From Flavobacteriales bacterium (lineage in GTDB: Bacteria > Bacteroidota > Bacteroidia > Flavobacteriales_F > PHOS-HE28), in NCBI GenBank assembly GCA_013360395.1, contig JABWBQ010000012.1, forward strand, positions 1 to 64,000: a DNA stretch of 64,000 nt. Reading direction: 5' to 3'. Each line of letters starts with the position of its first letter. Position 1 is the stretch's first letter. A model generated the notes under the pieces. The model was given only the letters and a program-made list of their open reading frames with translations. It searched no databases and was not told the origin of the DNA. The position numbers were made by a program, and so were the translations under genes. This document shows, piece by piece, positions 1 through 64,000 of the stretch.

Positions 1-1
1 C

Positions 2-1339
2 GCCCCCTTGGTGGACCTGCTCGGCGGCCTCTCCAGCGCCCGCACCACGGCACCGGCCTACCGCCTGGGCGCCGGCGGCTGGGCCGAGGTGGACCTGCAC
101 CCCACGCTGACCCTCCACGCCGACGGCATGGGCTGGCTGGAACGGTTCCCCGCCCACCTGGACACCCTGGTGCGCACCTGGGGCGCCACACCGGCCGAGG
201 GCTACGCCTACGGCACCGCCCCGGACCACCTCCACTACGATTGGAGCGCCCACCTCAACTGGACCACCTCCACCTACTTCAACATCACCGTGGGGCGCGG
301 CCGCAATTTCTGGGGCGAGGGCCACCGCTCGCTGCTGCTCTCGGACAACGCCACCGGGTACCCCTACCTGCGCATCGCCACCACCTTCTGGAAGGTGCGC
401 TACGTGAACCTCTATGCGCTGATGGACGACATCCGCGGCGCGGCCGGCGTGCCCCGCCGTTTTCAGCGGAAGGCCACCAGCATGCACTACCTGAGCTACA
501 ACATCACCCCCCGCATCAACTTCGGGCTCTTCGAGGCGGTGATCTGGCAGGACAACGACCCGGACCATCCGCGCGGTTTCGACATCAACTACTGGAACCC
601 GGTGATCTTCTACCGGCCGATCGAGTTCGGGCTGGGGTCGCCGGACAACGCCATCCTGGGTTTCGCCCTCAACGTCAAGGCCGGGTGGAACAGCCTGTTC
701 TACAGCCAGCTCGTGCTGGACGAGTTCCTGCTGCGCGAGGTGCGCGGCGGCGAGGGCTGGTTCGCCAACAAGCAGGGCTTCCAGCTGGGCTGGATGGCCT
801 ACAACGCCTTCCGGGTGAAGGGCCTGGACGTGCGGGTGGAGTTCAACTACGTGCGGCCCTTCATGTACACCCACAGCGATACCCGCCAGAACCACGCGCA
901 CTTCGGCCAGCCCCTGGCACACCCGTACGGCAGCAACTTCCACGAGTCGCTGGCCATCGTGGATTGGCGCAAGGGGCGGTGGAGCCTGCGCGAGCACCTG
1001 AGTTTCTCGGTGATGGGCCTGGACACCGGCCAGTACTCGTGGGGCAGCGACCTGTTCCGCCCCGAGAAGGACCGCCCCGTGCGCGATGCCGAAGGGCGCC
1101 TACAGAACTACGGCTTCTACCTGGCGGCCCCGGTGCAGGCCGACCTGCTGCACAACGAACTGCGCGGCGCCTATGTGCTGAGCGAGCGTGCCGGGCTGCA
1201 GCTCGAGGCTGCTTACGTGCTGCGCGCCTTCGTGCCGGAGCTGGGCGAGGCCAGCGTGCAACACTGGGTGCGCGTGGGCGTGGCCGCCACCTTCCGCGAC
1301 CGCTACACCGACCAGCAGTTGCGCACCGGCAGGCCCTGA
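2..1339 (+). CDS. RemB / Wzi-like outer-membrane beta-barrel protein (5' end outside window)
   Basis: The frame is open to the left edge, so the N-terminus and signal peptide are missing; the TTG at 8 is not a convincing start. About 443 residues are visible. The region around residues 95-115 carries GRGRNFWGEGHRSLLLSDN, and later NYWNPVIFYRPIEFGLGSPDN, both typical of the capsule-assembly Wzi-like / RemB family, outer-membrane barrels; RemB is linked to gliding motility in flavobacteria. Many alternating aromatic strands and a C-terminal barrel-like end (RVGVAATFRDRY) fit an outer-membrane location. The next gene starts within about 65 bases. Family assignment is from pattern memory; a gliding role here is not shown. 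Confidence 0.7.
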   Translation, partial: APLVDLLGGLSSARTTAPAYRLGAGGWAEVDLHPTLTLHADGMGWLERFPAHLDTLVRTWGATPAEGYAYGTAPDHLHYDWSAHLNWTTSTYFNITVGRGRNFWGEGHRSLLLSDNATGYPYLRIATTFWKVRYVNLYALMDDIRGAAGVPRRFQRKATSMHYLSYNITPRINFGLFEAVIWQDNDPDHPRGFDINYWNPVIFYRPIEFGLGSPDNAILGFALNVKAGWNSLFYSQLVLDEFLLREVRGGEGWFANKQGFQLGWMAYNAFRVKGLDVRVEFNYVRPFMYTHSDTRQNHAHFGQPLAHPYGSNFHESLAIVDWRKGRWSLREHLSFSVMGLDTGQYSWGSDLFRPEKDRPVRDAEGRLQNYGFYLAAPVQADLLHNELRGAYVLSERAGLQLEAAYVLRAFVPELGEASVQHWVRVGVAATFRDRYTDQQLRTGRP

Positions 1340-1401
1340 GGCCCGTGCCGGAGAAGCCCGCGAAGGCCTACCTTCGCGCCGCCTCCGCAAGTCCTCCCGC
1401 C

Positions 1402-2292
1402 GTGCCGCGCCCCACCGCCACCACCCTTGCCGCCCGCACCGGGCTGCTGCGCGATGTGGCCGTGCTGTTCAAGCTGCGCCTGGCCAGCCTGGTGGTGCTC
1501 TCGGCCGGCCTGGGTTATGCGATGGGCAGCCCCGCCGGCGCGCTCGATGTGGGCGGCCTGCTGCTGCTGCTGCTGGGCGGCACCCTGGTGACCGGCGCCA
1601 GCAACGCCTACAACCAGATCTGGGAGGTGAACACCGATGCCCTGATGCACCGCACCGCGGACCGGCCCCTGGCGCGCGGCAGCATGAGCGTGGGCACCGC
1701 CCTGGCCCTGGCCTCCGGTGCGGCCCTTGCCGGCCTGTGGACCCTGTGGGCCGCCTTCGGAGCGCTCACGGCCATCCTGGGCCTGCTCAGCCTCTTCATG
1801 TATGCGGCCCTCTACACGCCCATGAAGCGCGTGAGCCCCTGGGCCGTGTTCGTGGGCGCCTTCCCCGGTGCCTTCCCGCCCATGCTGGGCCATGTGGCGG
1901 CCACCGGCCACTTCGGCCTGGCCCCCGGCCTGCTCTTCGCCGGCCAGTTCATGTGGCAGTTCCCCCATTTCTGGGCCATCGCCTGGGTGCTGCACGACGA
2001 CTACGCCCGCGCCGGCTTCCGCCTGCTGCCCAGCGGTGCGCGCGACCGCTCCAGCGCCTTCCTGGTGCTGCTGTACACCCTCTTCGTCATCCCCGTCGGC
2101 CTGCTGCCCTGGGTGTTCGACCTGGTGGGGCCCGTGGCCATGGTCGTCTCGGTGCTCGCCGCCGTGGTCATGCTCGTGCCCGCCTGGCAACTGTTCCGCA
2201 GCTGCGACACCCGCCACGCCCGCCGCCTCATGTTCGCCAGTTTCATCTACCTCCCCGTGGTGCAGCTGGCATACGTGCTGGACCGCCCATGA
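1402..2292 (+). CDS. ctaB: Protoheme IX farnesyltransferase (heme o synthase)
   Basis: Transfers a farnesyl group to heme b to give heme o, the precursor of heme a for cytochrome oxidase; integral inner-membrane UbiA-family enzyme. The first aspartate-rich region reads NAYNQIWEVNTDALMHRT followed by DRPLARG, and the second reads HDDYARAGFRLLP; about eight or nine membrane segments are visible. I use GTG 1402 (296 residues, usual size); GTG 1345, six bases after the previous stop, is an in-frame alternative. The stop TGA at 2290-2292 overlaps the ATG of the next gene. It opens the cytochrome oxidase block. Confidence 0.92.
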   Translation: MPRPTATTLAARTGLLRDVAVLFKLRLASLVVLSAGLGYAMGSPAGALDVGGLLLLLLGGTLVTGASNAYNQIWEVNTDALMHRTADRPLARGSMSVGTALALASGAALAGLWTLWAAFGALTAILGLLSLFMYAALYTPMKRVSPWAVFVGAFPGAFPPMLGHVAATGHFGLAPGLLFAGQFMWQFPHFWAIAWVLHDDYARAGFRLLPSGARDRSSAFLVLLYTLFVIPVGLLPWVFDLVGPVAMVVSVLAAVVMLVPAWQLFRSCDTRHARRLMFASFIYLPVVQLAYVLDRP

Positions 2293-3017
2293 CCACCTTC
2301 GCCTATTCGCCCACCATCGAGGACCTGCCGCGCAAGTTCAGGGCCCGCCAGCTGCTCACCTGGTTCCTGATCATCGCCATCGTGATGTTCTTCGCCGGGC
2401 TCACCAGCGCCTATGTGGTGAGCATGAGCGGCGGCTACTGGGTGGACATCCGCCTGCCGGACGCCTTCCTGGTCAGCACCGCCTGCATTGCCGTGAGCAG
2501 CCTCTTCCTGCACATGGCCCTGCACCGCACCCGCCTGGGCCGCACGGCGGGCACGGCCCTGCTGATCGCCCTGGCCCTGGCCTTCGGCGTCGGCTTCGCC
2601 ATCAGCCAGGTGCAGGGCTGGGGGCAGCTGATCGGCAAGGGCAACTTCGTGGTGGGCAAGGTGCTCCAGAGCACCGGCACCTACGGCAAGGATTGGAGCA
2701 TCCGGTTCCAGGGCCAGGAGCTGGTGCTGGAGGACGGCAAGTTCTACCTGCCGGACGACACCGGGCGCAGCCACGCGCTGAACGCCGACCTCCAGGAGCA
2801 GAAGAACACCGCCAGCTCGTACATCTACGCCCTCACCGCCGCCCATCTGGCCCACCTGGCCCTGGCCCTGGTGAGCCTGCTGGTGATGTTCGTGCAGGCC
2901 GCCCGGGGCGCCTATTCCAAGGCCGACCATGCCGGGCTGTGGGCCGGGACCATGTTCTGGCACTTCCTGGGCTTCCTGTGGATCTACCTCTTTTTGTTCT
3001 TGACCTTCGTTCATTAG
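2289..3017 (+). CDS. Cytochrome c oxidase subunit III (first copy)
   Basis: 242-residue membrane protein of the heme-copper oxidase subunit III family. Membrane segments lie near residues 22-45, 58-78, 86-106, 180-203 and 215-240, with a long hydrophilic loop (about 107-178) between the third and fourth. The C-terminus, with GTMFWHFLGFLWIYLFLFL, is the usual subunit III ending. ATG 2289 overlaps the heme o synthase stop (ATGA), so translation is probably coupled. Bacteroidota commonly carry two adjacent subunit III genes; the second follows 25 bases downstream. Confidence 0.88.
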   Translation: MTTFAYSPTIEDLPRKFRARQLLTWFLIIAIVMFFAGLTSAYVVSMSGGYWVDIRLPDAFLVSTACIAVSSLFLHMALHRTRLGRTAGTALLIALALAFGVGFAISQVQGWGQLIGKGNFVVGKVLQSTGTYGKDWSIRFQGQELVLEDGKFYLPDDTGRSHALNADLQEQKNTASSYIYALTAAHLAHLALALVSLLVMFVQAARGAYSKADHAGLWAGTMFWHFLGFLWIYLFLFLTFVH

Positions 3018-3042
3018 GTTTGCGGCCGGACAATCCGAACCC

Positions 3043-3912
3043 ATGGCAGGAGAAGCGACCAAGGCCTTGAGCAACGACGTCCTTTGGGGCGGCGGGCGCT
3101 CCCCGTTCAGCATCAGCTACGGGAAGATGATGATGTGGTTCTTCCTGGTGTCCGATGCGCTCACCTTCTCGGGCCTGCTGGTGTCCTACGGCTTCGCCCG
3201 GCACAGCACCACCGAGGCCTGGCCCATCGGCGAGGAGGTCTTCCGCGCCCTGCCCTTCCTGCACGGCAGCTATCCGTTGGTCTATGTGGCCCTGATGACG
3301 GCCATCCTGATCTTCAGTTCGGTCACCATGGTGCTGTCCGTGGAGGCCGGCCACCGGATGGACAAGAAGGGCGTCATCAAGTGGCTCTTCCTCACGGTGA
3401 TCGGCGGCGCCTTCTTCGTGGGCAGCCAGGCGTGGGAGTGGAGCCACTTCATCCACGGCGGTGGCGGCTACATCACCACGCCCGACGGCGGCAAATACTG
3501 GGTGCACAACGACACCCACGACACCCACGACCCGGCCAACGCACCCGGTTTCCACCTGGTGAAGGCGCGCCCGGGCCACTACCTGCTGCCCGCCGAGGGT
3601 GAGCACGCCCATGTGGAAGGCGCCCAGGCGAAGGCGCTGTGGGCTTCGCGCGTGGCGTACATCGACGGGGCCAACATGACCCGCAACGAGTACGGTCCGC
3701 CGCAGTACGCCAACTTCTTCTTCTTCATCACCGGCTTCCACGGCTTCCACGTGTTCAGCGGGGTGGTCATCAACCTCATCGTGCTGCTGATGGTGATCCG
3801 CGGCGTGTTCCACCGCCGTGGCCACTACGAGATGGTCGAGAAGGCGGGCCTGTACTGGCACTTCGTGGACCTGGTGTGGGTGTTCGTCTTCACCTTCTTC
3901 TACCTGCTCTGA
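3043..3912 (+). CDS. Cytochrome c oxidase subunit III (second copy)
   Basis: 289 residues. Motifs of subunit III are clear: an N-terminal membrane segment with FFLVSDALTFSGLLVSYGF, a segment ending in GSQAWEW, and ITGFHGFHVFSGVVINL followed by GLYWHFVDLVWVFVFTFFYLL at the C-terminus. A histidine- and aspartate-rich loop (about residues 140-200) is inserted between the two halves. It is the longer and more conserved of the two subunit III genes here and probably the one packed against subunit I; subunits I and II are not in the window. Confidence 0.92.
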   Translation: MAGEATKALSNDVLWGGGRSPFSISYGKMMMWFFLVSDALTFSGLLVSYGFARHSTTEAWPIGEEVFRALPFLHGSYPLVYVALMTAILIFSSVTMVLSVEAGHRMDKKGVIKWLFLTVIGGAFFVGSQAWEWSHFIHGGGGYITTPDGGKYWVHNDTHDTHDPANAPGFHLVKARPGHYLLPAEGEHAHVEGAQAKALWASRVAYIDGANMTRNEYGPPQYANFFFFITGFHGFHVFSGVVINLIVLLMVIRGVFHRRGHYEMVEKAGLYWHFVDLVWVFVFTFFYLL

Positions 3913-3954
3913 TCCATCCCTCCAAACGCTTCGCCGGGGCTTCGGCGCATCGAC

Positions 3955-4323
3955 ATGGAACGCGACGACATCATCGAATACAGCCTGGACGCCCACCACG
4001 GTGAGGAGGAGGGCCGCAGGATCCGCCGCAAGATCTGGATGGTGACCCTGCTGCTGGCCGTGGTCACCACGGTGGAAGTGGCCCTGGGCGCCTACTGGAA
4101 GGAGTGGATGCCCGGCAGCTGGCACCTGGTGAAGTGGACCTTCGTGGTGCTCACCATCGTCAAGGCCACCTACATCGTGATGACCTTCATGCACCTGGGC
4201 GACGAGCGCCGGAACATCCGGGCGATCATCCTGCTGCCCTACGCGCTCTTCCTGCTCTACCTGGTCTTCATCGCCATCTGGGAGTCGAACTACATCCACC
4301 GCGTGTGGACCGAGTTCCTCTGA
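3955..4323 (+). CDS. Cytochrome c oxidase subunit IV family protein
   Basis: 122 residues with three predicted membrane segments (about 22-45, 57-77, 84-110), matching the small subunit IV of caa3-type oxidases. The charged N-terminus (MERDDIIEYSLDAHHGEEEG) and the second segment with TYIVMTFMHLGDE are typical of the Bacteroidota proteins. It lies 42 bases after subunit III, same strand, and is probably cotranscribed. It is an accessory subunit without redox centres. Confidence 0.85.
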   Translation: MERDDIIEYSLDAHHGEEEGRRIRRKIWMVTLLLAVVTTVEVALGAYWKEWMPGSWHLVKWTFVVLTIVKATYIVMTFMHLGDERRNIRAIILLPYALFLLYLVFIAIWESNYIHRVWTEFL

Positions 4324-4430
4324 TCCTGCCGTGACGGCCCCGCTCTCTTTCCGGCGCATCACCATCCCCGCGGCCGGCCTCCGGGCCCTTCCGGTCCGGT
4401 CGTTCGTTGGCGCCCTAGCAGGGTTCCGCC

Positions 4431-5153
4431 ATGGCTGAACCCGGGGTCATGCGCCCGGCGCCCCGCTGGAAGCAACGCGCCATCCTCGGCGGCATCCTGC
4501 TGTTCATCGTCGCGCTCTTCCTGTTCTTCTCGCCCGTGCTCGGGCTGGTGAAGCACCGATTCGTCTTCCCGCCCTACTACGGCCCCAAGGAAGTGAACGC
4601 ACCCGGCGACACCACCTACTTCACCGTGCCCCCCTTCGCCTTCACCGACCAGTTCGGCCGCCCCTTCAGCGACCGCGATGTGGAAGGCCGCATCCTGGTG
4701 GTGGACTTCTTCTTCACGCGCTGCACCACCATCTGCCCGCGCATGACCCGCCAGATGCAGCAGCTGCAACTGAAGCTGGATGATGAGGCCTTCCGCGACG
4801 TGGTGTTCCTGAGCCACACGGTGGACCCGGAGAACGACACGGCCGAGGTGCTCAACGCCTATGCGCGGCGCCACCAGGCCGATACCGCCCGCTGGAAGTT
4901 CCTCACCGGGCGCAAGGAGGATCTCTATCTGCTGGGGAGCGAGGGTTACTTCCTGGCCGCACGCGAGGATGTGATGGCCCCCGACGGCTTCCTGCATTCG
5001 GAGATGTTCGTGCTGGTGGACAAGGACCGGCACATCCGCGGTTATTACGACGGCACCCGGTTCGCCGAGGTGGACCGCCTGGCGGGCGACATCAAGATGC
5101 TGCTGAAGGAGGAGAAGCTGCGCAAGCGCGAGGCCGCCCGGCCGGCGTCGTGA
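4431..5153 (+). CDS. SCO1/SenC family copper chaperone
   Basis: 240 residues: one N-terminal membrane anchor (about 18-38) and a periplasmic thioredoxin-like domain. The copper ligands are visible as Cys98 and Cys102 in RCTTICPRM and His188 in FLHSEMFVLVDKD. Sco proteins deliver copper to, or reduce, the CuA centre of cytochrome oxidase subunit II. ATG 4431 is used; ATG 4449 is an alternative. The 107 bases between this gene and subunit IV hold nothing I can recognise. Confidence 0.93.
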   Translation: MAEPGVMRPAPRWKQRAILGGILLFIVALFLFFSPVLGLVKHRFVFPPYYGPKEVNAPGDTTYFTVPPFAFTDQFGRPFSDRDVEGRILVVDFFFTRCTTICPRMTRQMQQLQLKLDDEAFRDVVFLSHTVDPENDTAEVLNAYARRHQADTARWKFLTGRKEDLYLLGSEGYFLAAREDVMAPDGFLHSEMFVLVDKDRHIRGYYDGTRFAEVDRLAGDIKMLLKEEKLRKREAARPAS

Positions 5154-5181
5154 GCTCCGCCGCCCGCTAGGTCCGCCCCGC

Positions 5182-5739
5182 ATGCCCCCCCGCGAAGCCC
5201 ATCCCCCCCGCAGCCTCCGCCTGGAGGAACGCCCCGCCCGGCGCCTCATCTGGACCTTCTCGGCCATCGTGCTCACCGCTGTGGTGGTGCTGGACCGCGT
5301 GCAGGTGCCGGCCCCCGCGGGCCTGGATGCGCACGTGTTCGCCCGCATCAACGCGGTGCTCAACAGCCTGGTGAGCGTGCTTCTGCTCACGGGCCTCTTC
5401 GCGGCCAGGGCCGGCCGCTGGGCCGTGCACCGCGCAGCGATGTTGGGGGCCATGGGGCTCAGCATCCTCTTCCTGGGGAGCTACATCCTCCACCACCTCT
5501 TCGCCGGCAGCACACCCTACGGAGGCACCGGCGCCGTGAAGGTGCTGTACTACGTGATCCTCTTCAGCCACATCGTGCTGGCCGGCCTCAGCCTGCCCTT
5601 CATCCTGTTCACGGCCTACCGCGCGCTGTCGGCGCAGTACCCGGAGCACCGCCGCCTGGCCAAACGGGTGTGGCCCGTGTGGTTCTATGTGAGTGTCACC
5701 GGCGTGGTGGTGTACCTGATGATCAGCCCGTATTACTGA
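5182..5739 (+). CDS. DUF420 membrane protein (YozB/CtaM-like oxidase accessory)
   Basis: 185 residues with about five membrane segments and histidines in GSYILHHLFAG and ILFSHIVLAGLSLPF, as in the DUF420 family. Members found with heme-copper oxidase genes are implicated in oxidase maturation (Bacillus and Staphylococcus CtaM are relatives). It follows Sco by 28 bases and closes the plus-strand oxidase block. The next plus-strand gene of the kind I associate with such blocks, the small CxxC protein at 12159, is separated from it by a 6-kb minus-strand cassette. Confidence 0.82.
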   Translation: MPPREAHPPRSLRLEERPARRLIWTFSAIVLTAVVVLDRVQVPAPAGLDAHVFARINAVLNSLVSVLLLTGLFAARAGRWAVHRAAMLGAMGLSILFLGSYILHHLFAGSTPYGGTGAVKVLYYVILFSHIVLAGLSLPFILFTAYRALSAQYPEHRRLAKRVWPVWFYVSVTGVVVYLMISPYY

Positions 5740-5756
5740 GGGGGGGTGTCGGATCG

Positions 5757-7379
5757 CTACGGCGACACCACCACCCGCTCGTGGAAGACCCCGTCGGGCC
5801 CGGTGAGCTTCAGAAGGTAAACGCCCTGCCCGAAACGCCCCAGGTCGATGTCCTCGCTGGTGGCGCCGCTGGGCAGCGGACGCTGGAAGAGGAGCCGGCC
5901 CCGGCCATCGTATACGCTGTAGAAGCTGTCCGCGCGGAGCGGGTCGGTGAACTTGATGGTCACCTGACCTTGGCTGGGATTCGGCGAAACGCTTTGATGC
6001 GGGCTCCTGCGGGCACTAGGGACAAGTGCATTGGTGAAGTCACACGCATCGTATTGTGCTATCGGGTTGAAGCTCGTATCCCTCAGGGAGATGCTGAAAC
6101 GGATGCCCCCATCAACGGCGCTCAGCATGAAGCTGCTGTCTGACGGGAAGAGCGAATGGACCTCCACGGTATGGATCCGCTCGGAACAGGGTAGTTGCCC
6201 GAGCGCATTCGCCTTGAAGATATAGGGTGAACCCAGCCATCCCTGCGGCATGTTGCCGCGGACGACCCCGTTGAACATGTATCCACCGTCATAAGTTGCC
6301 AGCAGATCAATCGTTCTATATCTGTAACCGGCCTCCCCCGCACTGTTCGTCCACAACGTATCGCCGTTCGAGTCGGTCTTCATCAAATAGGGTCGGTATG
6401 CCATACTGAAGCCGGGGCTGCTCAGCGTGGCCAGGACCACGAAACCGCCATCCTGGCTTTCGACAAGCCGGGAAGAACTCAATGCCCACCACAAGTGGGG
6501 GGCACTGTCATAGCCTTTGCACCACAAGACGTCCCCATCACCATCCAGATTCAGCATGAAGAGCTGCGGATGATATCCACTTGGGATGGGTTCAAACGGG
6601 TTCGTACTGGACAGACTATCCGTATAACCGGTAACTACGAAGTTCGTATCTGATAAAATTATGGCGTCATGGATCATACCCTTTGGTCGGAAATAGCTCT
6701 TGCACCAGAGGAGTTCGCCTTGTGCGTTCATGCGGGCCATCACCGCGCCCGCACTGTCCACGTTCATCCCTGCCAGCAGATCCCCGGAAGGCAGTTCCTT
6801 GATGAACTGAAAACTCCCGTGGGCACCGTAGTGCTTGCCCCAGACCACCTCGCCGAACGGATCGGTGCGCATGGCATAGAAGCTCCACTGGATACCTTCG
6901 CCACCACTGCCCCAGATGATCACATCACCGTTCTGTGCGACCTCAAGGTCCGCAACCCTCGACCAGCATCTATCTGTGTTCGGCTGGTAGCAGTTGACCG
7001 ATGAGATCGTTCCAAGGGAATCCATCCTGCCGATCAGAGCGTACGTGTACGGTACGGTGAATGTGCCATTCACGGTGCACGAATCACGCTGGTATCCGGT
7101 AACAAAATAGTAATCGTTCACCCCTGCGGGCCGTATCGAAGCTTGCACCAGGATCGAGTCGCTCCAATAGTGATCCGTATAGATGATACTCCCGTCAGGG
7201 GCCAGCAGCGAGATGCCAGGGCCCCATCCCATCCCCACGAAGACATTCCCGCTGGGCAGCTCATGCATGTTCATCCTGTCGGCGGCACCTGAGAGGTAGA
7301 CGCGCTGGAAGGTGGATTGGCCATGGAGGCAGGCACTACACCCAAGCAATGAGGACAAGAGAATGGCTGTCCGGTGCAT
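5757..7379 (-). CDS. Secreted protein with T9SS type A sorting domain
   Basis: 540 residues. Signal peptide MHRTAILLSSLLGCSACLHG, with cysteines in its hydrophobic core. The body has repeated blocks containing GDVLWCKGYD, GDTLWTNSAGEAG and EVVWGKHYGAHGS, resembling the beta-propeller-like repeats of T9SS cargo that narrates measurements (ASP-box/WG-like), probably a propeller. The C-terminus (from about residue 468, SPNPSQGQVTIKF to GVYLLKLTGPDG) is a type A sorting domain recognised by the T9SS. It starts three bases after the stop of the upstream gene. GC is visibly lower than in flanking genes (lines as low as about 38%). Substrate unknown. Confidence 0.75.
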   Translation of the reverse strand: MHRTAILLSSLLGCSACLHGQSTFQRVYLSGAADRMNMHELPSGNVFVGMGWGPGISLLAPDGSIIYTDHYWSDSILVQASIRPAGVNDYYFVTGYQRDSCTVNGTFTVPYTYALIGRMDSLGTISSVNCYQPNTDRCWSRVADLEVAQNGDVIIWGSGGEGIQWSFYAMRTDPFGEVVWGKHYGAHGSFQFIKELPSGDLLAGMNVDSAGAVMARMNAQGELLWCKSYFRPKGMIHDAIILSDTNFVVTGYTDSLSSTNPFEPIPSGYHPQLFMLNLDGDGDVLWCKGYDSAPHLWWALSSSRLVESQDGGFVVLATLSSPGFSMAYRPYLMKTDSNGDTLWTNSAGEAGYRYRTIDLLATYDGGYMFNGVVRGNMPQGWLGSPYIFKANALGQLPCSERIHTVEVHSLFPSDSSFMLSAVDGGIRFSISLRDTSFNPIAQYDACDFTNALVPSARRSPHQSVSPNPSQGQVTIKFTDPLRADSFYSVYDGRGRLLFQRPLPSGATSEDIDLGRFGQGVYLLKLTGPDGVFHERVVVSP

Positions 7380-7382
7380 CTG

Positions 7383-9767
7383 TCAGTTGATGATCAGTTT
7401 TTTCACTCCCTGGCCAAAGCCGGAACGGACCTCAACCAGATACAGACCTGGTTCCATGTCTGAAAGATCCATTCGACAGGCCGAACCTCCAGATCCAGAT
7501 CTCGCTCGGATCATCCGACCGGTTTGATCGTAGAGGGTGATCGATGCGATCACATCATCATCACGAACGGCAATGGTCGCCCTATCTTGTGAAGGGTTGG
7601 GATATATACTGAACTCATAGCTTCCATTCCAATCAGTAATGGATTCGACATCATTTTTTACCGAAAATGGAGCAATTACAAATGCATAGTCCGAATGCAG
7701 CGTGTCCAGCCAATTATTTGAAATGGCGTTGAAGTCGCCGGGTTGGAACTGGAGCGGAACAAAACCTCCTGAACCCGACACTTGATAGTCTGTTGGACAG
7801 ACCGTCGTGTTCATCCGGGTCGGGAACCAGCTCACATAGTAGTCGCCAGCGCTCTGGAAACCGGGTAGGTTAATGATTGGATTCACGTTGGTCGGAACAG
7901 TACATCCAAGGACGTTCTTTTCCGTGGCATCCACCCAATAATTGTTGTGCCAGTACGCACGCATGTTGTGGACCCATCCGATAGCCACATCATTCGTCGA
8001 GTTCATTACGTAGTAACACTCGTAATCCGGGCTCCACGGATCAAGCACGAGCTGATGAGATGTATACTCCCCATCGAAGAGCCCCAAGGCTTGTATTTCC
8101 GGGTCGGTCAGGAGATCATGCAGTGGCTTGAAGTGATGGTACAGGGTTCGATTGCGTATTGGAAATCCATGTCCAAGTCCGACATCGATGTTATTGACCG
8201 CATTGAACACATTCGAAGGAGGTGTGATCTGATATGGATTGTTTGGATGGGGGGCACCCGGTAAACCGTCCTTCCACCAGAATACACGTTCCCAATGCCA
8301 TGTGGTGCCCGTTGCGTAATTGCCAAAGAACGCTGATGCCCAGATCTCGTTATGGAAAGAGACATCATAGTTCAGGAAGACCTTCGAGGTTTCATACTCT
8401 TTGCCATTGCTTGGATCGTTGTCGGCATCGACCATGGCGTAGTAGTTGTGCTCGCCTCTGTTGAACGGCTTGTAGTGGCCGTTACTTGGATTGGTGTTTC
8501 TGAAGAGCTGGCTCTCTTCCCAACTACTGGACAGTTCCAGTGCCGATTCGCCCATGCCACGATGCACGTCGATAAGGTCGATCCCGCTATTGCCAAGAAG
8601 ATCATAGTAGCCGACGGGCATTCCCAACATGCCAAAGCTGCAGGCCAGGAGTTTATCCGGTTCGCCAAGCGGAGAGTCCGCTGGTTGAGCAGGTACAGCA
8701 GGACCACGGATGTAATCGGATAGTGCGGTGAACCACTGATCGATGATCCCTGGTAGCTGAGGCTGTGCGGCCCAGACCACTTGATTCTCCGGACAGACAT
8801 CACACTGACCACCGCTGCTCATATCATGTACTCGGAATCCAAGCATGTGGTCAAGCTCGTTGAAGGGTTCGATCGCAGCGATATTCACCGACCATCCCCA
8901 ACGAGCCATCAAGTATTTGTATTTACGTTTCCAGTAGTAGAGCGCACCTGAATTCAAATTGCTCGCATCGCCATCCTCGAAGAAGAGTTCTCGAACGTCA
9001 TATGGTCTTCCGGTCGCGTTCGCCTCGGCGAAGTGCCGCACATAAGGATGCGCCCCCCAAAGGAAGGTCTCATAGGCCGCACCCGTTACGTAGGGATCAA
9101 CGCATAGCTGCAAGTAAATGTCATGGTCACGAGCATGTTCCAAGAGAATGTCAAAGCCCTTAGCCTGTGCCTGACAGCTGCCCTCGTGACCTGTAGCATC
9201 AAATACGCTGCAATTCGCAGGAAAGCCCTGGTCACATATCGGAGGTACCTTGTAGGCATCGTATACACCAGCATTCACCCATTCTGGTGCGAACAGATAG
9301 GGCAACAAAAACATACGCATGAAATTTCCGCCTACCCCGGCAAGTCGTTCCATGGAAACGGTCATCTGATCAAGATCCTGTCTGTAGAACTGACGCCACC
9401 AATCAGATGGTACACCTTGCATGTACCAGTGTCGTGTATCCGCCATGTTCACCCCCATCCCGAAGAACGGCGTACCGTCCTGGAACCGAAGGATCCGACG
9501 ATTGACCGGATGCACTTCCAGGTAACCGTGGTTATCGGGCAAGGGGGCGGTGCATTCCAAGCTGTAGTCAGCGTAGTGGAGGTCTGGCAGCGGATCGTTG
9601 GTGCCGGTGGTGGTGTGGGGCGCACGGACCGTGATGGTAAACTGCCAAGGACCCTCCTCATCAGGTGCGAAGCGGAAGCGTACGTTGTAGGGGTCGAGCG
9701 GCCCGCCCGTGCTCTCTGCCAACACAGCGATGGGGTCGATAGGGTCGCTCCATTGCGCCTCCTTCAT
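7383..9767 (-). CDS. C-terminal part of a nonsense-interrupted glycoside-hydrolase-like T9SS cargo protein
   Basis: 794 residues from the internal ATG at 9767; there is no signal peptide, because the true N-terminus is in the preceding fragment (9777-10367) in the same frame, separated by one TAG. The start completes a DUF5060-type beta-sandwich (FRFAPDEEGPWQFTI), then a TIM-barrel-like region opens with RRILRFQDGTPFFGMGVNMAD. Candidate catalytic acids of a clan GH-A glycosidase are the glutamates in IEPFNELDHM and SFHNEIWASAFFG. The C-terminus (YPNPSQDRATIAV to GLYLVEVRSG) is a T9SS type A domain. GC in 7500-9400 is about 37-52% against about 70% in neighbours, suggesting transfer. Substrate cannot be read off. 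Confidence 0.72.
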   Translation of the reverse strand: MKEAQWSDPIDPIAVLAESTGGPLDPYNVRFRFAPDEEGPWQFTITVRAPHTTTGTNDPLPDLHYADYSLECTAPLPDNHGYLEVHPVNRRILRFQDGTPFFGMGVNMADTRHWYMQGVPSDWWRQFYRQDLDQMTVSMERLAGVGGNFMRMFLLPYLFAPEWVNAGVYDAYKVPPICDQGFPANCSVFDATGHEGSCQAQAKGFDILLEHARDHDIYLQLCVDPYVTGAAYETFLWGAHPYVRHFAEANATGRPYDVRELFFEDGDASNLNSGALYYWKRKYKYLMARWGWSVNIAAIEPFNELDHMLGFRVHDMSSGGQCDVCPENQVVWAAQPQLPGIIDQWFTALSDYIRGPAVPAQPADSPLGEPDKLLACSFGMLGMPVGYYDLLGNSGIDLIDVHRGMGESALELSSSWEESQLFRNTNPSNGHYKPFNRGEHNYYAMVDADNDPSNGKEYETSKVFLNYDVSFHNEIWASAFFGNYATGTTWHWERVFWWKDGLPGAPHPNNPYQITPPSNVFNAVNNIDVGLGHGFPIRNRTLYHHFKPLHDLLTDPEIQALGLFDGEYTSHQLVLDPWSPDYECYYVMNSTNDVAIGWVHNMRAYWHNNYWVDATEKNVLGCTVPTNVNPIINLPGFQSAGDYYVSWFPTRMNTTVCPTDYQVSGSGGFVPLQFQPGDFNAISNNWLDTLHSDYAFVIAPFSVKNDVESITDWNGSYEFSIYPNPSQDRATIAVRDDDVIASITLYDQTGRMIRARSGSGGSACRMDLSDMEPGLYLVEVRSGFGQGVKKLIIN

Positions 9768-9776
9768 GTAGAAACC

Positions 9777-9779
9777 CTA
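9777..9779 (-). other. In-frame TAG interrupting the glycoside-hydrolase-like gene
   Basis: Reading the minus strand through 9800-9760, the frame gives PSGVQKLK, TAG, GFYMKEAQW with no change of phase. The stop therefore lies inside one domain and not between two genes. It may be a real nonsense mutation, a sequencing or assembly error, or (least likely) a read-through codon. Confidence 0.8.
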
Positions 9780-10367
9780 TTTCAACTTCTGCACCCCGGA
9801 AGGGCTGGTGAGGTGCAGTAGCAGGAGCAATGAGTCGTCGGCATAGGGGTTGAGGTCGTGCGCCCGGTCGAGCAGGTTGGGCGTCACTGGGTTCTCGGGG
9901 CTGTTGCTGTAGTACCGAGCATAGAAGCTGGCGATCGCATCCCGGTATACCTGCGGCAGCCCGAGGCCGAGTTCGACCTTCTCCCATTTTGGCACATGCA
10001 GCACACCGCCGGTGACATGGGTGGCCGGATCCGGGGCGATGAGGACGAGGTCGCCCGCCGGTCCAACAGCCTCGTCGATGGTGGCCCGGAACCGCCCCTG
10101 TCCATTGAAGGTGCCCGCGTGGAAGCCGTCCATCAGTCTGACCTGGGTGGCCGAAACGAGCTCGGCATCGGCCGTACCGGCGATGGTCACCGGCGCGCTG
10201 GGGTCGCCGGGGGCGCGCAGCGCTTGGGCCACGGCCACGTGGTGCGCTCCCGAATTCCAGGTCACATTCTGCACCACATGGTCCGGGAAGGGTGTCTGCG
10301 CCATGGTGGGGAGCACGGCCAAGGGGACCGCGCCGATCCAGAGAAAGGTACGCCGAGCGGGACGCAT
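9777..10367 (-). CDS. N-terminal fragment of the same interrupted T9SS glycoside-hydrolase-like protein
   Basis: About 196 residues from ATG 10367, which overlaps the upstream stop by one base (TGATG). It has a signal peptide ending at TMAQT, then a short block with ATQVRLMDGFHAG and GQGRFRATI as in many Bacteroidota surface proteins, then the beginning of a DUF5060-like domain (VPKWEKVELGLGLPQ, LTSPSG). It stops at TAG 9777-9779; the next codons in the same frame read GFYMKEAQW, the expected continuation (family members read roughly TSPSG...GFYxKE). One base change or error would restore a protein of about 994 residues. Unlike the rest of the gene, this part has normal high GC. Confidence 0.75.
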   Translation of the reverse strand: MRPARRTFLWIGAVPLAVLPTMAQTPFPDHVVQNVTWNSGAHHVAVAQALRAPGDPSAPVTIAGTADAELVSATQVRLMDGFHAGTFNGQGRFRATIDEAVGPAGDLVLIAPDPATHVTGGVLHVPKWEKVELGLGLPQVYRDAIASFYARYYSNSPENPVTPNLLDRAHDLNPYADDSLLLLLHLTSPSGVQKLK

Positions 10368-11731
10368 CACCTGGACGTGTCGAGGGTCCTCAACCGCTGC
10401 TCCACCCGGCCCAAGCGCTCTTCGAGCTGCAGGATGTACAGCGCCTGCTGCTCGATGGTCTCCAACAGGCGGCGCTGGATATCTCCCACTTCCGCGCCAC
10501 CGCTGGCCTCCACCTCGGTCGCGGAGGGTATCCCTGGCAGGTGGTGGTGCTTATGTAGGAAGGCCCGCAGTTCGTTCAAAGGCATCAAGCGGTATCCGCT
10601 TTGGAACACATGGTCCGGCCAGGTCCCGTGCTTCACCAGCACGTCCCGTGTGGCGATACCGTCCTCCACGAACACGCGGTATTGGTCGATGGGTCCGGGT
10701 GGTGGGACCGTTCCGATGCCCAATTTTCCATCCACGGTCAACACCATCCGCGACTCATCATCCGTGATGAAGGTGACCGGATTGGGGGTTCGGGTCCCGA
10801 TCCTCGGTGTGACCTCTGGATCGCATTGTGGGTGCAGGAAAACATTCCCGTCGATCCGCCAATGTTGGTCAACCTGCGGATACGAGCCCAACGTGAGGGC
10901 GCACGGTGTAGCAGGTATGGGAAGGGCCATGGGGAGTGATCCTGCTCGCAAGATCCCGTCGGTATCGCGGTAAAGCGGTCCTTCGCCCAGCCCGGGAATG
11001 TTGAGCTTCACCTCGCCGTTCGCCAGAAGACGGATCCGCTCAAGGCCATTGGTCCGGAGGACCATGTCCTTGTTGTCGCTCGTGCCGATGAACTGCGAGG
11101 CCGGGTCCGTGCCCGCATTCCCGCTCATGGTCCAGTCGTTGCGCTGCGGTTCGCGCAGGATCAGGGTGATGCCGGCCGCCTCGCATGCGTTGGCATCGCG
11201 CACCACCACGGTGTAGTCCCGTGCGCCCAGGCCGCTGCGATCCTCCACGGTGGAGCCGTCCCTCCATTCGTAACTGTACGGCGCCACACCACCAATGGCC
11301 CCCGCATCGATGCTGCCGTTGTAGCACGAGTGGCAGCTCACGTTGAAGTCGTTCGGGTACTCGAAAGCCGTGGCTGTCCCCACCAAGAGCTCCGGCTCGC
11401 TCAGGGTGATCTCCCGTTCCACATAGCCCGTGTCACTGTCGTATACGGCCACGCGGTAGTACCCTGCGGCCACGCCGGAGATGTCCTGGGTATTGGCACC
11501 CGTGCTCCACTCGTAGGTGTAGGGCGGTGTGCCGCCGGAAACCGTGAGGTCGATGCTCCCATCCCTCCCGCCGAAGCAGGAGATCGCGAAGCCGTTGTGG
11601 TCACTGGGGTCGAGTTGTACGCTCAGGGCTTGGCCGCTGATCCCTCCAGGGATCGCGAAAAGAAGCGCGAGGATCAGCGGACTTCCACCTCCAATACCCC
11701 CCCCCCATTCGGTCCGCCGAACGCCGCGCAC
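10367..11731 (-). CDS. SprB-repeat protein with tail-fibre-like C-terminal half
   Basis: 454 residues from GTG 11731, the only in-frame start ahead of the signal sequence (SPLILALLFAIPGGISG). Residues about 40-125 and 125-200 are two SprB-type repeats, each with GGTPPYTYEWSTG or GGVAPYSYEWRDG, as in the gliding adhesin SprB. The second half (DNKDMVLRTNGLERIRLLANG, GKLGIGTVPPPG) resembles the head of phage-tail-fibre or chaperone-of-endosialidase style proteins, and the last 60 residues (AEVGDIQRRLLETIEQQ...) look like a trimeric coiled coil. No T9SS C-terminal domain is visible. It is first in a minus-strand unit with the two T9SS cargo genes. Confidence 0.72.
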   Translation of the reverse strand: MRGVRRTEWGGGIGGGSPLILALLFAIPGGISGQALSVQLDPSDHNGFAISCFGGRDGSIDLTVSGGTPPYTYEWSTGANTQDISGVAAGYYRVAVYDSDTGYVEREITLSEPELLVGTATAFEYPNDFNVSCHSCYNGSIDAGAIGGVAPYSYEWRDGSTVEDRSGLGARDYTVVVRDANACEAAGITLILREPQRNDWTMSGNAGTDPASQFIGTSDNKDMVLRTNGLERIRLLANGEVKLNIPGLGEGPLYRDTDGILRAGSLPMALPIPATPCALTLGSYPQVDQHWRIDGNVFLHPQCDPEVTPRIGTRTPNPVTFITDDESRMVLTVDGKLGIGTVPPPGPIDQYRVFVEDGIATRDVLVKHGTWPDHVFQSGYRLMPLNELRAFLHKHHHLPGIPSATEVEASGGAEVGDIQRRLLETIEQQALYILQLEERLGRVEQRLRTLDTSR

Positions 11732-11770
11732 AACGGGTGTGTGTGCACATGGTCCGGTCGTTTGATGCGG

Positions 11771-11802
11771 TGAAGCTATTCGCCCGGAAACGGAGAACCA
11801 AA
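11771..11802 (-). promoter_or_regulatory. Candidate promoter of the T9SS cassette
   Basis: On the minus strand TTTG (11799-11802) is followed after 20 bases by TAGCTTCA (11771-11778), close to the Bacteroidota -33/-7 pattern TTTG / TAnnTTTG, about 40 bases before the GTG at 11731. Confidence 0.45.
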
Positions 11803-11831
11803 TCGATCTGAGGAACGGTTTTCGGCCTCAA

Positions 11832-12115
11832 GCCGCCAGCTTACGGCTTCCAGCCGAACGCCAACGTCCACAGATGGACGCCGATGGGCACAGATGCTCG
11901 CTGGCGCTCGCCTTCAGCCTCCGGCCACCGGCTTCCGGCCGCTAGCCTACAGCTTCCAGCCAAATGCGAACGTCCGCAGATGGCCGCCGATGGCACAGAT
12001 GCTCGCTGTCGCTCGCCTCCGGCTTCCGGCCGCCGGTTTCCAGCTTCCAGCCTCCAGCCACCGGCTTCCAGCCTCCAGCCTCCAGCTTCCAGCCACCGGC
12101 TTCCAGAGGCTTGAT
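11832..12115. repeat. Degenerate direct repeat (106-base period) running into CTTCCAG/CCTCCAG satellite
   Basis: The 427-base gene-free stretch 11732-12158 holds this patch. Two copies of a roughly 106-base unit start at 11832 and 11938; both contain AACGTCC(A/G)CAGATGG, GCCGATG, CACAGATGCTCGCTG and CGCTCGCCT. From about 12041 to 12115 the sequence is a run of 7- to 8-base units (CTTCCAG, CCTCCAG, CACCGG). The CAGATG-rich core resembles dispersed intergenic repeats seen in other environmental bacterial genomes. Small frames inside it are not credible genes. Confidence 0.8.
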
Positions 12116-12146
12116 CCTCAACGAGGCCGTGAACAATGCCACTGCC

Positions 12147-12154
12147 TACCTTTG
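12147..12154 (+). promoter_or_regulatory. -7 box TACCTTTG
   Basis: Exact match to TAnnTTTG, ending only four bases before the ATG at 12159, so the transcript would have little or no leader. Confidence 0.5.
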
Positions 12155-12158
12155 CCCC

Positions 12159-12419
12159 ATGCTCCGCCGGGCCTGGCCTTTGCTGCTCCTGTTGCCCCTG
12201 CTGCTGGTCCTGCCGGCTGATGGGCTGGCCCAAGGCTGCGCCATGTGCAAGGCCACCGTGGAGGGACAGCAGCAGGCCTTCGGTGGCGAGCAGAACATCG
12301 GCCGTGGGTTGAACAGCGGCATCCTGTACCTGATGGCGGCGCCCTACGTGCTGCTCTTCCTGCTGTTCCGCAAGAAGATCGTGGGCTTCTTCAAGGAGTT
12401 CGCGAACGCCGAAGGTTGA
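12159..12419 (+). CDS. Small CxxC membrane protein of the oxidase neighbourhood
   Basis: 86 residues: signal peptide or first membrane segment (to about residue 25, DGLAQ), then GCAMCKATVEG, a glycine-rich stretch (GGEQNIGRGLNSG), one membrane segment (ILYLMAAPYVLLFLLF) and a basic tail. Short proteins with a CAMC motif and this layout are a common unnamed gene of Bacteroidota, usually in or near cytochrome oxidase assembly clusters; that link is from memory. Frame 3 is open much further upstream through the repeats, but ATG 12159 is the sensible start. Confidence 0.7.
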   Translation: MLRRAWPLLLLLPLLLVLPADGLAQGCAMCKATVEGQQQAFGGEQNIGRGLNSGILYLMAAPYVLLFLLFRKKIVGFFKEFANAEG

Positions 12420-12530
12420 ACCCCGGCGCCGAGGTCCTGGAGGCGGCGTGCTTCGAGGCTCGAGCTTCCCGGGTGCGGACATGACCCGAATGCCGATCTT
12501 CGCTCATTGCGTACGATCCCCCTTGTAGCC

Positions 12531-14594
12531 ATGATGTACCGGCACACACTCTCCATCGCCGCAGGCCTTCTGTCCGTGTTCGCCGCGCAGGCCCAGCCCA
12601 AGTCCCCCTTCACCTACCAAAAGATGCTGCTGCTGGACCGCATCAGCGGCCTGGACGTCAGCCCCGACGGGCGCTACGCGGTGTTCAACGTGCGGGCCAC
12701 CGACATGGAGAACAACAAGGGCGTGACCACGCTGTGGATGAAGGACCTCAGCGATCCGGCCAAGCCCGAGGTGAAGCTCGGCGTGTCCGAGGGTGGCGCC
12801 AACGGTGCGCAGTTCAGCCCGGACGGCCAGAGCATCTACTTCCTCTCGGGCCGCGGCAGCGACGGCATCACCCAGGTGTGGAAGACCGACCTGAAGGGGG
12901 AGATGGCGGCGCAGGTCACCACCCTGCCGCTGGACGTGGGCAGCTTCCGCATCACCCCGGACGGCAAGGGCCTCGTGGTCTCCCTGGCGGTGTTCCCGGA
13001 GTGCAAGGGCAATGAGATCGCCTGTACCGTGGAGCGGAACGAGGCCCGCAAGAAGGACAAGGCCACCGGCACGGTGTACACCAGGATGTTCGTGCGCCAC
13101 TGGTCCACCTGGGAGGACGGCACGCGCAACCACCTCTTTTACGTGCCCATGGCCGGCGGCACGCCGGTGGCGATCACCGACGGACTGGACGGTGACGTGC
13201 CCTCCAAGCCGTGGGGCGATGAAGGCGACTACTGGATCGCGCCCGATTCGAGGACCGTGTACTACAGCGTGCGCACGGCGGGCACCACCGAGCCGTGGAG
13301 CACCAACTTCGACATCTGGAGCGTGCCCATCACCGGCGGCACGGCTACCAACCTCACCGCGGAGAACAAGGCCTGGGATGCAAGCCCGCGCCTTTCGCCG
13401 GATGGCAAGACCTTGGCCTACCTGGCCATGCAGCGGCCCGGCTTCGAGGCCGACCGCTTTTGGATCAAGCTGCGCGACCTGGCCACCGGCAAGGTGACCA
13501 CGCTGGCCGGCGACTGGGACCGTAGCGTAGGCGCGATGAAATGGAGCAAGGACGGCAGGAGCCTGCTGGTGACGGCGCAGGACGTGGGCCGCACCAAGCT
13601 CTTCCGGATCGACGTGAAGAAGGGCACCGTCACGCCGCTGAGCAAGGATGGCCACATGGACGCCTTCTTCGAAACGCCCAAGGGCTTCGTGTTCCTGAAG
13701 AGCGGCCTCAACAACCCCTCGCAACTGTTCGCCGCCAAGCCCAAGGCCAAGCTGATCGATGAGGGTGCGACCAAGCTCACCGCCATCAACAAGGAGCTGG
13801 AAACGCTCGCCTTCGGCCAATACGAACAGTTCAGCTTCCCCGGCTGGAACAACGAGACGGTGCACGGCTACGTGATCAAGCCCGCCAACTATGTGGAAGG
13901 GAAGAAGTACCCCGTGGCCTTCCTGATCCATGGCGGTCCGCAGGGCAGCTTCAGCGAGTCGTGGAGTTTCCGCTGGAACCCGCAGACCTACGCCGGCGCG
14001 GGCTACGCCGTGGTGATGATCGACTTCCACGGCAGCACCGGCTACGGACAGGCCTTCACCGATGCCATCAGCCAGCACTGGGGCGACCGTCCGCTGGAGG
14101 ACCTGCAGAAGGGCTGGGCCTACGCGCTGAAGACCTATCCCTTCCTGGACGGCGACCGCGCGGCCGCGCTGGGCGCCAGCTACGGCGGCTTCATGGTGAA
14201 CTGGATCGCCGGTGTCTGGCGGGATGCCTTTAAGTGCCTGGTGTCGCACAACGGCGTCTTCGACCAGCGTGCCATGGGCTATTCCACCGAGGAGCTCTGG
14301 TTCACCGACTGTGAGGTGGGCACGGACGTGTTCAACCACCCGGAGGCCTACGACAAGTTCAACCCCGTGATGCACGCCAAGGATTGGAGCGTGCCCATGT
14401 TGGTGATCCACTCCGACCACGACTACCGCATCCCGCTGTCGCAGGGGCTGGGCGTGTTCACCGCCTTGCAGGCCAAGGGCATCCCCTCGGAGTTCCTGCG
14501 TTTCCCCGACGAGAACCACTGGGTGCTGAAGCCGCAGAACTCACGCATGTGGCATGACACGGTGTTCGGGTGGCTGGAGAAGTACTTGAAGTAG
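12531..14594 (+). CDS. S9 family serine peptidase (acylaminoacyl / dipeptidyl peptidase type)
   Basis: 687 residues from ATG 12531 (ATG 12534 equally possible; a TTG further up is unlikely). Signal peptide ends near VFAAQA. The N-terminal part is a WD40-like seven-bladed propeller with TolB-like repeats (LDVSPDGRYAVF, AQFSPDGQSIYFLSG, PRLSPDGKTLAYL), the C-terminal part an alpha/beta hydrolase with Ser550 in GASYGGF, Asp631 in HSDHDYRIP and His663 in DENHWV. It probably trims peptides taken up in the periplasm. It is a single gene with no obvious operon partner. Confidence 0.9.
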   Translation: MMYRHTLSIAAGLLSVFAAQAQPKSPFTYQKMLLLDRISGLDVSPDGRYAVFNVRATDMENNKGVTTLWMKDLSDPAKPEVKLGVSEGGANGAQFSPDGQSIYFLSGRGSDGITQVWKTDLKGEMAAQVTTLPLDVGSFRITPDGKGLVVSLAVFPECKGNEIACTVERNEARKKDKATGTVYTRMFVRHWSTWEDGTRNHLFYVPMAGGTPVAITDGLDGDVPSKPWGDEGDYWIAPDSRTVYYSVRTAGTTEPWSTNFDIWSVPITGGTATNLTAENKAWDASPRLSPDGKTLAYLAMQRPGFEADRFWIKLRDLATGKVTTLAGDWDRSVGAMKWSKDGRSLLVTAQDVGRTKLFRIDVKKGTVTPLSKDGHMDAFFETPKGFVFLKSGLNNPSQLFAAKPKAKLIDEGATKLTAINKELETLAFGQYEQFSFPGWNNETVHGYVIKPANYVEGKKYPVAFLIHGGPQGSFSESWSFRWNPQTYAGAGYAVVMIDFHGSTGYGQAFTDAISQHWGDRPLEDLQKGWAYALKTYPFLDGDRAAALGASYGGFMVNWIAGVWRDAFKCLVSHNGVFDQRAMGYSTEELWFTDCEVGTDVFNHPEAYDKFNPVMHAKDWSVPMLVIHSDHDYRIPLSQGLGVFTALQAKGIPSEFLRFPDENHWVLKPQNSRMWHDTVFGWLEKYLK

Positions 14595-14617
14595 CGCACG
14601 TCCATTCGCGACCGTTG

Positions 14618-14625
14618 TATCTTCG
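14618..14625 (+). promoter_or_regulatory. -7 box TATCTTCG with flanking direct repeat
   Basis: TATCTTCG lies four bases before the antitoxin ATG. It sits between two copies of CGTTGTAT (14613-14620 and 14624-14631), a direct repeat at 11-base spacing that could be an operator for autoregulation. The role is inferred. Confidence 0.4.
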
Positions 14626-14629
14626 TTGT

Positions 14630-14806
14630 ATGGTGGTGGTCATCAAACGGGGCATGTCGAAGCAGCGCATCCAGGTGCAACTGCGGAAACTGCGCACGCA
14701 GCGGGCCAAAGCGCAGAAGCCTGTTGACGTCTACAAGTATGTAGGTGTCCTCAAGCTCGACGAAGATCCTGTTGCACTCCAGCGCAAGTGGCGGGATGAG
14801 TGGTGA
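14630..14806 (+). CDS. Small antitoxin of a VapBC-type pair
   Basis: 58 residues beginning MVVVIKRGMSKQRIQ, rich in Lys/Arg, with the second half VYKYVGVLKLDEDPVALQRKWRDEW, the typical toxin-wrapping tail of short Bacteroidota antitoxins. No classical ribbon-helix-helix or AbrB signature is obvious, so the call rests on size and on position directly before a PIN toxin. The coding sequence overlaps the toxin start by 11 bases, which favours coupled translation. Confidence 0.65.
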   Translation: MVVVIKRGMSKQRIQVQLRKLRTQRAKAQKPVDVYKYVGVLKLDEDPVALQRKWRDEW

Positions 14807-15170
14807 GAGCCTGGTGTTGGACACCAACGTGGCCCTCTTTCTCCTTCGTGGGGACAGGTCCGCCGCAGATGCGATCGCAGGTCAACGGGTGGTGATCTCC
14901 TTCATCACGTACATGGAGCTGCTCAGTAAGCCTGGCATGAGCCGAGCAGAGACCAAGGCCGTGACCGCGTTCGTGAACGAGTGGCCGATGATCGAGCTGG
15001 ATGCCCGGATCATGGAGGAGGCCATCCGTTTGCGGAAGACCTACCGCTTGAAGATCCCGGATGCCATCGTGGCCGCCACGGCCTTGACACAACAGATCCC
15101 TTTGCTCACCGCCGATGGCGACTTCGAGCGGATCAAGGACGAGGTCGCGGTGTTGATGTACGAGGTGTAG
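14796..15170 (+). CDS. PIN-domain ribonuclease toxin (VapC type)
   Basis: 124 residues. The PIN acidic residues are present: Asp9 in VLDTNV, Glu41 in YMELL, Asp89 in KIPDAIVAATA and Asp107 in LLTADGDF. PIN toxins cut RNA (often tRNA) when the antitoxin is removed. All catalytic positions are intact, so the enzyme is expected to be active. It overlaps the antitoxin by 11 bases and ends 36 bases before the -33 element of the metH promoter. Confidence 0.85.
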   Translation: MSGESLVLDTNVALFLLRGDRSAADAIAGQRVVISFITYMELLSKPGMSRAETKAVTAFVNEWPMIELDARIMEEAIRLRKTYRLKIPDAIVAATALTQQIPLLTADGDFERIKDEVAVLMYEV

Positions 15171-15204
15171 GTGCCCGGTCATCAACCGCCCACCAACGGG
15201 CAAC

Positions 15205-15234
15205 TTGAAGAGCACGCCAACGCTCTTATCTTCG
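15205..15234 (+). promoter_or_regulatory. Promoter of the metH leader
   Basis: TTG at 15205-15207, 19 bases, then TATCTTCG at 15227-15234, a good Bacteroidota -33/-7 pair. Transcription would begin around 15240, just before the riboswitch. The gene-free stretch 15171-15606 consists of this promoter, the SAM-I riboswitch, its terminator and an inverted repeat. Confidence 0.6.
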
Positions 15235-15251
15235 CACCGCGTTCTTTCCAT

Positions 15252-15393
15252 CGCTTATCCAGAAAGGCAGAGGGACTGGCCCTGTGAAGCCTTGGCAACC
15301 TTCGTCCCGCCGAAGTCCGTGAAAGCGGACGCAGGCGGACGTCCGACGATAGGTGCTAAATCCAGCTCCGGATGTTTCCGGGGAAAGATGAGC
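15252..15393 (+). promoter_or_regulatory. SAM-I (S-box) riboswitch aptamer
   Basis: The conserved S-box elements appear in order: CTTATCCAGAAAGGCAGAGG, GACTGGCCCTGTGAAGCC, TTGGCAACC, AGGTGCTAAATCCAGC and GGAAAGATGAG. The P1 helix pairs GCTTATC (15253-15259) with GATGAGC (15387-15393). Binding of S-adenosylmethionine stabilises P1. It sits directly upstream of the first methionine synthase gene, so it should lower expression when SAM is abundant. Confidence 0.95.
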
Positions 15394-15430
15394 CGTGATC
15401 AGGTCGCGATCCTCCTTCGGGAATAGTGCA

Positions 15431-15460
15431 GCCTCATCCGGAACATCGGGTGGGGCTTTT
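15431..15460 (+). terminator. Intrinsic terminator of the SAM-I riboswitch
   Basis: GCCTCATCCG (15431-15440) pairs along all ten bases (two G-U pairs) with CGGGTGGGGC (15447-15456) across a six-base loop, followed by TTTTGTCTTT. The P1 3' strand GATGAG (15387-15392) can instead pair with CTCATC (15433-15438) inside the terminator arm, giving an antiterminator when SAM is absent. This is a transcriptional OFF switch. Confidence 0.88.
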
Positions 15461-15473
15461 GTCTTTCTGGGAT

Positions 15474-15572
15474 GCGGTGAAGGTGGTGAGGGTGGAAAGA
15501 ATGGTGAGAAAGCACCGGGCAAGCCGTGGCTCTCTTTCTCACCACTCTCACCCTTTTCACCCTTCTCACCGC
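15474..15572. repeat. Long imperfect inverted repeat in the metH leader
   Basis: Arms of 39 bases (15474-15512 and 15534-15572) match at 29 of 39 positions when one is reversed and complemented, around a 21-base loop; both are made of GGTGAGGGTG-like or CACCCTTCTCACC-like triplet-rich sequence. It lies after the riboswitch terminator and ends 34 bases before the ATG of the first metH gene, so it could fold in the mRNA and affect translation, or be a dispersed REP-like element. Confidence 0.65.
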
Positions 15573-15606
15573 ATTCAGCACGGAAAGCACGCACAAACGC
15601 ACCACG

Positions 15607-16608
15607 ATGACCACCCTCGAACGCATCGCCCAAGAACGCATCCTCGTCCTCGACGGGGCCATGGGCACCATGATCCAACGCCTCGGCCTGAAGGAGGAGG
15701 ACTTCCACCCCAAAGGCATGGAGGACCACAAGGTCCTGCTCAAGGGCAACAACGAACTGCTCTCGCTCTCGCGGCCCGACGCGATCCGCAAGATCCACGA
15801 GCAATACCTGGAGGCCGGTGCCGACATCATCGAGACCAACACCTTTAGCGCCACCAGCATCGCCCAGGCCGAGCACGAATGCAGCCACCTGGCCCGCGCG
15901 ATGAACCTGGCCTCCGTGCGCCTGGCCAAGGAAGCCTGCGCCAAGTACACCGCGATGGATCCCGCCAAACCGCGCTTCGTGGCCGGTGCCATCGGGCCCA
16001 TGAACAAGACCGCCTCGCTCAGCCCCGATGTGAACGACCCCGGCTTCCGCGCCGTCACCTTCGACCAGCTCGTGGCCGCCTACAAGGAACAGGTGGAGGC
16101 CATGCTGGATGCCGACGTGGACATCCTGCTCGTGGAGACCATCTTCGACACGCTCAACGCCAAGGCCGCCTTCTACGCCATCGACGAGGTGTTCGAGGCA
16201 CGGGGCAAGCGCGTGCCGCTCATGTGCAGCGTCACCATCACCGATGCCAGCGGGCGCACGCTCAGCGGCCAGACCATCGAGGCCTTCCTCATCAGCATGC
16301 AGCATGTGCCGCTCTTCAGCATGGGCCTCAACTGCGCGCTGGGCGCGGCCCAGATGCGTCCCTACCTGGAAGTGATCGCCGAGCAGAGCCCCTGCCGCGT
16401 GAGCATCTACCCCAACGCCGGCCTGCCCGACCAGATGGGTGAATACCGCGAAACGCCCGATGTCACCGCGCGCCTCGTGGGCGAGTTCATGGCCAACGGC
16501 TGGGTGAACATCGTGGGCGGGTGTTGCGGGACCACGCCGGAGCACATTGCAGCGCTGGCGGCGGAAGCGAAGAAGCATCAACCTCGTAAGGCTCCGGTGC
16601 TGGTATGA
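15607..16608 (+). CDS. metH: Methionine synthase, homocysteine-binding half (split MetH)
   Basis: 333 residues from ATG 15607 (MTTLERIAQERILVLDGAMG); the frame opens earlier at 15526 but that stretch is inverted-repeat sequence. It is the homocysteine S-methyltransferase barrel: DGAMGTM near the start, and zinc ligands in GLNCALGA and GGCCGTTPEH. It supplies the homocysteine site for cobalamin-dependent methionine synthesis, with the other domains encoded by the gene at 17244. Such a two-gene arrangement is usual in Bacteroidota. Controlled by the SAM-I riboswitch upstream. Confidence 0.93.
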   Translation: MTTLERIAQERILVLDGAMGTMIQRLGLKEEDFHPKGMEDHKVLLKGNNELLSLSRPDAIRKIHEQYLEAGADIIETNTFSATSIAQAEHECSHLARAMNLASVRLAKEACAKYTAMDPAKPRFVAGAIGPMNKTASLSPDVNDPGFRAVTFDQLVAAYKEQVEAMLDADVDILLVETIFDTLNAKAAFYAIDEVFEARGKRVPLMCSVTITDASGRTLSGQTIEAFLISMQHVPLFSMGLNCALGAAQMRPYLEVIAEQSPCRVSIYPNAGLPDQMGEYRETPDVTARLVGEFMANGWVNIVGGCCGTTPEHIAALAAEAKKHQPRKAPVLV

Positions 16609-16613
16609 GTGCA

Positions 16614-16641
16614 TCACCACAGAGGCACAGAGGGCACAGAG
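16614..16641 (+). repeat. Left copy of the CACAGAGG repeat flanking the GxxExxY gene
   Basis: A 28-base sequence (TCACCACAGAGGCACAGAGG then GCACAGAG) begins five bases after the metH-N stop. It is the exact reverse complement of the core of the units at 17144 and 17197, so the gene between is bracketed by inverted repeats. Confidence 0.9.
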
Positions 16642-16647
16642 GAGGGG

Positions 16648-17040
16648 ATGACGCACAACGAAGTATCAGGCAAGGTCATCAGGGCGGCCATTGCCGTCCA
16701 TCGGGAGTTGGGTCCCGGTCTTCTGGAGAGCGTGTATCAAGTCTGCTTGATGGCCGAATTGAAGAGCATGGGCTTGCACGTGGAAGAACAAGTCGCGGTT
16801 CCCATTGTGTACCGTGGGGAACGGTTGGCGAACAGCCTTCGGATCGATCTGCTCGTGGAGGACCGGGTCGTCGTGGGGATCAAGGCCGTCGAGGATCTTC
16901 ATCCCATTCATATGGCCCAACAGCTGACCTATCTGAGACTGACCAAAAAGAAGCTCGGCTTGCTCATCAACTTCAACACGACCAAGCTCGTTGACGGGAT
17001 CGAGCGTGTCATGAACGGATACTTGGATGAAGGGGAGTAA
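16648..17040 (+). CDS. GxxExxY protein (PD-(D/E)XK nuclease-like)
   Basis: 130 residues from ATG 16648 (preceded by AGGAGGGG; an upstream in-frame GTG at 16609 would translate the repeat). The name motif is GLLESVY (Gly24, Glu27, Tyr30 in HRELGPGLLESVY), followed by LRIDLLVEDRVVVGIKAVE and QQLTYLRLTKKKLGLLINFN, which identify the PDDEXK_3 / GxxExxY family. In relatives the central motif reads (V)E(L)K; here the acid is Gly77 (codon GGG at 16876-16878) before Lys79, so nuclease activity is doubtful. The gene lies between the two metH genes and is flanked by a repeat family. The function of the family is not established. Confidence 0.88.
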   Translation: MTHNEVSGKVIRAAIAVHRELGPGLLESVYQVCLMAELKSMGLHVEEQVAVPIVYRGERLANSLRIDLLVEDRVVVGIKAVEDLHPIHMAQQLTYLRLTKKKLGLLINFNTTKLVDGIERVMNGYLDEGE

Positions 17041-17050
17041 TGCGAAATAC

Positions 17051-17075
17051 TTCACCACAGAGGCACAGAGGACAC
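17051..17075 (+). repeat. Second direct copy of the CACAGAGG repeat
   Basis: TTCACCACAGAGGCACAGAG followed by GACAC, ten bases after the GxxExxY stop, in the same orientation as the left copy but diverging after 20 bases. Confidence 0.85.
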
Positions 17076-17090
17076 GAAGTGAGTCCAGTT

Positions 17091-17230
17091 GCATTTCTCT
17101 GTGCCCTCTGTGTCTCTGTGGTGAGCCCCGCCATCCCGTCGTCGCATTTCTCTGTGCCCTCTGTGCCTCTGTGGTGAGCCCCGCCATCCCGTCGTCGCAT
17201 TTCTCTGTGCCCTCTGTGCCTCTGTGGTGA
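17091..17230 (-). repeat. Three tandem inverted copies of the repeat, 53-base period
   Basis: Units start at 17091, 17144 and 17197. Each has a 34-base repeat (GCATTTCTCTGTGCCCTCTG then TG(T/C)CTCTGTGGTGA); the first two are followed by an identical 19-base spacer (GCCCCGCCATCCCGTCGTC). The only difference between units is T/C at the 23rd base. The array ends 13 bases before the ATG of the second metH gene. Confidence 0.92.
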
Positions 17231-17243
17231 ACCCGCATTTCCA

Positions 17244-19925
<2,682 letters not shown>

Positions 19926-19958
19926 ACCTTCCGCCGGGCAATTGCGTATGCAGGCCCC

Positions 19959-21185
19959 GTGCGACGCATACGCCTTCCGTCCGTCCTGGTCTGTTGCCTG
20001 GCCATAGCCGGGGTACAGGGCCAGGATGCCGTCCGCCTGACCCAGGAGAACGGCGACTGCACGGGGGCCATCCCCATCGCCGACTCCGTGTTCCACCAAC
20101 CGGCGGCGGTGCGCGGCTTCGGCAACAAGCTGGAGATCAAGGAGAACCCGGTGGACCACTTGCAGTGGTTCGAGCGGGAGCACCACACCACGTGGTACAA
20201 GTTCCGCAGCCCGGCCACCACCACGCTCACCTTCGACATCATCCCCGACGATCCGGCGGACGACATCGATTTCCTGCTCTTCGAGGGTGCCATTCCGGGC
20301 ATCTGCGAGAAGATCCCCGACCGGCAGGTGCAGCCCGTGCGTTCGAACATCTCCCGGAACGATCCGGCGTTGGGCAGCCGATGCGGTCTCAGCAGGGAGG
20401 CCACGGAGGATTATGTGCGTTCCGGGGTGGGGGCCAGCTACAGCAGGGCCATCGAGGTGAAGGAGGGCGACCTGTTCTACCTGGTGATCGACTATCAGGA
20501 CCGTCCCCTGGCCGGCTACACCATCCACTTCCACTATGACCCGCCGCCCAAGCCGGTGGAGGAGGAGACGGTGGAGCAGCAGCAGCTGGTGATCAACATC
20601 ACCGACGCGCGCAGCCGTGAACCGGTGGAGGCCAACGTCACCATCGACGGCATGGTGTTCGACAAGGTGGTGGAGGCCAAGGGCAGCAGCACCTACACCT
20701 ATCGGATGGACATGTACCGCAACCTGAAGATCGGTTGCGTGCGGGAGGGATACATGTTCACCTCCGTGAAGGTGAAGGGAAGCATGGAACCCACGGTCAC
20801 CGTGGACCTGAAGCTCACGCCCATCGCAGCAGGCGAGCACGTGGTGCTGGAGGACATCCGATTCGTGGGCAACGAGGACAAGGTGCTGCGCCAGAGCGAG
20901 GCGAGCCTGCTCCTCTTGCTCCGGTTCATGCAGGCCAACCCCCGCGTCCGCATCGAGGTGGAGGGTCACGTGAACGGACCGACCTTCAAGAACAAGAAGG
21001 AGTTCATCGACCTGAGCACCTCCAGGGCCCGGGCCGTGTACGATTTCCTCCTGGTCAATGATGTGGAGCCCGAGCGCATCAGCTACGTGGGCCTGGGCAA
21101 CTCGCGGATGCTGTTCCCCGAGCCCAAGAACAAGGAGCAGAGCGAGGCCAACCGCCGGGTGGAGGTGAAGGTGATGAGCAACTGA
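19959..21185 (+). CDS. OmpA-family outer-membrane protein
   Basis: 408 residues from GTG 19959. Signal peptide ends near GVQGQ. Residues about 30-190 resemble a pre-peptidase-like beta-sandwich (WYKFRSPATTTLTFDIIP, DDIDFLLFEG), 205-290 a carboxypeptidase-regulatory-like beta domain, and 300-408 an OmpA peptidoglycan-binding domain (NPRVRIEVEGHVNG, LSTSRARAVYDFLL, NRRVEVKV). It is probably an envelope protein anchored to peptidoglycan. It lies 33 bases after metH and might be cotranscribed, but no functional link is evident. Confidence 0.82.
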   Translation: MRRIRLPSVLVCCLAIAGVQGQDAVRLTQENGDCTGAIPIADSVFHQPAAVRGFGNKLEIKENPVDHLQWFEREHHTTWYKFRSPATTTLTFDIIPDDPADDIDFLLFEGAIPGICEKIPDRQVQPVRSNISRNDPALGSRCGLSREATEDYVRSGVGASYSRAIEVKEGDLFYLVIDYQDRPLAGYTIHFHYDPPPKPVEEETVEQQQLVINITDARSREPVEANVTIDGMVFDKVVEAKGSSTYTYRMDMYRNLKIGCVREGYMFTSVKVKGSMEPTVTVDLKLTPIAAGEHVVLEDIRFVGNEDKVLRQSEASLLLLLRFMQANPRVRIEVEGHVNGPTFKNKKEFIDLSTSRARAVYDFLLVNDVEPERISYVGLGNSRMLFPEPKNKEQSEANRRVEVKVMSN

Positions 21186-21251
21186 GGTCCGCCGTCCGAA
21201 CCCGCCCATCACCGTTCATCCGTTCCGCCGCTCCGGGCCCGACGTCCCGGG

Positions 21252-21259
21252 TATTTTTG
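21252..21259 (+). promoter_or_regulatory. -7 box TATTTTTG
   Basis: Exact TAnnTTTG match, 40 bases before the ATG of the TolC-like gene. Confidence 0.5.
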
Positions 21260-21299
21260 CCCGTACCGCCCCCTGTTCCGATGCTGGTGGGCGGCGGAC

Positions 21300-22715
21300 A
21301 TGCGCTCCATCGCCCCACTGTTGCTGCTGATCGCGCCGCTGGCGCACGCCCAGACCGCCTGGACCCTCGCGCAGTGCGTGCAGCGCGCCGAGGAACGGAA
21401 CCTCACCCTGCGCAGCGCCGGGTTGGACACCGAGCTGGCCGACCGTACGCGGGAACAATCCTTCTGGAGCTTCTTTCCCGACCTGAACGGCGGGGCCACG
21501 CACGGCTACAACTACGGCCGGGTGATCGACCGGTTCACCAACACCTTCGCCACGGACCGTGTGCGGACCAACAACTTCTACCTCAGCAGCGACCTCACGG
21601 TGTTCAACGGGCTGCGGTTGCACAACGAGCGGAGGCGTGCCGGCCTCGACCTGGAGGCTGCGCGGGAGGGGGGCAACGCGGTGCGGAACGATGTGCGCGC
21701 CACCGTGGCCCGGCAGTTCGTCGAGGTGCTGAGCGCCGAGGAACGCATCCGGGCCGGCGAGGCCCAGCTGGCCAGCGCCACGGCCCAGGTCGAACGCATG
21801 CAGACCCTGGTGGAGGCGGGGCGCAACGCGCTGTCCGAGCTGATCAACCTGCGTTCGCAGCAGGCCCAGCAGGAATACGCCCTCGTGGACCTGCGCAACC
21901 GGCGCGACCAGTCGCTGTTGCTCCTGGCGCAGACCCTGCAGCTCACGGCCGAAGAGCTGTCCACCTTCACGATCGCCGCCCCGGCCCTTGCCGCCATGAA
22001 CATCGCCGAACCCACCGCCGACGTGGAGCATGTGCTCACCACCGTGCTGGCCCAGGACCCCCTGTACAAACAGGCCGAGCTGCGCGCCGCCAGCGCCGAC
22101 CGTGGCGTGGCCATCGCACGGTCCGGCAGCTATCCGGTGATCAGCTTCAACGCCTCGGCCGGCACGGGTTATTCGGGCCGCAACCTCGAATCCATCGGCG
22201 ACCCCATCGTCGGTCCGCCGCTGCAGATCGGCTACACGGCCGGCAACGAGGCCGTCTACGCCCCGAACGTGGACTACGAGACCCGCGTGCGCCCCTTCGG
22301 CAAGCAGCTGGACGACAACCTGAACGAATCGCTCGGGCTCACCCTTTCGGTGCCCATCTTCAACAACCGCCGCACCGAGCTGGCGGTGAGCCAGGCCCGC
22401 ATCCAGCAGGAAAAGGCCGAACTGGAGCTGGTGAACGTGCGCGACCGGCGCCGCCGCGATGTGCAGGATGCCATCCTGGCCCAGCGTGCCGCGTATCAGC
22501 AACACCAGGCCGCCGAGCGTTCCGTGGAAGCCGCCGCCGAGAACCTGCGGCTCACCGAGGCCCGGTACGAGCAGGGTGCCGCCAACGCCCTGGAACTGAA
22601 CACCGCGCGCAACGACCTGCAGCGCGCCACGGCCGACCGGATCACGGCCCGGTACAGCTATGTGCTGGCGGCGATGCTGCTGGACATCCTGCAGGGCATT
22701 CCCCTTGCGCATTGA
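21300..22715 (+). CDS. TolC-family outer-membrane efflux protein
   Basis: 471 residues, signal peptide to about AHAQT. The two long helical repeats of the outer membrane efflux protein family are visible (AQCVQRAEERNLTLRSAGLD; LTEARYEQGAANALELNTAR), with barrel-like segments near residues 60-110 and 270-340. It would form the outer-membrane channel of a tripartite exporter or type I system. No inner-membrane or adaptor partner is in the window. TsaB follows three bases after its stop. Confidence 0.87.
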   Translation: MRSIAPLLLLIAPLAHAQTAWTLAQCVQRAEERNLTLRSAGLDTELADRTREQSFWSFFPDLNGGATHGYNYGRVIDRFTNTFATDRVRTNNFYLSSDLTVFNGLRLHNERRRAGLDLEAAREGGNAVRNDVRATVARQFVEVLSAEERIRAGEAQLASATAQVERMQTLVEAGRNALSELINLRSQQAQQEYALVDLRNRRDQSLLLLAQTLQLTAEELSTFTIAAPALAAMNIAEPTADVEHVLTTVLAQDPLYKQAELRAASADRGVAIARSGSYPVISFNASAGTGYSGRNLESIGDPIVGPPLQIGYTAGNEAVYAPNVDYETRVRPFGKQLDDNLNESLGLTLSVPIFNNRRTELAVSQARIQQEKAELELVNVRDRRRRDVQDAILAQRAAYQQHQAAERSVEAAAENLRLTEARYEQGAANALELNTARNDLQRATADRITARYSYVLAAMLLDILQGIPLAH

Positions 22716-22718
22716 GCC

Positions 22719-23393
22719 ATGGCGGCGATCCTGGCCATTGAGACCGCTACCCACCTGTGCTCGGTGGCGGTGGGCCGTGAGGGGTCGCTGCTGGCCGAGC
22801 GCAACGAGGAGGGCGAGGGTTTCGTTCACGCGGAGAAGCTGCATGTGCTGGTCGCGGCGACCATGGCCGGGGCGGGCCTGCGTTTCGCCGACCTGGGCGC
22901 GGTGGCCGTCGGCATCGGCCCCGGCAGCTACACCGGCCTGCGCATCGGGCTCAGCGCCGCCAAGGGCTTTGCGCACGCCCTGGGCATCCCCCTGCTGGGC
23001 GTGGGCACCCTGGACATCCTGAACGCAGCCCTGCCCGGGGCCGATCCGCACCTGGTGCGCCGGCCCATGGTGGACGCACGCCGGATGGAGGTCTTCACCG
23101 CCGCGTTCACCGCCGCCGGGCGGCCCCTGGACAGCCCCGGTCCGCTGGTGCTGGATGAGGCGTGGGCCCGGGGCCCGGGCGATGGGTCCGTGGTGTTCGG
23201 CGATGGTGCCGACAAGGCTGCCGCACTTTGGGCCATGGCGCCGGGCATCGTGCATGTGCCGGGTGTCAGGCCCTGGGCCAGGGCCCTGCTCGGCCTGGCG
23301 GAGGTGCGTTCACGCAACGGCGTGGTGGACGACCTGGCCTATCTGGTGCCGCTGTACGGCAAGGAGGCGGCTGTGACCCGCCCGCGGTCCTGA
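22719..23393 (+). CDS. tsaB: tRNA N6-threonylcarbamoyladenosine biosynthesis protein TsaB
   Basis: 224 residues. The N-terminal ASKHA-fold signature is clear: MAAILAIETATHLCSVAVG and VGIGPGSYTGLRIGLSAAKG. TsaB pairs with TsaD (not in window) and TsaE to make the t6A modification of tRNAs decoding ANN codons. Starts three bases after the TolC-like gene. Confidence 0.93.
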   Translation: MAAILAIETATHLCSVAVGREGSLLAERNEEGEGFVHAEKLHVLVAATMAGAGLRFADLGAVAVGIGPGSYTGLRIGLSAAKGFAHALGIPLLGVGTLDILNAALPGADPHLVRRPMVDARRMEVFTAAFTAAGRPLDSPGPLVLDEAWARGPGDGSVVFGDGADKAAALWAMAPGIVHVPGVRPWARALLGLAEVRSRNGVVDDLAYLVPLYGKEAAVTRPRS

Positions 23394-23397
23394 GCGC

Positions 23398-23904
23398 TCA
23401 CAGCCCGGCCAGGATCACCAACAGGGCCGCCGGGTCGATCGCGCCCTCCAGCACCAGGAGGGCGTCTCCTTTGCGTGCGAAGGCACCCTCGGCCAGGTAC
23501 ACCACGTTGCCCTCGACCAGGAAGGCGGCCTCCGCCTTGGTGCAGAAGGCCCCTTCGCTGCGGAACACGGCCGGACCTTCGGCGACCAGCGCGCAGCTGC
23601 CGCGGGTGCACAGGGCACCGCTGGCGTGTGCGATCCCCTGGCCGTCCAGCACGTAGGCACAGTCGCCGCGCGACCACAGGCCATCGGCGCTGCGGAACAC
23701 CCGGTCGCCTTCGATCAGGTACAGGCACGGGCCCCGCGTGCCGAACGGACCGCTGGCGGCGTGGATCGCACCGCCCTCCACCACGAAGGCCGCATCGCCC
23801 GGGCGGGCCAACGGCCCGTAGGCCCAGCGCACCAGCACCTGCTGGGCGTTCACGCAGGCCGCGCTCGCCAGGGCCAGGAAGGTGGGCAGCAGAGCGTATC
23901 TCAT
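23398..23904 (-). CDS. Secreted protein of six 22-residue repeats, unrecognised family
   Basis: 168 residues with a signal peptide (to about NAQQ). Residues 30-161 are six consecutive units of exactly 22 residues, for example GPFGTRGPCLYLIEGDRVFR and DGLWSRGDCAYVLDGQGIAH. The consensus is roughly G-x-[LF]-x-[TR]-[RK]-G-[DS]-[CA]-[AL]-[FYL]-[VL]-[VL]-[ED]-G-x-x-[VI]-[FHY]-x-[AS]-x, suggesting two short strands per unit with turns at the glycines, in other words a solenoid or propeller. Cysteines recur at the same repeat positions. I do not recognise the family. ATG 23904 overlaps the upstream stop (ATGA). Confidence 0.75.
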   Translation of the reverse strand: MRYALLPTFLALASAACVNAQQVLVRWAYGPLARPGDAAFVVEGGAIHAASGPFGTRGPCLYLIEGDRVFRSADGLWSRGDCAYVLDGQGIAHASGALCTRGSCALVAEGPAVFRSEGAFCTKAEAAFLVEGNVVYLAEGAFARKGDALLVLEGAIDPAALLVILAGL

Positions 23905-24797
23905 CGGCGTTCGGTGCGGTAGCGCACCACCTGGATCCGACCCGTGGCCACGTCCTTGCTGAGCCGCGCCTTCAGGAACATGGTCCCTTCCTCGTACAGC
24001 AGCTCCTCGTGCCGCACCAGGCGGTCGTCCTGGTACAGTTCCGTGGCCAGGAGGTTGCCGACGGTGTCGTACCGGTAGGTCTCCCTGACGTGCTGCGGCC
24101 CGCGCAGGTCGGGCTTTTCGGTGCGCTCGGCCAGCCGCCCCTTCTCGTCGTAGCGGAACTCCACCCGCGAACGCCTGCCGCTCATCAGGTAGAGGTCCTC
24201 GATGCTGCGCAGGTAGCCCCAGCGGTCGTAAGCGTGCCGCTGTTCCCGGTAAGGCAGGTCCAGGTCGTTGCGGTACACGCGCACCCAGGCCGTGTCGCTT
24301 TCCTTGCGGTATCCGAACCGTTCCTGGCCGATCACCGTGCGCTCGCCCGGCCGGAAGTGGTAGCGGTCCGGCCCGAGGTTCGCCACCCGCACGTAGGTCT
24401 CACCCACCGCCCTTCCGGTGCTGTCGTAGGCGGTTTCCAACAGGTAGTGCCCGGCGATGTCGGTGCGCAGTTGCGACAGGGGCCGGCCCAGACTGTCGTG
24501 CTCCCAGATCACCGAGGTGGTGTCCGTTCCGCTGCCGGGGCGGCCGCGCGAGGTGTTGGCGTACACCATCCGCCCGGCCGGGTCGAACCGGTACAACACG
24601 CGTTCGGGCAGATCGTACATCGGCTTGCCCTCGACCTTCACCGCGGTGGTGCCGATGATGGCCGCCACGGCGTTGCGCCGCATGAAGGCCGTGTCCCACG
24701 ATGGATGGTCGGGCTTCTTTTCCGAAGGCAGGATGCGCAGCACTTGGGCGGGCAGTACGCCGGGGACAAGGGCCAGGAGCAGGGCGACGGTCCTCAT
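23901..24797 (-). CDS. Secreted YD-repeat-like hypothetical protein
   Basis: 298 residues from ATG 24797, overlapping the upstream stop (ATGA). Signal peptide to about VLPAQ. The body contains units of the type [46 protein letters not shown] and [15 protein letters not shown], similar to RHS/YD wrapping repeats but without the rest of an RHS toxin. Probably a periplasmic or surface protein; function unknown. Its tight coupling to the 22-residue repeat protein suggests they act together. Confidence 0.72.
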
Positions 24798-26914
24798 GGC
24801 ATTTGGCGCAGCGCTTCCTCCACCGTGGCCACGGGCATGCGGCAGGTCTTGTCCAGGCACACGTGGATCATGGAGGCGCCGGATTTCAGTTTGCCCTCCA
24901 GCAGCGGCAGGGTGGAGCCCGCCACGGTGCCCAGGAAGACCGCGTTGGGCAGGAAGTGGCCGCCGAAGCCGGCACGCAGGGCGATGGCTTCCGGGCCGGT
25001 GATGGCGATCTCGTGGAAGGGGAAGACGTGCGCCTGCATCAGCATGGCCCAGTTGCTGTAGCCGCCCGGGTAGCTGTCCATCTGTCCCTTCACGTTCTGC
25101 AGCATCTGCTCGGCCATGGCCAGGTAGCGCGGCCGGTCCAGCAGGTGGCCCAGCAGGAAGAGCCCCTTGGCCATGCTGCTGTTGGACGCCGGCACCACGT
25201 TGTCGTTGATCTCCTTGCGGCGGGCCACCAGGGGCGGGTCGAGGTCGCTGGTGAAGTGGAACATGGCGCTGGTGCTGTCGTGGAAATGGGCGATGGCATA
25301 CTCGGCCAGCTTCTCCGCCTCGCGCACGTATGCCTCGTCGAAGGTGACGCCATACAGGGCCAGCAGCGCCTCGATGGTGAAGCAATGATCCTCCAGGTAG
25401 CCGTTGATGGTGGCCCTGCCGTTCTTCCAGCTGTGCCAGAGCCCGCCGTCGGGGCGCCTGCACGAGCCGAGCAGCAGGGCCATGGTGCGCTTGGCCTGCT
25501 CCAGGTAGGCCGCTTCGCCGAACGCTTCGTAGGCATCGGCGTAGGCCTGCACGGCGAGGGCGTTCCAGCTCACCAACGCCTTGTCGTCCAAGCCGGGCCT
25601 TGGTCGCCCGGCGCGTGCCTCCAGCAGCCGCGCGTTGATGCGGTCGATGCGGGTGCGCAGCGTGGCAGGGTCCATGCCGTTGCGCTTGGCGAAGGTGGCA
25701 TCGTCCACCGGCCGCAGCAGGATGTTGCGCCCATGCTCCCAGAGGCCCTCCCCGCCCACGCCGTAATACTTCAGGGCCAGTTCGAGGTCATCGCCCAGCG
25801 CGGCACGAAGCTCCGCCTCGGTCCACACGTAGAAACGCCCCTCTTCGCCCTCGCTGTCGGCGTCGAGCGCACTGAAGAAGGCGCCTTCGGGGGAGCGCAG
25901 CTCGCGTTCCAAGAAGGCCAACGTGCGTTCCACCACGCGCCGGTGCCCGGGGTCCCCGTAGGCTTTCCAGGCCTGGCAGTAGAGGCTGACGAGCTGCACG
26001 TTGTCGTACAGCATCTTCTCGAAGTGGGGCACCTTCCAGAGCACGTCGGTGCTGTACCGTGCGAAACCGCCGCCCACCTGGTCGAAGATGCCGCCGCGCG
26101 CCATGCGGTCCAGCGTGAGCTTCACGTACGCCCCGAGGGTCGTGTCGCCGGTGAGCCGGGCCTGCCGCAGCAGGAACAGGAGGTTGTTGGGCATGGGGAA
26201 CTTGGGCGCACCGTCGGTGCCGCCGTGTTCCCGGTCGAACTGCCGCTCCCACACCGCCACGTAGTGGTCCAGCTCCTTGCGGGTGAAGGGCGCGGGGTCC
26301 TCGTTGAGCACCACCAGGTCCAGTTCGGCGATCCCCTGCTGCAGGCGTTCGGCGTAGCCGCGCACGCGGTCGGGTTCCTGGGCCCAGGTGGTGGCCAGGT
26401 CCTGAAGCAGCTGCCGCCATTGGCCCGGCGGGAAGTAGGTGCCGCCGTACACCGGCCGGCCGTCGGGCAGCGTGAAGCAGTTGAGGGGCCAGCCGCCGCG
26501 GCCGGTCATCAATTGCACGGCGCCCATGTACACCTGGTCCACGTCGGGGCGTTCCTCGCGGTCCACCTTGACACAGACGAAGTGGCGGTTCATGAGCGCC
26601 GCGATGCTGTCGTCCTCGAAGCTCTCACGCTCCATCACGTGGCACCAGTGGCAGCTGCTGTAGCCCACGCTGACGAGCATGAGCTTGTTGCCGGCGCGTG
26701 CCGCATCCAGGGCCTCCTGCCCCCAGGGATACCAATCCACCGGGTTGTGCGCGTGCTGCAGGAGGTAGGGGCTTGTTTCGTGGATCAGCCGGTTGGCAGG
26801 GCGGTGCGCGGTGCTGTCGTCCATGGTTGCGGTGCGCCCGCTGCCTGGGTCACCACATCCCCCGGCGGACAGCAGCAGCGCTGCGCAGCAGGGGAGCAGG
26901 GACCGCCGGGACAC
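24794..26914 (-). CDS. Thioredoxin-domain protein of the YyaL / DUF255 (SSP411) family, probable lipoprotein
   Basis: About 706 residues from GTG 26914, chosen because it gives a lipoprotein signal ([18 protein letters not shown]). ATG 26824 ([20 protein letters not shown]) gives the cytosolic-length family protein, and ATG 27001 overlaps the upstream stop, so the start is uncertain. The N-terminal thioredoxin-like domain has [18 protein letters not shown], then comes an (alpha/alpha)6 barrel-like region with [22 protein letters not shown] and [10 protein letters not shown]. The C-terminus has a second CxxxxC ([11 protein letters not shown]). Biological role of the family is poorly known. Confidence 0.85.
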
Positions 26915-26997
26915 GGGGTCAAAGAAAGGCCCGTGGTACGGCGACCGGGTGCGACCGTCCCCGCAGGTCGTCAACGATCGGGCGTGCGCAGCGGCGG

Positions 26998-27468
26998 TCA
27001 TTCCCGCAGGGGGGCCTCCAGGCGGAAGGGGATTCGCCGGCCCACCCAGCCGGCACGCACATGCACGGTGCCCTCGGCGCGCAGCACCGGCGTGCGGCCC
27101 AGCAGCATGCCCAGGCCCGTGGCCAGCAGCGGGCCGCCCTCCAGGCGGGCATGCAGGGGCACCCGGACCACGGAGGTGGCCCGCGCGGGCACCGTGAGCG
27201 GGGTGTCCAGTACGGCGGTGCCGACGCGCGTGCCGTCCAGGAAGAGTTCCAGGTCCGGGTCGCGCAGGCGGATGCGGTAGCCGTTGGGGTTGTTCACCCG
27301 CACCTCGGCCCGCACCGCCAGGCCACGCGCGTCGAGGCCCGTCAGCCGCAGGGCCTCCACGCCTTCCACGGTCACCTCGCGGTAGCTGAGGCAGCCGGCG
27401 AGCAGCACGCACAGCCCGAGGGCCGGCAGCGCGGCCACCATGCGAAGCGGGTGGGGCAGCGGGCTCAC
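26998..27468 (-). CDS. LEA14-type lipoprotein (water-stress WHy-like domain)
   Basis: 156 residues from GTG 27468, whose GTGA overlaps the stop of the M20 gene; ATG 27441 is the alternative. Lipobox VLLAGC, then one LEA type 2 domain ([52 protein letters not shown]). Such proteins are small beta-sandwich lipoproteins of unknown exact role, often linked to desiccation. Confidence 0.75.
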
Positions 27469-28844
27469 GCCTTGCCGTTCATCAAGGCGGCGTAGTGGTG
27501 GAAGAACCGCGGGATGGTGCGGATGCCCATCATGTAGTTGAACACGCCGTAGTGCTCGTCGGGGCTGTGGATCTTGTCCGAGTCCAGCCCGAAGCCGAAC
27601 AGCACGGTTTTGAGCCCCAGCTCGGCCTCGAACAGGGCCACGATGGGGATGCTGCCTCCCCCGCGCGTGGGGATGGGCCGCTTGCCGAAGGTCTCCTCCA
27701 TGGCCATGCTCGCGGCGCGGTAGGCCTCCGAGGTGATGGGCGTCACCACCGCCTCGCCCCCGTGGTGGGGCCGCACCACCACCGTCACCCCGGGCGGGGC
27801 CATGCGCACGAAGTGCTCTTGGAACAGCCGGGTGATGTCGGCGCTCCGCTGATCGGGCACCAGGCGCATGCTGATCTTGGCGTAGGCCTTGGAGGGCAGC
27901 ACGGTCTTGGCCCCTTCGCCGATGTAGCCACCCCAGATGCCATTGACGTCCAGGGTGGGGCGGATGCTGCTGCGCTCGGGGGTGCTGTACCCCTTCTCCC
28001 CGTGCACGGCACCGATGGTCAGGTCGCGCATATAGGCCGCCTCGTCGAAGGGCGCTTCGGCCAGGGCCTGGCGTTCCGCGGCGCTCAGTTCGCGCACGGC
28101 GTCGTAGAAGCCGGGTATGGTGATGCGGCGGTCGGCGTCGTGCAGGCCGGCGATCATCTCGCACAGGGCGTTGATGGGGTTGGTCACCGCGCCCCCATAG
28201 ACCCCGCTGTGCAGGTCGCGGTCCGGGCCGGTGACCTCCACCTCCAGGTAGCTCAGTCCGCGCAGGCCGGTGTTGATGCTGGGCACGTCGTTGGCGAGCA
28301 TGGCCGTGTCGCTGATCAGCACCACATCGGCCCGCAGCCGCTCCTTGTTGGCCCGCACGAAGGGCCCTAGGTTCACGCTGCCCACCTCCTCCTCACCCTC
28401 GATCATGAACTTCACGTTGCAGGGCAACCCGCCGTGGTGCAGCATGGCCTCCACCGCCTTCACGTGCATGTAGAACTGGCCCTTGTCGTCGGCGCTGCCG
28501 CGCGCGTAAATGCGGCCGTCCCGCACCACCGGCTCGAAGGGCGGGGAGGTCCACAGCTCCAGCGGGTCGGCCGGCTGCACGTCATAGTGCCCGTACACCA
28601 GCACGGTGGGCTTCGCCGGGTCCACGATCTTCTCGCCGTACACGATGGGGTGGCCCGCCGTGGCGATCACCTCCACGGCGTCGAGGCCGGCCTCGGTGAG
28701 CCGTTGCCCCACGGCCCCGGCACAGCGTTGCACATCGGCCTTGTACCTAGGGTCCGCGCTCACGCTGGGGATCCGCAGCAGGTCCATCAGCTCGGCCAGG
28801 TAGCGCTCCTGGGCCGCCTGGATATGGTCGTCAAGTACAGTCAC
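27465..28844 (-). CDS. M20 family metallo-dipeptidase
   Basis: 459 residues from GTG 28844. The metal site is clear: [13 protein letters not shown] (His and first Asp), [14 protein letters not shown] (bridging Asp), IEGEEEVGS (catalytic Glu and metal ligand) and [14 protein letters not shown] near the end (His). The dimerisation (lid) domain lies between about residues 190 and 320 and carries [13 protein letters not shown]. It likely cleaves dipeptides in the cytosol. First gene of the minus-strand run down to 23398. Confidence 0.92.
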
Positions 28845-28864
28845 GATATCTCGGTATATTGTTG

Positions 28865-28917
28865 ACCAAGTGCTTCTTCTTGAGGAACTTGGTCGTGTGG
28901 ATCCGACCCGAAAGATA
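28865..28917 (-). promoter_or_regulatory. Candidate promoter and leader hairpin of the dipeptidase operon
   Basis: On the minus strand TATCTTTC (28910-28917) resembles the -7 box. The leader then contains ACCAAGT...ACTTGGT (28865-28871 with 28887-28893), a seven-base-pair stem around a 15-base loop. The rest of the 174-base divergent region up to 29018 shows nothing recognisable. Confidence 0.35.
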
Positions 28918-29018
28918 GCGGACCGCCGTTGGCGCGATCGTTCAGGCCACTTGCTCGGTGGCGGTCCCGTCTTGTACCCAGCAGGGGTTCCTTCGCCCAT
29001 CGAACGCCCCTCCCCCCC

Positions 29019-31871
29019 ATGAAACGCGCCCTGATCCCTGTGCTGCTCGGCCTGACCTTCCTGCCCGCCATGGGGCCGGAGGCCCAGGCGCAACTGTTGA
29101 TCAACAACGCGCCCACCCCGCAGAACCTGGTGCTGAACACCTTATTGGGCGGTGGTGTGGCCGCCAACAACGTTCTGTACAACGGCATGGCCGGCGCTCC
29201 GGGCGGGCAGGCCGGGTGCGGGGCCTTCACGGCCAGCGGCACCAACCTGGGACTGGCCTCCGGCATCATCCTTTCCACCGGCAGCGTGCTCGATGCCCCG
29301 GGCATGGGCGACATCACCTTCGCCAGCACGTCCATCTTCGGCGGGAGCGACCCCGACCTGCAGCTCCTTTCCGGTGTGCAGATCTCCGACGCTTCCGTAC
29401 TGGAGTTCGATTTCGTGCCCACCGGCAACGCTATCTCGTTCAACTTCGTGTTCGCTTCGGAGGAATATCCCGAGTACGTGTGCAACACGGTGAACGACGC
29501 CTTCGGCTTCTTCCTGAGCGGCCCGGGCATCTCCGGCCCGTACTCCAACGGTGCGGCGAACATCGCCCTGATCCCCGGCACCGGGGTGCCGGTGACCATC
29601 AACACCCTGAACAGCGGCTCATCCGGCGATCCAACCTTGGGCTCCGACCCCATGTACTGCTTCGCGGCCGATCCCAACTGGGTCGCCAACAGCGTGTACT
29701 ATGTGGACAACATGATGGGCAACACGATCACCTATGATGGGATGACCACCGTGCTCACCGCCAGTGCGGCCGTGCAGTGCGGCCAGACCTACCATATCAA
29801 GCTGGCGATCGGCGACGGCGGTGACGACCTCTACGACTCGGCCGTGTTCCTGGAATCGGGCAGCTTCGTGAGCGCGCAACCGGTGGTGACCGTCAGCCCC
29901 GACGTCAACCTGCCGTGCAGCGGCACAGTGGACATCAGCATCCTGAACGTCACCGGCGGCACGCCGCCCTACAACTACCAGTGGACCCTCAACGGGAGCC
30001 CGGTGAGCAGCAACCAGACCATCACCGTGGGGCAGGGCCAGCAGGGCAACTACGTGGCCACCGTGACCGATGGCTGCGGGGCCGTGGTGCAGGAGACCGT
30101 GGTGGTGGGTGCTCCGGTGAGCCCGCCCATGACCCTGACGCTGACGCCCGACCTGAACCTGCCTTGCAGCGGCACGGTGGACCTGGAGGTGCTGAACCTC
30201 ACGGGCGGCACGCCTCCCTTCACCTACACCTGGACACTGAACGGCACCACGGTGGGCACGGGCACCTCCATCACCGTGCCCAACACGGCCCCCGGGACCT
30301 ACGTGCTGACGGTGAACGACAACTGCGCCGGGACCGTGCAGGAGGACGTGGTGGTGGGCCCGCCGGTAAGCCCGCCCATGACCCTGACGCTGAGCCCCGA
30401 CCTGACCTTCGACTGCCTGGGCACGGGCGACCTCAGCGTGCTGAACGTGGCCGGCGGCACCCCGCCCTTCACCTACACCTGGACGCTGAACGGCACCACC
30501 GTGGGCACCGGCACCAACATCCCTGTGGACGCCACGGCCCCCGGTACTTACACGGTGACGGTGAACGACAACTGCGGCGGTGTGCAGCAGGGCACCATCA
30601 CCGTGACGGTACTGCCCCCGGCCGTGCTGACGGTCACCGCGTCGCCGGACCTGGAATTGCCCTGCCAGGGCACCGTGCTGTTGGAGGTGCTGAATGTGGT
30701 GGGCGGGGTGGCCCCGTACACCTACGAATGGACCCTGAACGGCGCGACCCAGGGCACCACGGCCCAGTTGACCGTGCCCGCCGGTTCGCCCGGCGCCTAC
30801 GTGGTGACCGTGGAGGACGCCTGTGGCGGCAGCGGCACGGCCACCGTGCAGGTGAGCCCGCCCAACATGCCCACCCTCACCATCACCCCCGGTGGGCCCT
30901 ACACCGTGCCCTGCCTGGGCAACGTGGTGTCCCTGACCCCGGGCGTCACTGGCGGCGATGGCCAGTACACCTACCTCTGGACCGATGATGCGGGCAACGG
31001 CGTAGGCAGCGGGGCCACCCTGAACGTGCCGGTGACCGCCGACGCCACCTACACACTGACGGTGAACGACAACTGCGGTCAGCAGACCAGTGCCACCCTG
31101 GCCGTGGATGCCCCGGAGCCCTTGGACCTGTTGCTGCCCGCCACGGCCGTGGCCTGTGAGGGCGGCAGCGCCACGGTGACCGCCGGTGGCACGGGCGGCG
31201 GTGGGACCTACACCTTCCTGTGGCAACCCTCGGGCGCCACCGACAGTGCGGTCACCGTATTCCCCGCGGGCGACACCACGCTGACCGTGACGGTGATCGA
31301 CGCCTGCGGGGACAGCGTCAGCGGGGCCGTCACCGTGATGGTAGAGATCCCCGTGGTGGAGATCACCACCAGCGAACTGGGTGGCGACGAATTCCGCTTC
31401 ACAGCGCAATGCCTGCCCGGGGCGGAGACCTACCATTGGACCTTCAGCAACGGGGCGCAGGCCTTCGGCACGCCCGTGCAGACCACCTTCGCCGATGGCG
31501 ACGAGTACTGGGCCACCGTGACGGCCATCACCCCGGCGGGATGCACCGATGTGGACAGCGTGTTCCTGCAGCCCGGTGGACAGCTTTACATCCCCAACGC
31601 CTTCACCCCGGACGGCGATGGCATCAACGACACCTGGGGCCCGGTGTGGTACGCCATGACCGAGGTGAGCTACACCATCTACGACCGTTGGGGTGAGGTG
31701 ATCTTCACCACCGATGAACCGGGCCGCACCTGGGATGGGCGTTTCACCAACGGCCAGCCCTGTCCCACCGGGGTCTACGTGTACCAGTACAAGGCCAAGG
31801 GCGTACGTTTCCCCTCCACCAAGGGCATCGGCTCGGTGACGCTGCTGGGCCAGGACCTCGACCCGGATTGA
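29019..31871 (+). CDS. Choice-of-anchor L protein with PKD/SprB-like repeats and CHU_C (T9SS type B) C-terminus, copy 1
   Basis: 950 residues from ATG 29019. Signal peptide to about PEAQAQ. Residues about 26-290 form a choice-of-anchor L domain (FNFVFASEEYPEYVC, DAFGFFLSGPGISGPYSNG, TYHIKLAIGDGGDDLYDSAV). About six repeats of roughly 82 residues follow, each with the pattern PCSGTVDLEVLNLTGGTPPF, TWTLNGTTVGTGT and YVLTVNDNC. The last 90 residues (IPNAFTPDGDGINDTW, YDRWGEVIF, TWDGRFTNGQPCPTGVY) are the CHU_C domain that directs T9SS secretion. Likely a surface adhesin or matrix protein; first of three paralogues. Confidence 0.88.
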   Translation: MKRALIPVLLGLTFLPAMGPEAQAQLLINNAPTPQNLVLNTLLGGGVAANNVLYNGMAGAPGGQAGCGAFTASGTNLGLASGIILSTGSVLDAPGMGDITFASTSIFGGSDPDLQLLSGVQISDASVLEFDFVPTGNAISFNFVFASEEYPEYVCNTVNDAFGFFLSGPGISGPYSNGAANIALIPGTGVPVTINTLNSGSSGDPTLGSDPMYCFAADPNWVANSVYYVDNMMGNTITYDGMTTVLTASAAVQCGQTYHIKLAIGDGGDDLYDSAVFLESGSFVSAQPVVTVSPDVNLPCSGTVDISILNVTGGTPPYNYQWTLNGSPVSSNQTITVGQGQQGNYVATVTDGCGAVVQETVVVGAPVSPPMTLTLTPDLNLPCSGTVDLEVLNLTGGTPPFTYTWTLNGTTVGTGTSITVPNTAPGTYVLTVNDNCAGTVQEDVVVGPPVSPPMTLTLSPDLTFDCLGTGDLSVLNVAGGTPPFTYTWTLNGTTVGTGTNIPVDATAPGTYTVTVNDNCGGVQQGTITVTVLPPAVLTVTASPDLELPCQGTVLLEVLNVVGGVAPYTYEWTLNGATQGTTAQLTVPAGSPGAYVVTVEDACGGSGTATVQVSPPNMPTLTITPGGPYTVPCLGNVVSLTPGVTGGDGQYTYLWTDDAGNGVGSGATLNVPVTADATYTLTVNDNCGQQTSATLAVDAPEPLDLLLPATAVACEGGSATVTAGGTGGGGTYTFLWQPSGATDSAVTVFPAGDTTLTVTVIDACGDSVSGAVTVMVEIPVVEITTSELGGDEFRFTAQCLPGAETYHWTFSNGAQAFGTPVQTTFADGDEYWATVTAITPAGCTDVDSVFLQPGGQLYIPNAFTPDGDGINDTWGPVWYAMTEVSYTIYDRWGEVIFTTDEPGRTWDGRFTNGQPCPTGVYVYQYKAKGVRFPSTKGIGSVTLLGQDLDPD

Positions 31872-31936
31872 CCCCCATCCCGGGCGGCTCCGGGCAACCG
31901 ATCGCCCCCCGGAGGGGTCATGTGGTCGTTGAGGCT

Positions 31937-31944
31937 TAATTTTC
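31937..31944 (+). promoter_or_regulatory. Possible -7 box TAATTTTC
   Basis: Seven of eight to TAnnTTTG in the 89-base gap, 16 bases before the ATG at 31961. No clear -33 element. The only AT-rich stretch in this gap. Confidence 0.3.
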
Positions 31945-31960
31945 AAGGCCTTTTCCCGTC

Positions 31961-34639
31961 ATGGCCACCCTGAACCGCCCCCTGTTCGCGCTCTGCACCC
32001 TGCTGCCTCTCGGCACCGCCGCCCAATTGGTGGTGACCAACACGCAGACCCCGGCCCAGCTGGTGCAGAACGTGCTGTTGGGCGGGGGGGTGACCGCCAG
32101 CAACTTCGTCTTCAACGGGGCGCCGGGCAACACCATCCATCCGCAGGCCGGGGAGTTCGACGGCACGGCCTCCAACGTGGGCCTGGCCGCCGGCATGATC
32201 ATGGGCTCGGGCGACGTCACCTTCGCCATCGGCCCCAACAACATCGGCAGCGGATCCCTGGGCGGAGGCAACTGGGGCTTCAACGACCCGGACCTCGATC
32301 AGTTGAGCGGCGTGGCCACCCACGATGCCGCCATCCTGGAGTTCGACTTCATCCCCACGGGCGATTCGCTCCGGTTCAACTACGTCTTCGGTTCCGAGGA
32401 GTACGATGAGTACGTGTGCGGCACCGTGAACGACGTGTTCGGTTTCTTCCTCAGCGGGCCGGGCATCACCGGGCCTTTCAGCAACAACGCCATCAACATC
32501 GCCCTGGTGCCCGGCACCCAGGTGCCCGTCTCCATCAACACGGTGAACAACGGCACCGTCGGCATGAACGGCACGGCCTCCAACTGTGCCGCGCTGGACC
32601 CCAACTGGATGAACAACAACATCTACTACACCAGCAATGCCAACGGCACCACGGTGCAGTACGACGGCATGACGGTGGTGCTGACGGCGCGTGCCGCGGT
32701 GGTCTGCGGCCAGACCTACCACATCAAGATCGCCATCGCCGACGGTGGCGACACGGCCTTCGACAGCGGCGTGTTCCTGGAGGCCGGCAGCTTCGTGAGC
32801 ACCGGCCAGGTGGTGCCCGAGCTGGTGAGCGGCGTGCTGGTGAACGACAGCACCATGCTGGAAGGCTGCGGCCTGGTGGATTTCACCTTCTACCGGGTGG
32901 GCGACACCTCGATCACCGACACGGTGAACCTCAACATCCTGGGCACGGCCACCCCCGGCGTGGACTACAGCCCCGCCTTCCCCAGCCAGCTCATCTACTA
33001 CCCGGGTGACACGGCCATCACCTTCCTGCTCACCATCCCCCAGGACGCCGACGGCTTGGAGTCCATCATCATCCAGATCCAACAGATGATCCAGTGCGCC
33101 GGACTGCAGGTGCAGACCGAGTTCCACTTCTACATCGATTCACCACCACCGCTGGACGTGCAGGCCAGCAACATCCAGAGCGACTGCAACCTCACCGAGC
33201 TGCTGGCGCCGGTGGTCTCCGGCGGATCGGGCAACTACGATTACGCCTGGAGCACGGGCGAGACCACGCCCACCATCTCGGTGAGCCCCGGGGTCACCAC
33301 CACCTACACCCTCACCGTGAGCGATACGTGCAGCATCGTACCTGTCACCGTGGACATCACCGTGGATGTGCCCGTGTACGCGCCCATGGTCCTGACCCTC
33401 ACGCCGGACACGGCGATCCCCTGCCTGGGCAATGCGGACCTGAGCGTGCTGAACGTGGCCGGGGGCGACGGCACCTTCACCTACCAATGGACCGTGGGCG
33501 GCACGGTGCTGAGCAACACCGCCACGGTGAATGTGCCCGCCGGGCCGCCCACCTACTACGTGGCCACGGTGACCGACGGATGCGGCTCGGTGGCGGTGGA
33601 CAGCGTGCTGACCTCCACGGCCCCGCTGCCCCCCATCGCGATCGTCACCAACGGCGACCCCACCGTGATCTGCACGGGCGACACCATCACCATCTCCATC
33701 GCCTCGGTCACCGGCGGCAACGGCGTGTACACCTATACCTGGGAGGATGCCAACGGCACGGTGATCGGCACGGGGACCAGCGTGGACGTGCCGGTACCCA
33801 CCGACGCCGTGTACACCTTCACGGCCAGCGACCAATGCGGCTACACGGGCAGCGCCACCGTGGCCACCTACATCCCCCATCCGCTTCCGATGGCCATCGA
33901 CCTCACGGACGACCAGGTGATCTGCTACGGTGAAAGCATCCTGTTGAGCGCGCAGATCACCGGCGGCTCGGGCATCTACACCATCGAATGGCCCCTGCTG
34001 GGCCACAGCGACCCCGAGGTGATGGTGGCCCCCCTGGCCAACACCACCTACGTGGTGAACGTGTACGAGGAGTGCGGCCTCTTCAGCACCGCGCAGGTGG
34101 AGATCGAGGTGGAGCCCACCCTGGCCGACATCGTGGTGACCAACCTGGACGTGGACGGCTGGCAGTTCGAGGCCGCCACGCATCCCGAGCCGATCGCCTA
34201 CTTCTGGACCCTGGGCGACGGCACCAAGGCGAGCACGCAGGAAGTGGTGCATCACTACAACGACATGGAGGACCACTGGGTGCACCTGGAAATGGTGACC
34301 GCCAACGGCTGCCGCGCCACCGACTCGGTGTACATCATCCCCCCGGCCCAGATCCACTTCCCCAACGCCTTCACGCCCGACGGCGACGGCCTCAACGAGC
34401 TCTTCGGACCGGTGAGCCACATGGTGTCGGCCTTCGAGATGGCCATCTTCGACCGCTGGGGTGAACTGATCTTCGCCTCCAGCGACGAGGAGCCCTTCTG
34501 GGACGGCAAGGTGATGGGCGGCCAGATGGCACCCACCGGGGTGTATGTGTACAAGTACAAGGCCGAGGGCCACTACATGCCGCCACGCGAGGGCTATGGC
34601 CATGTGACGTTGATCCGCGGCACGATCGAGGAGAACTGA
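31961..34639 (+). CDS. Choice-of-anchor L protein with CHU_C C-terminus, copy 2
   Basis: 892 residues. Signal peptide to about LGTAAQ. Anchor-L domain (about 22-285: LRFNYVFGSEEYDEYVC, DVFGFFLSGPGITGPFSNN, TYHIKIAIADGGDTAFDSGV), then a Calx-beta-like domain (about 286-390, GTATPGVDYSPAFPSQLIYY), three or four Ig-like repeats, a PKD-like unit (YFWTLGDGTKASTQEVVHHY) and the CHU_C sorting domain (FPNAFTPDGDGLNELFGPV, FDRWGELIF, WDGKVMGGQMAPTGVYVYKY). The next gene starts one base after the stop, so the two are cotranscribed. Confidence 0.88.
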   Translation: MATLNRPLFALCTLLPLGTAAQLVVTNTQTPAQLVQNVLLGGGVTASNFVFNGAPGNTIHPQAGEFDGTASNVGLAAGMIMGSGDVTFAIGPNNIGSGSLGGGNWGFNDPDLDQLSGVATHDAAILEFDFIPTGDSLRFNYVFGSEEYDEYVCGTVNDVFGFFLSGPGITGPFSNNAINIALVPGTQVPVSINTVNNGTVGMNGTASNCAALDPNWMNNNIYYTSNANGTTVQYDGMTVVLTARAAVVCGQTYHIKIAIADGGDTAFDSGVFLEAGSFVSTGQVVPELVSGVLVNDSTMLEGCGLVDFTFYRVGDTSITDTVNLNILGTATPGVDYSPAFPSQLIYYPGDTAITFLLTIPQDADGLESIIIQIQQMIQCAGLQVQTEFHFYIDSPPPLDVQASNIQSDCNLTELLAPVVSGGSGNYDYAWSTGETTPTISVSPGVTTTYTLTVSDTCSIVPVTVDITVDVPVYAPMVLTLTPDTAIPCLGNADLSVLNVAGGDGTFTYQWTVGGTVLSNTATVNVPAGPPTYYVATVTDGCGSVAVDSVLTSTAPLPPIAIVTNGDPTVICTGDTITISIASVTGGNGVYTYTWEDANGTVIGTGTSVDVPVPTDAVYTFTASDQCGYTGSATVATYIPHPLPMAIDLTDDQVICYGESILLSAQITGGSGIYTIEWPLLGHSDPEVMVAPLANTTYVVNVYEECGLFSTAQVEIEVEPTLADIVVTNLDVDGWQFEAATHPEPIAYFWTLGDGTKASTQEVVHHYNDMEDHWVHLEMVTANGCRATDSVYIIPPAQIHFPNAFTPDGDGLNELFGPVSHMVSAFEMAIFDRWGELIFASSDEEPFWDGKVMGGQMAPTGVYVYKYKAEGHYMPPREGYGHVTLIRGTIEEN

Positions 34640-34640
34640 T

Positions 34641-36305
34641 ATGAACAACAAGACTTTCGGTGGCCTGATGATGGTCGCCCTGCTGATGCCCACCCTGGCC
34701 TCGGCGCAGATCACCGTGGACAACAGCCAGACCCCGGAACAACTGGTGCAGAACGTGCTGCTGGGCGCCGGCATCACGGTGAGCAACGTGACCTTCAACG
34801 GACAGCCCGGCAACCTGGTCAACGACCAGATCGGCAGCTTCGACGGCACCAATTCCAACGTGGGCATCGCCCAGGGCCTGGTGATGTGCAGCGGGAGCAT
34901 CCCGGAAGTGGTGGGCCCCAACGACGATGAGTCCTTCTCCGTGGGGCCTGCCTCCCCGGCCTTCACGGGCGACATCGACCTTGAGACCATCTCCCAACAG
35001 GCCGTGAACGACAAGGCCGTGCTGGAATTCGACTTCGTGCCCGCCGGGGATTCGCTGGTCTTCCGTTTCGTGTTCGGCAGCGAGGAATACAACGAGTACG
35101 TATGCTCCTCGTTCAACGATGTCTTCGGTTTCTTCCTCAGCGGGCCGGGCATCAACGGGCCCTTCAGCAACAACGCTGCGAACATCGCCCTGGTCCCCGG
35201 CACCAACGTGCCCATCGGCATCAACACGGTGAACAACGGTACCCCCGGCAGCTTCGGAGACGCCGCCAACTGCGCCGCGGTGGACCCCGGCTGGCAGAAC
35301 AACAGCATCCACTACTTCGACAACGCCGGCGGCCTCACCGTGCAGTACGACGGCTTCACCGTGGTGCTCACGGCCTACGCCCTGGTGCAGTGCGGGCAGA
35401 CCTACCACATCAAGCTGGCCATCGCCGATGCCTTCGACTCGGCCTTCGACAGCGGTGTGTTCCTGGAGGGCGGCAGCTTCAGTTCGCCCAATGCCATCGA
35501 CCTGGAGGTGGTGACCGCCAGCGCCGACGGCACCATGACCGAGGGCTGCACCGATGCCACCCTCACCATCACCCGCCCGGGCAACGAGGATGACCTCGAC
35601 GTGTCGGTCGTCGTGTCGGGCACGGCCACGAACGGCGTGGATTACCCCAGCATCCCGGTGACCATCGTGATCCCCGACGGACAGAGCTCGGTGAGCTTCC
35701 CCTTGAGCGCCTTCGAGGACGGGGTCGCCGAAGGCATGGAGGAGATCATCCTGACCGCCACCTACGTCAATGCATGCGGCGACACCTCGGTGAGCACGGC
35801 CGCGGTGCCCATCCTGGAGTACGTGCCCATGCAGCTCTTCGCCGAGGACCTCGCACTGCAATGCGAGGACGACTCGGTGATGCTCACGGCCTCGGCCACC
35901 GGCGGGTTCGGGGACCTGACCATCACCTGGGCCACGGGCGACCAGGGCACCACCACCTGGGTGCCGGGCATGCAGAACGGGACCTACCAGGTGACCGTGA
36001 CCGATGCCTGTGCGCGGACCGTGACCGACCAGGTGAACGTGGACAGCGGCTGCCAGATCGTGATCCCGAACGTGTTCAGCCCCAACGGCGATGGCGACAA
36101 CGATACGTTCTACATCGACGGTATCCAGGGCACCAACAACAAGGTGAGGATCTTCAACCGCTGGGGCCAGGTGGTCTTCGAGGCCAACAACTACCGCAAC
36201 ACCTGGGATGGGCGCAACGTGCCCGACGGCACCTACTTCTATGAGGTGGTGGTGGAAGGTGGTGAAGGGCCCTTCACCGGTCATCTGACCATTCTGAACA
36301 ACTAA
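34641..36305 (+). CDS. Choice-of-anchor L protein with CHU_C C-terminus, copy 3
   Basis: 554 residues, the shortest of the three. Signal peptide to ASAQI, anchor-L domain (about 22-290, FRFVFGSEEYNEYVC, AFDSAFDSGVFLEGG), one Calx-beta-like domain (GTATNGVDYPSIPVTIVIPD), a single Ig-like repeat, and a CHU_C C-terminus (IPNVFSPNGDGDNDTFYIDG, IFNRWGQVVFEANNYRNTWD). It keeps the N- and C-terminal modules of copies 1 and 2 but few middle repeats. Confidence 0.88.
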   Translation: MNNKTFGGLMMVALLMPTLASAQITVDNSQTPEQLVQNVLLGAGITVSNVTFNGQPGNLVNDQIGSFDGTNSNVGIAQGLVMCSGSIPEVVGPNDDESFSVGPASPAFTGDIDLETISQQAVNDKAVLEFDFVPAGDSLVFRFVFGSEEYNEYVCSSFNDVFGFFLSGPGINGPFSNNAANIALVPGTNVPIGINTVNNGTPGSFGDAANCAAVDPGWQNNSIHYFDNAGGLTVQYDGFTVVLTAYALVQCGQTYHIKLAIADAFDSAFDSGVFLEGGSFSSPNAIDLEVVTASADGTMTEGCTDATLTITRPGNEDDLDVSVVVSGTATNGVDYPSIPVTIVIPDGQSSVSFPLSAFEDGVAEGMEEIILTATYVNACGDTSVSTAAVPILEYVPMQLFAEDLALQCEDDSVMLTASATGGFGDLTITWATGDQGTTTWVPGMQNGTYQVTVTDACARTVTDQVNVDSGCQIVIPNVFSPNGDGDNDTFYIDGIQGTNNKVRIFNRWGQVVFEANNYRNTWDGRNVPDGTYFYEVVVEGGEGPFTGHLTILNN

Positions 36306-36312
36306 CGAAGCC

Positions 36313-37845
36313 TCACCCGGCCTCCACGAGCGAACGCCCGGTCATCTGCGCGGGCTGGGGGAGGCCCATGAGCTGCAACAGGGTGGGCGCCACGTCGGCC
36401 AGGATCCCATCGCGCAGCGTCCATCGCCGGTCGTCCACCAGCACGATGGGCACCGGGTTGGTGCTGTGGGCGGTGTTGGGCGAGCCGTCGGGGTTCAGGG
36501 CCTTGTCCGCGTTGCCGTGGTCGGCGATGATCACGAAGCTGTAGCCCGCGGCACGGCCAGCGTCCACCACGCGGCCCAGGCAGGTGTCGGTGGTCTCCAC
36601 GGCCTTCACCACCGCGCTGAACACGCCGGTGTGGCCCACCATGTCGGGGTTGGCGAAGTTGAGCACCACCAGGTCGGGGCCGTCGGGTGTGAGGGCCTGC
36701 GCCACGCGCTCGGCCAGCTCCGGCGCGCTCATCTCCGGTTGCAGGTCGTAGGTGGCCACCTTGGGGCTGGCGACCAGGATGCGTTCCTCGCCGGGGTAGG
36801 GTGCTTCGCGGCCGCCGCTGAAGAAGAAGGTGACGTGCGGATACTTCTCGGTCTCGGCCGCGCGCACCTGCCGCAACCCCGCCGCGCTCACGGTCTCGCC
36901 CAGCGTCATCGGCAGTTCGTCCTTGCCCAGCACCACGCGCACGTCGCGGTAGGTGGGGTCGTACTCGGTGAGGGTGACGTAGTGCAACGGGAGCGGCGTC
37001 ATGCCGTGCTCTGGGAAGGCCTGCTGGGTGAGGGCCTGGGTGATCTCGCGGCAGCGGTCGGTGCGGAAGTTGAAGCAGATCACCACGTCGCCGGGGCGGA
37101 TGGTGCCGAGCGGCGCACCGTCGGATCCCGTGATCACGTGCGGCACGATGAACTCGTCGGTGATGCCTTCGGCGTAGCTGCGCGTGTAGGCCTCCGTGGC
37201 GTCGGCCACCGCCGTGCCCGTGCCGTGGACGAGCAGGTCGTAGGCGCGCTTCACCCGCTCCCAGCGCTTGTCGCGGTCCATGGCGTAGTAGCGGCCCACC
37301 ACGCTGGCCAGGTGCACCGGAAGTCCCTTCACCCCGGCGAGGAAGTCGCGCAAGTAACCCAGGCCGCTCTTCGGGTCGGCATCGCGCCCGTCGGTGAACG
37401 CGTGCACGAACACCTGCGGCGCGCCCGCCTCCACGGCCGCGTGGCACAGCGCGCGCAGGTGGTCCTGGTGGCTGTGCACGCCGCCCTTGCTGAGCAACCC
37501 GATGAAGTGCAGCCGGACACCGGGGGTGCGCGCCGCGCGGAAGGCCTCCTGCAGCACGGTGTTGCGCGCCAGGGAGCCGTCCTCCACGGCCTTGTCCACG
37601 CGCAGCAGGTCCTGGTAGACCACGCGGCCCGCGCCGATGTTGAGGTGGCCCACCTCGCTGTTGCCCATCTGCCCGGCGGGCAGGCCCACATGTTCGCCAT
37701 CGGTGCGTAGTGTGGCGTGCGGGCAGGTACTGCATAGTGCGTGGAAACGCGGCGTGCGGGCCTGGGCGATGGCGTCGGTGCGATCGCCGGCGCCGATGCC
37801 CCAGCCGTCGAGCACGACCAGGGCGACCTTGCGGGTTGCGGGCAT
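36313..37845 (-). CDS. gpmI: 2,3-bisphosphoglycerate-independent phosphoglycerate mutase
   Basis: 510 residues, full family length. Converts 3-phosphoglycerate to 2-phosphoglycerate in glycolysis, manganese-dependent. Metal and nucleophile motifs: VVLDGWGIG at the start and Ser63 in QMGNSEVGHLNIGAGR; later FNFRTDRCRE, NFANPDMVGHTG and IADHGNAD. The ATG shares one base with the stop of the histidine kinase gene (TGATG). It ends eight bases from the convergent anchor-L gene. Confidence 0.97.
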   Translation of the reverse strand: MPATRKVALVVLDGWGIGAGDRTDAIAQARTPRFHALCSTCPHATLRTDGEHVGLPAGQMGNSEVGHLNIGAGRVVYQDLLRVDKAVEDGSLARNTVLQEAFRAARTPGVRLHFIGLLSKGGVHSHQDHLRALCHAAVEAGAPQVFVHAFTDGRDADPKSGLGYLRDFLAGVKGLPVHLASVVGRYYAMDRDKRWERVKRAYDLLVHGTGTAVADATEAYTRSYAEGITDEFIVPHVITGSDGAPLGTIRPGDVVICFNFRTDRCREITQALTQQAFPEHGMTPLPLHYVTLTEYDPTYRDVRVVLGKDELPMTLGETVSAAGLRQVRAAETEKYPHVTFFFSGGREAPYPGEERILVASPKVATYDLQPEMSAPELAERVAQALTPDGPDLVVLNFANPDMVGHTGVFSAVVKAVETTDTCLGRVVDAGRAAGYSFVIIADHGNADKALNPDGSPNTAHSTNPVPIVLVDDRRWTLRDGILADVAPTLLQLMGLPQPAQMTGRSLVEAG

Positions 37846-38795
37846 CAGGAGGCGGTGGGGAAGGAGGCCGCGAAGATAGCCCCCCCTTGCGGGGCGTTGC
37901 GGACCGTGAGCGTGCCGCCCATGCGGCGCATGAGACGCCGGGCGATGTATAGGCCCAGACCGGTGCCCTGCGTGGCGCGCACGGCCTCGTCGCCACCGCG
38001 GTGCAGGCGTTGGAAGATGCGTTCCTTCTCACTCTCGGGCACACCGGGCCCTTCGTCGGCCACCTCCAGCACGGCGCCCTCGCCCTTGCGGCGCACGGCC
38101 ACAAGCACACGGCTGCCCGGCGGGGTGTACTTGCCGGCGTTCTCCAGCAGGTTGTCCACCACGGAACGCAGCGCCAGCGCCTCGGCCTTCACCGTGAGCG
38201 ACGGTGGTGCTTCCAGCGTCACTTGGTGCCCTGCCAGGATGGTGCTGCGGGCCTGGTCCACGGCGTGGCGCACCCCGGCCACCAAGTCCATCATGCCCAT
38301 CTCCAGGGGCAGGTCCGTCTCCTCGGCCCGTGCGGCCAGCAGCACCTTGTCGGTGAGGGCCGCCAGCCGGTCCAGGTCGGCCACCGCCCGGGCCGCGAGC
38401 TGGTCGCGCAGCCCCGCCTCCAGGTCGTGGCGCTGGAGCGTCTGCATGTTCAGCTTGGCGCCGGCGATGGGGGTGCGCAGCTCGTGGGTGACCGCCAGCA
38501 GGAAGTTGCGCTGCGCACGGGCCAGTTGCAGGTCGCGGCGGATGGCGCGGTAGGTGAGCACCAGGGCGGCGATGAGCAGGGCCAGGAACACGCTGCCCTC
38601 GCCCACCACCATCCGGAAGGTGCGGTCGGCCCGCCCTGCGCCGCCGTCGGTCGCCAGTTGGAAGGCTTCGATCAACGCCTGCATCTCCTGGTCCTTGCGC
38701 ACCAGCAGATAGGCCCACCACAGCGATTGCAGCACGATGTACACCGCCAGGACGCCGAAGAGCAGCAATGTGCGCCGGTGGCCCTGCGGGAACAT
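37845..38795 (-). CDS. Orphan sensor histidine kinase
   Basis: 316 residues from ATG 38795. Two membrane segments (about 8-28 and 65-84) enclose a short periplasmic loop of about 35 residues. The dimerisation box has His104 in AVTHELRTPIAG. The ATPase domain shows the N box (VVDNLLENAGKYTPPG), G1 (LEVADEGPGVP), the F-like segment and G2 (GTGLGLYIARRLMRRMGG). No response regulator is adjacent, so the partner is elsewhere. With so small a loop it probably senses through the membrane or an accessory protein. Confidence 0.87.
   Translation of the reverse strand: MFPQGHRRTLLLFGVLAVYIVLQSLWWAYLLVRKDQEMQALIEAFQLATDGGAGRADRTFRMVVGEGSVFLALLIAALVLTYRAIRRDLQLARAQRNFLLAVTHELRTPIAGAKLNMQTLQRHDLEAGLRDQLAARAVADLDRLAALTDKVLLAARAEETDLPLEMGMMDLVAGVRHAVDQARSTILAGHQVTLEAPPSLTVKAEALALRSVVDNLLENAGKYTPPGSRVLVAVRRKGEGAVLEVADEGPGVPESEKERIFQRLHRGGDEAVRATQGTGLGLYIARRLMRRMGGTLTVRNAPQGGAIFAASFPTAS
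37871..37878 (-). promoter_or_regulatory. -7-like box TATCTTCG inside the kinase gene, before gpmI
   Basis: On the minus strand TATCTTCG ends 25 bases before the gpmI ATG, within the last codons of the kinase gene; it may give gpmI its own promoter. Confidence 0.4.
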
Positions 38796-38825
38796 GGGGC
38801 CAAGGTACAGGTGCCCGGGGGGCGT

Positions 38826-38833
38826 TATCTTGG
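38826..38833 (+). promoter_or_regulatory. -7-like box TATCTTGG
   Basis: Seven of eight to TAnnTTTG, ten bases before the ATG of the HD gene, in the short gap between divergent genes. Confidence 0.4.
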
Positions 38834-38843
38834 TCGCTCCCGT

Positions 38844-39437
38844 ATGGACCTTCAGGCCGCCAAAGCCTACATCCTGCGGAAGCTGCGCGAGGAGCTTCCC
38901 GAGCGGCGCGCATACCACAGCCTGGAGCACACCCTGGACGTGTACGCCTCGGTGATCGACATCGCCGCACAGGAGGGCGTGACCGGCGATGACCTGCTTT
39001 TGTTGAAGACGGCCGCCCTCTACCACGATGCCGGTTTCACCGAACAGGAGGTGGAGCATGAACGCGTGAGCTGCGACATCGCCCGCCGGGTGCTTCCGGG
39101 ATGCGGCTATGCCCCGCCACAGATCGAGCGGATCTGCACCCTCATCATGGATACGCGGGTCCCACAGCGCCCCACGGATGCGCTTTCCATGATCCTCTGC
39201 GATGCGGACCTGGACTACCTGGGGCGGTCGGACTACCCGCGCATCAGCCGCCTGCTCTTCGAGGAGATGCGGGCCCACGGGAAGCTCACCTCCGAGCTGG
39301 AGTGGAACCGCCTGCAGGTGCGTTTCCTGGAGGACCATCGCTACTTCACGACCACCAACAAGCGCTCCCGCGAACCTGGCAAGGCCGGGCACTTGGCCGC
39401 CCTGCGGCGCCTGGTGGAGGATCAAGGCGCGCCCTGA
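38844..39437 (+). CDS. HD-domain phosphohydrolase
   Basis: 197 residues from ATG 38844. The HD-domain metal residues are visible: His in YHSLEHTLDV, the His-Asp pair in AALYHDAGF and Asp in ILCDADLDYLG. Metal-dependent phosphohydrolases of this kind act on nucleotides or cyclic nucleotides; the substrate cannot be read. Divergent from the histidine kinase. Confidence 0.82.
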   Translation: MDLQAAKAYILRKLREELPERRAYHSLEHTLDVYASVIDIAAQEGVTGDDLLLLKTAALYHDAGFTEQEVEHERVSCDIARRVLPGCGYAPPQIERICTLIMDTRVPQRPTDALSMILCDADLDYLGRSDYPRISRLLFEEMRAHGKLTSELEWNRLQVRFLEDHRYFTTTNKRSREPGKAGHLAALRRLVEDQGAP

Positions 39438-39441
39438 ACGG

Positions 39442-39469
39442 CGAAGGCCGGTCCTGCGACCGGCCTTCG
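39442..39469. terminator. Perfect 12-bp hairpin between convergent HD gene and tRNA-Phe
   Basis: CGAAGGCCGGTC (39442-39453) and GACCGGCCTTCG (39458-39469) pair fully across a four-base loop. There is no T tract on either strand, so it could end transcription from both sides only inefficiently, or be a processing structure. Confidence 0.55.
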
Positions 39470-39474
39470 GAGGG

Positions 39475-39547
<73 letters not shown>

Positions 39548-39594
39548 CTATGTTTCGCCCGTCCTCGGCCCAGGGGCCGGACGGACAAGGGCGG

Positions 39595-39602
39595 CAAAGA
39601 TA
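39595..39602 (-). promoter_or_regulatory. -7 box TATCTTTG of tRNA-Phe
   Basis: Exact TAnnTTTG on the minus strand, 47 bases before the mature 5' end of tRNA-Phe, so a short 5' leader would be processed by RNase P. Confidence 0.55.
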
Positions 39603-39609
39603 GGACTTC

Positions 39610-40413
39610 ATGCGTTCCCCGGACCACAGCTGCACCGACCTGGTGGTGGACATCGGCAATTCGCGGGTGAAGCTGGCCCTGTTCCGGGGCCGGCAGGTGC
39701 TGCGCTTCACGCGGATGGACCGGCCCGATGCCGAGGCCCTGCGGGACTTCCTGGGAGCCGACCGACCCGCATGCATCGCCGTGGCCTCCGTGGGCGTGCC
39801 CGCCACGACGGTGATGCCGATGCTGGAAGCCTACGGCCCTGCGATCGAGCTCACCGGTGCTTCGCCTGCGCCCCTGCCGGTGGCCTATGCGACCACGGCC
39901 ACCCTGGGGGTGGACCGCCTGGCCAACGCCGTCGCGCTGCACGAAGGCTTCCCCGGCCGGCCGGCCCTGGCCATCGACCTGGGCACCTGCATCACCTACG
40001 ACCTGGTGCTGCCCGGGGCCGGTTTCGTGGGCGGGGCCATCAGCGCGGGCCCCCGCATGCGCGGCCAGGCCATGCACCGCTACAGCGCCCGGCTGCCGCT
40101 GGTGGAAGATCCCGGATCGCCCCCCCTGGTGGGCCGCGACACCCTTTCGTGCCTGGCCTCGGGCATCCACCACGGGGTGCGCTTGGAGCTGGCCGGCATG
40201 ATCGCCGAACTGACCCTGCAACACCCCGGGCTGGCCGTGGTGCTCACCGGCGGCGCGGCCCCGGCCTACGCGGCCGCCCTCAAAAGTGGCATCTTTGCCG
40301 ACCCGCTGCTGACCCTTCGCGGACTCCATGCCCTGCTTGCGCACCACCGCCACCTTGCTCACGATCGCGGGACTGGCGGGCCTGCCGGAGGCCGTCGCTC
40401 AGGAGAGCCTTGA
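39610..40413 (+). CDS. coaX: Type III pantothenate kinase
   Basis: 267 residues. Phosphorylates pantothenate as the first step of coenzyme A synthesis. ASKHA motifs: LVVDIGNSRVKLALF (phosphate 1), TLGVDRLANAVAL, AIDLGTCITYDLV and VGGAISAGPRMRGQAMH, and AVVLTGGAAPAYA (adenosine). The natural end of the family is near GLHALLAHH; the last 20 or so residues (DRGTGGPAGGRRSGEP) come from reading through the start of the next gene in another frame, giving an 86-base overlap. Confidence 0.92.
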   Translation: MRSPDHSCTDLVVDIGNSRVKLALFRGRQVLRFTRMDRPDAEALRDFLGADRPACIAVASVGVPATTVMPMLEAYGPAIELTGASPAPLPVAYATTATLGVDRLANAVALHEGFPGRPALAIDLGTCITYDLVLPGAGFVGGAISAGPRMRGQAMHRYSARLPLVEDPGSPPLVGRDTLSCLASGIHHGVRLELAGMIAELTLQHPGLAVVLTGGAAPAYAAALKSGIFADPLLTLRGLHALLAHHRHLAHDRGTGGPAGGRRSGEP

Positions 40414-41683
40414 ATCGCCGTACACTTCCTATGGCTTCGGCGACCTGCTGAACACCAACCAGGTGGTGCAGGCCGCCATGGGCGGGGTGGGCGTGGCCGC
40501 CACCGACCCGTACAGCGTCAGCGCCCAGCAGCCGGCCAGCTACGCCCACCTGTTGAAGCCGACCTTCGAGGTGGGGGGCCTGGCCCGCTGGATGCGCCTG
40601 CGCGCGGCGGGCGGGGAACAGCGGCTCAGCACCATGCGGCCCCTGGGCCTGAGCGTGGGCATCCCCTTCGCACAAGGCAAGGCGGGGCTGGCGTTGGGCC
40701 TTTCCCCTTTCACCGATGTGGGTTACCGCATCAACGACCAAGGCGCCCTGCCGGACGGGGCCACGGTGCGGTACGCCTACGAAGGCTCCGGCGGGCTCAA
40801 CAAGGCCTTCGCCGGCCTGGGGACCACCGTTTGGCAGAAGCGTGACTCGCTGGCCAACGGGCACAAGCTCACCGTGGGGGCCAACTTCGTGTACCTCTTC
40901 GGCGGCATCGAACGCACGCGCAAGGTGTACTTCCCCGAAGGGGCCAACTACCTCAACACCCAGGCCTTCTCCTCGCTGGTGATGCGGGGTCCGGCGGCCA
41001 CCGTGGGCCTGCAGTACCTGGGCGACCTGCGCCGGCGCAGCTCCCTGGATGACGAACCCCTGCGGTGGACCGTGGCGCTGAGCGTGGATCCCGGCCTGGC
41101 CATCAGCGCCCGCCGTACCGAACTGGTGAACTCCTTCACGGCCACCACCACCGGGGTGGAGACCTTCCGCGACACCATCGCCTTCACCGACGGGGCGCGC
41201 GGCACCGTGGGCCTGCCCACCGCGTATGCCATCGGTTTCGGGGTGGTGAGCCCCACCTGGACCGTGACGGCCGAAGTGCGTCGGCGCGATTGGAGCGCCC
41301 TGCGGATCGATGTGGAAGGCTATGCGCTGCCCGAAGGGCTCGGCCCCAGCATGAGCTACGCTGTGGGTGCCGCCTGGACGCCGCTCGGCCTGCGCAACGG
41401 CTCATTCCTCGGCCGGACCACCTACCGCCTGGGCTTGCGCCACGCCCAGGATTATTTGCGTGTGGGCGGGGAAGCCCTGCGGGGTACGGCGCTGAGCGCC
41501 GGCCTGTCGCTGCCCCTCATGGGCTCCACCACCCGGTCACGCTTCAACCTGGGCGTTGACCTGGGCGAGCGCTCCACCCCGGCCGCCGGCCGGATCACCG
41601 AGGGTTTCATCGACCTCTTCGTGGGCTTCACGATCACACCGGACATCCGGGAGGTCTGGTTCCGCAAGCGCCGCATCGAATGA
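40328..41683 (+). CDS. Outer-membrane beta-barrel protein, hypothetical
   Basis: 451 residues from ATG 40328, inside the end of coaX. Signal peptide to about AVAQ. The start SPYTSYGFGDLLNTNQVVQA and MGGVGVAATDPYSVSAQQPA is that of the FadL/OmpP1-like proteins commonly found between coaX and lptC in Bacteroidota (from memory). Amphipathic strands run throughout. Position next to lptC hints at envelope biogenesis, but function is unknown. ATGA overlap with the next gene. Confidence 0.8.
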   Translation: MPCLRTTATLLTIAGLAGLPEAVAQESLESPYTSYGFGDLLNTNQVVQAAMGGVGVAATDPYSVSAQQPASYAHLLKPTFEVGGLARWMRLRAAGGEQRLSTMRPLGLSVGIPFAQGKAGLALGLSPFTDVGYRINDQGALPDGATVRYAYEGSGGLNKAFAGLGTTVWQKRDSLANGHKLTVGANFVYLFGGIERTRKVYFPEGANYLNTQAFSSLVMRGPAATVGLQYLGDLRRRSSLDDEPLRWTVALSVDPGLAISARRTELVNSFTATTTGVETFRDTIAFTDGARGTVGLPTAYAIGFGVVSPTWTVTAEVRRRDWSALRIDVEGYALPEGLGPSMSYAVGAAWTPLGLRNGSFLGRTTYRLGLRHAQDYLRVGGEALRGTALSAGLSLPLMGSTTRSRFNLGVDLGERSTPAAGRITEGFIDLFVGFTITPDIREVWFRKRRIE

Positions 41684-42264
41684 GCTGCCGCACCGGCGGA
41701 CCCCTGCCCTGGTTCGCCCTCGCCCTGCTCGGCGCGGGGCTGGTGGCGTGCACCAACGACCTGGACCGCGTGGCGGCCGTGGAGCTGCCGGCCGATGCCC
41801 CGGACCGGGTGACCGGCAACGCCGAATACCTGTACAGCGACAGCGGGCGCCTGCAGAACAGGCTCCGCGCCGGCCGCATCGTCGAGCACCTGGCCCCCGA
41901 CCGGCGCCGCACCGAACTGAGCGAGGGGATCGAGCTGGTTTTCTTCGACCGCACCGGAGCACCCGGCAGCGTGCTCACCGCACGCCGTGGGATCATCCTG
42001 CCCGCGGCCGACCGCATGGAGGTGAGTGAGAACGTGGTGTTCACCAACCCCCGGGGCGAACGCCTGGAGACCGAACACCTGGTGTGGGACCGCGACAGCG
42101 GCCGTGTGCATACCGAGCGCCCGGTACGCATCGCCCGCCGTGGCGACGTGATCCACGGGGTGGGCCTGGAGGCCAGCGAGGACTTCAGCCGTTACACGGT
42201 GAAACGCATCACGGGCACCTTCCATATCGCCACGGGCGATACCTTCGCCACACCAGCCCGCTGA
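41680..42264 (+). CDS. lptC: LPS export periplasmic protein LptC
   Basis: 194 residues. Lipoprotein-like N-terminus with LVACTNDLD, then the beta-jellyroll repeats of the LptC/OstA family (GNAEYLYSDSGRLQNRLRAG, EGIELVFFDRTGAPGSVLTA, ADRMEVSENVVFTNPRGERL). It would bridge LptB2FG in the inner membrane to LptA in the periplasm. ATG overlaps the preceding stop. Confidence 0.85.
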   Translation: MSCRTGGPLPWFALALLGAGLVACTNDLDRVAAVELPADAPDRVTGNAEYLYSDSGRLQNRLRAGRIVEHLAPDRRRTELSEGIELVFFDRTGAPGSVLTARRGIILPAADRMEVSENVVFTNPRGERLETEHLVWDRDSGRVHTERPVRIARRGDVIHGVGLEASEDFSRYTVKRITGTFHIATGDTFATPAR

Positions 42265-42269
42265 CCACT

Positions 42270-42479
42270 GTGCGCAAGGTCCATCGCTTCATGGAGCACT
42301 TCTGGCTCGCCGTGGCCATAGGCACCGCCCTGGCAGCCGTATGGAGCATGGCCGTGTACGGCTGGAAGGAGGGGGGGCGCTGGCTGTGGTTCCCGGTGAT
42401 CGCCGCGGCCATGTGGGGCATGCGCCGCATGATGCGCGGCAAGCTGGAGGCCATGGACGACCGGGCCCGCAAGGCTTAG
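42270..42479 (+). CDS. Small two-segment membrane protein
   Basis: 69 residues from GTG 42270 (ATG 42291 possible): VRKVHRFMEHFWLAVAIG, a first membrane segment, a short turn (YGWKEGGRW), a second segment and a basic tail (MRRMMRGKLEAMDDRARKA). Small proteins of this layout are usual between lptC and the hemolysin-like gene in Bacteroidota (from memory); unnamed. Five bases after lptC. Confidence 0.65.
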   Translation: MRKVHRFMEHFWLAVAIGTALAAVWSMAVYGWKEGGRWLWFPVIAAAMWGMRRMMRGKLEAMDDRARKA

Positions 42480-42489
42480 GCCCGCTGCC

Positions 42490-43767
42490 ATGGCCACGGC
42501 CGACCTTGTGCTGATCATCGCCAGTCTGCTGGTGGCGGCCCTGTGCGCGGGGCTGGAGGTCGCCTTCGCCGCCGGCAACAGGCTTTACATCGAACTGCAG
42601 CGCAAGGAAGGGGCCTGGTGGGCGGCCATGGTGGCCCCCCTGCTCGACCGCCAGGCCCGTGTCTCCGGTGTCCTTCTGGTGGGAAGCATCCTGGCCCAGG
42701 TGGTCTTCGGCCTGGTGGCCGCCAAGGCCATGGGGCCCTGGCTCCACGGCCTGTATCCGCATGGGCTCTTCGTCCTGGCCGGGCAGGTCGGCCTTTGCAC
42801 CCTGGCCGTGCTCGCCCTGGGGGAGTTCCTGCCCCGGGCCCTGTTCCGCATCGACCCCGACCATGGCCTGGCCCTGTTCGCCGTACCCCTGCGGGGGCTT
42901 TACCTGCTGTTCCGGCCCCTGGTGGCACTGCTCACCGCCGTGAGCCAGGGCCTGCTCGGCCTTTTCGGGGTACGCGGCCAGGCCGCACTGCCCGGCATGG
43001 GCCGGGTGGACCTCGACGAGTTCCTGCGCACCATGGACAACCGGTCCCCGCGGTCCGAAGTCCTGGACGCGGAGGTGGAATACTTCCGCAACACCCTGAC
43101 CCTCAGCGCCACCAAGGCCCGCGACCTCATGGTGCCCCGGGCCGAGGTGGAGGCCATCGGCGTGGATGAGCCCATCGAAGCGCTGCACCGGCGGTTCGTG
43201 GACACCGGGCTCAGCAAGCTGCTTGTGTACAAGGACAGCATCGACAACATCATCGGGTATGTCCACGGCCACGAGCTGTTCCGCAGGCCCCGCACCATCC
43301 GTTCGGTGCTGCGGCCTGTGGACTTCATCCCGGGAACGATGCCTGCCGACGAGGTGCTTCGCAAATTCACCCGTCAGCGCGGCCATGTGGCCGTGGTGGT
43401 GGACGAGTTCGGCGGCACCGCCGGGCTGCTCACCATCGAGGACGTGGTGGAGACCATCGTGGGCGACATCGAGGACGAGCACGACATCGGCCAGGAGGTC
43501 GAGGAGCGCGTGGGCGAGCACGAATTCCTCTTCAGTGCGCGCACCGAGGTGGAGCACCTGGTGACGGCCCACCGCCTGGCCCTGCCGCGCAGCGACCATT
43601 ACGACACCCTGGCGGGGTTGCTGCTCCACCACACCGGCTCCCTGCCCGAGCAGGGCCGGGTGATCGACCTGGGCCCTTTCCGGTTCACCGTGGCCCAGGT
43701 GGCCCACAGCCGGATCGACCTGGTGCGCCTGGAGGTCACCGACCCCGCCCAAGGCTACGTCCCCTAA
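42490..43767 (+). CDS. CNNM/CBS-domain hemolysin-like transporter (CorC/TlyC family)
   Basis: 425 residues. N-terminal DUF21/CNNM membrane domain (about 1-160, four segments, with AALCAGLEVAFAAGNR), a CBS pair (about 205-330: KARDLMVPRAEVEAI, LLVYKDSIDNIIGYVHGHEL, VAVVVDEFGGTAGLLTIEDVVE), and a C-terminal CorC/HlyC domain. Relatives act in magnesium or cobalt efflux; hemolysin is a historical name. Ten bases after the small membrane protein. Confidence 0.9.
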   Translation: MATADLVLIIASLLVAALCAGLEVAFAAGNRLYIELQRKEGAWWAAMVAPLLDRQARVSGVLLVGSILAQVVFGLVAAKAMGPWLHGLYPHGLFVLAGQVGLCTLAVLALGEFLPRALFRIDPDHGLALFAVPLRGLYLLFRPLVALLTAVSQGLLGLFGVRGQAALPGMGRVDLDEFLRTMDNRSPRSEVLDAEVEYFRNTLTLSATKARDLMVPRAEVEAIGVDEPIEALHRRFVDTGLSKLLVYKDSIDNIIGYVHGHELFRRPRTIRSVLRPVDFIPGTMPADEVLRKFTRQRGHVAVVVDEFGGTAGLLTIEDVVETIVGDIEDEHDIGQEVEERVGEHEFLFSARTEVEHLVTAHRLALPRSDHYDTLAGLLLHHTGSLPEQGRVIDLGPFRFTVAQVAHSRIDLVRLEVTDPAQGYVP

Positions 43768-43779
43768 GGACCAGCCTCC

Positions 43780-43787
43780 TATATTTG
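43780..43787 (+). promoter_or_regulatory. -7 box TATATTTG
   Basis: Exact TAnnTTTG match, 22 bases before the ATG of the foldase gene; no convincing -33 TTTG is seen. Confidence 0.6.
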
Positions 43788-43809
43788 CACCCCTTTCAAC
43801 AGAGCACCC

Positions 43810-45894
43810 ATGGCAGTCATCGGCAAGATCCGTGAGCGTAGCGGCCTCCTCCTCGTCCTGGTGGGCGGCGCCATGGTGGCCTTCATCCTGACGGACCTCT
43901 TCAGCAACCGCGGCAGCAGCGTCAACGACCAGGCCGTGGGAAGCATCAACGGCGAGGAGATCCCCCTGGTGCAGTTCGAAAAGCGCGTGAGCGACGAGCT
44001 GGACAGCTACCGCAACGACTTCGGCCAGTCCGTGGACGGCCAGATGACCGAACAGGTGCGCAACAGCGTGTGGCAGGAGGTGGTGCGCGAGCATACCCTG
44101 TTGCGCAACGCCGTAGAGGCCGGCTTCGGCAGCACCCTGAGCAAGGAGGAATATGACGACATCCGCTTCGGCAACAACCTGCTGGCCGAGTTCAAGGGCA
44201 ACCCCAACTTCCAGGGCCCCGACGGGCAGCCCGACAAGGAGGTGCTGCGCAAGTACTTCGAGAGCGTGCAGACCAATGCCCCGGTCTATCACGAGATCCA
44301 GAAGCGCCGCATCATCACCAACCGCATCATCACCAAGTACAACACCCTGGTGCGCAAGAGCGTGTTCGTCAACGCCGCCCAGGTGAAGGACGACCACATG
44401 CAGCGCAACGCCAAGGCCTCCTTCAACTTCGTGGCCAAGCGTTTCGACAGCGAGCCCGACAGCCTCTACACCGTGAACGAACAGGAGCTCAGCCGGTACT
44501 ACGAGGCGCACAAGGACGACAAGCGGTACGCCCAGAAGCCGTCGCGGGCCTTCGACTACGTCACCTTCCCGGTGACGGCCACCGCCGCCGATATCGAGCA
44601 GCTGCGCACGGAGATGGCGGCCCTGAAGCCCGACATGGAGACCGCCACCAGCGATTCCCTGTTCATCGTGGGCAACAGCGAGGACCGCAGCTACGCGGTG
44701 ACCCCCTACAGCCCGGGCACGGCCGACGCCCTCAACGACAGCCTCATCCAGGCCGCGGCCGTGGGCACCGTGGTGGGCCCCTTCCGCGACGGCCAGAACT
44801 TCAAGCTGGTGAAGGTGAAGGAGCTGGCCAAGGTGGAGGAGGCCCGTGTGCGCCACATCCTGCTCAGCACCCAGAGCGGCAAGCCCGAGGATGAGGTGAA
44901 ACAGCGCGCCGACAGCGTGCTGGCCGCTGTGAAGCGCAACAAGGGCGTGTTCGAGGAGCTGGTGAAGAAGTACAGCGAGGACCCGGGCAGCGTGCCCAAC
45001 GGCGGGGTTTACGAGTGGTTCGACCGCACCCGCATGGTGCCCGAGTTCACCAAGGCGAGCTTCGACGAGAAGGTGGGGGCCATCACCATCGCCAAGACCA
45101 GCTACGGGTACCACATCGTGGAGGTGCTCGGCCAGCGTGAGCGCGACGAGCGCCGTGTGGTGAGCCTTTCGCGCCGCATCAAGCCGTTGCCCGCCACCTT
45201 CAAGGAGGTGTACAAGACGGCCAACGAGTTCAGCCTCAACCACGCCGGCCCCGACAGCATGAAGGCCGCCGCCGAACGACGTGGCCTGAAGTTCATGAAC
45301 GTGGATGAGCTGCGTGCCGACCAGCGGTTCGTGCCCGGCCTGCAGGAGCCCTTCAGCCTCATCAGCTGGGTGAACCGCGCCGAGGTGGGCAAGGTCAGCG
45401 AGCCCATCGAGGTGGGTGAGAGCTACGTGGTGGCACTGCTGCGCAAGGTGCGTGCCCAGGGCCGGCCCCAACTGGAGGACGTGCGGGAGACCTTCACGCG
45501 CGAGGCCGTGAAGGAGAAAAAGGCTGCGGCCTGGATGGAGAAGATGAGCGGGAAAACCGACCTGAACGCCTTGGCGGGCGAGCTGGGCGGTGCGGTGCAG
45601 AACGCCACCGACCTGGCCTTCAATGCCACCAGCATCCCCGGCGGCTTCACCGAGAGCGAGGTCATCGGCAGCATCTTCGCCATCCCCGCCGGCGAGACCC
45701 GCGGGCCCCTCAAGGGCGACATCGGTGTGTACATGGTGAACATGACCGCACTGACCCCGGCACCCGAGCTGGCCGACGTCAACGCCGAGCGCAGCGGCCT
45801 GCTCCAGCGCATGCAGAGCCGGGCCGAGGGCAATCTCTTCAGCGCGTTGCGTGAGGCCGCCCAGGTGGTGGACGACCGCAGCAAGTTCTACTGA
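43810..45894 (+). CDS. PpiD/SurA-type peptidyl-prolyl isomerase
   Basis: 694 residues. One N-terminal membrane anchor (about 13-33, LLLVLVGGAMVAFIL), a SurA_N_3-like chaperone region (to about 260), and a parvulin domain (about 345-450: VRHILLSTQSGKPEDEV, FEELVKKYSEDPGSVPNGG, SYGYHIVEVLG), then a second, less conserved chaperone region. Assists folding of exported outer-membrane proteins at the periplasmic face. Confidence 0.9.
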   Translation: MAVIGKIRERSGLLLVLVGGAMVAFILTDLFSNRGSSVNDQAVGSINGEEIPLVQFEKRVSDELDSYRNDFGQSVDGQMTEQVRNSVWQEVVREHTLLRNAVEAGFGSTLSKEEYDDIRFGNNLLAEFKGNPNFQGPDGQPDKEVLRKYFESVQTNAPVYHEIQKRRIITNRIITKYNTLVRKSVFVNAAQVKDDHMQRNAKASFNFVAKRFDSEPDSLYTVNEQELSRYYEAHKDDKRYAQKPSRAFDYVTFPVTATAADIEQLRTEMAALKPDMETATSDSLFIVGNSEDRSYAVTPYSPGTADALNDSLIQAAAVGTVVGPFRDGQNFKLVKVKELAKVEEARVRHILLSTQSGKPEDEVKQRADSVLAAVKRNKGVFEELVKKYSEDPGSVPNGGVYEWFDRTRMVPEFTKASFDEKVGAITIAKTSYGYHIVEVLGQRERDERRVVSLSRRIKPLPATFKEVYKTANEFSLNHAGPDSMKAAAERRGLKFMNVDELRADQRFVPGLQEPFSLISWVNRAEVGKVSEPIEVGESYVVALLRKVRAQGRPQLEDVRETFTREAVKEKKAAAWMEKMSGKTDLNALAGELGGAVQNATDLAFNATSIPGGFTESEVIGSIFAIPAGETRGPLKGDIGVYMVNMTALTPAPELADVNAERSGLLQRMQSRAEGNLFSALREAAQVVDDRSKFY

Positions 45895-45917
45895 GCGCCG
45901 CCCGGCGCCAGGGGAGA

Positions 45918-45942
45918 GGAGGCGGGCCACAGGCCCGCCTCC
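45918..45942. terminator. Bidirectional hairpin between foldase and rodA
   Basis: GGAGGCGGGCC and GGCCCGCCTCC pair perfectly (11 bp, three-base loop) between two convergent genes; a short CGCTTTC follows on the plus strand. Confidence 0.65.
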
Positions 45943-45948
45943 GCGCTT

Positions 45949-47271
45949 TCAACGCAACTGCGTCAGCCTTTCGGCATCCATCCGCACCAGGATGCCCAGC
46001 AGGACGGTGAACCCGATCAGCGAACTGCCGCCGTAGCTGAAGAAGGGCAACGGGATGCCGATCACCGGGGCCAGGCCGATGGTCATGCCCACATTGATCA
46101 TCAGGTGCATGAAGAAGACGCACGCCACGCAATAGGCGTAGATCCGCGTGAAGCGCGATCGCTGCCTGTCACTGATCTGGATGCACCGCAGGATGAGGAG
46201 CGTGAACAACAGCACCACGGTGGTGGTGCCCAGGAAGCCCCATTCCTCGCCCACGGTGCAGAAGATGAAGTCGGTGCTCTGCATGGGCACGTACTTGTAC
46301 TTGGTCAGCGTGCCCTTCAGATAGCCCTTCCCGGTGAAGCCTCCGCTGCCGATGGCCGTCTGGCTCTGCTTCACGTTGTAGCCCAGCCCCTGGGGATCCT
46401 CCATCTGGCCGAGCATCACCAGGATGCGGTCGCGCTGATGCTGGGCGAGCCCGCTCACCAGGTGGTCCACGCTGCTGATGAAGCCGATGCTGCCCAGCAG
46501 GGCGAAGAGAATGAGACCGTAGTAACGCTTGCGGTAGCGCCGCACCACCAGGTTGCGCACGGCCCAGAAGGCCACCAGCGCGAAAAGGGCGATGAGGGCC
46601 ATCAGGAAGTACTGCCCGCCCAGACGGACCCCGGTGAAGGGCAGCCCGAAGGTGCTCTCCTTGAGGATCAGCGCCAGCACGCTGAGCACGGCGGCCACGA
46701 TGGCGATGAGCAGGATGTTGCCCGACAGCCCTTCGCGGTAGAGCACCAGGATGAAGGCGCCGGAGACCAGCGCGGTGCCCGTGTCGGGCTGCAGCATGAT
46801 CAGGGCCACCGGGGCCAGGATCAACAACGTGGCGACCGCCCGCGAGCGCAGGTCGGCCAGGGCCTTGAGCCCGCTGAGGTAGCGCGACAGGGCCAGGCTG
46901 GTGGCGAACTTGGCGAACTCGGCGGGCTGGATACCGAAGCTGCCCACGCCGAACCAGGCCTTGGCGCCGTTGACCTCCTTGCCCACCACCAGCACCAGGG
47001 CGAGCAGCACGAGCACGGCGGCGTAGATGCCCCAGGCCAGGTCGCGGAAGAACCGGCCCTGCACCAGCAGGATGCCCGCGCCCAGCACCAGGCTGGCCAC
47101 GATCCACACGCTCTGGCGGCCGTATTCCATGGACTGGTCGAACAGGCCGGGGTGCTCCGGATCGTAGGCCGCCGAGTAGATGTTGGCCCAGCCGGCGCCC
47201 ATCAGCACCAGGTACAGGAACACGAGCACCGGGTCCAGGTGCGCGGTGATGCGGTCGCGCGGGGTGCTCAT
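45949..47271 (-). CDS. rodA: Rod-shape-determining glycosyltransferase RodA
   Basis: 440 residues, SEDS family, about ten membrane segments. Typical motifs: AWFGVGSFGIQPAEFAK, VALIMLQPDTGTALV, GEEWGFLGTTTVVLLF, GIPLPFFSYGGSSLIG. It polymerises glycan strands during elongation together with PBP2, encoded just upstream. The ATG overlaps the PBP2 stop (ATGA). Last gene of the elongation operon. Confidence 0.95.
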   Translation of the reverse strand: MSTPRDRITAHLDPVLVFLYLVLMGAGWANIYSAAYDPEHPGLFDQSMEYGRQSVWIVASLVLGAGILLVQGRFFRDLAWGIYAAVLVLLALVLVVGKEVNGAKAWFGVGSFGIQPAEFAKFATSLALSRYLSGLKALADLRSRAVATLLILAPVALIMLQPDTGTALVSGAFILVLYREGLSGNILLIAIVAAVLSVLALILKESTFGLPFTGVRLGGQYFLMALIALFALVAFWAVRNLVVRRYRKRYYGLILFALLGSIGFISSVDHLVSGLAQHQRDRILVMLGQMEDPQGLGYNVKQSQTAIGSGGFTGKGYLKGTLTKYKYVPMQSTDFIFCTVGEEWGFLGTTTVVLLFTLLILRCIQISDRQRSRFTRIYAYCVACVFFMHLMINVGMTIGLAPVIGIPLPFFSYGGSSLIGFTVLLGILVRMDAERLTQLR

Positions 47272-49121
47272 CGGCGGCGGCGGGTGGGCTTGGGTTTCCG
47301 GCGGAAGAACTTCTCCTGGGCGATCAGGTCGGCCTCCAGCATGCGCTTCTCAAGGTCGGGCCGGCTGATACTGTCCGTGAGGTACTGCTCGATCAGCAGG
47401 CTGGCGATCGGGGCCGCCCAGGTGCCGCCGAAGCCGCTGTTCTCCACGTACACGGCCATGGCGATCCGCGGCTGTTCCATGGGCGCGAAGCACACGAACA
47501 CGGCGTGGTCCTGCCCGTGCGGGTTCTCGGCCGTGCCGGTCTTGCCGCACACGGTGATGCCCGGGATGCGCGCCTGGCGGGCGGTGCCGCCGGGTTCGTT
47601 CACCACGCGCCGCATGCCCTCCTGCACCAGGTCGTAAAGCCGGGGGTCGACCCCGGTGTAGTGCTTCTCCTCCCACCTGGCCAGCAGGCTGTCCGGGCTG
47701 CCCACCGCGCGCACCACATGCGGGTCGCGGTACCAGCCCTTGTTGGCGAAGATGGCCGCCAGGTTGGCCATCTGCATGGGCACCACCAGCACTTCGCCCT
47801 GCCCGATGCTCACACTGTAGATGGTGCTGAAGGCCCATCGCCCCCGGCCGTAGATGCGGTCGTAGAACGCCGCGTCGGGGATGCTCCCGCCCTTGAGCGC
47901 AGGCAGGTCCACCTTGGGGCGCTGGCCCAGGCCGAAGGCATGCATCCCCGCGTTCCACTTGTCCAGGTTGATGCGTGCCGCCGTGAATCGGTCGCCGTGG
48001 TCCCCCTGCTCCAGCATGCGTTTGAACACCATGTAGAAGTAGGGGTTGCACGAATACTGGATCGCGCTTTGCACGTTGCCCGCGTTGGGGTGGGCGTGGC
48101 AGCCCACCAGCGCCTTGTTGCAAGGGAAGCCCGTGTTGGGCGTGATGGCCGTGTCCTCCAGGGCCAGCAGCACCTGCACCAGCTTGTAGATGGAGCCGGG
48201 CGGGTATTGCGCCTGCAGGGCACGGTCGAAGAGCGGCTTGAGGCTGTCGCGCTGCAGGATTCCGTAGTTGGTGTTGCGCACCCGGCCCACCAGCAGCTCG
48301 GGGTCGTAGGTGGGCGAGGATACCAGGCAGAGGATCTCCCCCGTGGCCGGTTCGATGGCCACGATGCTGCCCTTCTTGCCCCGCATGAGCCGCTCACCGT
48401 AGGCCTGCATGCGCGCGTCGATGCTGGTGTACAGGTGCTTTCCCTCGTGGGCCAGGGTGTCGTAGCGTCCATCCTGGAAAGAGCCCTGCACCTTGTTGTG
48501 CACGTCCACCACCACGTAGCGCACCCCGCGCCGTCCGCGCAGTTCCTTCTCGTAGTACTGTTCCAGCCCGCCCACCCCGATCACGTCGCCAGGTTTGTAG
48601 TACGGGTCCTGCTCCACCTTGCGGGCGTCCACCTCGCTGAGGTAGCCCAGCATGTGGGCGGCGATCCGCTGCGGATAGGTGCGCAAGGTGCGGCTCTGCC
48701 CGTAGAACCCTCGGTATTTCGAGAGGTGCGGTGCGATGGCGGCGTACTGGTCGGCGGTGACCTGCTTCTCGAAGACCGAGGGTTTGTAGCTGCTGTAGCG
48801 GCCGGCCTCGGCGATGCGGCGACGCACCTCGGCCACCTCCACACCCACCAGCGCCGCGAAGGCCGCGGTGTCGAAAGGGGCCACTTCGCGCGGCACCACC
48901 ATCAGGTCGTACACCGGGGTGTTGGCCACCAGCAGCTCGCCCTTGCGGTCCAGGATCAGCCCGCGGGCCGGGTACACGGTCACCTTGCGCTCGCTGATGT
49001 TCGCCGCTTCGGCCTTCCATTGGTCGTCCACCACCTGCACCCAGAACAGGCGCAGCACGAACACCGTGCTGATGAGGATCACGGCGGCGATGAGGACGTA
49101 TTTGCGCTCCTCGAAGTTCAT
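47268..49121 (-). CDS. mrdA: Penicillin-binding protein 2 (elongation transpeptidase)
   Basis: 617 residues from ATG 49121 (MNFEERKYV), overlapping the mreD stop. One membrane anchor (about 8-28), a PBP dimerisation domain, and the transpeptidase with SxxK in YPPGSIYKLVQ, SxN in QYSCNPYF and KTGT in CGKTGTAENP. Cross-links peptidoglycan with RodA during side-wall growth; target of beta-lactams. Confidence 0.95.
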   Translation of the reverse strand: MNFEERKYVLIAAVILISTVFVLRLFWVQVVDDQWKAEAANISERKVTVYPARGLILDRKGELLVANTPVYDLMVVPREVAPFDTAAFAALVGVEVAEVRRRIAEAGRYSSYKPSVFEKQVTADQYAAIAPHLSKYRGFYGQSRTLRTYPQRIAAHMLGYLSEVDARKVEQDPYYKPGDVIGVGGLEQYYEKELRGRRGVRYVVVDVHNKVQGSFQDGRYDTLAHEGKHLYTSIDARMQAYGERLMRGKKGSIVAIEPATGEILCLVSSPTYDPELLVGRVRNTNYGILQRDSLKPLFDRALQAQYPPGSIYKLVQVLLALEDTAITPNTGFPCNKALVGCHAHPNAGNVQSAIQYSCNPYFYMVFKRMLEQGDHGDRFTAARINLDKWNAGMHAFGLGQRPKVDLPALKGGSIPDAAFYDRIYGRGRWAFSTIYSVSIGQGEVLVVPMQMANLAAIFANKGWYRDPHVVRAVGSPDSLLARWEEKHYTGVDPRLYDLVQEGMRRVVNEPGGTARQARIPGITVCGKTGTAENPHGQDHAVFVCFAPMEQPRIAMAVYVENSGFGGTWAAPIASLLIEQYLTDSISRPDLEKRMLEADLIAQEKFFRRKPKPTRRRR

Positions 49122-49642
49122 GCCCGTTGGCGGCGTTCGCTGCGCATGAGCAGCTGGCCCAGCAGCACGAGCACCAGCGTGAAGGCGGCGCTGCCCACCG
49201 CCCGCAGGAAGGTCCCGCCCGCGCGGTCGAACCGGTGCAGCTCGAAGAAGAAAAGCCACAGGTGATGGACCAGCACGAGCACCCCGGCGTAGGTGAGGGT
49301 CCAGGAAAGGCCCATGTGCCGCAGGTCCGGCCGCATGCCGAACTCATAGCCTTCGCGTGGTGCGATGAGGCGCTGCCAGGGGCTGCGCACGTACATCATC
49401 ACCAGGCAGGCCGTGGTGTGCATGCCTGGGGTGGCGCTCAGCAGGTCCATCAGCGCACCGGTGGCCGCCCCGGCCAGCAGCAGGGCCCACGCCGGCAGCT
49501 CGAAGGGCAGCATCAGCAGGAAGAGCACGTACAGGTGGGGAACAAGCCACCCGTTGGCCACGTCCAGATGGTCCAGCACGATCACCTGCAGGGCGATGAG
49601 CGCCACGAAACGCAGAAGGTTGGCGACGATCGTGGCGATCAT
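49118..49642 (-). CDS. mreD: Rod-shape-determining protein MreD
   Basis: 174 residues, about five membrane segments, opening MIATIVANLLRFVALIALQV; LLAGAATGALMDLLSATPGMH is the most conserved part of the Bacteroidota family. Links MreC and the synthases in the membrane. ATG overlaps the mreC stop, and its stop overlaps the PBP2 ATG. Confidence 0.9.
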   Translation of the reverse strand: MIATIVANLLRFVALIALQVIVLDHLDVANGWLVPHLYVLFLLMLPFELPAWALLLAGAATGALMDLLSATPGMHTTACLVMMYVRSPWQRLIAPREGYEFGMRPDLRHMGLSWTLTYAGVLVLVHHLWLFFFELHRFDRAGGTFLRAVGSAAFTLVLVLLGQLLMRSERRQRA

Positions 49643-50469
49643 GGGGCTTGGGTGCGGGCTTCGAGGGTGTCGCGCTCCAGCCGGTGCAGGTCCTTGACGA
49701 TGTACACGTGGCCGCTGCGGCCCAGGTCCTCGGTGAGCCGCAGGCGGATGGTGCGGTAGTTGCTCGCCGGATCGTCGATTACCCGGGTGACCACGCCCAC
49801 GTCGATGCCGGCCGGGAAGATGCCGTCGCCCCCGCGGGTCACCAGCGTGTCGCCCACGGCCACGGGCGCATGCTTGGCGATGTCCACCACCGAGGCCGTG
49901 TACGGGTCGCCGGTGTCCCAGCTCAGCAGGCCGAAGTGTCCGGTGCGCTTGAGTTGCACACTGGTGTTGAGGTCGGGGTCGAGCACGCTGGCCGCCACGC
50001 AGAAACGCGGGCCCACCTGCCGCACCACCCCCACGATGCCGTGGTCGCCGATCACACCCATGTCCGGCGCCACCCCGGCCTGCAGGCCCTTGTCCAGCGT
50101 GAGCGTGTTGCGCTGGCGGTGCACCGTGCTGTTCACCGTGCGGGCGGCCAGGTAGGCGTACTGCTGCTCCTGCACCGTGTCGTGGAAGGCGACGAACCGG
50201 GCGGTCACCGGGGCGTAGTTGCCGCGGCCGCGCATCATCAGTTCGGCGTTGGCGCGTGCCAGGCGATCGTTCTCGCCGCGCAACCCGGTGTAGGCGGTGA
50301 GCTCCGAACGCCAGGTGTACAGCGTGCCGATGGCCGTGCTGGCCGAACCGATGGCCCGCGACCGGTGGTGCTCGTTACCGCCCAGCGCCCAGCCATAGGC
50401 CAGGACCATCAGCAGCAGGAACAGGAGCGTGCTGCGGATGCGGAAGAGGAAGCGGAAGAGGTCGCGCAT
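49639..50469 (-). CDS. mreC: Rod-shape-determining protein MreC
   Basis: 276 residues from ATG 50469 (MRDLFRFLFRIRST). One N-terminal anchor (about 12-30), a coiled coil (about 55-80, ENDRLARANAELMM) and the periplasmic double beta-barrel (LDKGLQAGVAPDMGVIGDHG, VVRQVGPRFCVAASVLDPD, VTRGGDGIFPAGIDVGVV). Scaffold activating PBP2-RodA. Confidence 0.92.
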   Translation of the reverse strand: MRDLFRFLFRIRSTLLFLLLMVLAYGWALGGNEHHRSRAIGSASTAIGTLYTWRSELTAYTGLRGENDRLARANAELMMRGRGNYAPVTARFVAFHDTVQEQQYAYLAARTVNSTVHRQRNTLTLDKGLQAGVAPDMGVIGDHGIVGVVRQVGPRFCVAASVLDPDLNTSVQLKRTGHFGLLSWDTGDPYTASVVDIAKHAPVAVGDTLVTRGGDGIFPAGIDVGVVTRVIDDPASNYRTIRLRLTEDLGRSGHVYIVKDLHRLERDTLEARTQAP

Positions 50470-50478
50470 CCCTTGCGA

Positions 50479-50531
50479 ATGGCGGGTGCCGGATGGCGGG
50501 CGGCGGGTGCGGGGCACCCATCACCCGCCAT
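50479..50531. repeat. Inverted repeat between mreB and mreC
   Basis: ATGGCGGGTG (50479-50488) and CACCCGCCAT (50522-50531) are perfect inverted arms, with a further partial GGATGGCGGGCGGCGGGTG copy between. It fills almost the whole mreB-mreC gap and may tune the ratio of the two products or be a dispersed palindrome. Confidence 0.55.
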
Positions 50532-50534
50532 GCG

Positions 50535-51560
50535 TCACTCCCTCATGAGGAACTGGAAACGGTCGATGTTCTTCAGGGCGATGCCGGTGCCGCGCGCCAC
50601 GGCCCGCAGCGGGTCCTCGCTCACGTGCACCGGCAGCTTGGTCTTGATGCTCACCCGCTTGTCCAGCCCGCGCAACAGCGCACCGCCGCCCGCCATGTAG
50701 ATGCCCGTCTTGTAGATGTCGGCGCTCAGCTCGGGCGGGGTGGCCTCCAGCGCGCTGAGGATGGCCTCCTCGATCTTGCTGATGCTCTTGTCCAGCGCCT
50801 GTGCGATCTCCCCGTACGTGACGGTGATCTCCTTGGGGATGCCCGTCATCAGGTCGCGGCCCCGCACGGCATAGTCGGGCGGCGGGTTCTCCAGCTCGGT
50901 CATCGCCGCGCCCACTTCGATCTTGATCTGCTCGGCGGTGCGTTCGCCCACCAGGATGTTGTGCTGGCGGCGCATGTATTCCTCGATGTCCTGCGTGAAC
51001 TCGTCGCCCGCCACGCGGATGTTCTTGTCGCACACGATGCCGCCCAGGGCGATCACCGCGATCTCCGAGGTGCCCCCGCCGATGTCGATGATCATGTTGC
51101 CCATCGGCTCCTCCACGTCGATGCCGATGCCGATGGCGGCGGCCATGGGCTCGTGGATCAGGTAGACCTCCTTGGCGCCGGCGTGCTCGGCGCTGTCGCG
51201 CACGGCCCGCTTCTCCACCTCGGTGATGCCGCTGGGGATGCAGATCACCATCCGCAGGTTGGGGGTGAAGAGCTGCCGGCCGGGCTTGATCATCTTGATC
51301 ATGCCCTTGATCATCTCCTCGGCCGCCTGGAAGTCGGCGATCACCCCGTCGCGCAGCGGCCGCACCGTCTTGATGTTCTCGTGCGTCTTGCCGTGCATCT
51401 GCTGGGCCTGCCTGCCGATGGCGATCACACGCCCCGTGGTGCGGTCCACCGCCACGATGCTCGGCTCGTCCACCACCACCTTGTCGTTGTGGATGATCAG
51501 GGTGTTGGCCGTGCCGAGGTCGATCGCGATCTCCTGGGTGAAGAAGTTGAGCAGGCCCAT
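50535..51560 (-). CDS. mreB: Rod-shape-determining actin homologue MreB
   Basis: 341 residues, usual length. Actin-fold motifs: AIDLGTANTLIIHN (phosphate 1), NMIIDIGGGTSEIAVIALGG (phosphate 2) and YMAGGGALLRGLD (adenosine). Forms membrane-bound filaments that guide side-wall synthesis. Nine bases after purH. Confidence 0.97.
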   Translation of the reverse strand: MGLLNFFTQEIAIDLGTANTLIIHNDKVVVDEPSIVAVDRTTGRVIAIGRQAQQMHGKTHENIKTVRPLRDGVIADFQAAEEMIKGMIKMIKPGRQLFTPNLRMVICIPSGITEVEKRAVRDSAEHAGAKEVYLIHEPMAAAIGIGIDVEEPMGNMIIDIGGGTSEIAVIALGGIVCDKNIRVAGDEFTQDIEEYMRRQHNILVGERTAEQIKIEVGAAMTELENPPPDYAVRGRDLMTGIPKEITVTYGEIAQALDKSISKIEEAILSALEATPPELSADIYKTGIYMAGGGALLRGLDKRVSIKTKLPVHVSEDPLRAVARGTGIALKNIDRFQFLMRE

Positions 51561-51569
51561 GCGCAGGCG

Positions 51570-53102
51570 TCAGTGTTTGAAGTGTCGGTTGCCGGTGATG
51601 CACATGGCCATCCCGCGCTCGTCGCAGGCGTCCACGCTTTCCTGGTCCTTGATGCTGCCGCCCGGTTGCACTACCGCCGCGATCCCGGCGGCGCCGGCGA
51701 TGGTCACGCAATCCGGGAAGGGGAAGAAGGCGTCGCTGGCCATCACGGCGCCCTGGAGCTCGAAGCCGAACTTGCGCGCCTTGGCGATGGCCTGTTCCAG
51801 GGCGTCCACCCGGCTGGTCTGGCCGGTGCCGCTCGCCAGCAGCTGCCGGTCCCGGGCCAGCACGATGGCGTTGCTCTTGGTGTGCTTCACCAGGATGTTG
51901 GCGAAGACCAGGTCCTGCAGCTCGGCGTCGGTGGGCGGCCGCTTGGTGACGGTGCGCATCGTACTGGCCGTGTCGAGCACCTGGTCGGGCGTCTGCTCGA
52001 GCAGGCCGTTGAGGGCCGAGCGCCACTTGCGTGCGATGCGTCCGGTGGAACGGCGCTTCAGGATGATCCGGTTCTTTTTCCGACGCAGCACCTCCAGGGC
52101 CTCCGGCGTGTGGTCCGGGGCGCAGATGATCTCGAAGAACAGGTCGCCGATGGCCTCGGCGGTGGCCTTGTCGATGGGCGCGGTGGTGATGAGCACCCCG
52201 CCGAAGGCGCTCACCGGATCGCCGGCCAGGGCCGCCTCCCAGGCTTCCTTCAGCGTGGGCCGGACGGCCGCGCCGCAGGCGTTGTTGTGCTTCAGCACGG
52301 CGAAGGGCACGCCCGGCAGGGTGGCCAGGTCGTCGATCAGCTCCAGCGCCGCGTCCAGGTCCAGCAGGTTGTTGTAGCTCAGCTCCTTGCCCTGCACCTG
52401 CTCGAACAGCCCGTGCAGGTCGCCGTGGAAGCGGGCCGGCTGATGCGGGTTCTCCCCGTAGCGCAGCGCATGCACGGGCTGCCCGCCGGCGGGGGGCAGT
52501 GCCGTCGGCGCTCCGGTGAACCAGCCGTGGATGGCGCGGTCGTAACCGCTGCTCACCCCGAAGGCGAGCCCGGCCAGGCGTTTGCGTTCGGCGAGGTCGG
52601 TGGTGCCGTCCCGTTCGCGCAGGATCGTCAGCAGGTCGGTGTATTGCGCCTTCGCGGCGATGATCACCACGTCCGCATGGTTCTTGGCCCCGGCGCGCAC
52701 CAGGCTGATGCCGCCGATGTCGATCTTCTCGATGATGGCCTGTTCGCTGCCCCCGGCCGCCACCGTGGCCTCGAAGGGGTACAGGTCCACCACCACCAGG
52801 TCGATCGGCGGGATGGCGTACGTCTCGAGCTGGGCCACATCGTCCGCCAGACCGCGCCGGCCCAGGATGCCGCCGAAGACCTTAGGGTGCAGGGTCTTCA
52901 CCCGGCCGCCCAGGATGCTGGGGTAGCCCGTGAGCTCCTCCACGGGCACCACCGGCAGGCCGAGGCCCTCGATGAACGTCTGTGTGCCGCCGGTGCTGTA
53001 CAGGGTGACGCCGAGCCGGTGCAGTTCACGCACGATGGGCTCGAGCCCGTCCTTGTCATGGACCGAGACCAACGCACTGCCGATGCGCTTCGTATCGCTC
53101 AA
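51570..53102 (-). CDS. purH: Bifunctional AICAR formyltransferase / IMP cyclohydrolase
   Basis: 510 residues from TTG 53102: upstream in frame there is no ATG or GTG before a TAA, and the product begins correctly at SDTKRIGSALVSVHDKDGLE. MGS-like cyclohydrolase domain (about 1-190: YSTGGTQTFIEGLGLP, GGRVKTLHPKVFGGIL) and transformylase domain (about 195-510: LRYGENPHQPARFHG, LKHNNACGAAV). Performs the last two steps of purine synthesis. Heads the mre operon, an arrangement seen in other Bacteroidota. Confidence 0.95.
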   Translation of the reverse strand: MSDTKRIGSALVSVHDKDGLEPIVRELHRLGVTLYSTGGTQTFIEGLGLPVVPVEELTGYPSILGGRVKTLHPKVFGGILGRRGLADDVAQLETYAIPPIDLVVVDLYPFEATVAAGGSEQAIIEKIDIGGISLVRAGAKNHADVVIIAAKAQYTDLLTILRERDGTTDLAERKRLAGLAFGVSSGYDRAIHGWFTGAPTALPPAGGQPVHALRYGENPHQPARFHGDLHGLFEQVQGKELSYNNLLDLDAALELIDDLATLPGVPFAVLKHNNACGAAVRPTLKEAWEAALAGDPVSAFGGVLITTAPIDKATAEAIGDLFFEIICAPDHTPEALEVLRRKKNRIILKRRSTGRIARKWRSALNGLLEQTPDQVLDTASTMRTVTKRPPTDAELQDLVFANILVKHTKSNAIVLARDRQLLASGTGQTSRVDALEQAIAKARKFGFELQGAVMASDAFFPFPDCVTIAGAAGIAAVVQPGGSIKDQESVDACDERGMAMCITGNRHFKH

Positions 53103-53126
53103 GGTGCCCTGTGCTGTAGGATGGGC

Positions 53127-53134
53127 GCAAGTTT
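53127..53134 (-). promoter_or_regulatory. -7-like box TAAACTTG before purH
   Basis: One mismatch from TAnnTTTG on the minus strand, 24 bases before the TTG start of purH. It would drive the whole purH-mre-mrdA-rodA unit. Confidence 0.4.
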
Positions 53135-53207
53135 ACGCCACGGCCATGGGCGCAGGATGGCGGGGACGGTTCCGTTGCCCATAGGTTACGAACAAGGTTG
53201 CCCACGT

Positions 53208-54185
53208 TCACCGGGCCCGCAGGCCGAGGCGATCGCGCACACGGCCCAGGGTGGCGGCCGCCACGGTGCGTGCCTTGTCGGCGCCGATGCGCAGGCGGCG
53301 CTCCATCTCGCCGCGATCGGCCATCAACCGCGCGTAGGTCGCGCGCTCCTCGCGGAAGCCGTCGAGCAGGGCGGCGAGGAGTTCCTTCTTGGCGTGGCCG
53401 TAGCCGTAGCCGCCTGCGCGGAGCTTGCCGGCCATGTCGTCCGCCGCCCCGGCCGGGGCCACCAGCCTGAACAGCCGGTACACCGTGTTGGTGTCGGGGT
53501 CCTTGGGCGCCTCCAGCGGGGCGCTGTCGGTCACGATGCCCATCACCTCCTGCTTGAGCTCCTTCTCCGGGGCGAACAGGCGGATGAGGTTGCCGCGGCT
53601 CTTGCTCATCTTCTCCCCGTCGGTGCCCGGCACGATCATCACCGCCTCGTCGATCCGCGCCTCGGGCAGCACGAAGGTGTCGCCCATCTGGTGGTTGAAA
53701 CGCTCGGCCACGTCGCGCGTGAACTCCAGGTGCTGCTTCTGGTCCTTGCCCACCGGCACCACCTCCGCATCGTACAGCAGGATGTCGGCGGCCATCAGCA
53801 TGGGGTAGGTGAAGAGCCCGCCGTTCACGTCCTCCAGGCGGTCGGCCTTGTCCTTGAAGCTGTGCGCCAGCGCCAGCCGCGAATAGGGGAAGAAGCAGCT
53901 GAGGTACCAGGCCAGCTCGGTCACTTCGGGCACGTCGCTCTGGCGGTAGAAGACGGTGCGTTCCGGATCGAGCCCGCAGGCCAGCCAGGCGGCGGCCACC
54001 CGGTCGGTGTTCTCGCGCATGGTCACGGGGTCCTTCACCTGGGTGAGGGCGTGCAGGTCGGCGATGAAAAGGAAGGAGGAGCCTTGGGCCTTTTCGGCCA
54101 TGGCGATGGCCGGGCGGATGGCCCCGAGCACGTTGCCCAGGTGCGGGGTGCCGGTGCTCTGGATGCCGGTGAGGACGCGGTTCAT
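53208..54185 (-). CDS. trpS: Tryptophanyl-tRNA synthetase
   Basis: 325 residues from ATG 54185 (MNRVLTGIQSTGTPHLGN). Class I signatures: TPHLGN (HIGH variant) and KMSKS in DGEKMSKSRGNLI; also LYDAEVVPVGKDQKQH. Single gene with its own divergent promoter region. Confidence 0.96.
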   Translation of the reverse strand: MNRVLTGIQSTGTPHLGNVLGAIRPAIAMAEKAQGSSFLFIADLHALTQVKDPVTMRENTDRVAAAWLACGLDPERTVFYRQSDVPEVTELAWYLSCFFPYSRLALAHSFKDKADRLEDVNGGLFTYPMLMAADILLYDAEVVPVGKDQKQHLEFTRDVAERFNHQMGDTFVLPEARIDEAVMIVPGTDGEKMSKSRGNLIRLFAPEKELKQEVMGIVTDSAPLEAPKDPDTNTVYRLFRLVAPAGAADDMAGKLRAGGYGYGHAKKELLAALLDGFREERATYARLMADRGEMERRLRIGADKARTVAAATLGRVRDRLGLRAR

Positions 54186-54197
54186 GGATCGGGCGCG

Positions 54198-54219
54198 CGA
54201 AGATAGCCGGTTAGCTTTG
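54198..54219. promoter_or_regulatory. Back-to-back -7 boxes for trpS (-) and plsC (+)
   Basis: TATCTTCG on the minus strand (54198-54205) lies 12 bases before the trpS ATG, and TAGCTTTG on the plus strand (54212-54219) lies 17 bases before the plsC ATG; the boxes are only six bases apart, so both polymerases could not sit there at once. Confidence 0.5.
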
Positions 54220-54236
54220 CGGCCTTTCGGCCGGCC

Positions 54237-55049
54237 ATGCCCGCGCACCCGCACCACCACCGCCCGGCGATCCGCACCGGGGAGGAGCGCCGCCATCCGG
54301 TGGCCCGGTGGCTTTTCGCGCCGCTGCGCCTGGCCTACAAACTGTGGTTCGGGCTCATGTTCTGGCTGAGCCTGCTAGTGCTCTACGTCCCTTTCAAGCT
54401 CGCCCTGCGCCGACCCAGCGGTTACCGCACGGCCTTCCGGCTGAAGCGTGCCTGGGGCGCCTTCCTCCAATGGGCGGGCCTCTTCCCCCAGCAGGTCACC
54501 TGGCACGGACGCCTGCCCGCCCCCCCGTATGTGGTGGTGAGCAACCACTCCAGCTACATCGACATCGTGCAGATGTTCAACCTGGTGCCGCACTACTTCC
54601 TGATGATGGGCAAGTACGAGCTGCAGCGCTGGCCCCTGTTCCGCATCTTCTTCAAGGGCATGGACATCGCCGTGAACCGCGGCAGCCGTGTGGAGGCCGC
54701 CCGGGCTTTCCGTCGCGCGGCCAAGGCGCTGGAGGGCGGGGCCTGCGTGGTGCTCTTCCCCGAGGGCACCATCCCCCACACGGTGCCCCGCATGAAGCCC
54801 TTCAAGGACGGGGCCTTCCGCCTGGCCATCGAGAAGCGCGTGCCCGTGGTGCCTGTCACGTTCGTGAACCATTGGCGGCTCTTCGGCGACCCGGAGGACC
54901 TGCTGAGCCGCGGCCACCCGGGCATCAGCCGCGCCGTGGTGCACCCGCCCGTGACCACCGACGGCCTGGGCGAAGGCGATGTGGTAGCTTTGCGCCAACG
55001 CGTCTTCGCCCTCATCGAAGCGCCCCTGCTGGAGCATGAAGCTGGATGA
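54237..55049 (+). CDS. plsC: 1-acyl-sn-glycerol-3-phosphate acyltransferase
   Basis: 270 residues. Membrane anchor (about 33-55) and the acyltransferase motifs HX4D (His104 to Asp109 in SNHSSYIDI), a second block around RGSRVEAARAF and VVLFPEGTIPH. Makes phosphatidic acid. A promoter for gatC lies within its 3' end, and its last 14 bases overlap gatC. Confidence 0.92.
   Translation: MPAHPHHHRPAIRTGEERRHPVARWLFAPLRLAYKLWFGLMFWLSLLVLYVPFKLALRRPSGYRTAFRLKRAWGAFLQWAGLFPQQVTWHGRLPAPPYVVVSNHSSYIDIVQMFNLVPHYFLMMGKYELQRWPLFRIFFKGMDIAVNRGSRVEAARAFRRAAKALEGGACVVLFPEGTIPHTVPRMKPFKDGAFRLAIEKRVPVVPVTFVNHWRLFGDPEDLLSRGHPGISRAVVHPPVTTDGLGEGDVVALRQRVFALIEAPLLEHEAG
54985..54992 (+). promoter_or_regulatory. 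-7 box TAGCTTTG inside plsC, before gatC
   Basis: Exact TAnnTTTG, 43 bases before the gatC ATG, within plsC codons. Confidence 0.45.
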
Positions 55050-55332
55050 CGCAGCCCTGGACCGCATCGCCGAACTGGCGCGGCTGGACTTCAGCGACCC
55101 CGACCGGCGGGCGGCCGTGCTGCGCGACATGGAGCGCGTGCTGGCCTTCGTGGAGCAGCTCAACACCGTGGACACCCGCGGGGTGGAACCCCTGGTGTTC
55201 ATGACCGAGGAGGAGAACGTGCTGCGCGACGACGTGGCCCTGCCCGGCGTGAGCAAGCAGGATGCCCTGCGCAACGCCCCGGTGAAGGACAGCGACTATT
55301 TCAAGGTGCCCCGCGTGGTGGACAAGGGCTGA
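55036..55332 (+). CDS. gatC: Glutamyl-tRNA(Gln) / aspartyl-tRNA(Asn) amidotransferase subunit C
   Basis: 98 residues. Opens with LDDAALDRIAELARLDFSDP and has FVEQLNTVDTRGVEPL and RDDVALPGVSKQDALRNAP, the standard GatC signatures, ending FKVPRVVDKG. Stabilises the GatA subunit in the GatCAB amidotransferase. GatA and GatB are elsewhere. Confidence 0.94.
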   Translation: MKLDDAALDRIAELARLDFSDPDRRAAVLRDMERVLAFVEQLNTVDTRGVEPLVFMTEEENVLRDDVALPGVSKQDALRNAPVKDSDYFKVPRVVDKG

Positions 55333-55338
55333 ACGCCC

Positions 55339-56250
55339 TCACCGGCGCAGCGGCGTGTCCACCGCCAGCGGCGACGTCAGCTCCCGGTCCGCTTCCTCCG
55401 TGGGTGCGGGGAACACCGTGTCGGTATCCCAACGTGCACGCGGCCGCCGTGCCAGGTCCCTGGCACCGTAGAGCAGGGGCAGCAGGGCACAGAAGCTCAT
55501 GAACACCCAGCTGTAAGCCACGATGAAGTGCTGGTCGCCGGTGACCGCCGGGAGCACCGGGGTGACGAAGAAGGCCGTGTTGCTGATGATCTGCATCACC
55601 AACAGCACCAGGCCGCTGCGCGTCATGTTGTACGCCCAGGTGAGCATGATGCCCAGGCCCAGCATGCAACCCATGAACACCGGCACGGGGTAGCCCGGCG
55701 GGACCCCTTCGTCGATGATCAGCATCGGCAGGTACCACATGCCCCAGCTGAACCCGATGATCAGCGCCGATGTGAGCGCGTTGTACCGCATCTGCAACCG
55801 GGTGACCCCGAACTTCATCCAGCTCGTCTCCTCCATGAGGGCGATGTAGATGATGGCGGGCAGGTTCACGGCCCAACCCTCCCAGAACCGGTCCACGTAG
55901 AAGCCGGGGAAGACGCCGTAGATCAGGAACACCGCCCCGATGGCCAGATAGGCGTTGATGAACTTCCAGGTGAAGGCCAGCAGGTACCAGCGCGCCGGCA
56001 CCTTCCACCGGGTGTAGGCCGCGAACAGCTTGACCACGCCCTTGCCCCCTTCCAGGTACCAGGTGAGCACCAGGCAGACGAGCAGGGGGCCCAGCAGCCG
56101 CAGGCGGAAGAGGCCATGGGCCGTCGCATCCTCCGAGACATGCACACCTGGAGGCGTGATGACCTTCACCACACCCACCAGCCCCCATTGCAGGATCCAG
56201 GTGATCGCGATGAAAGTGAATACCGGATTTCTTGCGACGAATGCGCGCAT
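55339..56250 (-). CDS. CPBP-family membrane protein with degenerate active site
   Basis: 303 residues, about eight membrane segments. The CPBP (Abi, Rce1-like) protease pattern EExxxR...FxxxH...HxxxN is recognisable but altered: LMEETSWMKFGVTRLQ keeps the two glutamates but has Met-Lys where an Arg is expected, GFSWGMWYLP has Tyr for the His of WHLP, and LLVMQIISN has Gln for the His before Asn. It is probably not an active protease. Convergent with gatC, six bases apart. Confidence 0.7.
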   Translation of the reverse strand: MRAFVARNPVFTFIAITWILQWGLVGVVKVITPPGVHVSEDATAHGLFRLRLLGPLLVCLVLTWYLEGGKGVVKLFAAYTRWKVPARWYLLAFTWKFINAYLAIGAVFLIYGVFPGFYVDRFWEGWAVNLPAIIYIALMEETSWMKFGVTRLQMRYNALTSALIIGFSWGMWYLPMLIIDEGVPPGYPVPVFMGCMLGLGIMLTWAYNMTRSGLVLLVMQIISNTAFFVTPVLPAVTGDQHFIVAYSWVFMSFCALLPLLYGARDLARRPRARWDTDTVFPAPTEEADRELTSPLAVDTPLRR

Positions 56251-56269
56251 TTAACCGATGAATTGGCTG

Positions 56270-56300
56270 CGAATATAGACCAATGGTTCCAGTTGTCAAC
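56270..56300 (-). promoter_or_regulatory. Promoter of the CPBP-like gene
   Basis: On the minus strand TTG (56298-56300, within GTTGACAAC) is followed after 20 bases by TATATTCG (56270-56277). It lies in the most AT-rich part of the 263-base divergent gap 56251-56513. Confidence 0.55.
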
Positions 56301-56484
56301 ATTTTATTAACAAGCCGGTCCCGATGAACACCGCACCCCAGGATGTTCCGGAGCGGACCGAACGGATGTTGTACACGGCCTTCGTTCGTTGGCCCGCGCC
56401 CTGACGATGCCGGAACGTGCTGGCTGTCCCGGCCTCGGGCATCGCCTTGGCGGCCGGGCCGGTCGGGTGGACCCGGCCTGCCAG

Positions 56485-56492
56485 TACCTTCG
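56485..56492 (+). promoter_or_regulatory. -7 box TACCTTCG of kbl
   Basis: TAnnTTCG variant ending 21 bases before the kbl ATG. Confidence 0.45.
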
Positions 56493-56513
56493 CGGCCCCC
56501 AGCCCCGGCACCC

Positions 56514-57707
56514 ATGTACGGCTCCCTCCAGCACCATCTGCAACGTGAACTGAAGGCCATCGACGAGGCCGGATTGTTCAAACGCGAACGCATCATCACC
56601 AGCGATCAGGGCGCGGAGATCACGGTGAACGGCAGGCAGGTGCTGAACTTCTGTGCCAACAACTACCTGGGCCTGTCCGCGCATCCCGAGGTGGTCCAAG
56701 CGGCGCATGCCACGCTCGACACCCACGGCTACGGCATGAGCAGCGTACGCTTCATTTGCGGCACGCAGGACATCCACAAGGAGCTCGAACGCAAACTGGC
56801 GGAGTTCCACGGTACCGAGGACACCATCCTCTACGCCGCCTGTTTCGATGCCAACGGCGGGGTGTTCGAGCCCCTGCTGGGCGAGGAGGATGCCATCATC
56901 AGCGATGCGCTCAACCATGCCAGCATCATCGACGGGGTGCGGCTGTGCAAGGCCCGGCGCTACCGCTATGCCAACAACGACATGGCCGATCTGGAGCAGC
57001 AGCTCAAGACCGCCCGGGCGGAAGGCGCCCGCCACATCATCGTGGTCACCGACGGGGTTTTCAGCATGGACGGCATCATCGCCGACCTCCAGGGCGTGTG
57101 CGACCTGGCCGATCGCTACGAGGCCCTGGTGATGGTGGACGAATGCCATGCCGCAGGCTTCATCGGCCGGACCGGCCGGGGGAGCGTGGAGCATTGCGGG
57201 GTGATGGGCCGGGTGGACATCATCACCGGCACGCTCGGCAAGGCGCTGGGCGGTGCCATGGGCGGCTACACCACCGGGCGCAAGGAGATCATCGAGATGC
57301 TGCGACAGCGCAGCCGGCCCTACCTCTTCAGCAATTCGCTGGCCCCGGCCATCGTGGGCGCGTCCATCAAGGTCATTGACCTGCTCAGCAAGAGCACCGC
57401 GCTGCGCGATCGTCTGGAACGCAACGTGGACCGCTTCCGCACCGGCATCGAAGCCCTGGGTTTCAAGACGCGCGGTGCAGGCGCCGCCATCGTCCCGGTG
57501 ATGCTCGGCGATGCCCGGCTGAGCCAGGTGATGGCCGACAAGCTGCTTGACGAAGGGATCTATGTGATCGGCTTCTTCTACCCCGTGGTGCCCAAGGACA
57601 CCGCCCGGATCCGGGTGCAGCTCAGCGCCGCCCACACCGACGCGCATATCGACAAGGCGTTGGCCGCCTTCGGGAAGGTGGGCCGGGAACTGGGCGTGCT
57701 GGCCTGA
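56514..57707 (+). CDS. kbl: Glycine C-acetyltransferase (2-amino-3-ketobutyrate CoA ligase)
   Basis: 397 residues from ATG 56514 ([20 protein letters not shown]). PLP-dependent alpha-oxoamine synthase family: [27 protein letters not shown], and the PLP lysine in [13 protein letters not shown]. Joins glycine and acetyl-CoA, or cleaves 2-amino-3-ketobutyrate in threonine breakdown. Threonine dehydrogenase is not adjacent. The longer frame to 56343 reads non-coding promoter sequence. Confidence 0.94.
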
Positions 57708-57794
57708 TCGGGAGCGGTCGGTGAATACCGGCTTTCGTCATTTTTCCAGCTTAGAATTGCGTTATCCTCGTTCACCGTTCAACCCGTCCATGGC

Positions 57795-59492
57795 ATGGTG
57801 CGGAAAACCGCCATCCTGGCGCTTCTCGTGGTCGCGGTGGGCAACTGCCTCCCCGCCCAGGACCTCGCAACCTTGGGCCAGCAGGACAATTTCCGGCTGA
57901 GCGCGGGCCTGCAGGCACAGTTCACCTTTTACCAGGCGCACGGCATCGACCCGCGGCGCACGCCCTGGTCGTGGTCGCTCTGCGGCACGCCCACGGCCAC
58001 CATCGCCGGTGTGGACCTACCCTTCCTGCTGGTGATCGGCGACCAGCAGCGCTCGTTCCAGCAGCCCTTCAACCAGTTCGGCATCAGCCCCAAGTACAAG
58101 TGGGCCAAGCTGCACCTGGGCTACCAGGACGTCAGTTTTTCCAAGTTCACCATGGCGGGCTACCGTGCACTGATGGCCGGCGTGGAACTGAACCCGGGGA
58201 AGTTCCGCTTCGGCTTCCTCTATGGCCGCTTCCAGAAGGCCGTGGAGGAGGACACCACCGCGGTGTACGACCCCGCGAAGTTCATCAGCGACGTGCCCGT
58301 GCCGGCGTACGAGCGCAAGGGCTTCGCCGTAAAGGTGGGCGTGGGCACCGAGGAGGAGCACGTGGACCTGGTGCTGCTGCGTGCCAAGGATGATCCGCGC
58401 TCCATCCGGCGGCCGGTGCGCACCGCCCTGGCCCCGGCGGGGAACCTGGTGGCCGGGCTGAAAGGCCGGGTGAAACTGGCGAAGGACCTGCATTGGGACT
58501 TCGATGTGGCGGCCAGCGGGTATGTGCGTGATCTGGAGGCCCCGGCCCTGACCGGCGAAACCGGGCCGATCGTCACGGTCGTGTCCAACATCCTGGGGCC
58601 GAACACCAGCACCCAGGCGCTGATGGCCTTGGAGACAGGCTTGCAGCTCAAGCGGAAGCGCGCCCGGTACAAGCTCACCTACCGCCGGGTGGACCCTGAC
58701 TTCAAGAGCATGGGCGCGTACTACCTGCAGACCGACGTGGAGCAGGTGACCGGCACGGTGACGGCCACCCTGCTCAAGGGCAGGCTCAGCACCAACCTCA
58801 CCGCAGGCTGGCAGCACAACAACCTGAAGAAGCTGCGCGAGGCCACCGCGCGGCGCATCATCGGCAACCTGGGCCTGAACTACCAAGCCAAGAAGGTCTT
58901 CGGCTGCCTGGTGAACTACACCAACTTCGGCATCACGCAGACACCGGAGCGCCGCAGCGTGAACGATACCACCCTGCTGGAACAGGTGAGCCAGAACCTG
59001 CTGGTGCAGCCGCGTGCCCGCTTCGCCGCGCCCAATGGCGGCCACGCCGTGTCGTACACGTTCAACTATTTCGCGCTCAGCGACCGCAGCGAGAACGCCT
59101 TCAGCAGCGCCCAGCTCACCGGGTTCCACAACGACCTGGCCTACACGCGCAACTGGAAATGGGCGCAGGCCACCCTCGGCGGCGGGTTGATCTGGCGGCG
59201 CACGGAGAACTTCGCCGGGCGCATGGAAAGCCGGGGTGCGCACGCCGAGGCCGGCTGCGCCTGGCTGAAGAAGGACCGCCTGCGCACCGAGCTGCGCACC
59301 AGCTTCGTGGCCAATGCGCTGCCCGCCGGCGGCGACGGCAGCACCTGGCAATTGGACCTGCGCGCCACATGGCAGTTGGACAAGCTCGCCATCACGCTCA
59401 CCCTGGGCCATCAGGATAACCGAAGCCGCGATGCCACCGTGCCCTCCTTCACCGAGGACCTGGCGCAGCTCGGCGTCAATTACCGTTTCTGA
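57795..59492 (+). CDS. Probable outer-membrane beta-barrel partner of the TANFOR-type gene
   Basis: 565 residues with a signal peptide (to about LPAQD). Opens with FRLSAGLQAQFTFYQAHGID and continues as alternating amphipathic strands to a terminal aromatic residue (LAQLGVNYRF), the usual barrel end. GDQQRSFQQPFNQFGISPKY and YKLTYRRVDPDFKSMGAYYL are distinctive. I do not know a named family. It ends two bases before the TANFOR-type gene and must be cotranscribed with it. Confidence 0.72.
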   Translation: MVRKTAILALLVVAVGNCLPAQDLATLGQQDNFRLSAGLQAQFTFYQAHGIDPRRTPWSWSLCGTPTATIAGVDLPFLLVIGDQQRSFQQPFNQFGISPKYKWAKLHLGYQDVSFSKFTMAGYRALMAGVELNPGKFRFGFLYGRFQKAVEEDTTAVYDPAKFISDVPVPAYERKGFAVKVGVGTEEEHVDLVLLRAKDDPRSIRRPVRTALAPAGNLVAGLKGRVKLAKDLHWDFDVAASGYVRDLEAPALTGETGPIVTVVSNILGPNTSTQALMALETGLQLKRKRARYKLTYRRVDPDFKSMGAYYLQTDVEQVTGTVTATLLKGRLSTNLTAGWQHNNLKKLREATARRIIGNLGLNYQAKKVFGCLVNYTNFGITQTPERRSVNDTTLLEQVSQNLLVQPRARFAAPNGGHAVSYTFNYFALSDRSENAFSSAQLTGFHNDLAYTRNWKWAQATLGGGLIWRRTENFAGRMESRGAHAEAGCAWLKKDRLRTELRTSFVANALPAGGDGSTWQLDLRATWQLDKLAITLTLGHQDNRSRDATVPSFTEDLAQLGVNYRF

Positions 59493-59494
59493 CC

Positions 59495-62400
59495 ATGAGA
59501 CACAGGCTCCCCTCCCTGATCGCCGCGGCCCTGGTCACCGTCGCCGCGGCGGCGCAGACACAGATCTCCGTGATACCCGTGATCACGCCGCCCTACAGCA
59601 CCCACCTCAGCGACTACCAGGGCGCGCTGATCGTGAACCTCACCAACACCACCAACGAGCAGGTGGCCCTGAAGCTCATCGGCACCCTCACCGGCGACAA
59701 CGGCTTCAGCGGCCACACGCGCAGCACCTACGCGCCCCCCGCACCGGTGGTGCTGGGCCCGCTGGAGACCCGCGTGCTGCAGGCCAATGCGCAGGCGATG
59801 GACTTCATCGACCCCAACAACTTCGAGGTCAACGCGCCGCAGCAGGTGCAGAACGCCGTGATCCAGACGGGCCTCCTGCCGGAGGGCAACTACGAGTTCT
59901 GCGTGCAGGCCGTGGACTACCAAACGGGCGAGCCCTTGTCCGCCGAAGCGCCCGTGGGCTGCCTCTTCTTCCCCATCACCTACGCGCAGCCGCCGGTGCT
60001 CACCTTCCCCTGGTGCGACGGCACCGTGGGCGATCCCTGGCCGGTGTTCACCTGGAGCCCGCCGGTGGGCGCCATCAACATGGCCAACGTGCGCTACGAC
60101 CTCTACGTGCTGGAGGTGCTGCCCGGGCAGAACCTCGTGAACGCGATGATGCTGGCCATGGACGGCGTGGCCGGCAACCCTATGGTGCGCACGGACCTGT
60201 TGGTGCCTTCCTATCCGTGGCAGCCCTACGATCCGCCGTTGAAGGAGAATACCCTCTATGCCGTGGGCGTGGTGGCACGCGATGTAACGGGAAGCGTCCT
60301 CTTCGAGAACCGGGGGCGGAGCGAGGTGTGCACCTTCACCATACAGCCGCCGACCCCGACCACCGGCACGGGCGCCTCCGTTACCGGTCAGGGAATCAGC
60401 ACGGTTGTTCCGGCGATCACCTTGCCCATCGGGCCGTTGCCGGACACGCATGTGAAGGGGCGGTTGCTGTACCGCTTCAAGGAAAGCACGCGCCCAGGCT
60501 GTGATCCGGCGGGGCCACTATCGATCGCGAACATCGGTGGGGTCATCCTCTCACCCAATGCCGCGGTAGGCCTCGCTGGCCTTCCGCCATCGGCCGGGGG
60601 CGCAACTGGCCAAGGCACCAACACGGCGATGGCGGGTCCGTTGATCAACGCCATGGGCGCAGGCGCGGCGGGCGGCACCCTTTCCATGGGGGCGTTCATG
60701 GGCGCCTTCAACCAGTCCGGCGGCTCCTCGAGCTACAGCTATGGCATGGGCGAAAGCCTGATCGCGTCGGTGGGCATGGAGCTGATCAGCCTGTTCCCGC
60801 AGGACAAGTGGAAGGACCCCTTCCCCGTGAGCACCACCGGAGCGAAGCCCTTGAAGAACATCCCCATCAAACTGGTGGAGCATGTGGTGCTCACCAATGC
60901 CACCATTCACTACGGCCAAGGCCAGACCGTGGAGCGCGACCGTTTGATCCTCGGCGTGGATTCCCTGCCTTTCATGGGCGGTGCACTCACCGGCCAGCAG
61001 GGTGATGCGGTGGAATGGCATTACGGCAAGGTGGTGGCCACGGGCACCACCGATGGCAACGGCAACTTCGACCTTTTCTACCACCAGCCCAGCTACACGG
61101 GCATCCACTTGGGCAGCTCGTCGGCGGGGATCAACAGCCTGATCATCGACCCCATCAGCCAGGAGCCGTTGATGCTGGGCTCCATCGATGCCCTCAACAC
61201 TTCCAAGGTGCTGATGATCGAGGTGGCCTCGCCCTATTACTGCAGCCCCGACCTGGAGATCTACGCACAGCCCGGCGATGTGGTGGAACTACCGGAACAG
61301 GCGTGCTACGTGCGCAGCTACGACCTGAAGGTGAGCGTTCGGCAGGGCCAATGCGCCATGCAGATGGGCGGCACCGGCTCGCCCATGGGGAACGTGCAGG
61401 TGAGCGTGATGCGCCCGGCGGACCATACGCCAACGGAGATCCCGGATGACGAAGGGCAGCACCTGGACCAAAGCATGCCGATGCCCGGCCTGGGCGATGT
61501 GCCGCTGGTGGCCCGGTGCGCCACCAAGGCCAGTGATGGCAGCGCGCTCTTCCACAACATGGTGGTGCACAGTGACGCCGCTCCCGACGATTATTTGCTG
61601 GACTGCCGCACCAGCACTGAGCGCGGGCTTTACCACTACCTGTCGTGGAACAAGACCTGGCCCAACTGGTACGGCAAGCCGCCCGTGGTGCTTCACGGCG
61701 CACGCAGCCCGCTGAACAGCCAGCTGGGCGACATCCCCGTGTACGAGGTGCCCGTGGACCTGGTGCCGCTGCAGCCCCGCGTGATGGGCCGCGTGATGGT
61801 CTCCGCCACCGAGCCGCTGCCCAATGCGCTGGTCACCTTGAGGCTGGCCTACGATCCCGCGCCGGGCAACGTGTCCCCGGTGATCGTGGGCTGCGACCAG
61901 AACACCGGGACCGCCGACTTCACCTACTTGGAATACACACGGCTCACGGACCCGGACGGCTTCTTCGATTTCACCGGCATCCTGGTGAAGGGCTCCAGCG
62001 ACGGCATGTTCTTCCTGGGCCCGCATGCCAGCATCCTGGTTTCCAAGCCGGGCTACTGGCCTGCCGTACGCCCTTTGGCCGGCGAACCGCCCGGTGTGCC
62101 GCCCGGGCAGGTGAACAACAGCAACCCCGCCAGCCCCAAAGTGGACCTGAAGATGGGCCTGCAGTGGGACATGACCAGCGGCATCCTGATGAAACCCGTG
62201 GGCTGGGTGAAGGGCTTGATCCAGGATGAAGAGGGCCGGCCCGTGCGCTGCGATGTGCAGGTGGGCGATGGACCGTGGGGCCGGTCGGAGTTGATGATGG
62301 AAGTGGTGGGCACCACCGGCGGCGGTCAGGCGCCACCAAGCGGGAACACGAATGCGCCGCTGGTCCAGATGGGGGACCCGATCATTCCGTGGTTGTTCCA

Positions 62401-64000
62401 AGTGCCCGCTGCGGGCGGTGGGCAGAACGTGCAACCGGTGCTGCCGCAGGGGCAAACCCAGACCCAGGCGCCGTTGCTTGGGGCCGGCGGTTTCATGACG
62501 TTCAAGGCCACCGAGCAGTTCATGGTGCACGGCCCTTCGGGCATGCAGCAGGTGAAACTGGTGCCGCTCAGCGACCAGTACTTCCCGCTCACGGTAACGC
62601 GCAACGTGCCCTTCCCCGTGGGTGATCAACCCGTGGACCTGGGTGCCTTCACCGTGAAGGAGAAGCGGCACCGCCTGCGCGTGAAGCTCGATTCGTTCGG
62701 CGGGCCCGTGGCCGGTGCCGTGGTGCGCGTGGACGACCGCCAGCAGGTTTCCGGCAGCGACGGCGTCGCCTACTTCGAGTTCCTCTCCGCCGCCTCCGAG
62801 TTCCGCCTGCGCGTGCAGCCGGGCGGCGACCTGATCCCGGTGGACCGCATCATCGTGAACGACGTGTCGCCCGAACCGGTGACCTTGGAGCAGTTCCTGG
62901 ACAACGGCACCCAGCTTGTCGGCCATGTGGTATCCGCGCCCGGCAATGCGCCGGTGCCCGGTGCGCGCGTGTGGGTGGAGATCGGCAGCGATCAATACGG
63001 TCCGCAGCTGAACCAGACCACCACCGACGCCAACGGCAACTTCACCCTGTCCGGCGTGCCCATGGGGCCCTTCACCGTGCATGCCGCCAAGTCCGACCCG
63101 CAGGTGAGCTACATCGGCACCGCGCAGGATGTCACCTACCTGATGGTGCCCGGCCCGCCGCCGAACTTCGGCATGGTGCCCAAGATGCCCGAGGTGACGC
63201 TGGTGCTGCAGCGCGCGGACGACCTTGACCTCACCACCCTGCTGGGCTTCCCCGTGGAGGTGACCGGGCGGACCAAGAACAACGACGGCAGCTCCACCAT
63301 CAGCGGAGCCTTCGTCAACCTGCCCGCCAACCCCAACTTCCGCCTGTACGATCCCGCGCAGCGCATCCTCTTCAGCGCCATCACCGTGGACCCCGGGCCG
63401 CCCGGACCCGGCGGCAAGCCGCGCGCTGTGCCCCGCGACGGGAAGGTGGTGACGGACATGGCGCAGGTGCCGCTCGGCCTCTACACCGGCCTGCGCGCCA
63501 GCCTGAAGGGCCTGCCGTTCTCCTTCTTCCCGGGGCGCGTGGAGGTGCACGCCATACCGAACGGAGGCGAGGTGCGCGGCACGGTGGGCAGTGAGCTCTC
63601 CTCCTTCAACTTCTCCTACGACTTCACCGGCAGCTTCTACCTGGGTGATGGCGCGGAGCAACCCCTGATCACGGTGTTCCGCAACGGCGCGCCGCTGCCC
63701 CAGCGCAGCTACAACCTGATGACGCTGGCCTACGGCGGAGGCCTGTTCGGCACATGGTCCCCCTCGAACGCGCAGTTCTCCCTCCGCGGCTTCCCCGCCC
63801 GCAGCGACCGCGCGCGCTCGGTGGTGGAGCCCGACGTGTTCCGCATCGCCACGGTGATCCAGGTGAAGGACGTGCCCGACATCACCCCGGCCGTGCTGGA
63901 CCTGGACGTGGGCGAGATCCGCGTGAACGCCACCACCATCGAGGGTATCCAGGGCGGCGGCAGCACGCTCAACTTCAAGCTGAACGACTGGAGCTTCAGC
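59495..64000 (+). CDS. Large TANFOR-type secreted protein (3' end outside window)
   Basis: Open from ATG 59495 to the right edge: 1502 codons with no stop. Signal peptide to about AAAQT. The N-terminal part (VITPPYSTHLSDYQGALIV, LKLIGTLTGDNGFSG, GLLPEGNYEFCVQAVDYQTG) matches the TANFOR domain proteins of Bacteroidota, followed by a FN3-like unit (VFTWSPPVGAINMANVRYDL). A Gly/Ala/Ser-rich linker lies near residues 345-430. Several carboxypeptidase-regulatory-like beta domains follow, the clearest being GNAPVPGARVWVEIGSD with TTTDANGNFTLSGVPMGPF. Likely a giant surface or matrix protein; function unknown. Confidence 0.8.
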   Translation, partial: MRHRLPSLIAAALVTVAAAAQTQISVIPVITPPYSTHLSDYQGALIVNLTNTTNEQVALKLIGTLTGDNGFSGHTRSTYAPPAPVVLGPLETRVLQANAQAMDFIDPNNFEVNAPQQVQNAVIQTGLLPEGNYEFCVQAVDYQTGEPLSAEAPVGCLFFPITYAQPPVLTFPWCDGTVGDPWPVFTWSPPVGAINMANVRYDLYVLEVLPGQNLVNAMMLAMDGVAGNPMVRTDLLVPSYPWQPYDPPLKENTLYAVGVVARDVTGSVLFENRGRSEVCTFTIQPPTPTTGTGASVTGQGISTVVPAITLPIGPLPDTHVKGRLLYRFKESTRPGCDPAGPLSIANIGGVILSPNAAVGLAGLPPSAGGATGQGTNTAMAGPLINAMGAGAAGGTLSMGAFMGAFNQSGGSSSYSYGMGESLIASVGMELISLFPQDKWKDPFPVSTTGAKPLKNIPIKLVEHVVLTNATIHYGQGQTVERDRLILGVDSLPFMGGALTGQQGDAVEWHYGKVVATGTTDGNGNFDLFYHQPSYTGIHLGSSSAGINSLIIDPISQEPLMLGSIDALNTSKVLMIEVASPYYCSPDLEIYAQPGDVVELPEQACYVRSYDLKVSVRQGQCAMQMGGTGSPMGNVQVSVMRPADHTPTEIPDDEGQHLDQSMPMPGLGDVPLVARCATKASDGSALFHNMVVHSDAAPDDYLLDCRTSTERGLYHYLSWNKTWPNWYGKPPVVLHGARSPLNSQLGDIPVYEVPVDLVPLQPRVMGRVMVSATEPLPNALVTLRLAYDPAPGNVSPVIVGCDQNTGTADFTYLEYTRLTDPDGFFDFTGILVKGSSDGMFFLGPHASILVSKPGYWPAVRPLAGEPPGVPPGQVNNSNPASPKVDLKMGLQWDMTSGILMKPVGWVKGLIQDEEGRPVRCDVQVGDGPWGRSELMMEVVGTTGGGQAPPSGNTNAPLVQMGDPIIPWLFQVPAAGGGQNVQPVLPQGQTQTQAPLLGAGGFMTFKATEQFMVHGPSGMQQVKLVPLSDQYFPLTVTRNVPFPVGDQPVDLGAFTVKEKRHRLRVKLDSFGGPVAGAVVRVDDRQQVSGSDGVAYFEFLSAASEFRLRVQPGGDLIPVDRIIVNDVSPEPVTLEQFLDNGTQLVGHVVSAPGNAPVPGARVWVEIGSDQYGPQLNQTTTDANGNFTLSGVPMGPFTVHAAKSDPQVSYIGTAQDVTYLMVPGPPPNFGMVPKMPEVTLVLQRADDLDLTTLLGFPVEVTGRTKNNDGSSTISGAFVNLPANPNFRLYDPAQRILFSAITVDPGPPGPGGKPRAVPRDGKVVTDMAQVPLGLYTGLRASLKGLPFSFFPGRVEVHAIPNGGEVRGTVGSELSSFNFSYDFTGSFYLGDGAEQPLITVFRNGAPLPQRSYNLMTLAYGGGLFGTWSPSNAQFSLRGFPARSDRARSVVEPDVFRIATVIQVKDVPDITPAVLDLDVGEIRVNATTIEGIQGGGSTLNFKLNDWSFS

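Follow-up and report, generated by a model that had tools for sequence, protein, structure and literature searches.

What kind of genetic unit separates the two metH genes of this Flavobacteriales genome, and are its repeats connected with the one small gene that they enclose? The unit lies within a 64,000-nucleotide stretch of DNA, referred to here as the window, and all positions are those of the whole stretch. In a preliminary description it had been read as a small mobile element, possibly non-autonomous or self-mobilising, with a nuclease-like protein as its only product.

The unit at the metH junction

The metH pair lies downstream of a SAM riboswitch (15252-15394, plus strand; Rfam RF00162, 82.7 bits), so that the riboswitch assigned to the pair by the preliminary description is indeed present. 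The left neighbour, metH-N, encodes the homocysteine-binding part (15526-16608, plus strand; PF02574, with the first third of the NCBIfam methionine synthase model matched), and the right neighbour, metH-C (17244-19925, plus strand), carries the Pterin_bind, B12-binding and Met_synt_B12 domains. Between them, the unit begins with a left arm of 28 nt (16614-16641, plus strand), consisting of ACC and three tandem words of ~9 nt (CACAGAGG-CACAGAGGG-CACAGAG). It is followed by a GxxExxY gene of 130 amino acids (16648-17040, plus strand), by a second arm that is a direct copy of the left one (17051-17075, plus strand), and by three arms that copy the left arm in the opposite orientation (17097-17124, 17150-17177 and 17203-17230, all minus strand). 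The three right arms make up a tandem array of 53-bp units (TRF 17091-17234, period 53), and the third forms the outer end of the whole. These coordinates confirm exactly the layout first proposed, i.e., a 28-base left repeat, a gene, a direct copy and three inverted tandem copies, and the ends that had been called near-perfect inverted repeats extend over 28 nt, with 100% complementarity between the left arm and two of the three right arms. The direct arm at 17051-17075 and the stretch 17101-17124 also form a gene-less arm-loop-arm palindrome with a 25-nt loop. There is an in-frame GTG at 16609, from which translation would run through the left arm. ATGAG on either side of the unit is at most suggestive of a target-site duplication; ATGA-like repeats occur at other overlapping gene starts, and the need to keep both a stop and a start codon would also demand such repeats. 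Upstream of the riboswitch, at 14570-15170, are two small neighbouring ORFs that by eye resemble an antitoxin gene paired with that of a PIN-domain toxin.

In profile searches, the protein encoded by the unit matched PDDEXK_3 (E = 7e-42, 142.9 bits; curated cut-off 22) and TIGR04256 GxxExxY (E = 5e-43, 146.2 bits; curated cut-off 35). It is a clear member of this family, which is annotated by name only, and it shares its PD-(D/E)XK fold and its motif, including a RecB/Cas4-like QxxxY, with RecB, Cas4 and lambda exonuclease. An AlphaFold model (pLDDT 94.5) had a PD-(D/E)XK-like order of elements, and the best Foldseek matches were Cas4 and lambda-exonuclease-type nucleases, albeit weak ones (E of 4e-3 and above). 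An alignment of relatives (A1) showed no variation at E27, D67, K79 and Y95 and almost none at E77 and Q91. The window copy keeps E27, D67 and K79, but the catalytic Glu of its ExK (E77), found in nearly all other rows of A1, is replaced by Gly (VVGIK, codons 16870-16884), and the complete E..D..ExK motif is therefore absent from it. Because of this Gly, the active site of the window copy is probably impaired, though its frame is open; the copy has probably been resident for a long time. For orthologous copies in different species, dN/dS was ~0.03-0.19 where the estimate converged, i.e., there is purifying selection where the gene is inherited.

Searches with the window protein returned no relative from the PDB (by sequence), from viral contigs or from phages (by protein). 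A plasmid search by protein gave 8 distant records, with clean arms at two loci (L379 and L380) and none at two others (L382 and L383).

Terminal inverted repeats are present on the metH unit, and in having a single gene between inverted ends that recur in gene-less copies, it resembles an insertion sequence with its MITEs. However, there is no transposase, PDDEXK_3 being the only gene of the unit by profile search (the preliminary description had reported the same absence), and the loops are non-homologous between copies; the insertion sequence/MITE assignment was rejected on the transposase criterion. A homing endonuclease gene was also rejected: the gene is intergenic, no intron family appeared in an Rfam scan, and the sites are many and different.

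Repeat words and protein lineages

An 18-nt core of the arm, searched with a tolerance of 2 mismatches, had 26 matches in the genome, compared with 0 for a reversed control, and most matches form inverted pairs 50-90 bp apart. The CACAGAG-type word recurs at ~14 further places. Most of these are arm-loop-arm palindromes, with loops of ~10-60 nt, and they sit just 3' of stop codons, in tight junctions. From place to place the arms are near-identical, and the loops are not homologous apart from a GCATT motif that in many cases directly precedes the right arm on its inner side. Four GxxExxY genes are present in the genome, all framed by inverted arrays of one design. There are four words for the four copies (CACAGAGG, CGCAACGG, CGCAGATGG and CACGGATGG), and the three genes outside the metH junction carry CGCAACG, CGCAGATG and CACGGATG. 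Thus, the proposal that the repeat is tied to GxxExxY genes held for the design, which is present at all four, but not for the window's own word, which is present at one only.

Word arrays also occur at 11823-12106 of the window, where 7-nt words (CTTCCAG/CCTCCAG) stand beside GATG-type 9-nt words (CGCAGATGG, CACAGATGG) within a 105-bp repeat of 2.2 copies, with neither a GxxExxY nor an IVP gene there. A separate tandem repeat at 30087-30580 (period 249, 2 copies, 82%) probably represents repeated domains of a large surface protein.

Within the genus, GxxExxY matches were present in 35/39 genomes, with up to five each, and were not detected in the other 4; nearly all of the loci examined are framed by inverted word arrays. 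A scan using one genome per species yielded 80 GxxExxY loci from several bacterial phyla and the Methanosarcinales, among others from Bacteroidota, Ignavibacteria, Desulfobacterota, Cyanobacteria, Proteobacteria, Planctomycetes, Verrucomicrobia, Acidobacteria and Gemmatimonadota. Since A1 was too diverse for a pattern scan, a narrower alignment (A2) was used, which biases this far sample to GPGLLE-type proteins. The inverted-arm score had a median of 18.5 (n = 75 loci) versus 10 in within-locus control windows (n = 138), and 48 of the 75 loci scored above the control maximum (Mann-Whitney p = 2e-20). With 100 further loci added, word pairs were counted over 208 GxxExxY loci and compared with shuffled expectation: RCNRAG (RAG-type) words stood on both sides at 87 loci (expected 1.4), RCNRAT words at 38 (expected 0.9) and RCNRCG words at 13 (expected 2.7). 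The design also occurs in isolates of Nostoc, Dolichospermum, Flavobacterium, Sphingomonas and Bacteroides. The association is strong rather than universal, some loci, such as L382 and L383, having no recognisable arms. The earlier statement that GxxExxY genes occur in many phyla with repeats nearby was borne out, and more widely than claimed, in bacteria and some archaea.

We also examined co-occurrence across the class with a strict RAG-type arm pattern, in 119 genomes of which almost all had a completeness of at least 90%. Of 532 arms, 529 were in the 80 GxxExxY-positive genomes and 3 in the 39 negative ones, so that the suspected genome-wide association was found, with host phylogeny only partly controlled. 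With the same partial control, at least 2 arms were present in 31/80 positive and 0/39 negative genomes (p = 4e-7). Genomes with a single GxxExxY gene may hold more than 30 arms (G113, G147), and the association therefore involves more than the flanks of the gene.

When the word was treated as a label on a maximum-likelihood tree of 137 proteins, it required 14 changes, compared with a mean of 45.8 after shuffling (0/200 shuffles were as low). The tree is short (125 columns) and has many open forks, and near-copies account for some of the clustering. One deep split with a support of 99 sets most GATG, AGGAT and TTGTC words apart from RAG and RCG words. Both the host genus and this genome contain several words, each going with its own protein clade, and host identity therefore cannot explain the word. 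This co-variation of word and protein clade, the main evidence on the point, strongly indicates that the GxxExxY protein recognises its own arms. In the open-access literature we found no paper that contains the letters of the repeat or links GxxExxY or IVP genes to repeats. Three points had been missed in the preliminary description, i.e., that the arm varies with the protein clade, that most arms are gene-less, and that 23S_rRNA_IVP genes share the architecture.

Fixed junctions and IVP genes

Empty metH sites in relatives, which the preliminary description had proposed to look for, were found in congeners (L040 and L044, with 3 and 6 nt between the genes); in G021 and G022 the metH genes abut or overlap (ATGA). 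A GxxExxY unit is present at metH in G000 and G047, and G032, of another family, also has a CACAGAG/GxxExxY unit there; the G030 junction holds an IVP-like gene (a four-helix bundle, by eye) with 7-nt words. The empty junctions and the genome-wide association largely support the small mobile element originally proposed; its self-mobilisation is putative, and the window copy is without the catalytic Glu. At the metH junction of congeners (L032, L033, L034, L036, L065) there is also a GC-rich element of ~120 nt (GTGGGCGTGCCC...GCTTTCCGCTGCAATCGCTCACGC), followed in several cases by unrelated small ORFs; the element has the look of a cassette or of an attC-like repeat.

Seven gene-less junctions of G000 were compared across seven congeners. 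Between sufD and sufS (named by eye), G000 has CACAGAG, G003 CGCAACG, G008 CGCCAAG and G017 CGCAGAG, while G010 and G019 are empty. The pdhB-pdhC junction is empty in G047 and holds CGCAACG-like words in G005 and G008. At lipB there is a GxxExxY gene in G053, G010 and G040, a gene-less 7-nt palindrome in G003, G008, G009 and G016, and a CGCAACG palindrome in G022. At the L068 junction, G017 and G001 have GxxExxY and G003, G013 and G039 have IVP. In Bacteroides finegoldii, a GxxExxY gene lies between clean arms 3' of radA, where related genomes are empty. Taken together, the results show that the arms and the gene are an evolutionary unit, that the word fits the protein lineage, and that units and palindromes vary at the same junctions among related species. 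The recurrence at the same junctions would reflect hotspots or, alternatively, an in-place exchange of words.

The PF05635 (23S_rRNA_IVP) genes were present in 38/39 congeners and in 45/61 genomes sampled from the phylum. They too are framed by inverted arms (median score 17 versus 9.5 in controls, p = 3e-21). The period of these arms was 7 in 31/37 scored loci, whereas that of GxxExxY arms was 8-10 in 116/149 loci and 7 in only 6 (Fisher p = 2e-23). Arms of 7-nt words occur at L049 (IVP-like by eye) and at L093 and L099 (IVP), at junctions that elsewhere hold GxxExxY units. IVP genes are known to be scattered in rRNA insertions (PMC11270868) and to occur inside cas operons (PMC3936711), both of which, in our own reading, agree with the word-arm picture. 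An intervening sequence of 23S rRNA with its IVP gene is like the window unit in being a small gene between inverted ends where the host tolerates insertion, and outside rRNA the IVP genes have word arms as well, of 7-nt words. The fold of the protein and the word length are different, however, and the window unit is not in rRNA; its assignment as a 23S rRNA intervening sequence was rejected, there being no PF05635 match in the gene and its location being metH.

Models for the gene and its arms

The explanation to which we incline, with moderate confidence, is that the window unit belongs to a widespread class of element that combines a GxxExxY nuclease with cognate arms and is spread, in the manner of REPIN/RAYT systems, by that nuclease. 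Such an element would comprise a GxxExxY gene between inverted arms, each of ACC and about three tandem words of ~9 nt. The protein would bind its own word in both arms and nick or cleave the DNA there, and the cut, with host repair, would copy or move gene-less palindromes, as well as the protein's own unit, into tight junctions between genes. Its role would be that proposed for the RAYT protein, which has been suggested to act on REPINs (PLoS Genet 2011; PMC3116915), with a RecB/Cas4-like metal nuclease replacing the HUH transposase. Four findings count against this nuclease model. CGCAACG palindromes occur in G005 and G008, whose assemblies have no GxxExxY gene of that clade; gene-less palindromes have homologous arms and non-homologous loops, which is odd for simple copy-paste; orthologous units, with their genes conserved, are retained from species to species, as would be expected of residents rather than of active transposons; and the window copy is without the catalytic Glu.

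The likeness to REPIN/RAYT systems lies in one gene flanked by cognate inverted repeats, in many gene-less inverted doublets in extragenic space, and in a repeat type that co-evolves with the gene and persists largely vertically. The differences are that a PD-(D/E)XK nuclease (or a four-helix bundle) takes the place of a Y1 HUH transposase, that the repeats are tandem arrays of 9-nt (or 7-nt) words rather than REPs, and that the repeats at classical RAYTs of this genus are of another kind. Because it has no Y1 transposase and its words are not those of the RAYT loci in the genus, the GxxExxY unit would act like a REPIN/RAYT system but is not a member. We file it with systems of one gene, cognate ends and gene-less copies, as the nuclease variant of that kind.

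An alternative, which we regard as unlikely though it fares best among the rivals, is that some other host or mobile process spreads or rewrites the palindromes, while small genes (GxxExxY, IVP) settle inside them and move by recombination through the arms. This would suit the excess of gene-less arms and the fact that two unrelated gene families share one architecture and even the same junctions, i.e., metH (GxxExxY in G000 and G032, an IVP-like gene in G030) and L068 (GxxExxY in G017 versus IVP in G003, G013 and G039). However, the word should not matter to a passenger, whereas the word type tracks the protein clade and the period tracks the gene family (7 nt for IVP versus 8-10 nt for GxxExxY), and these arms are all but absent from genomes of the class that lack GxxExxY.

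Less probable still is a host function, in which the arms would be RNA or DNA hairpins of operons that serve in mRNA segmentation, in attenuation or in chromosome structure, with GxxExxY as a domesticated processing nuclease. The sites in tight junctions of co-directional genes, and the purifying selection on inherited copies, are what such a function would predict, but the same junction differs between congeners in both presence and word, which argues against a fixed role at a given operon, and no GxxExxY was detected in 4/39 congeners.

That the palindromes are ordinary REP doublets, moved as REPINs by a Y1 transposase with its gene at another locus, we consider very improbable. Although Y1_Tnp genes are present in 30/39 congeners, the flanks of 20 Y1_Tnp/RAYT-like loci, where repeated, hold other GC-rich palindromes and not word arms, and G052, G054, G007 and G003 have GxxExxY units without a detected Y1_Tnp. 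RAYT was rejected as the cognate enzyme, the RAYT loci of the genus carrying other repeats. Three RAYT-like Y1 transposase loci of the genus (L331, L337, L345) have GC-rich palindromes of their own, distinct from word arms. Finally, chance or an assembly artefact, i.e., low-complexity repeats beside a small ORF, merits almost no weight: many of the sampled genomes are metagenome assemblies, but the controls (reversed core, control windows, GxxExxY-negative genomes and shuffling) exclude it and the design also occurs in isolates.

Returning to the nuclease-spread element, we tentatively propose a wider version of it, which may well not hold. Tandem words of fixed period (9 or 7 nt) could be the recognition ends of two unrelated one-gene classes, the GxxExxY nuclease and the IVP four-helix bundle, which would share hotspots at operon junctions, with words exchangeable in place; this would imply a general, undescribed mechanism of transposase-free mobility or word rewriting across bacteria and archaea. 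GxxExxY and IVP are small proteins, common and sporadic in environmental bacteria, to which no role has been assigned, and intergenic repeats as short as these have so far counted as mere curiosities. The link between a protein lineage and a DNA word of its own gives both families a testable function, explains the presence of such genes inside unrelated operons, e.g., IVP genes in cas operons (PMC3936711), and makes the spread of a transposase-free one-gene unit a directly testable question.

Multicopy intergenic repeats, both palindromes and short direct repeats, occupy many intergenic regions of Geobacter genomes (PMC2996986); they are alike in these respects, but were described there without a link to a gene family. 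In the right flanks of L074 and L085, right arms are amplified as tandem units of ~50 bp, the words of which differ between species and agree within a locus, which suggests local homogenisation of the arms.
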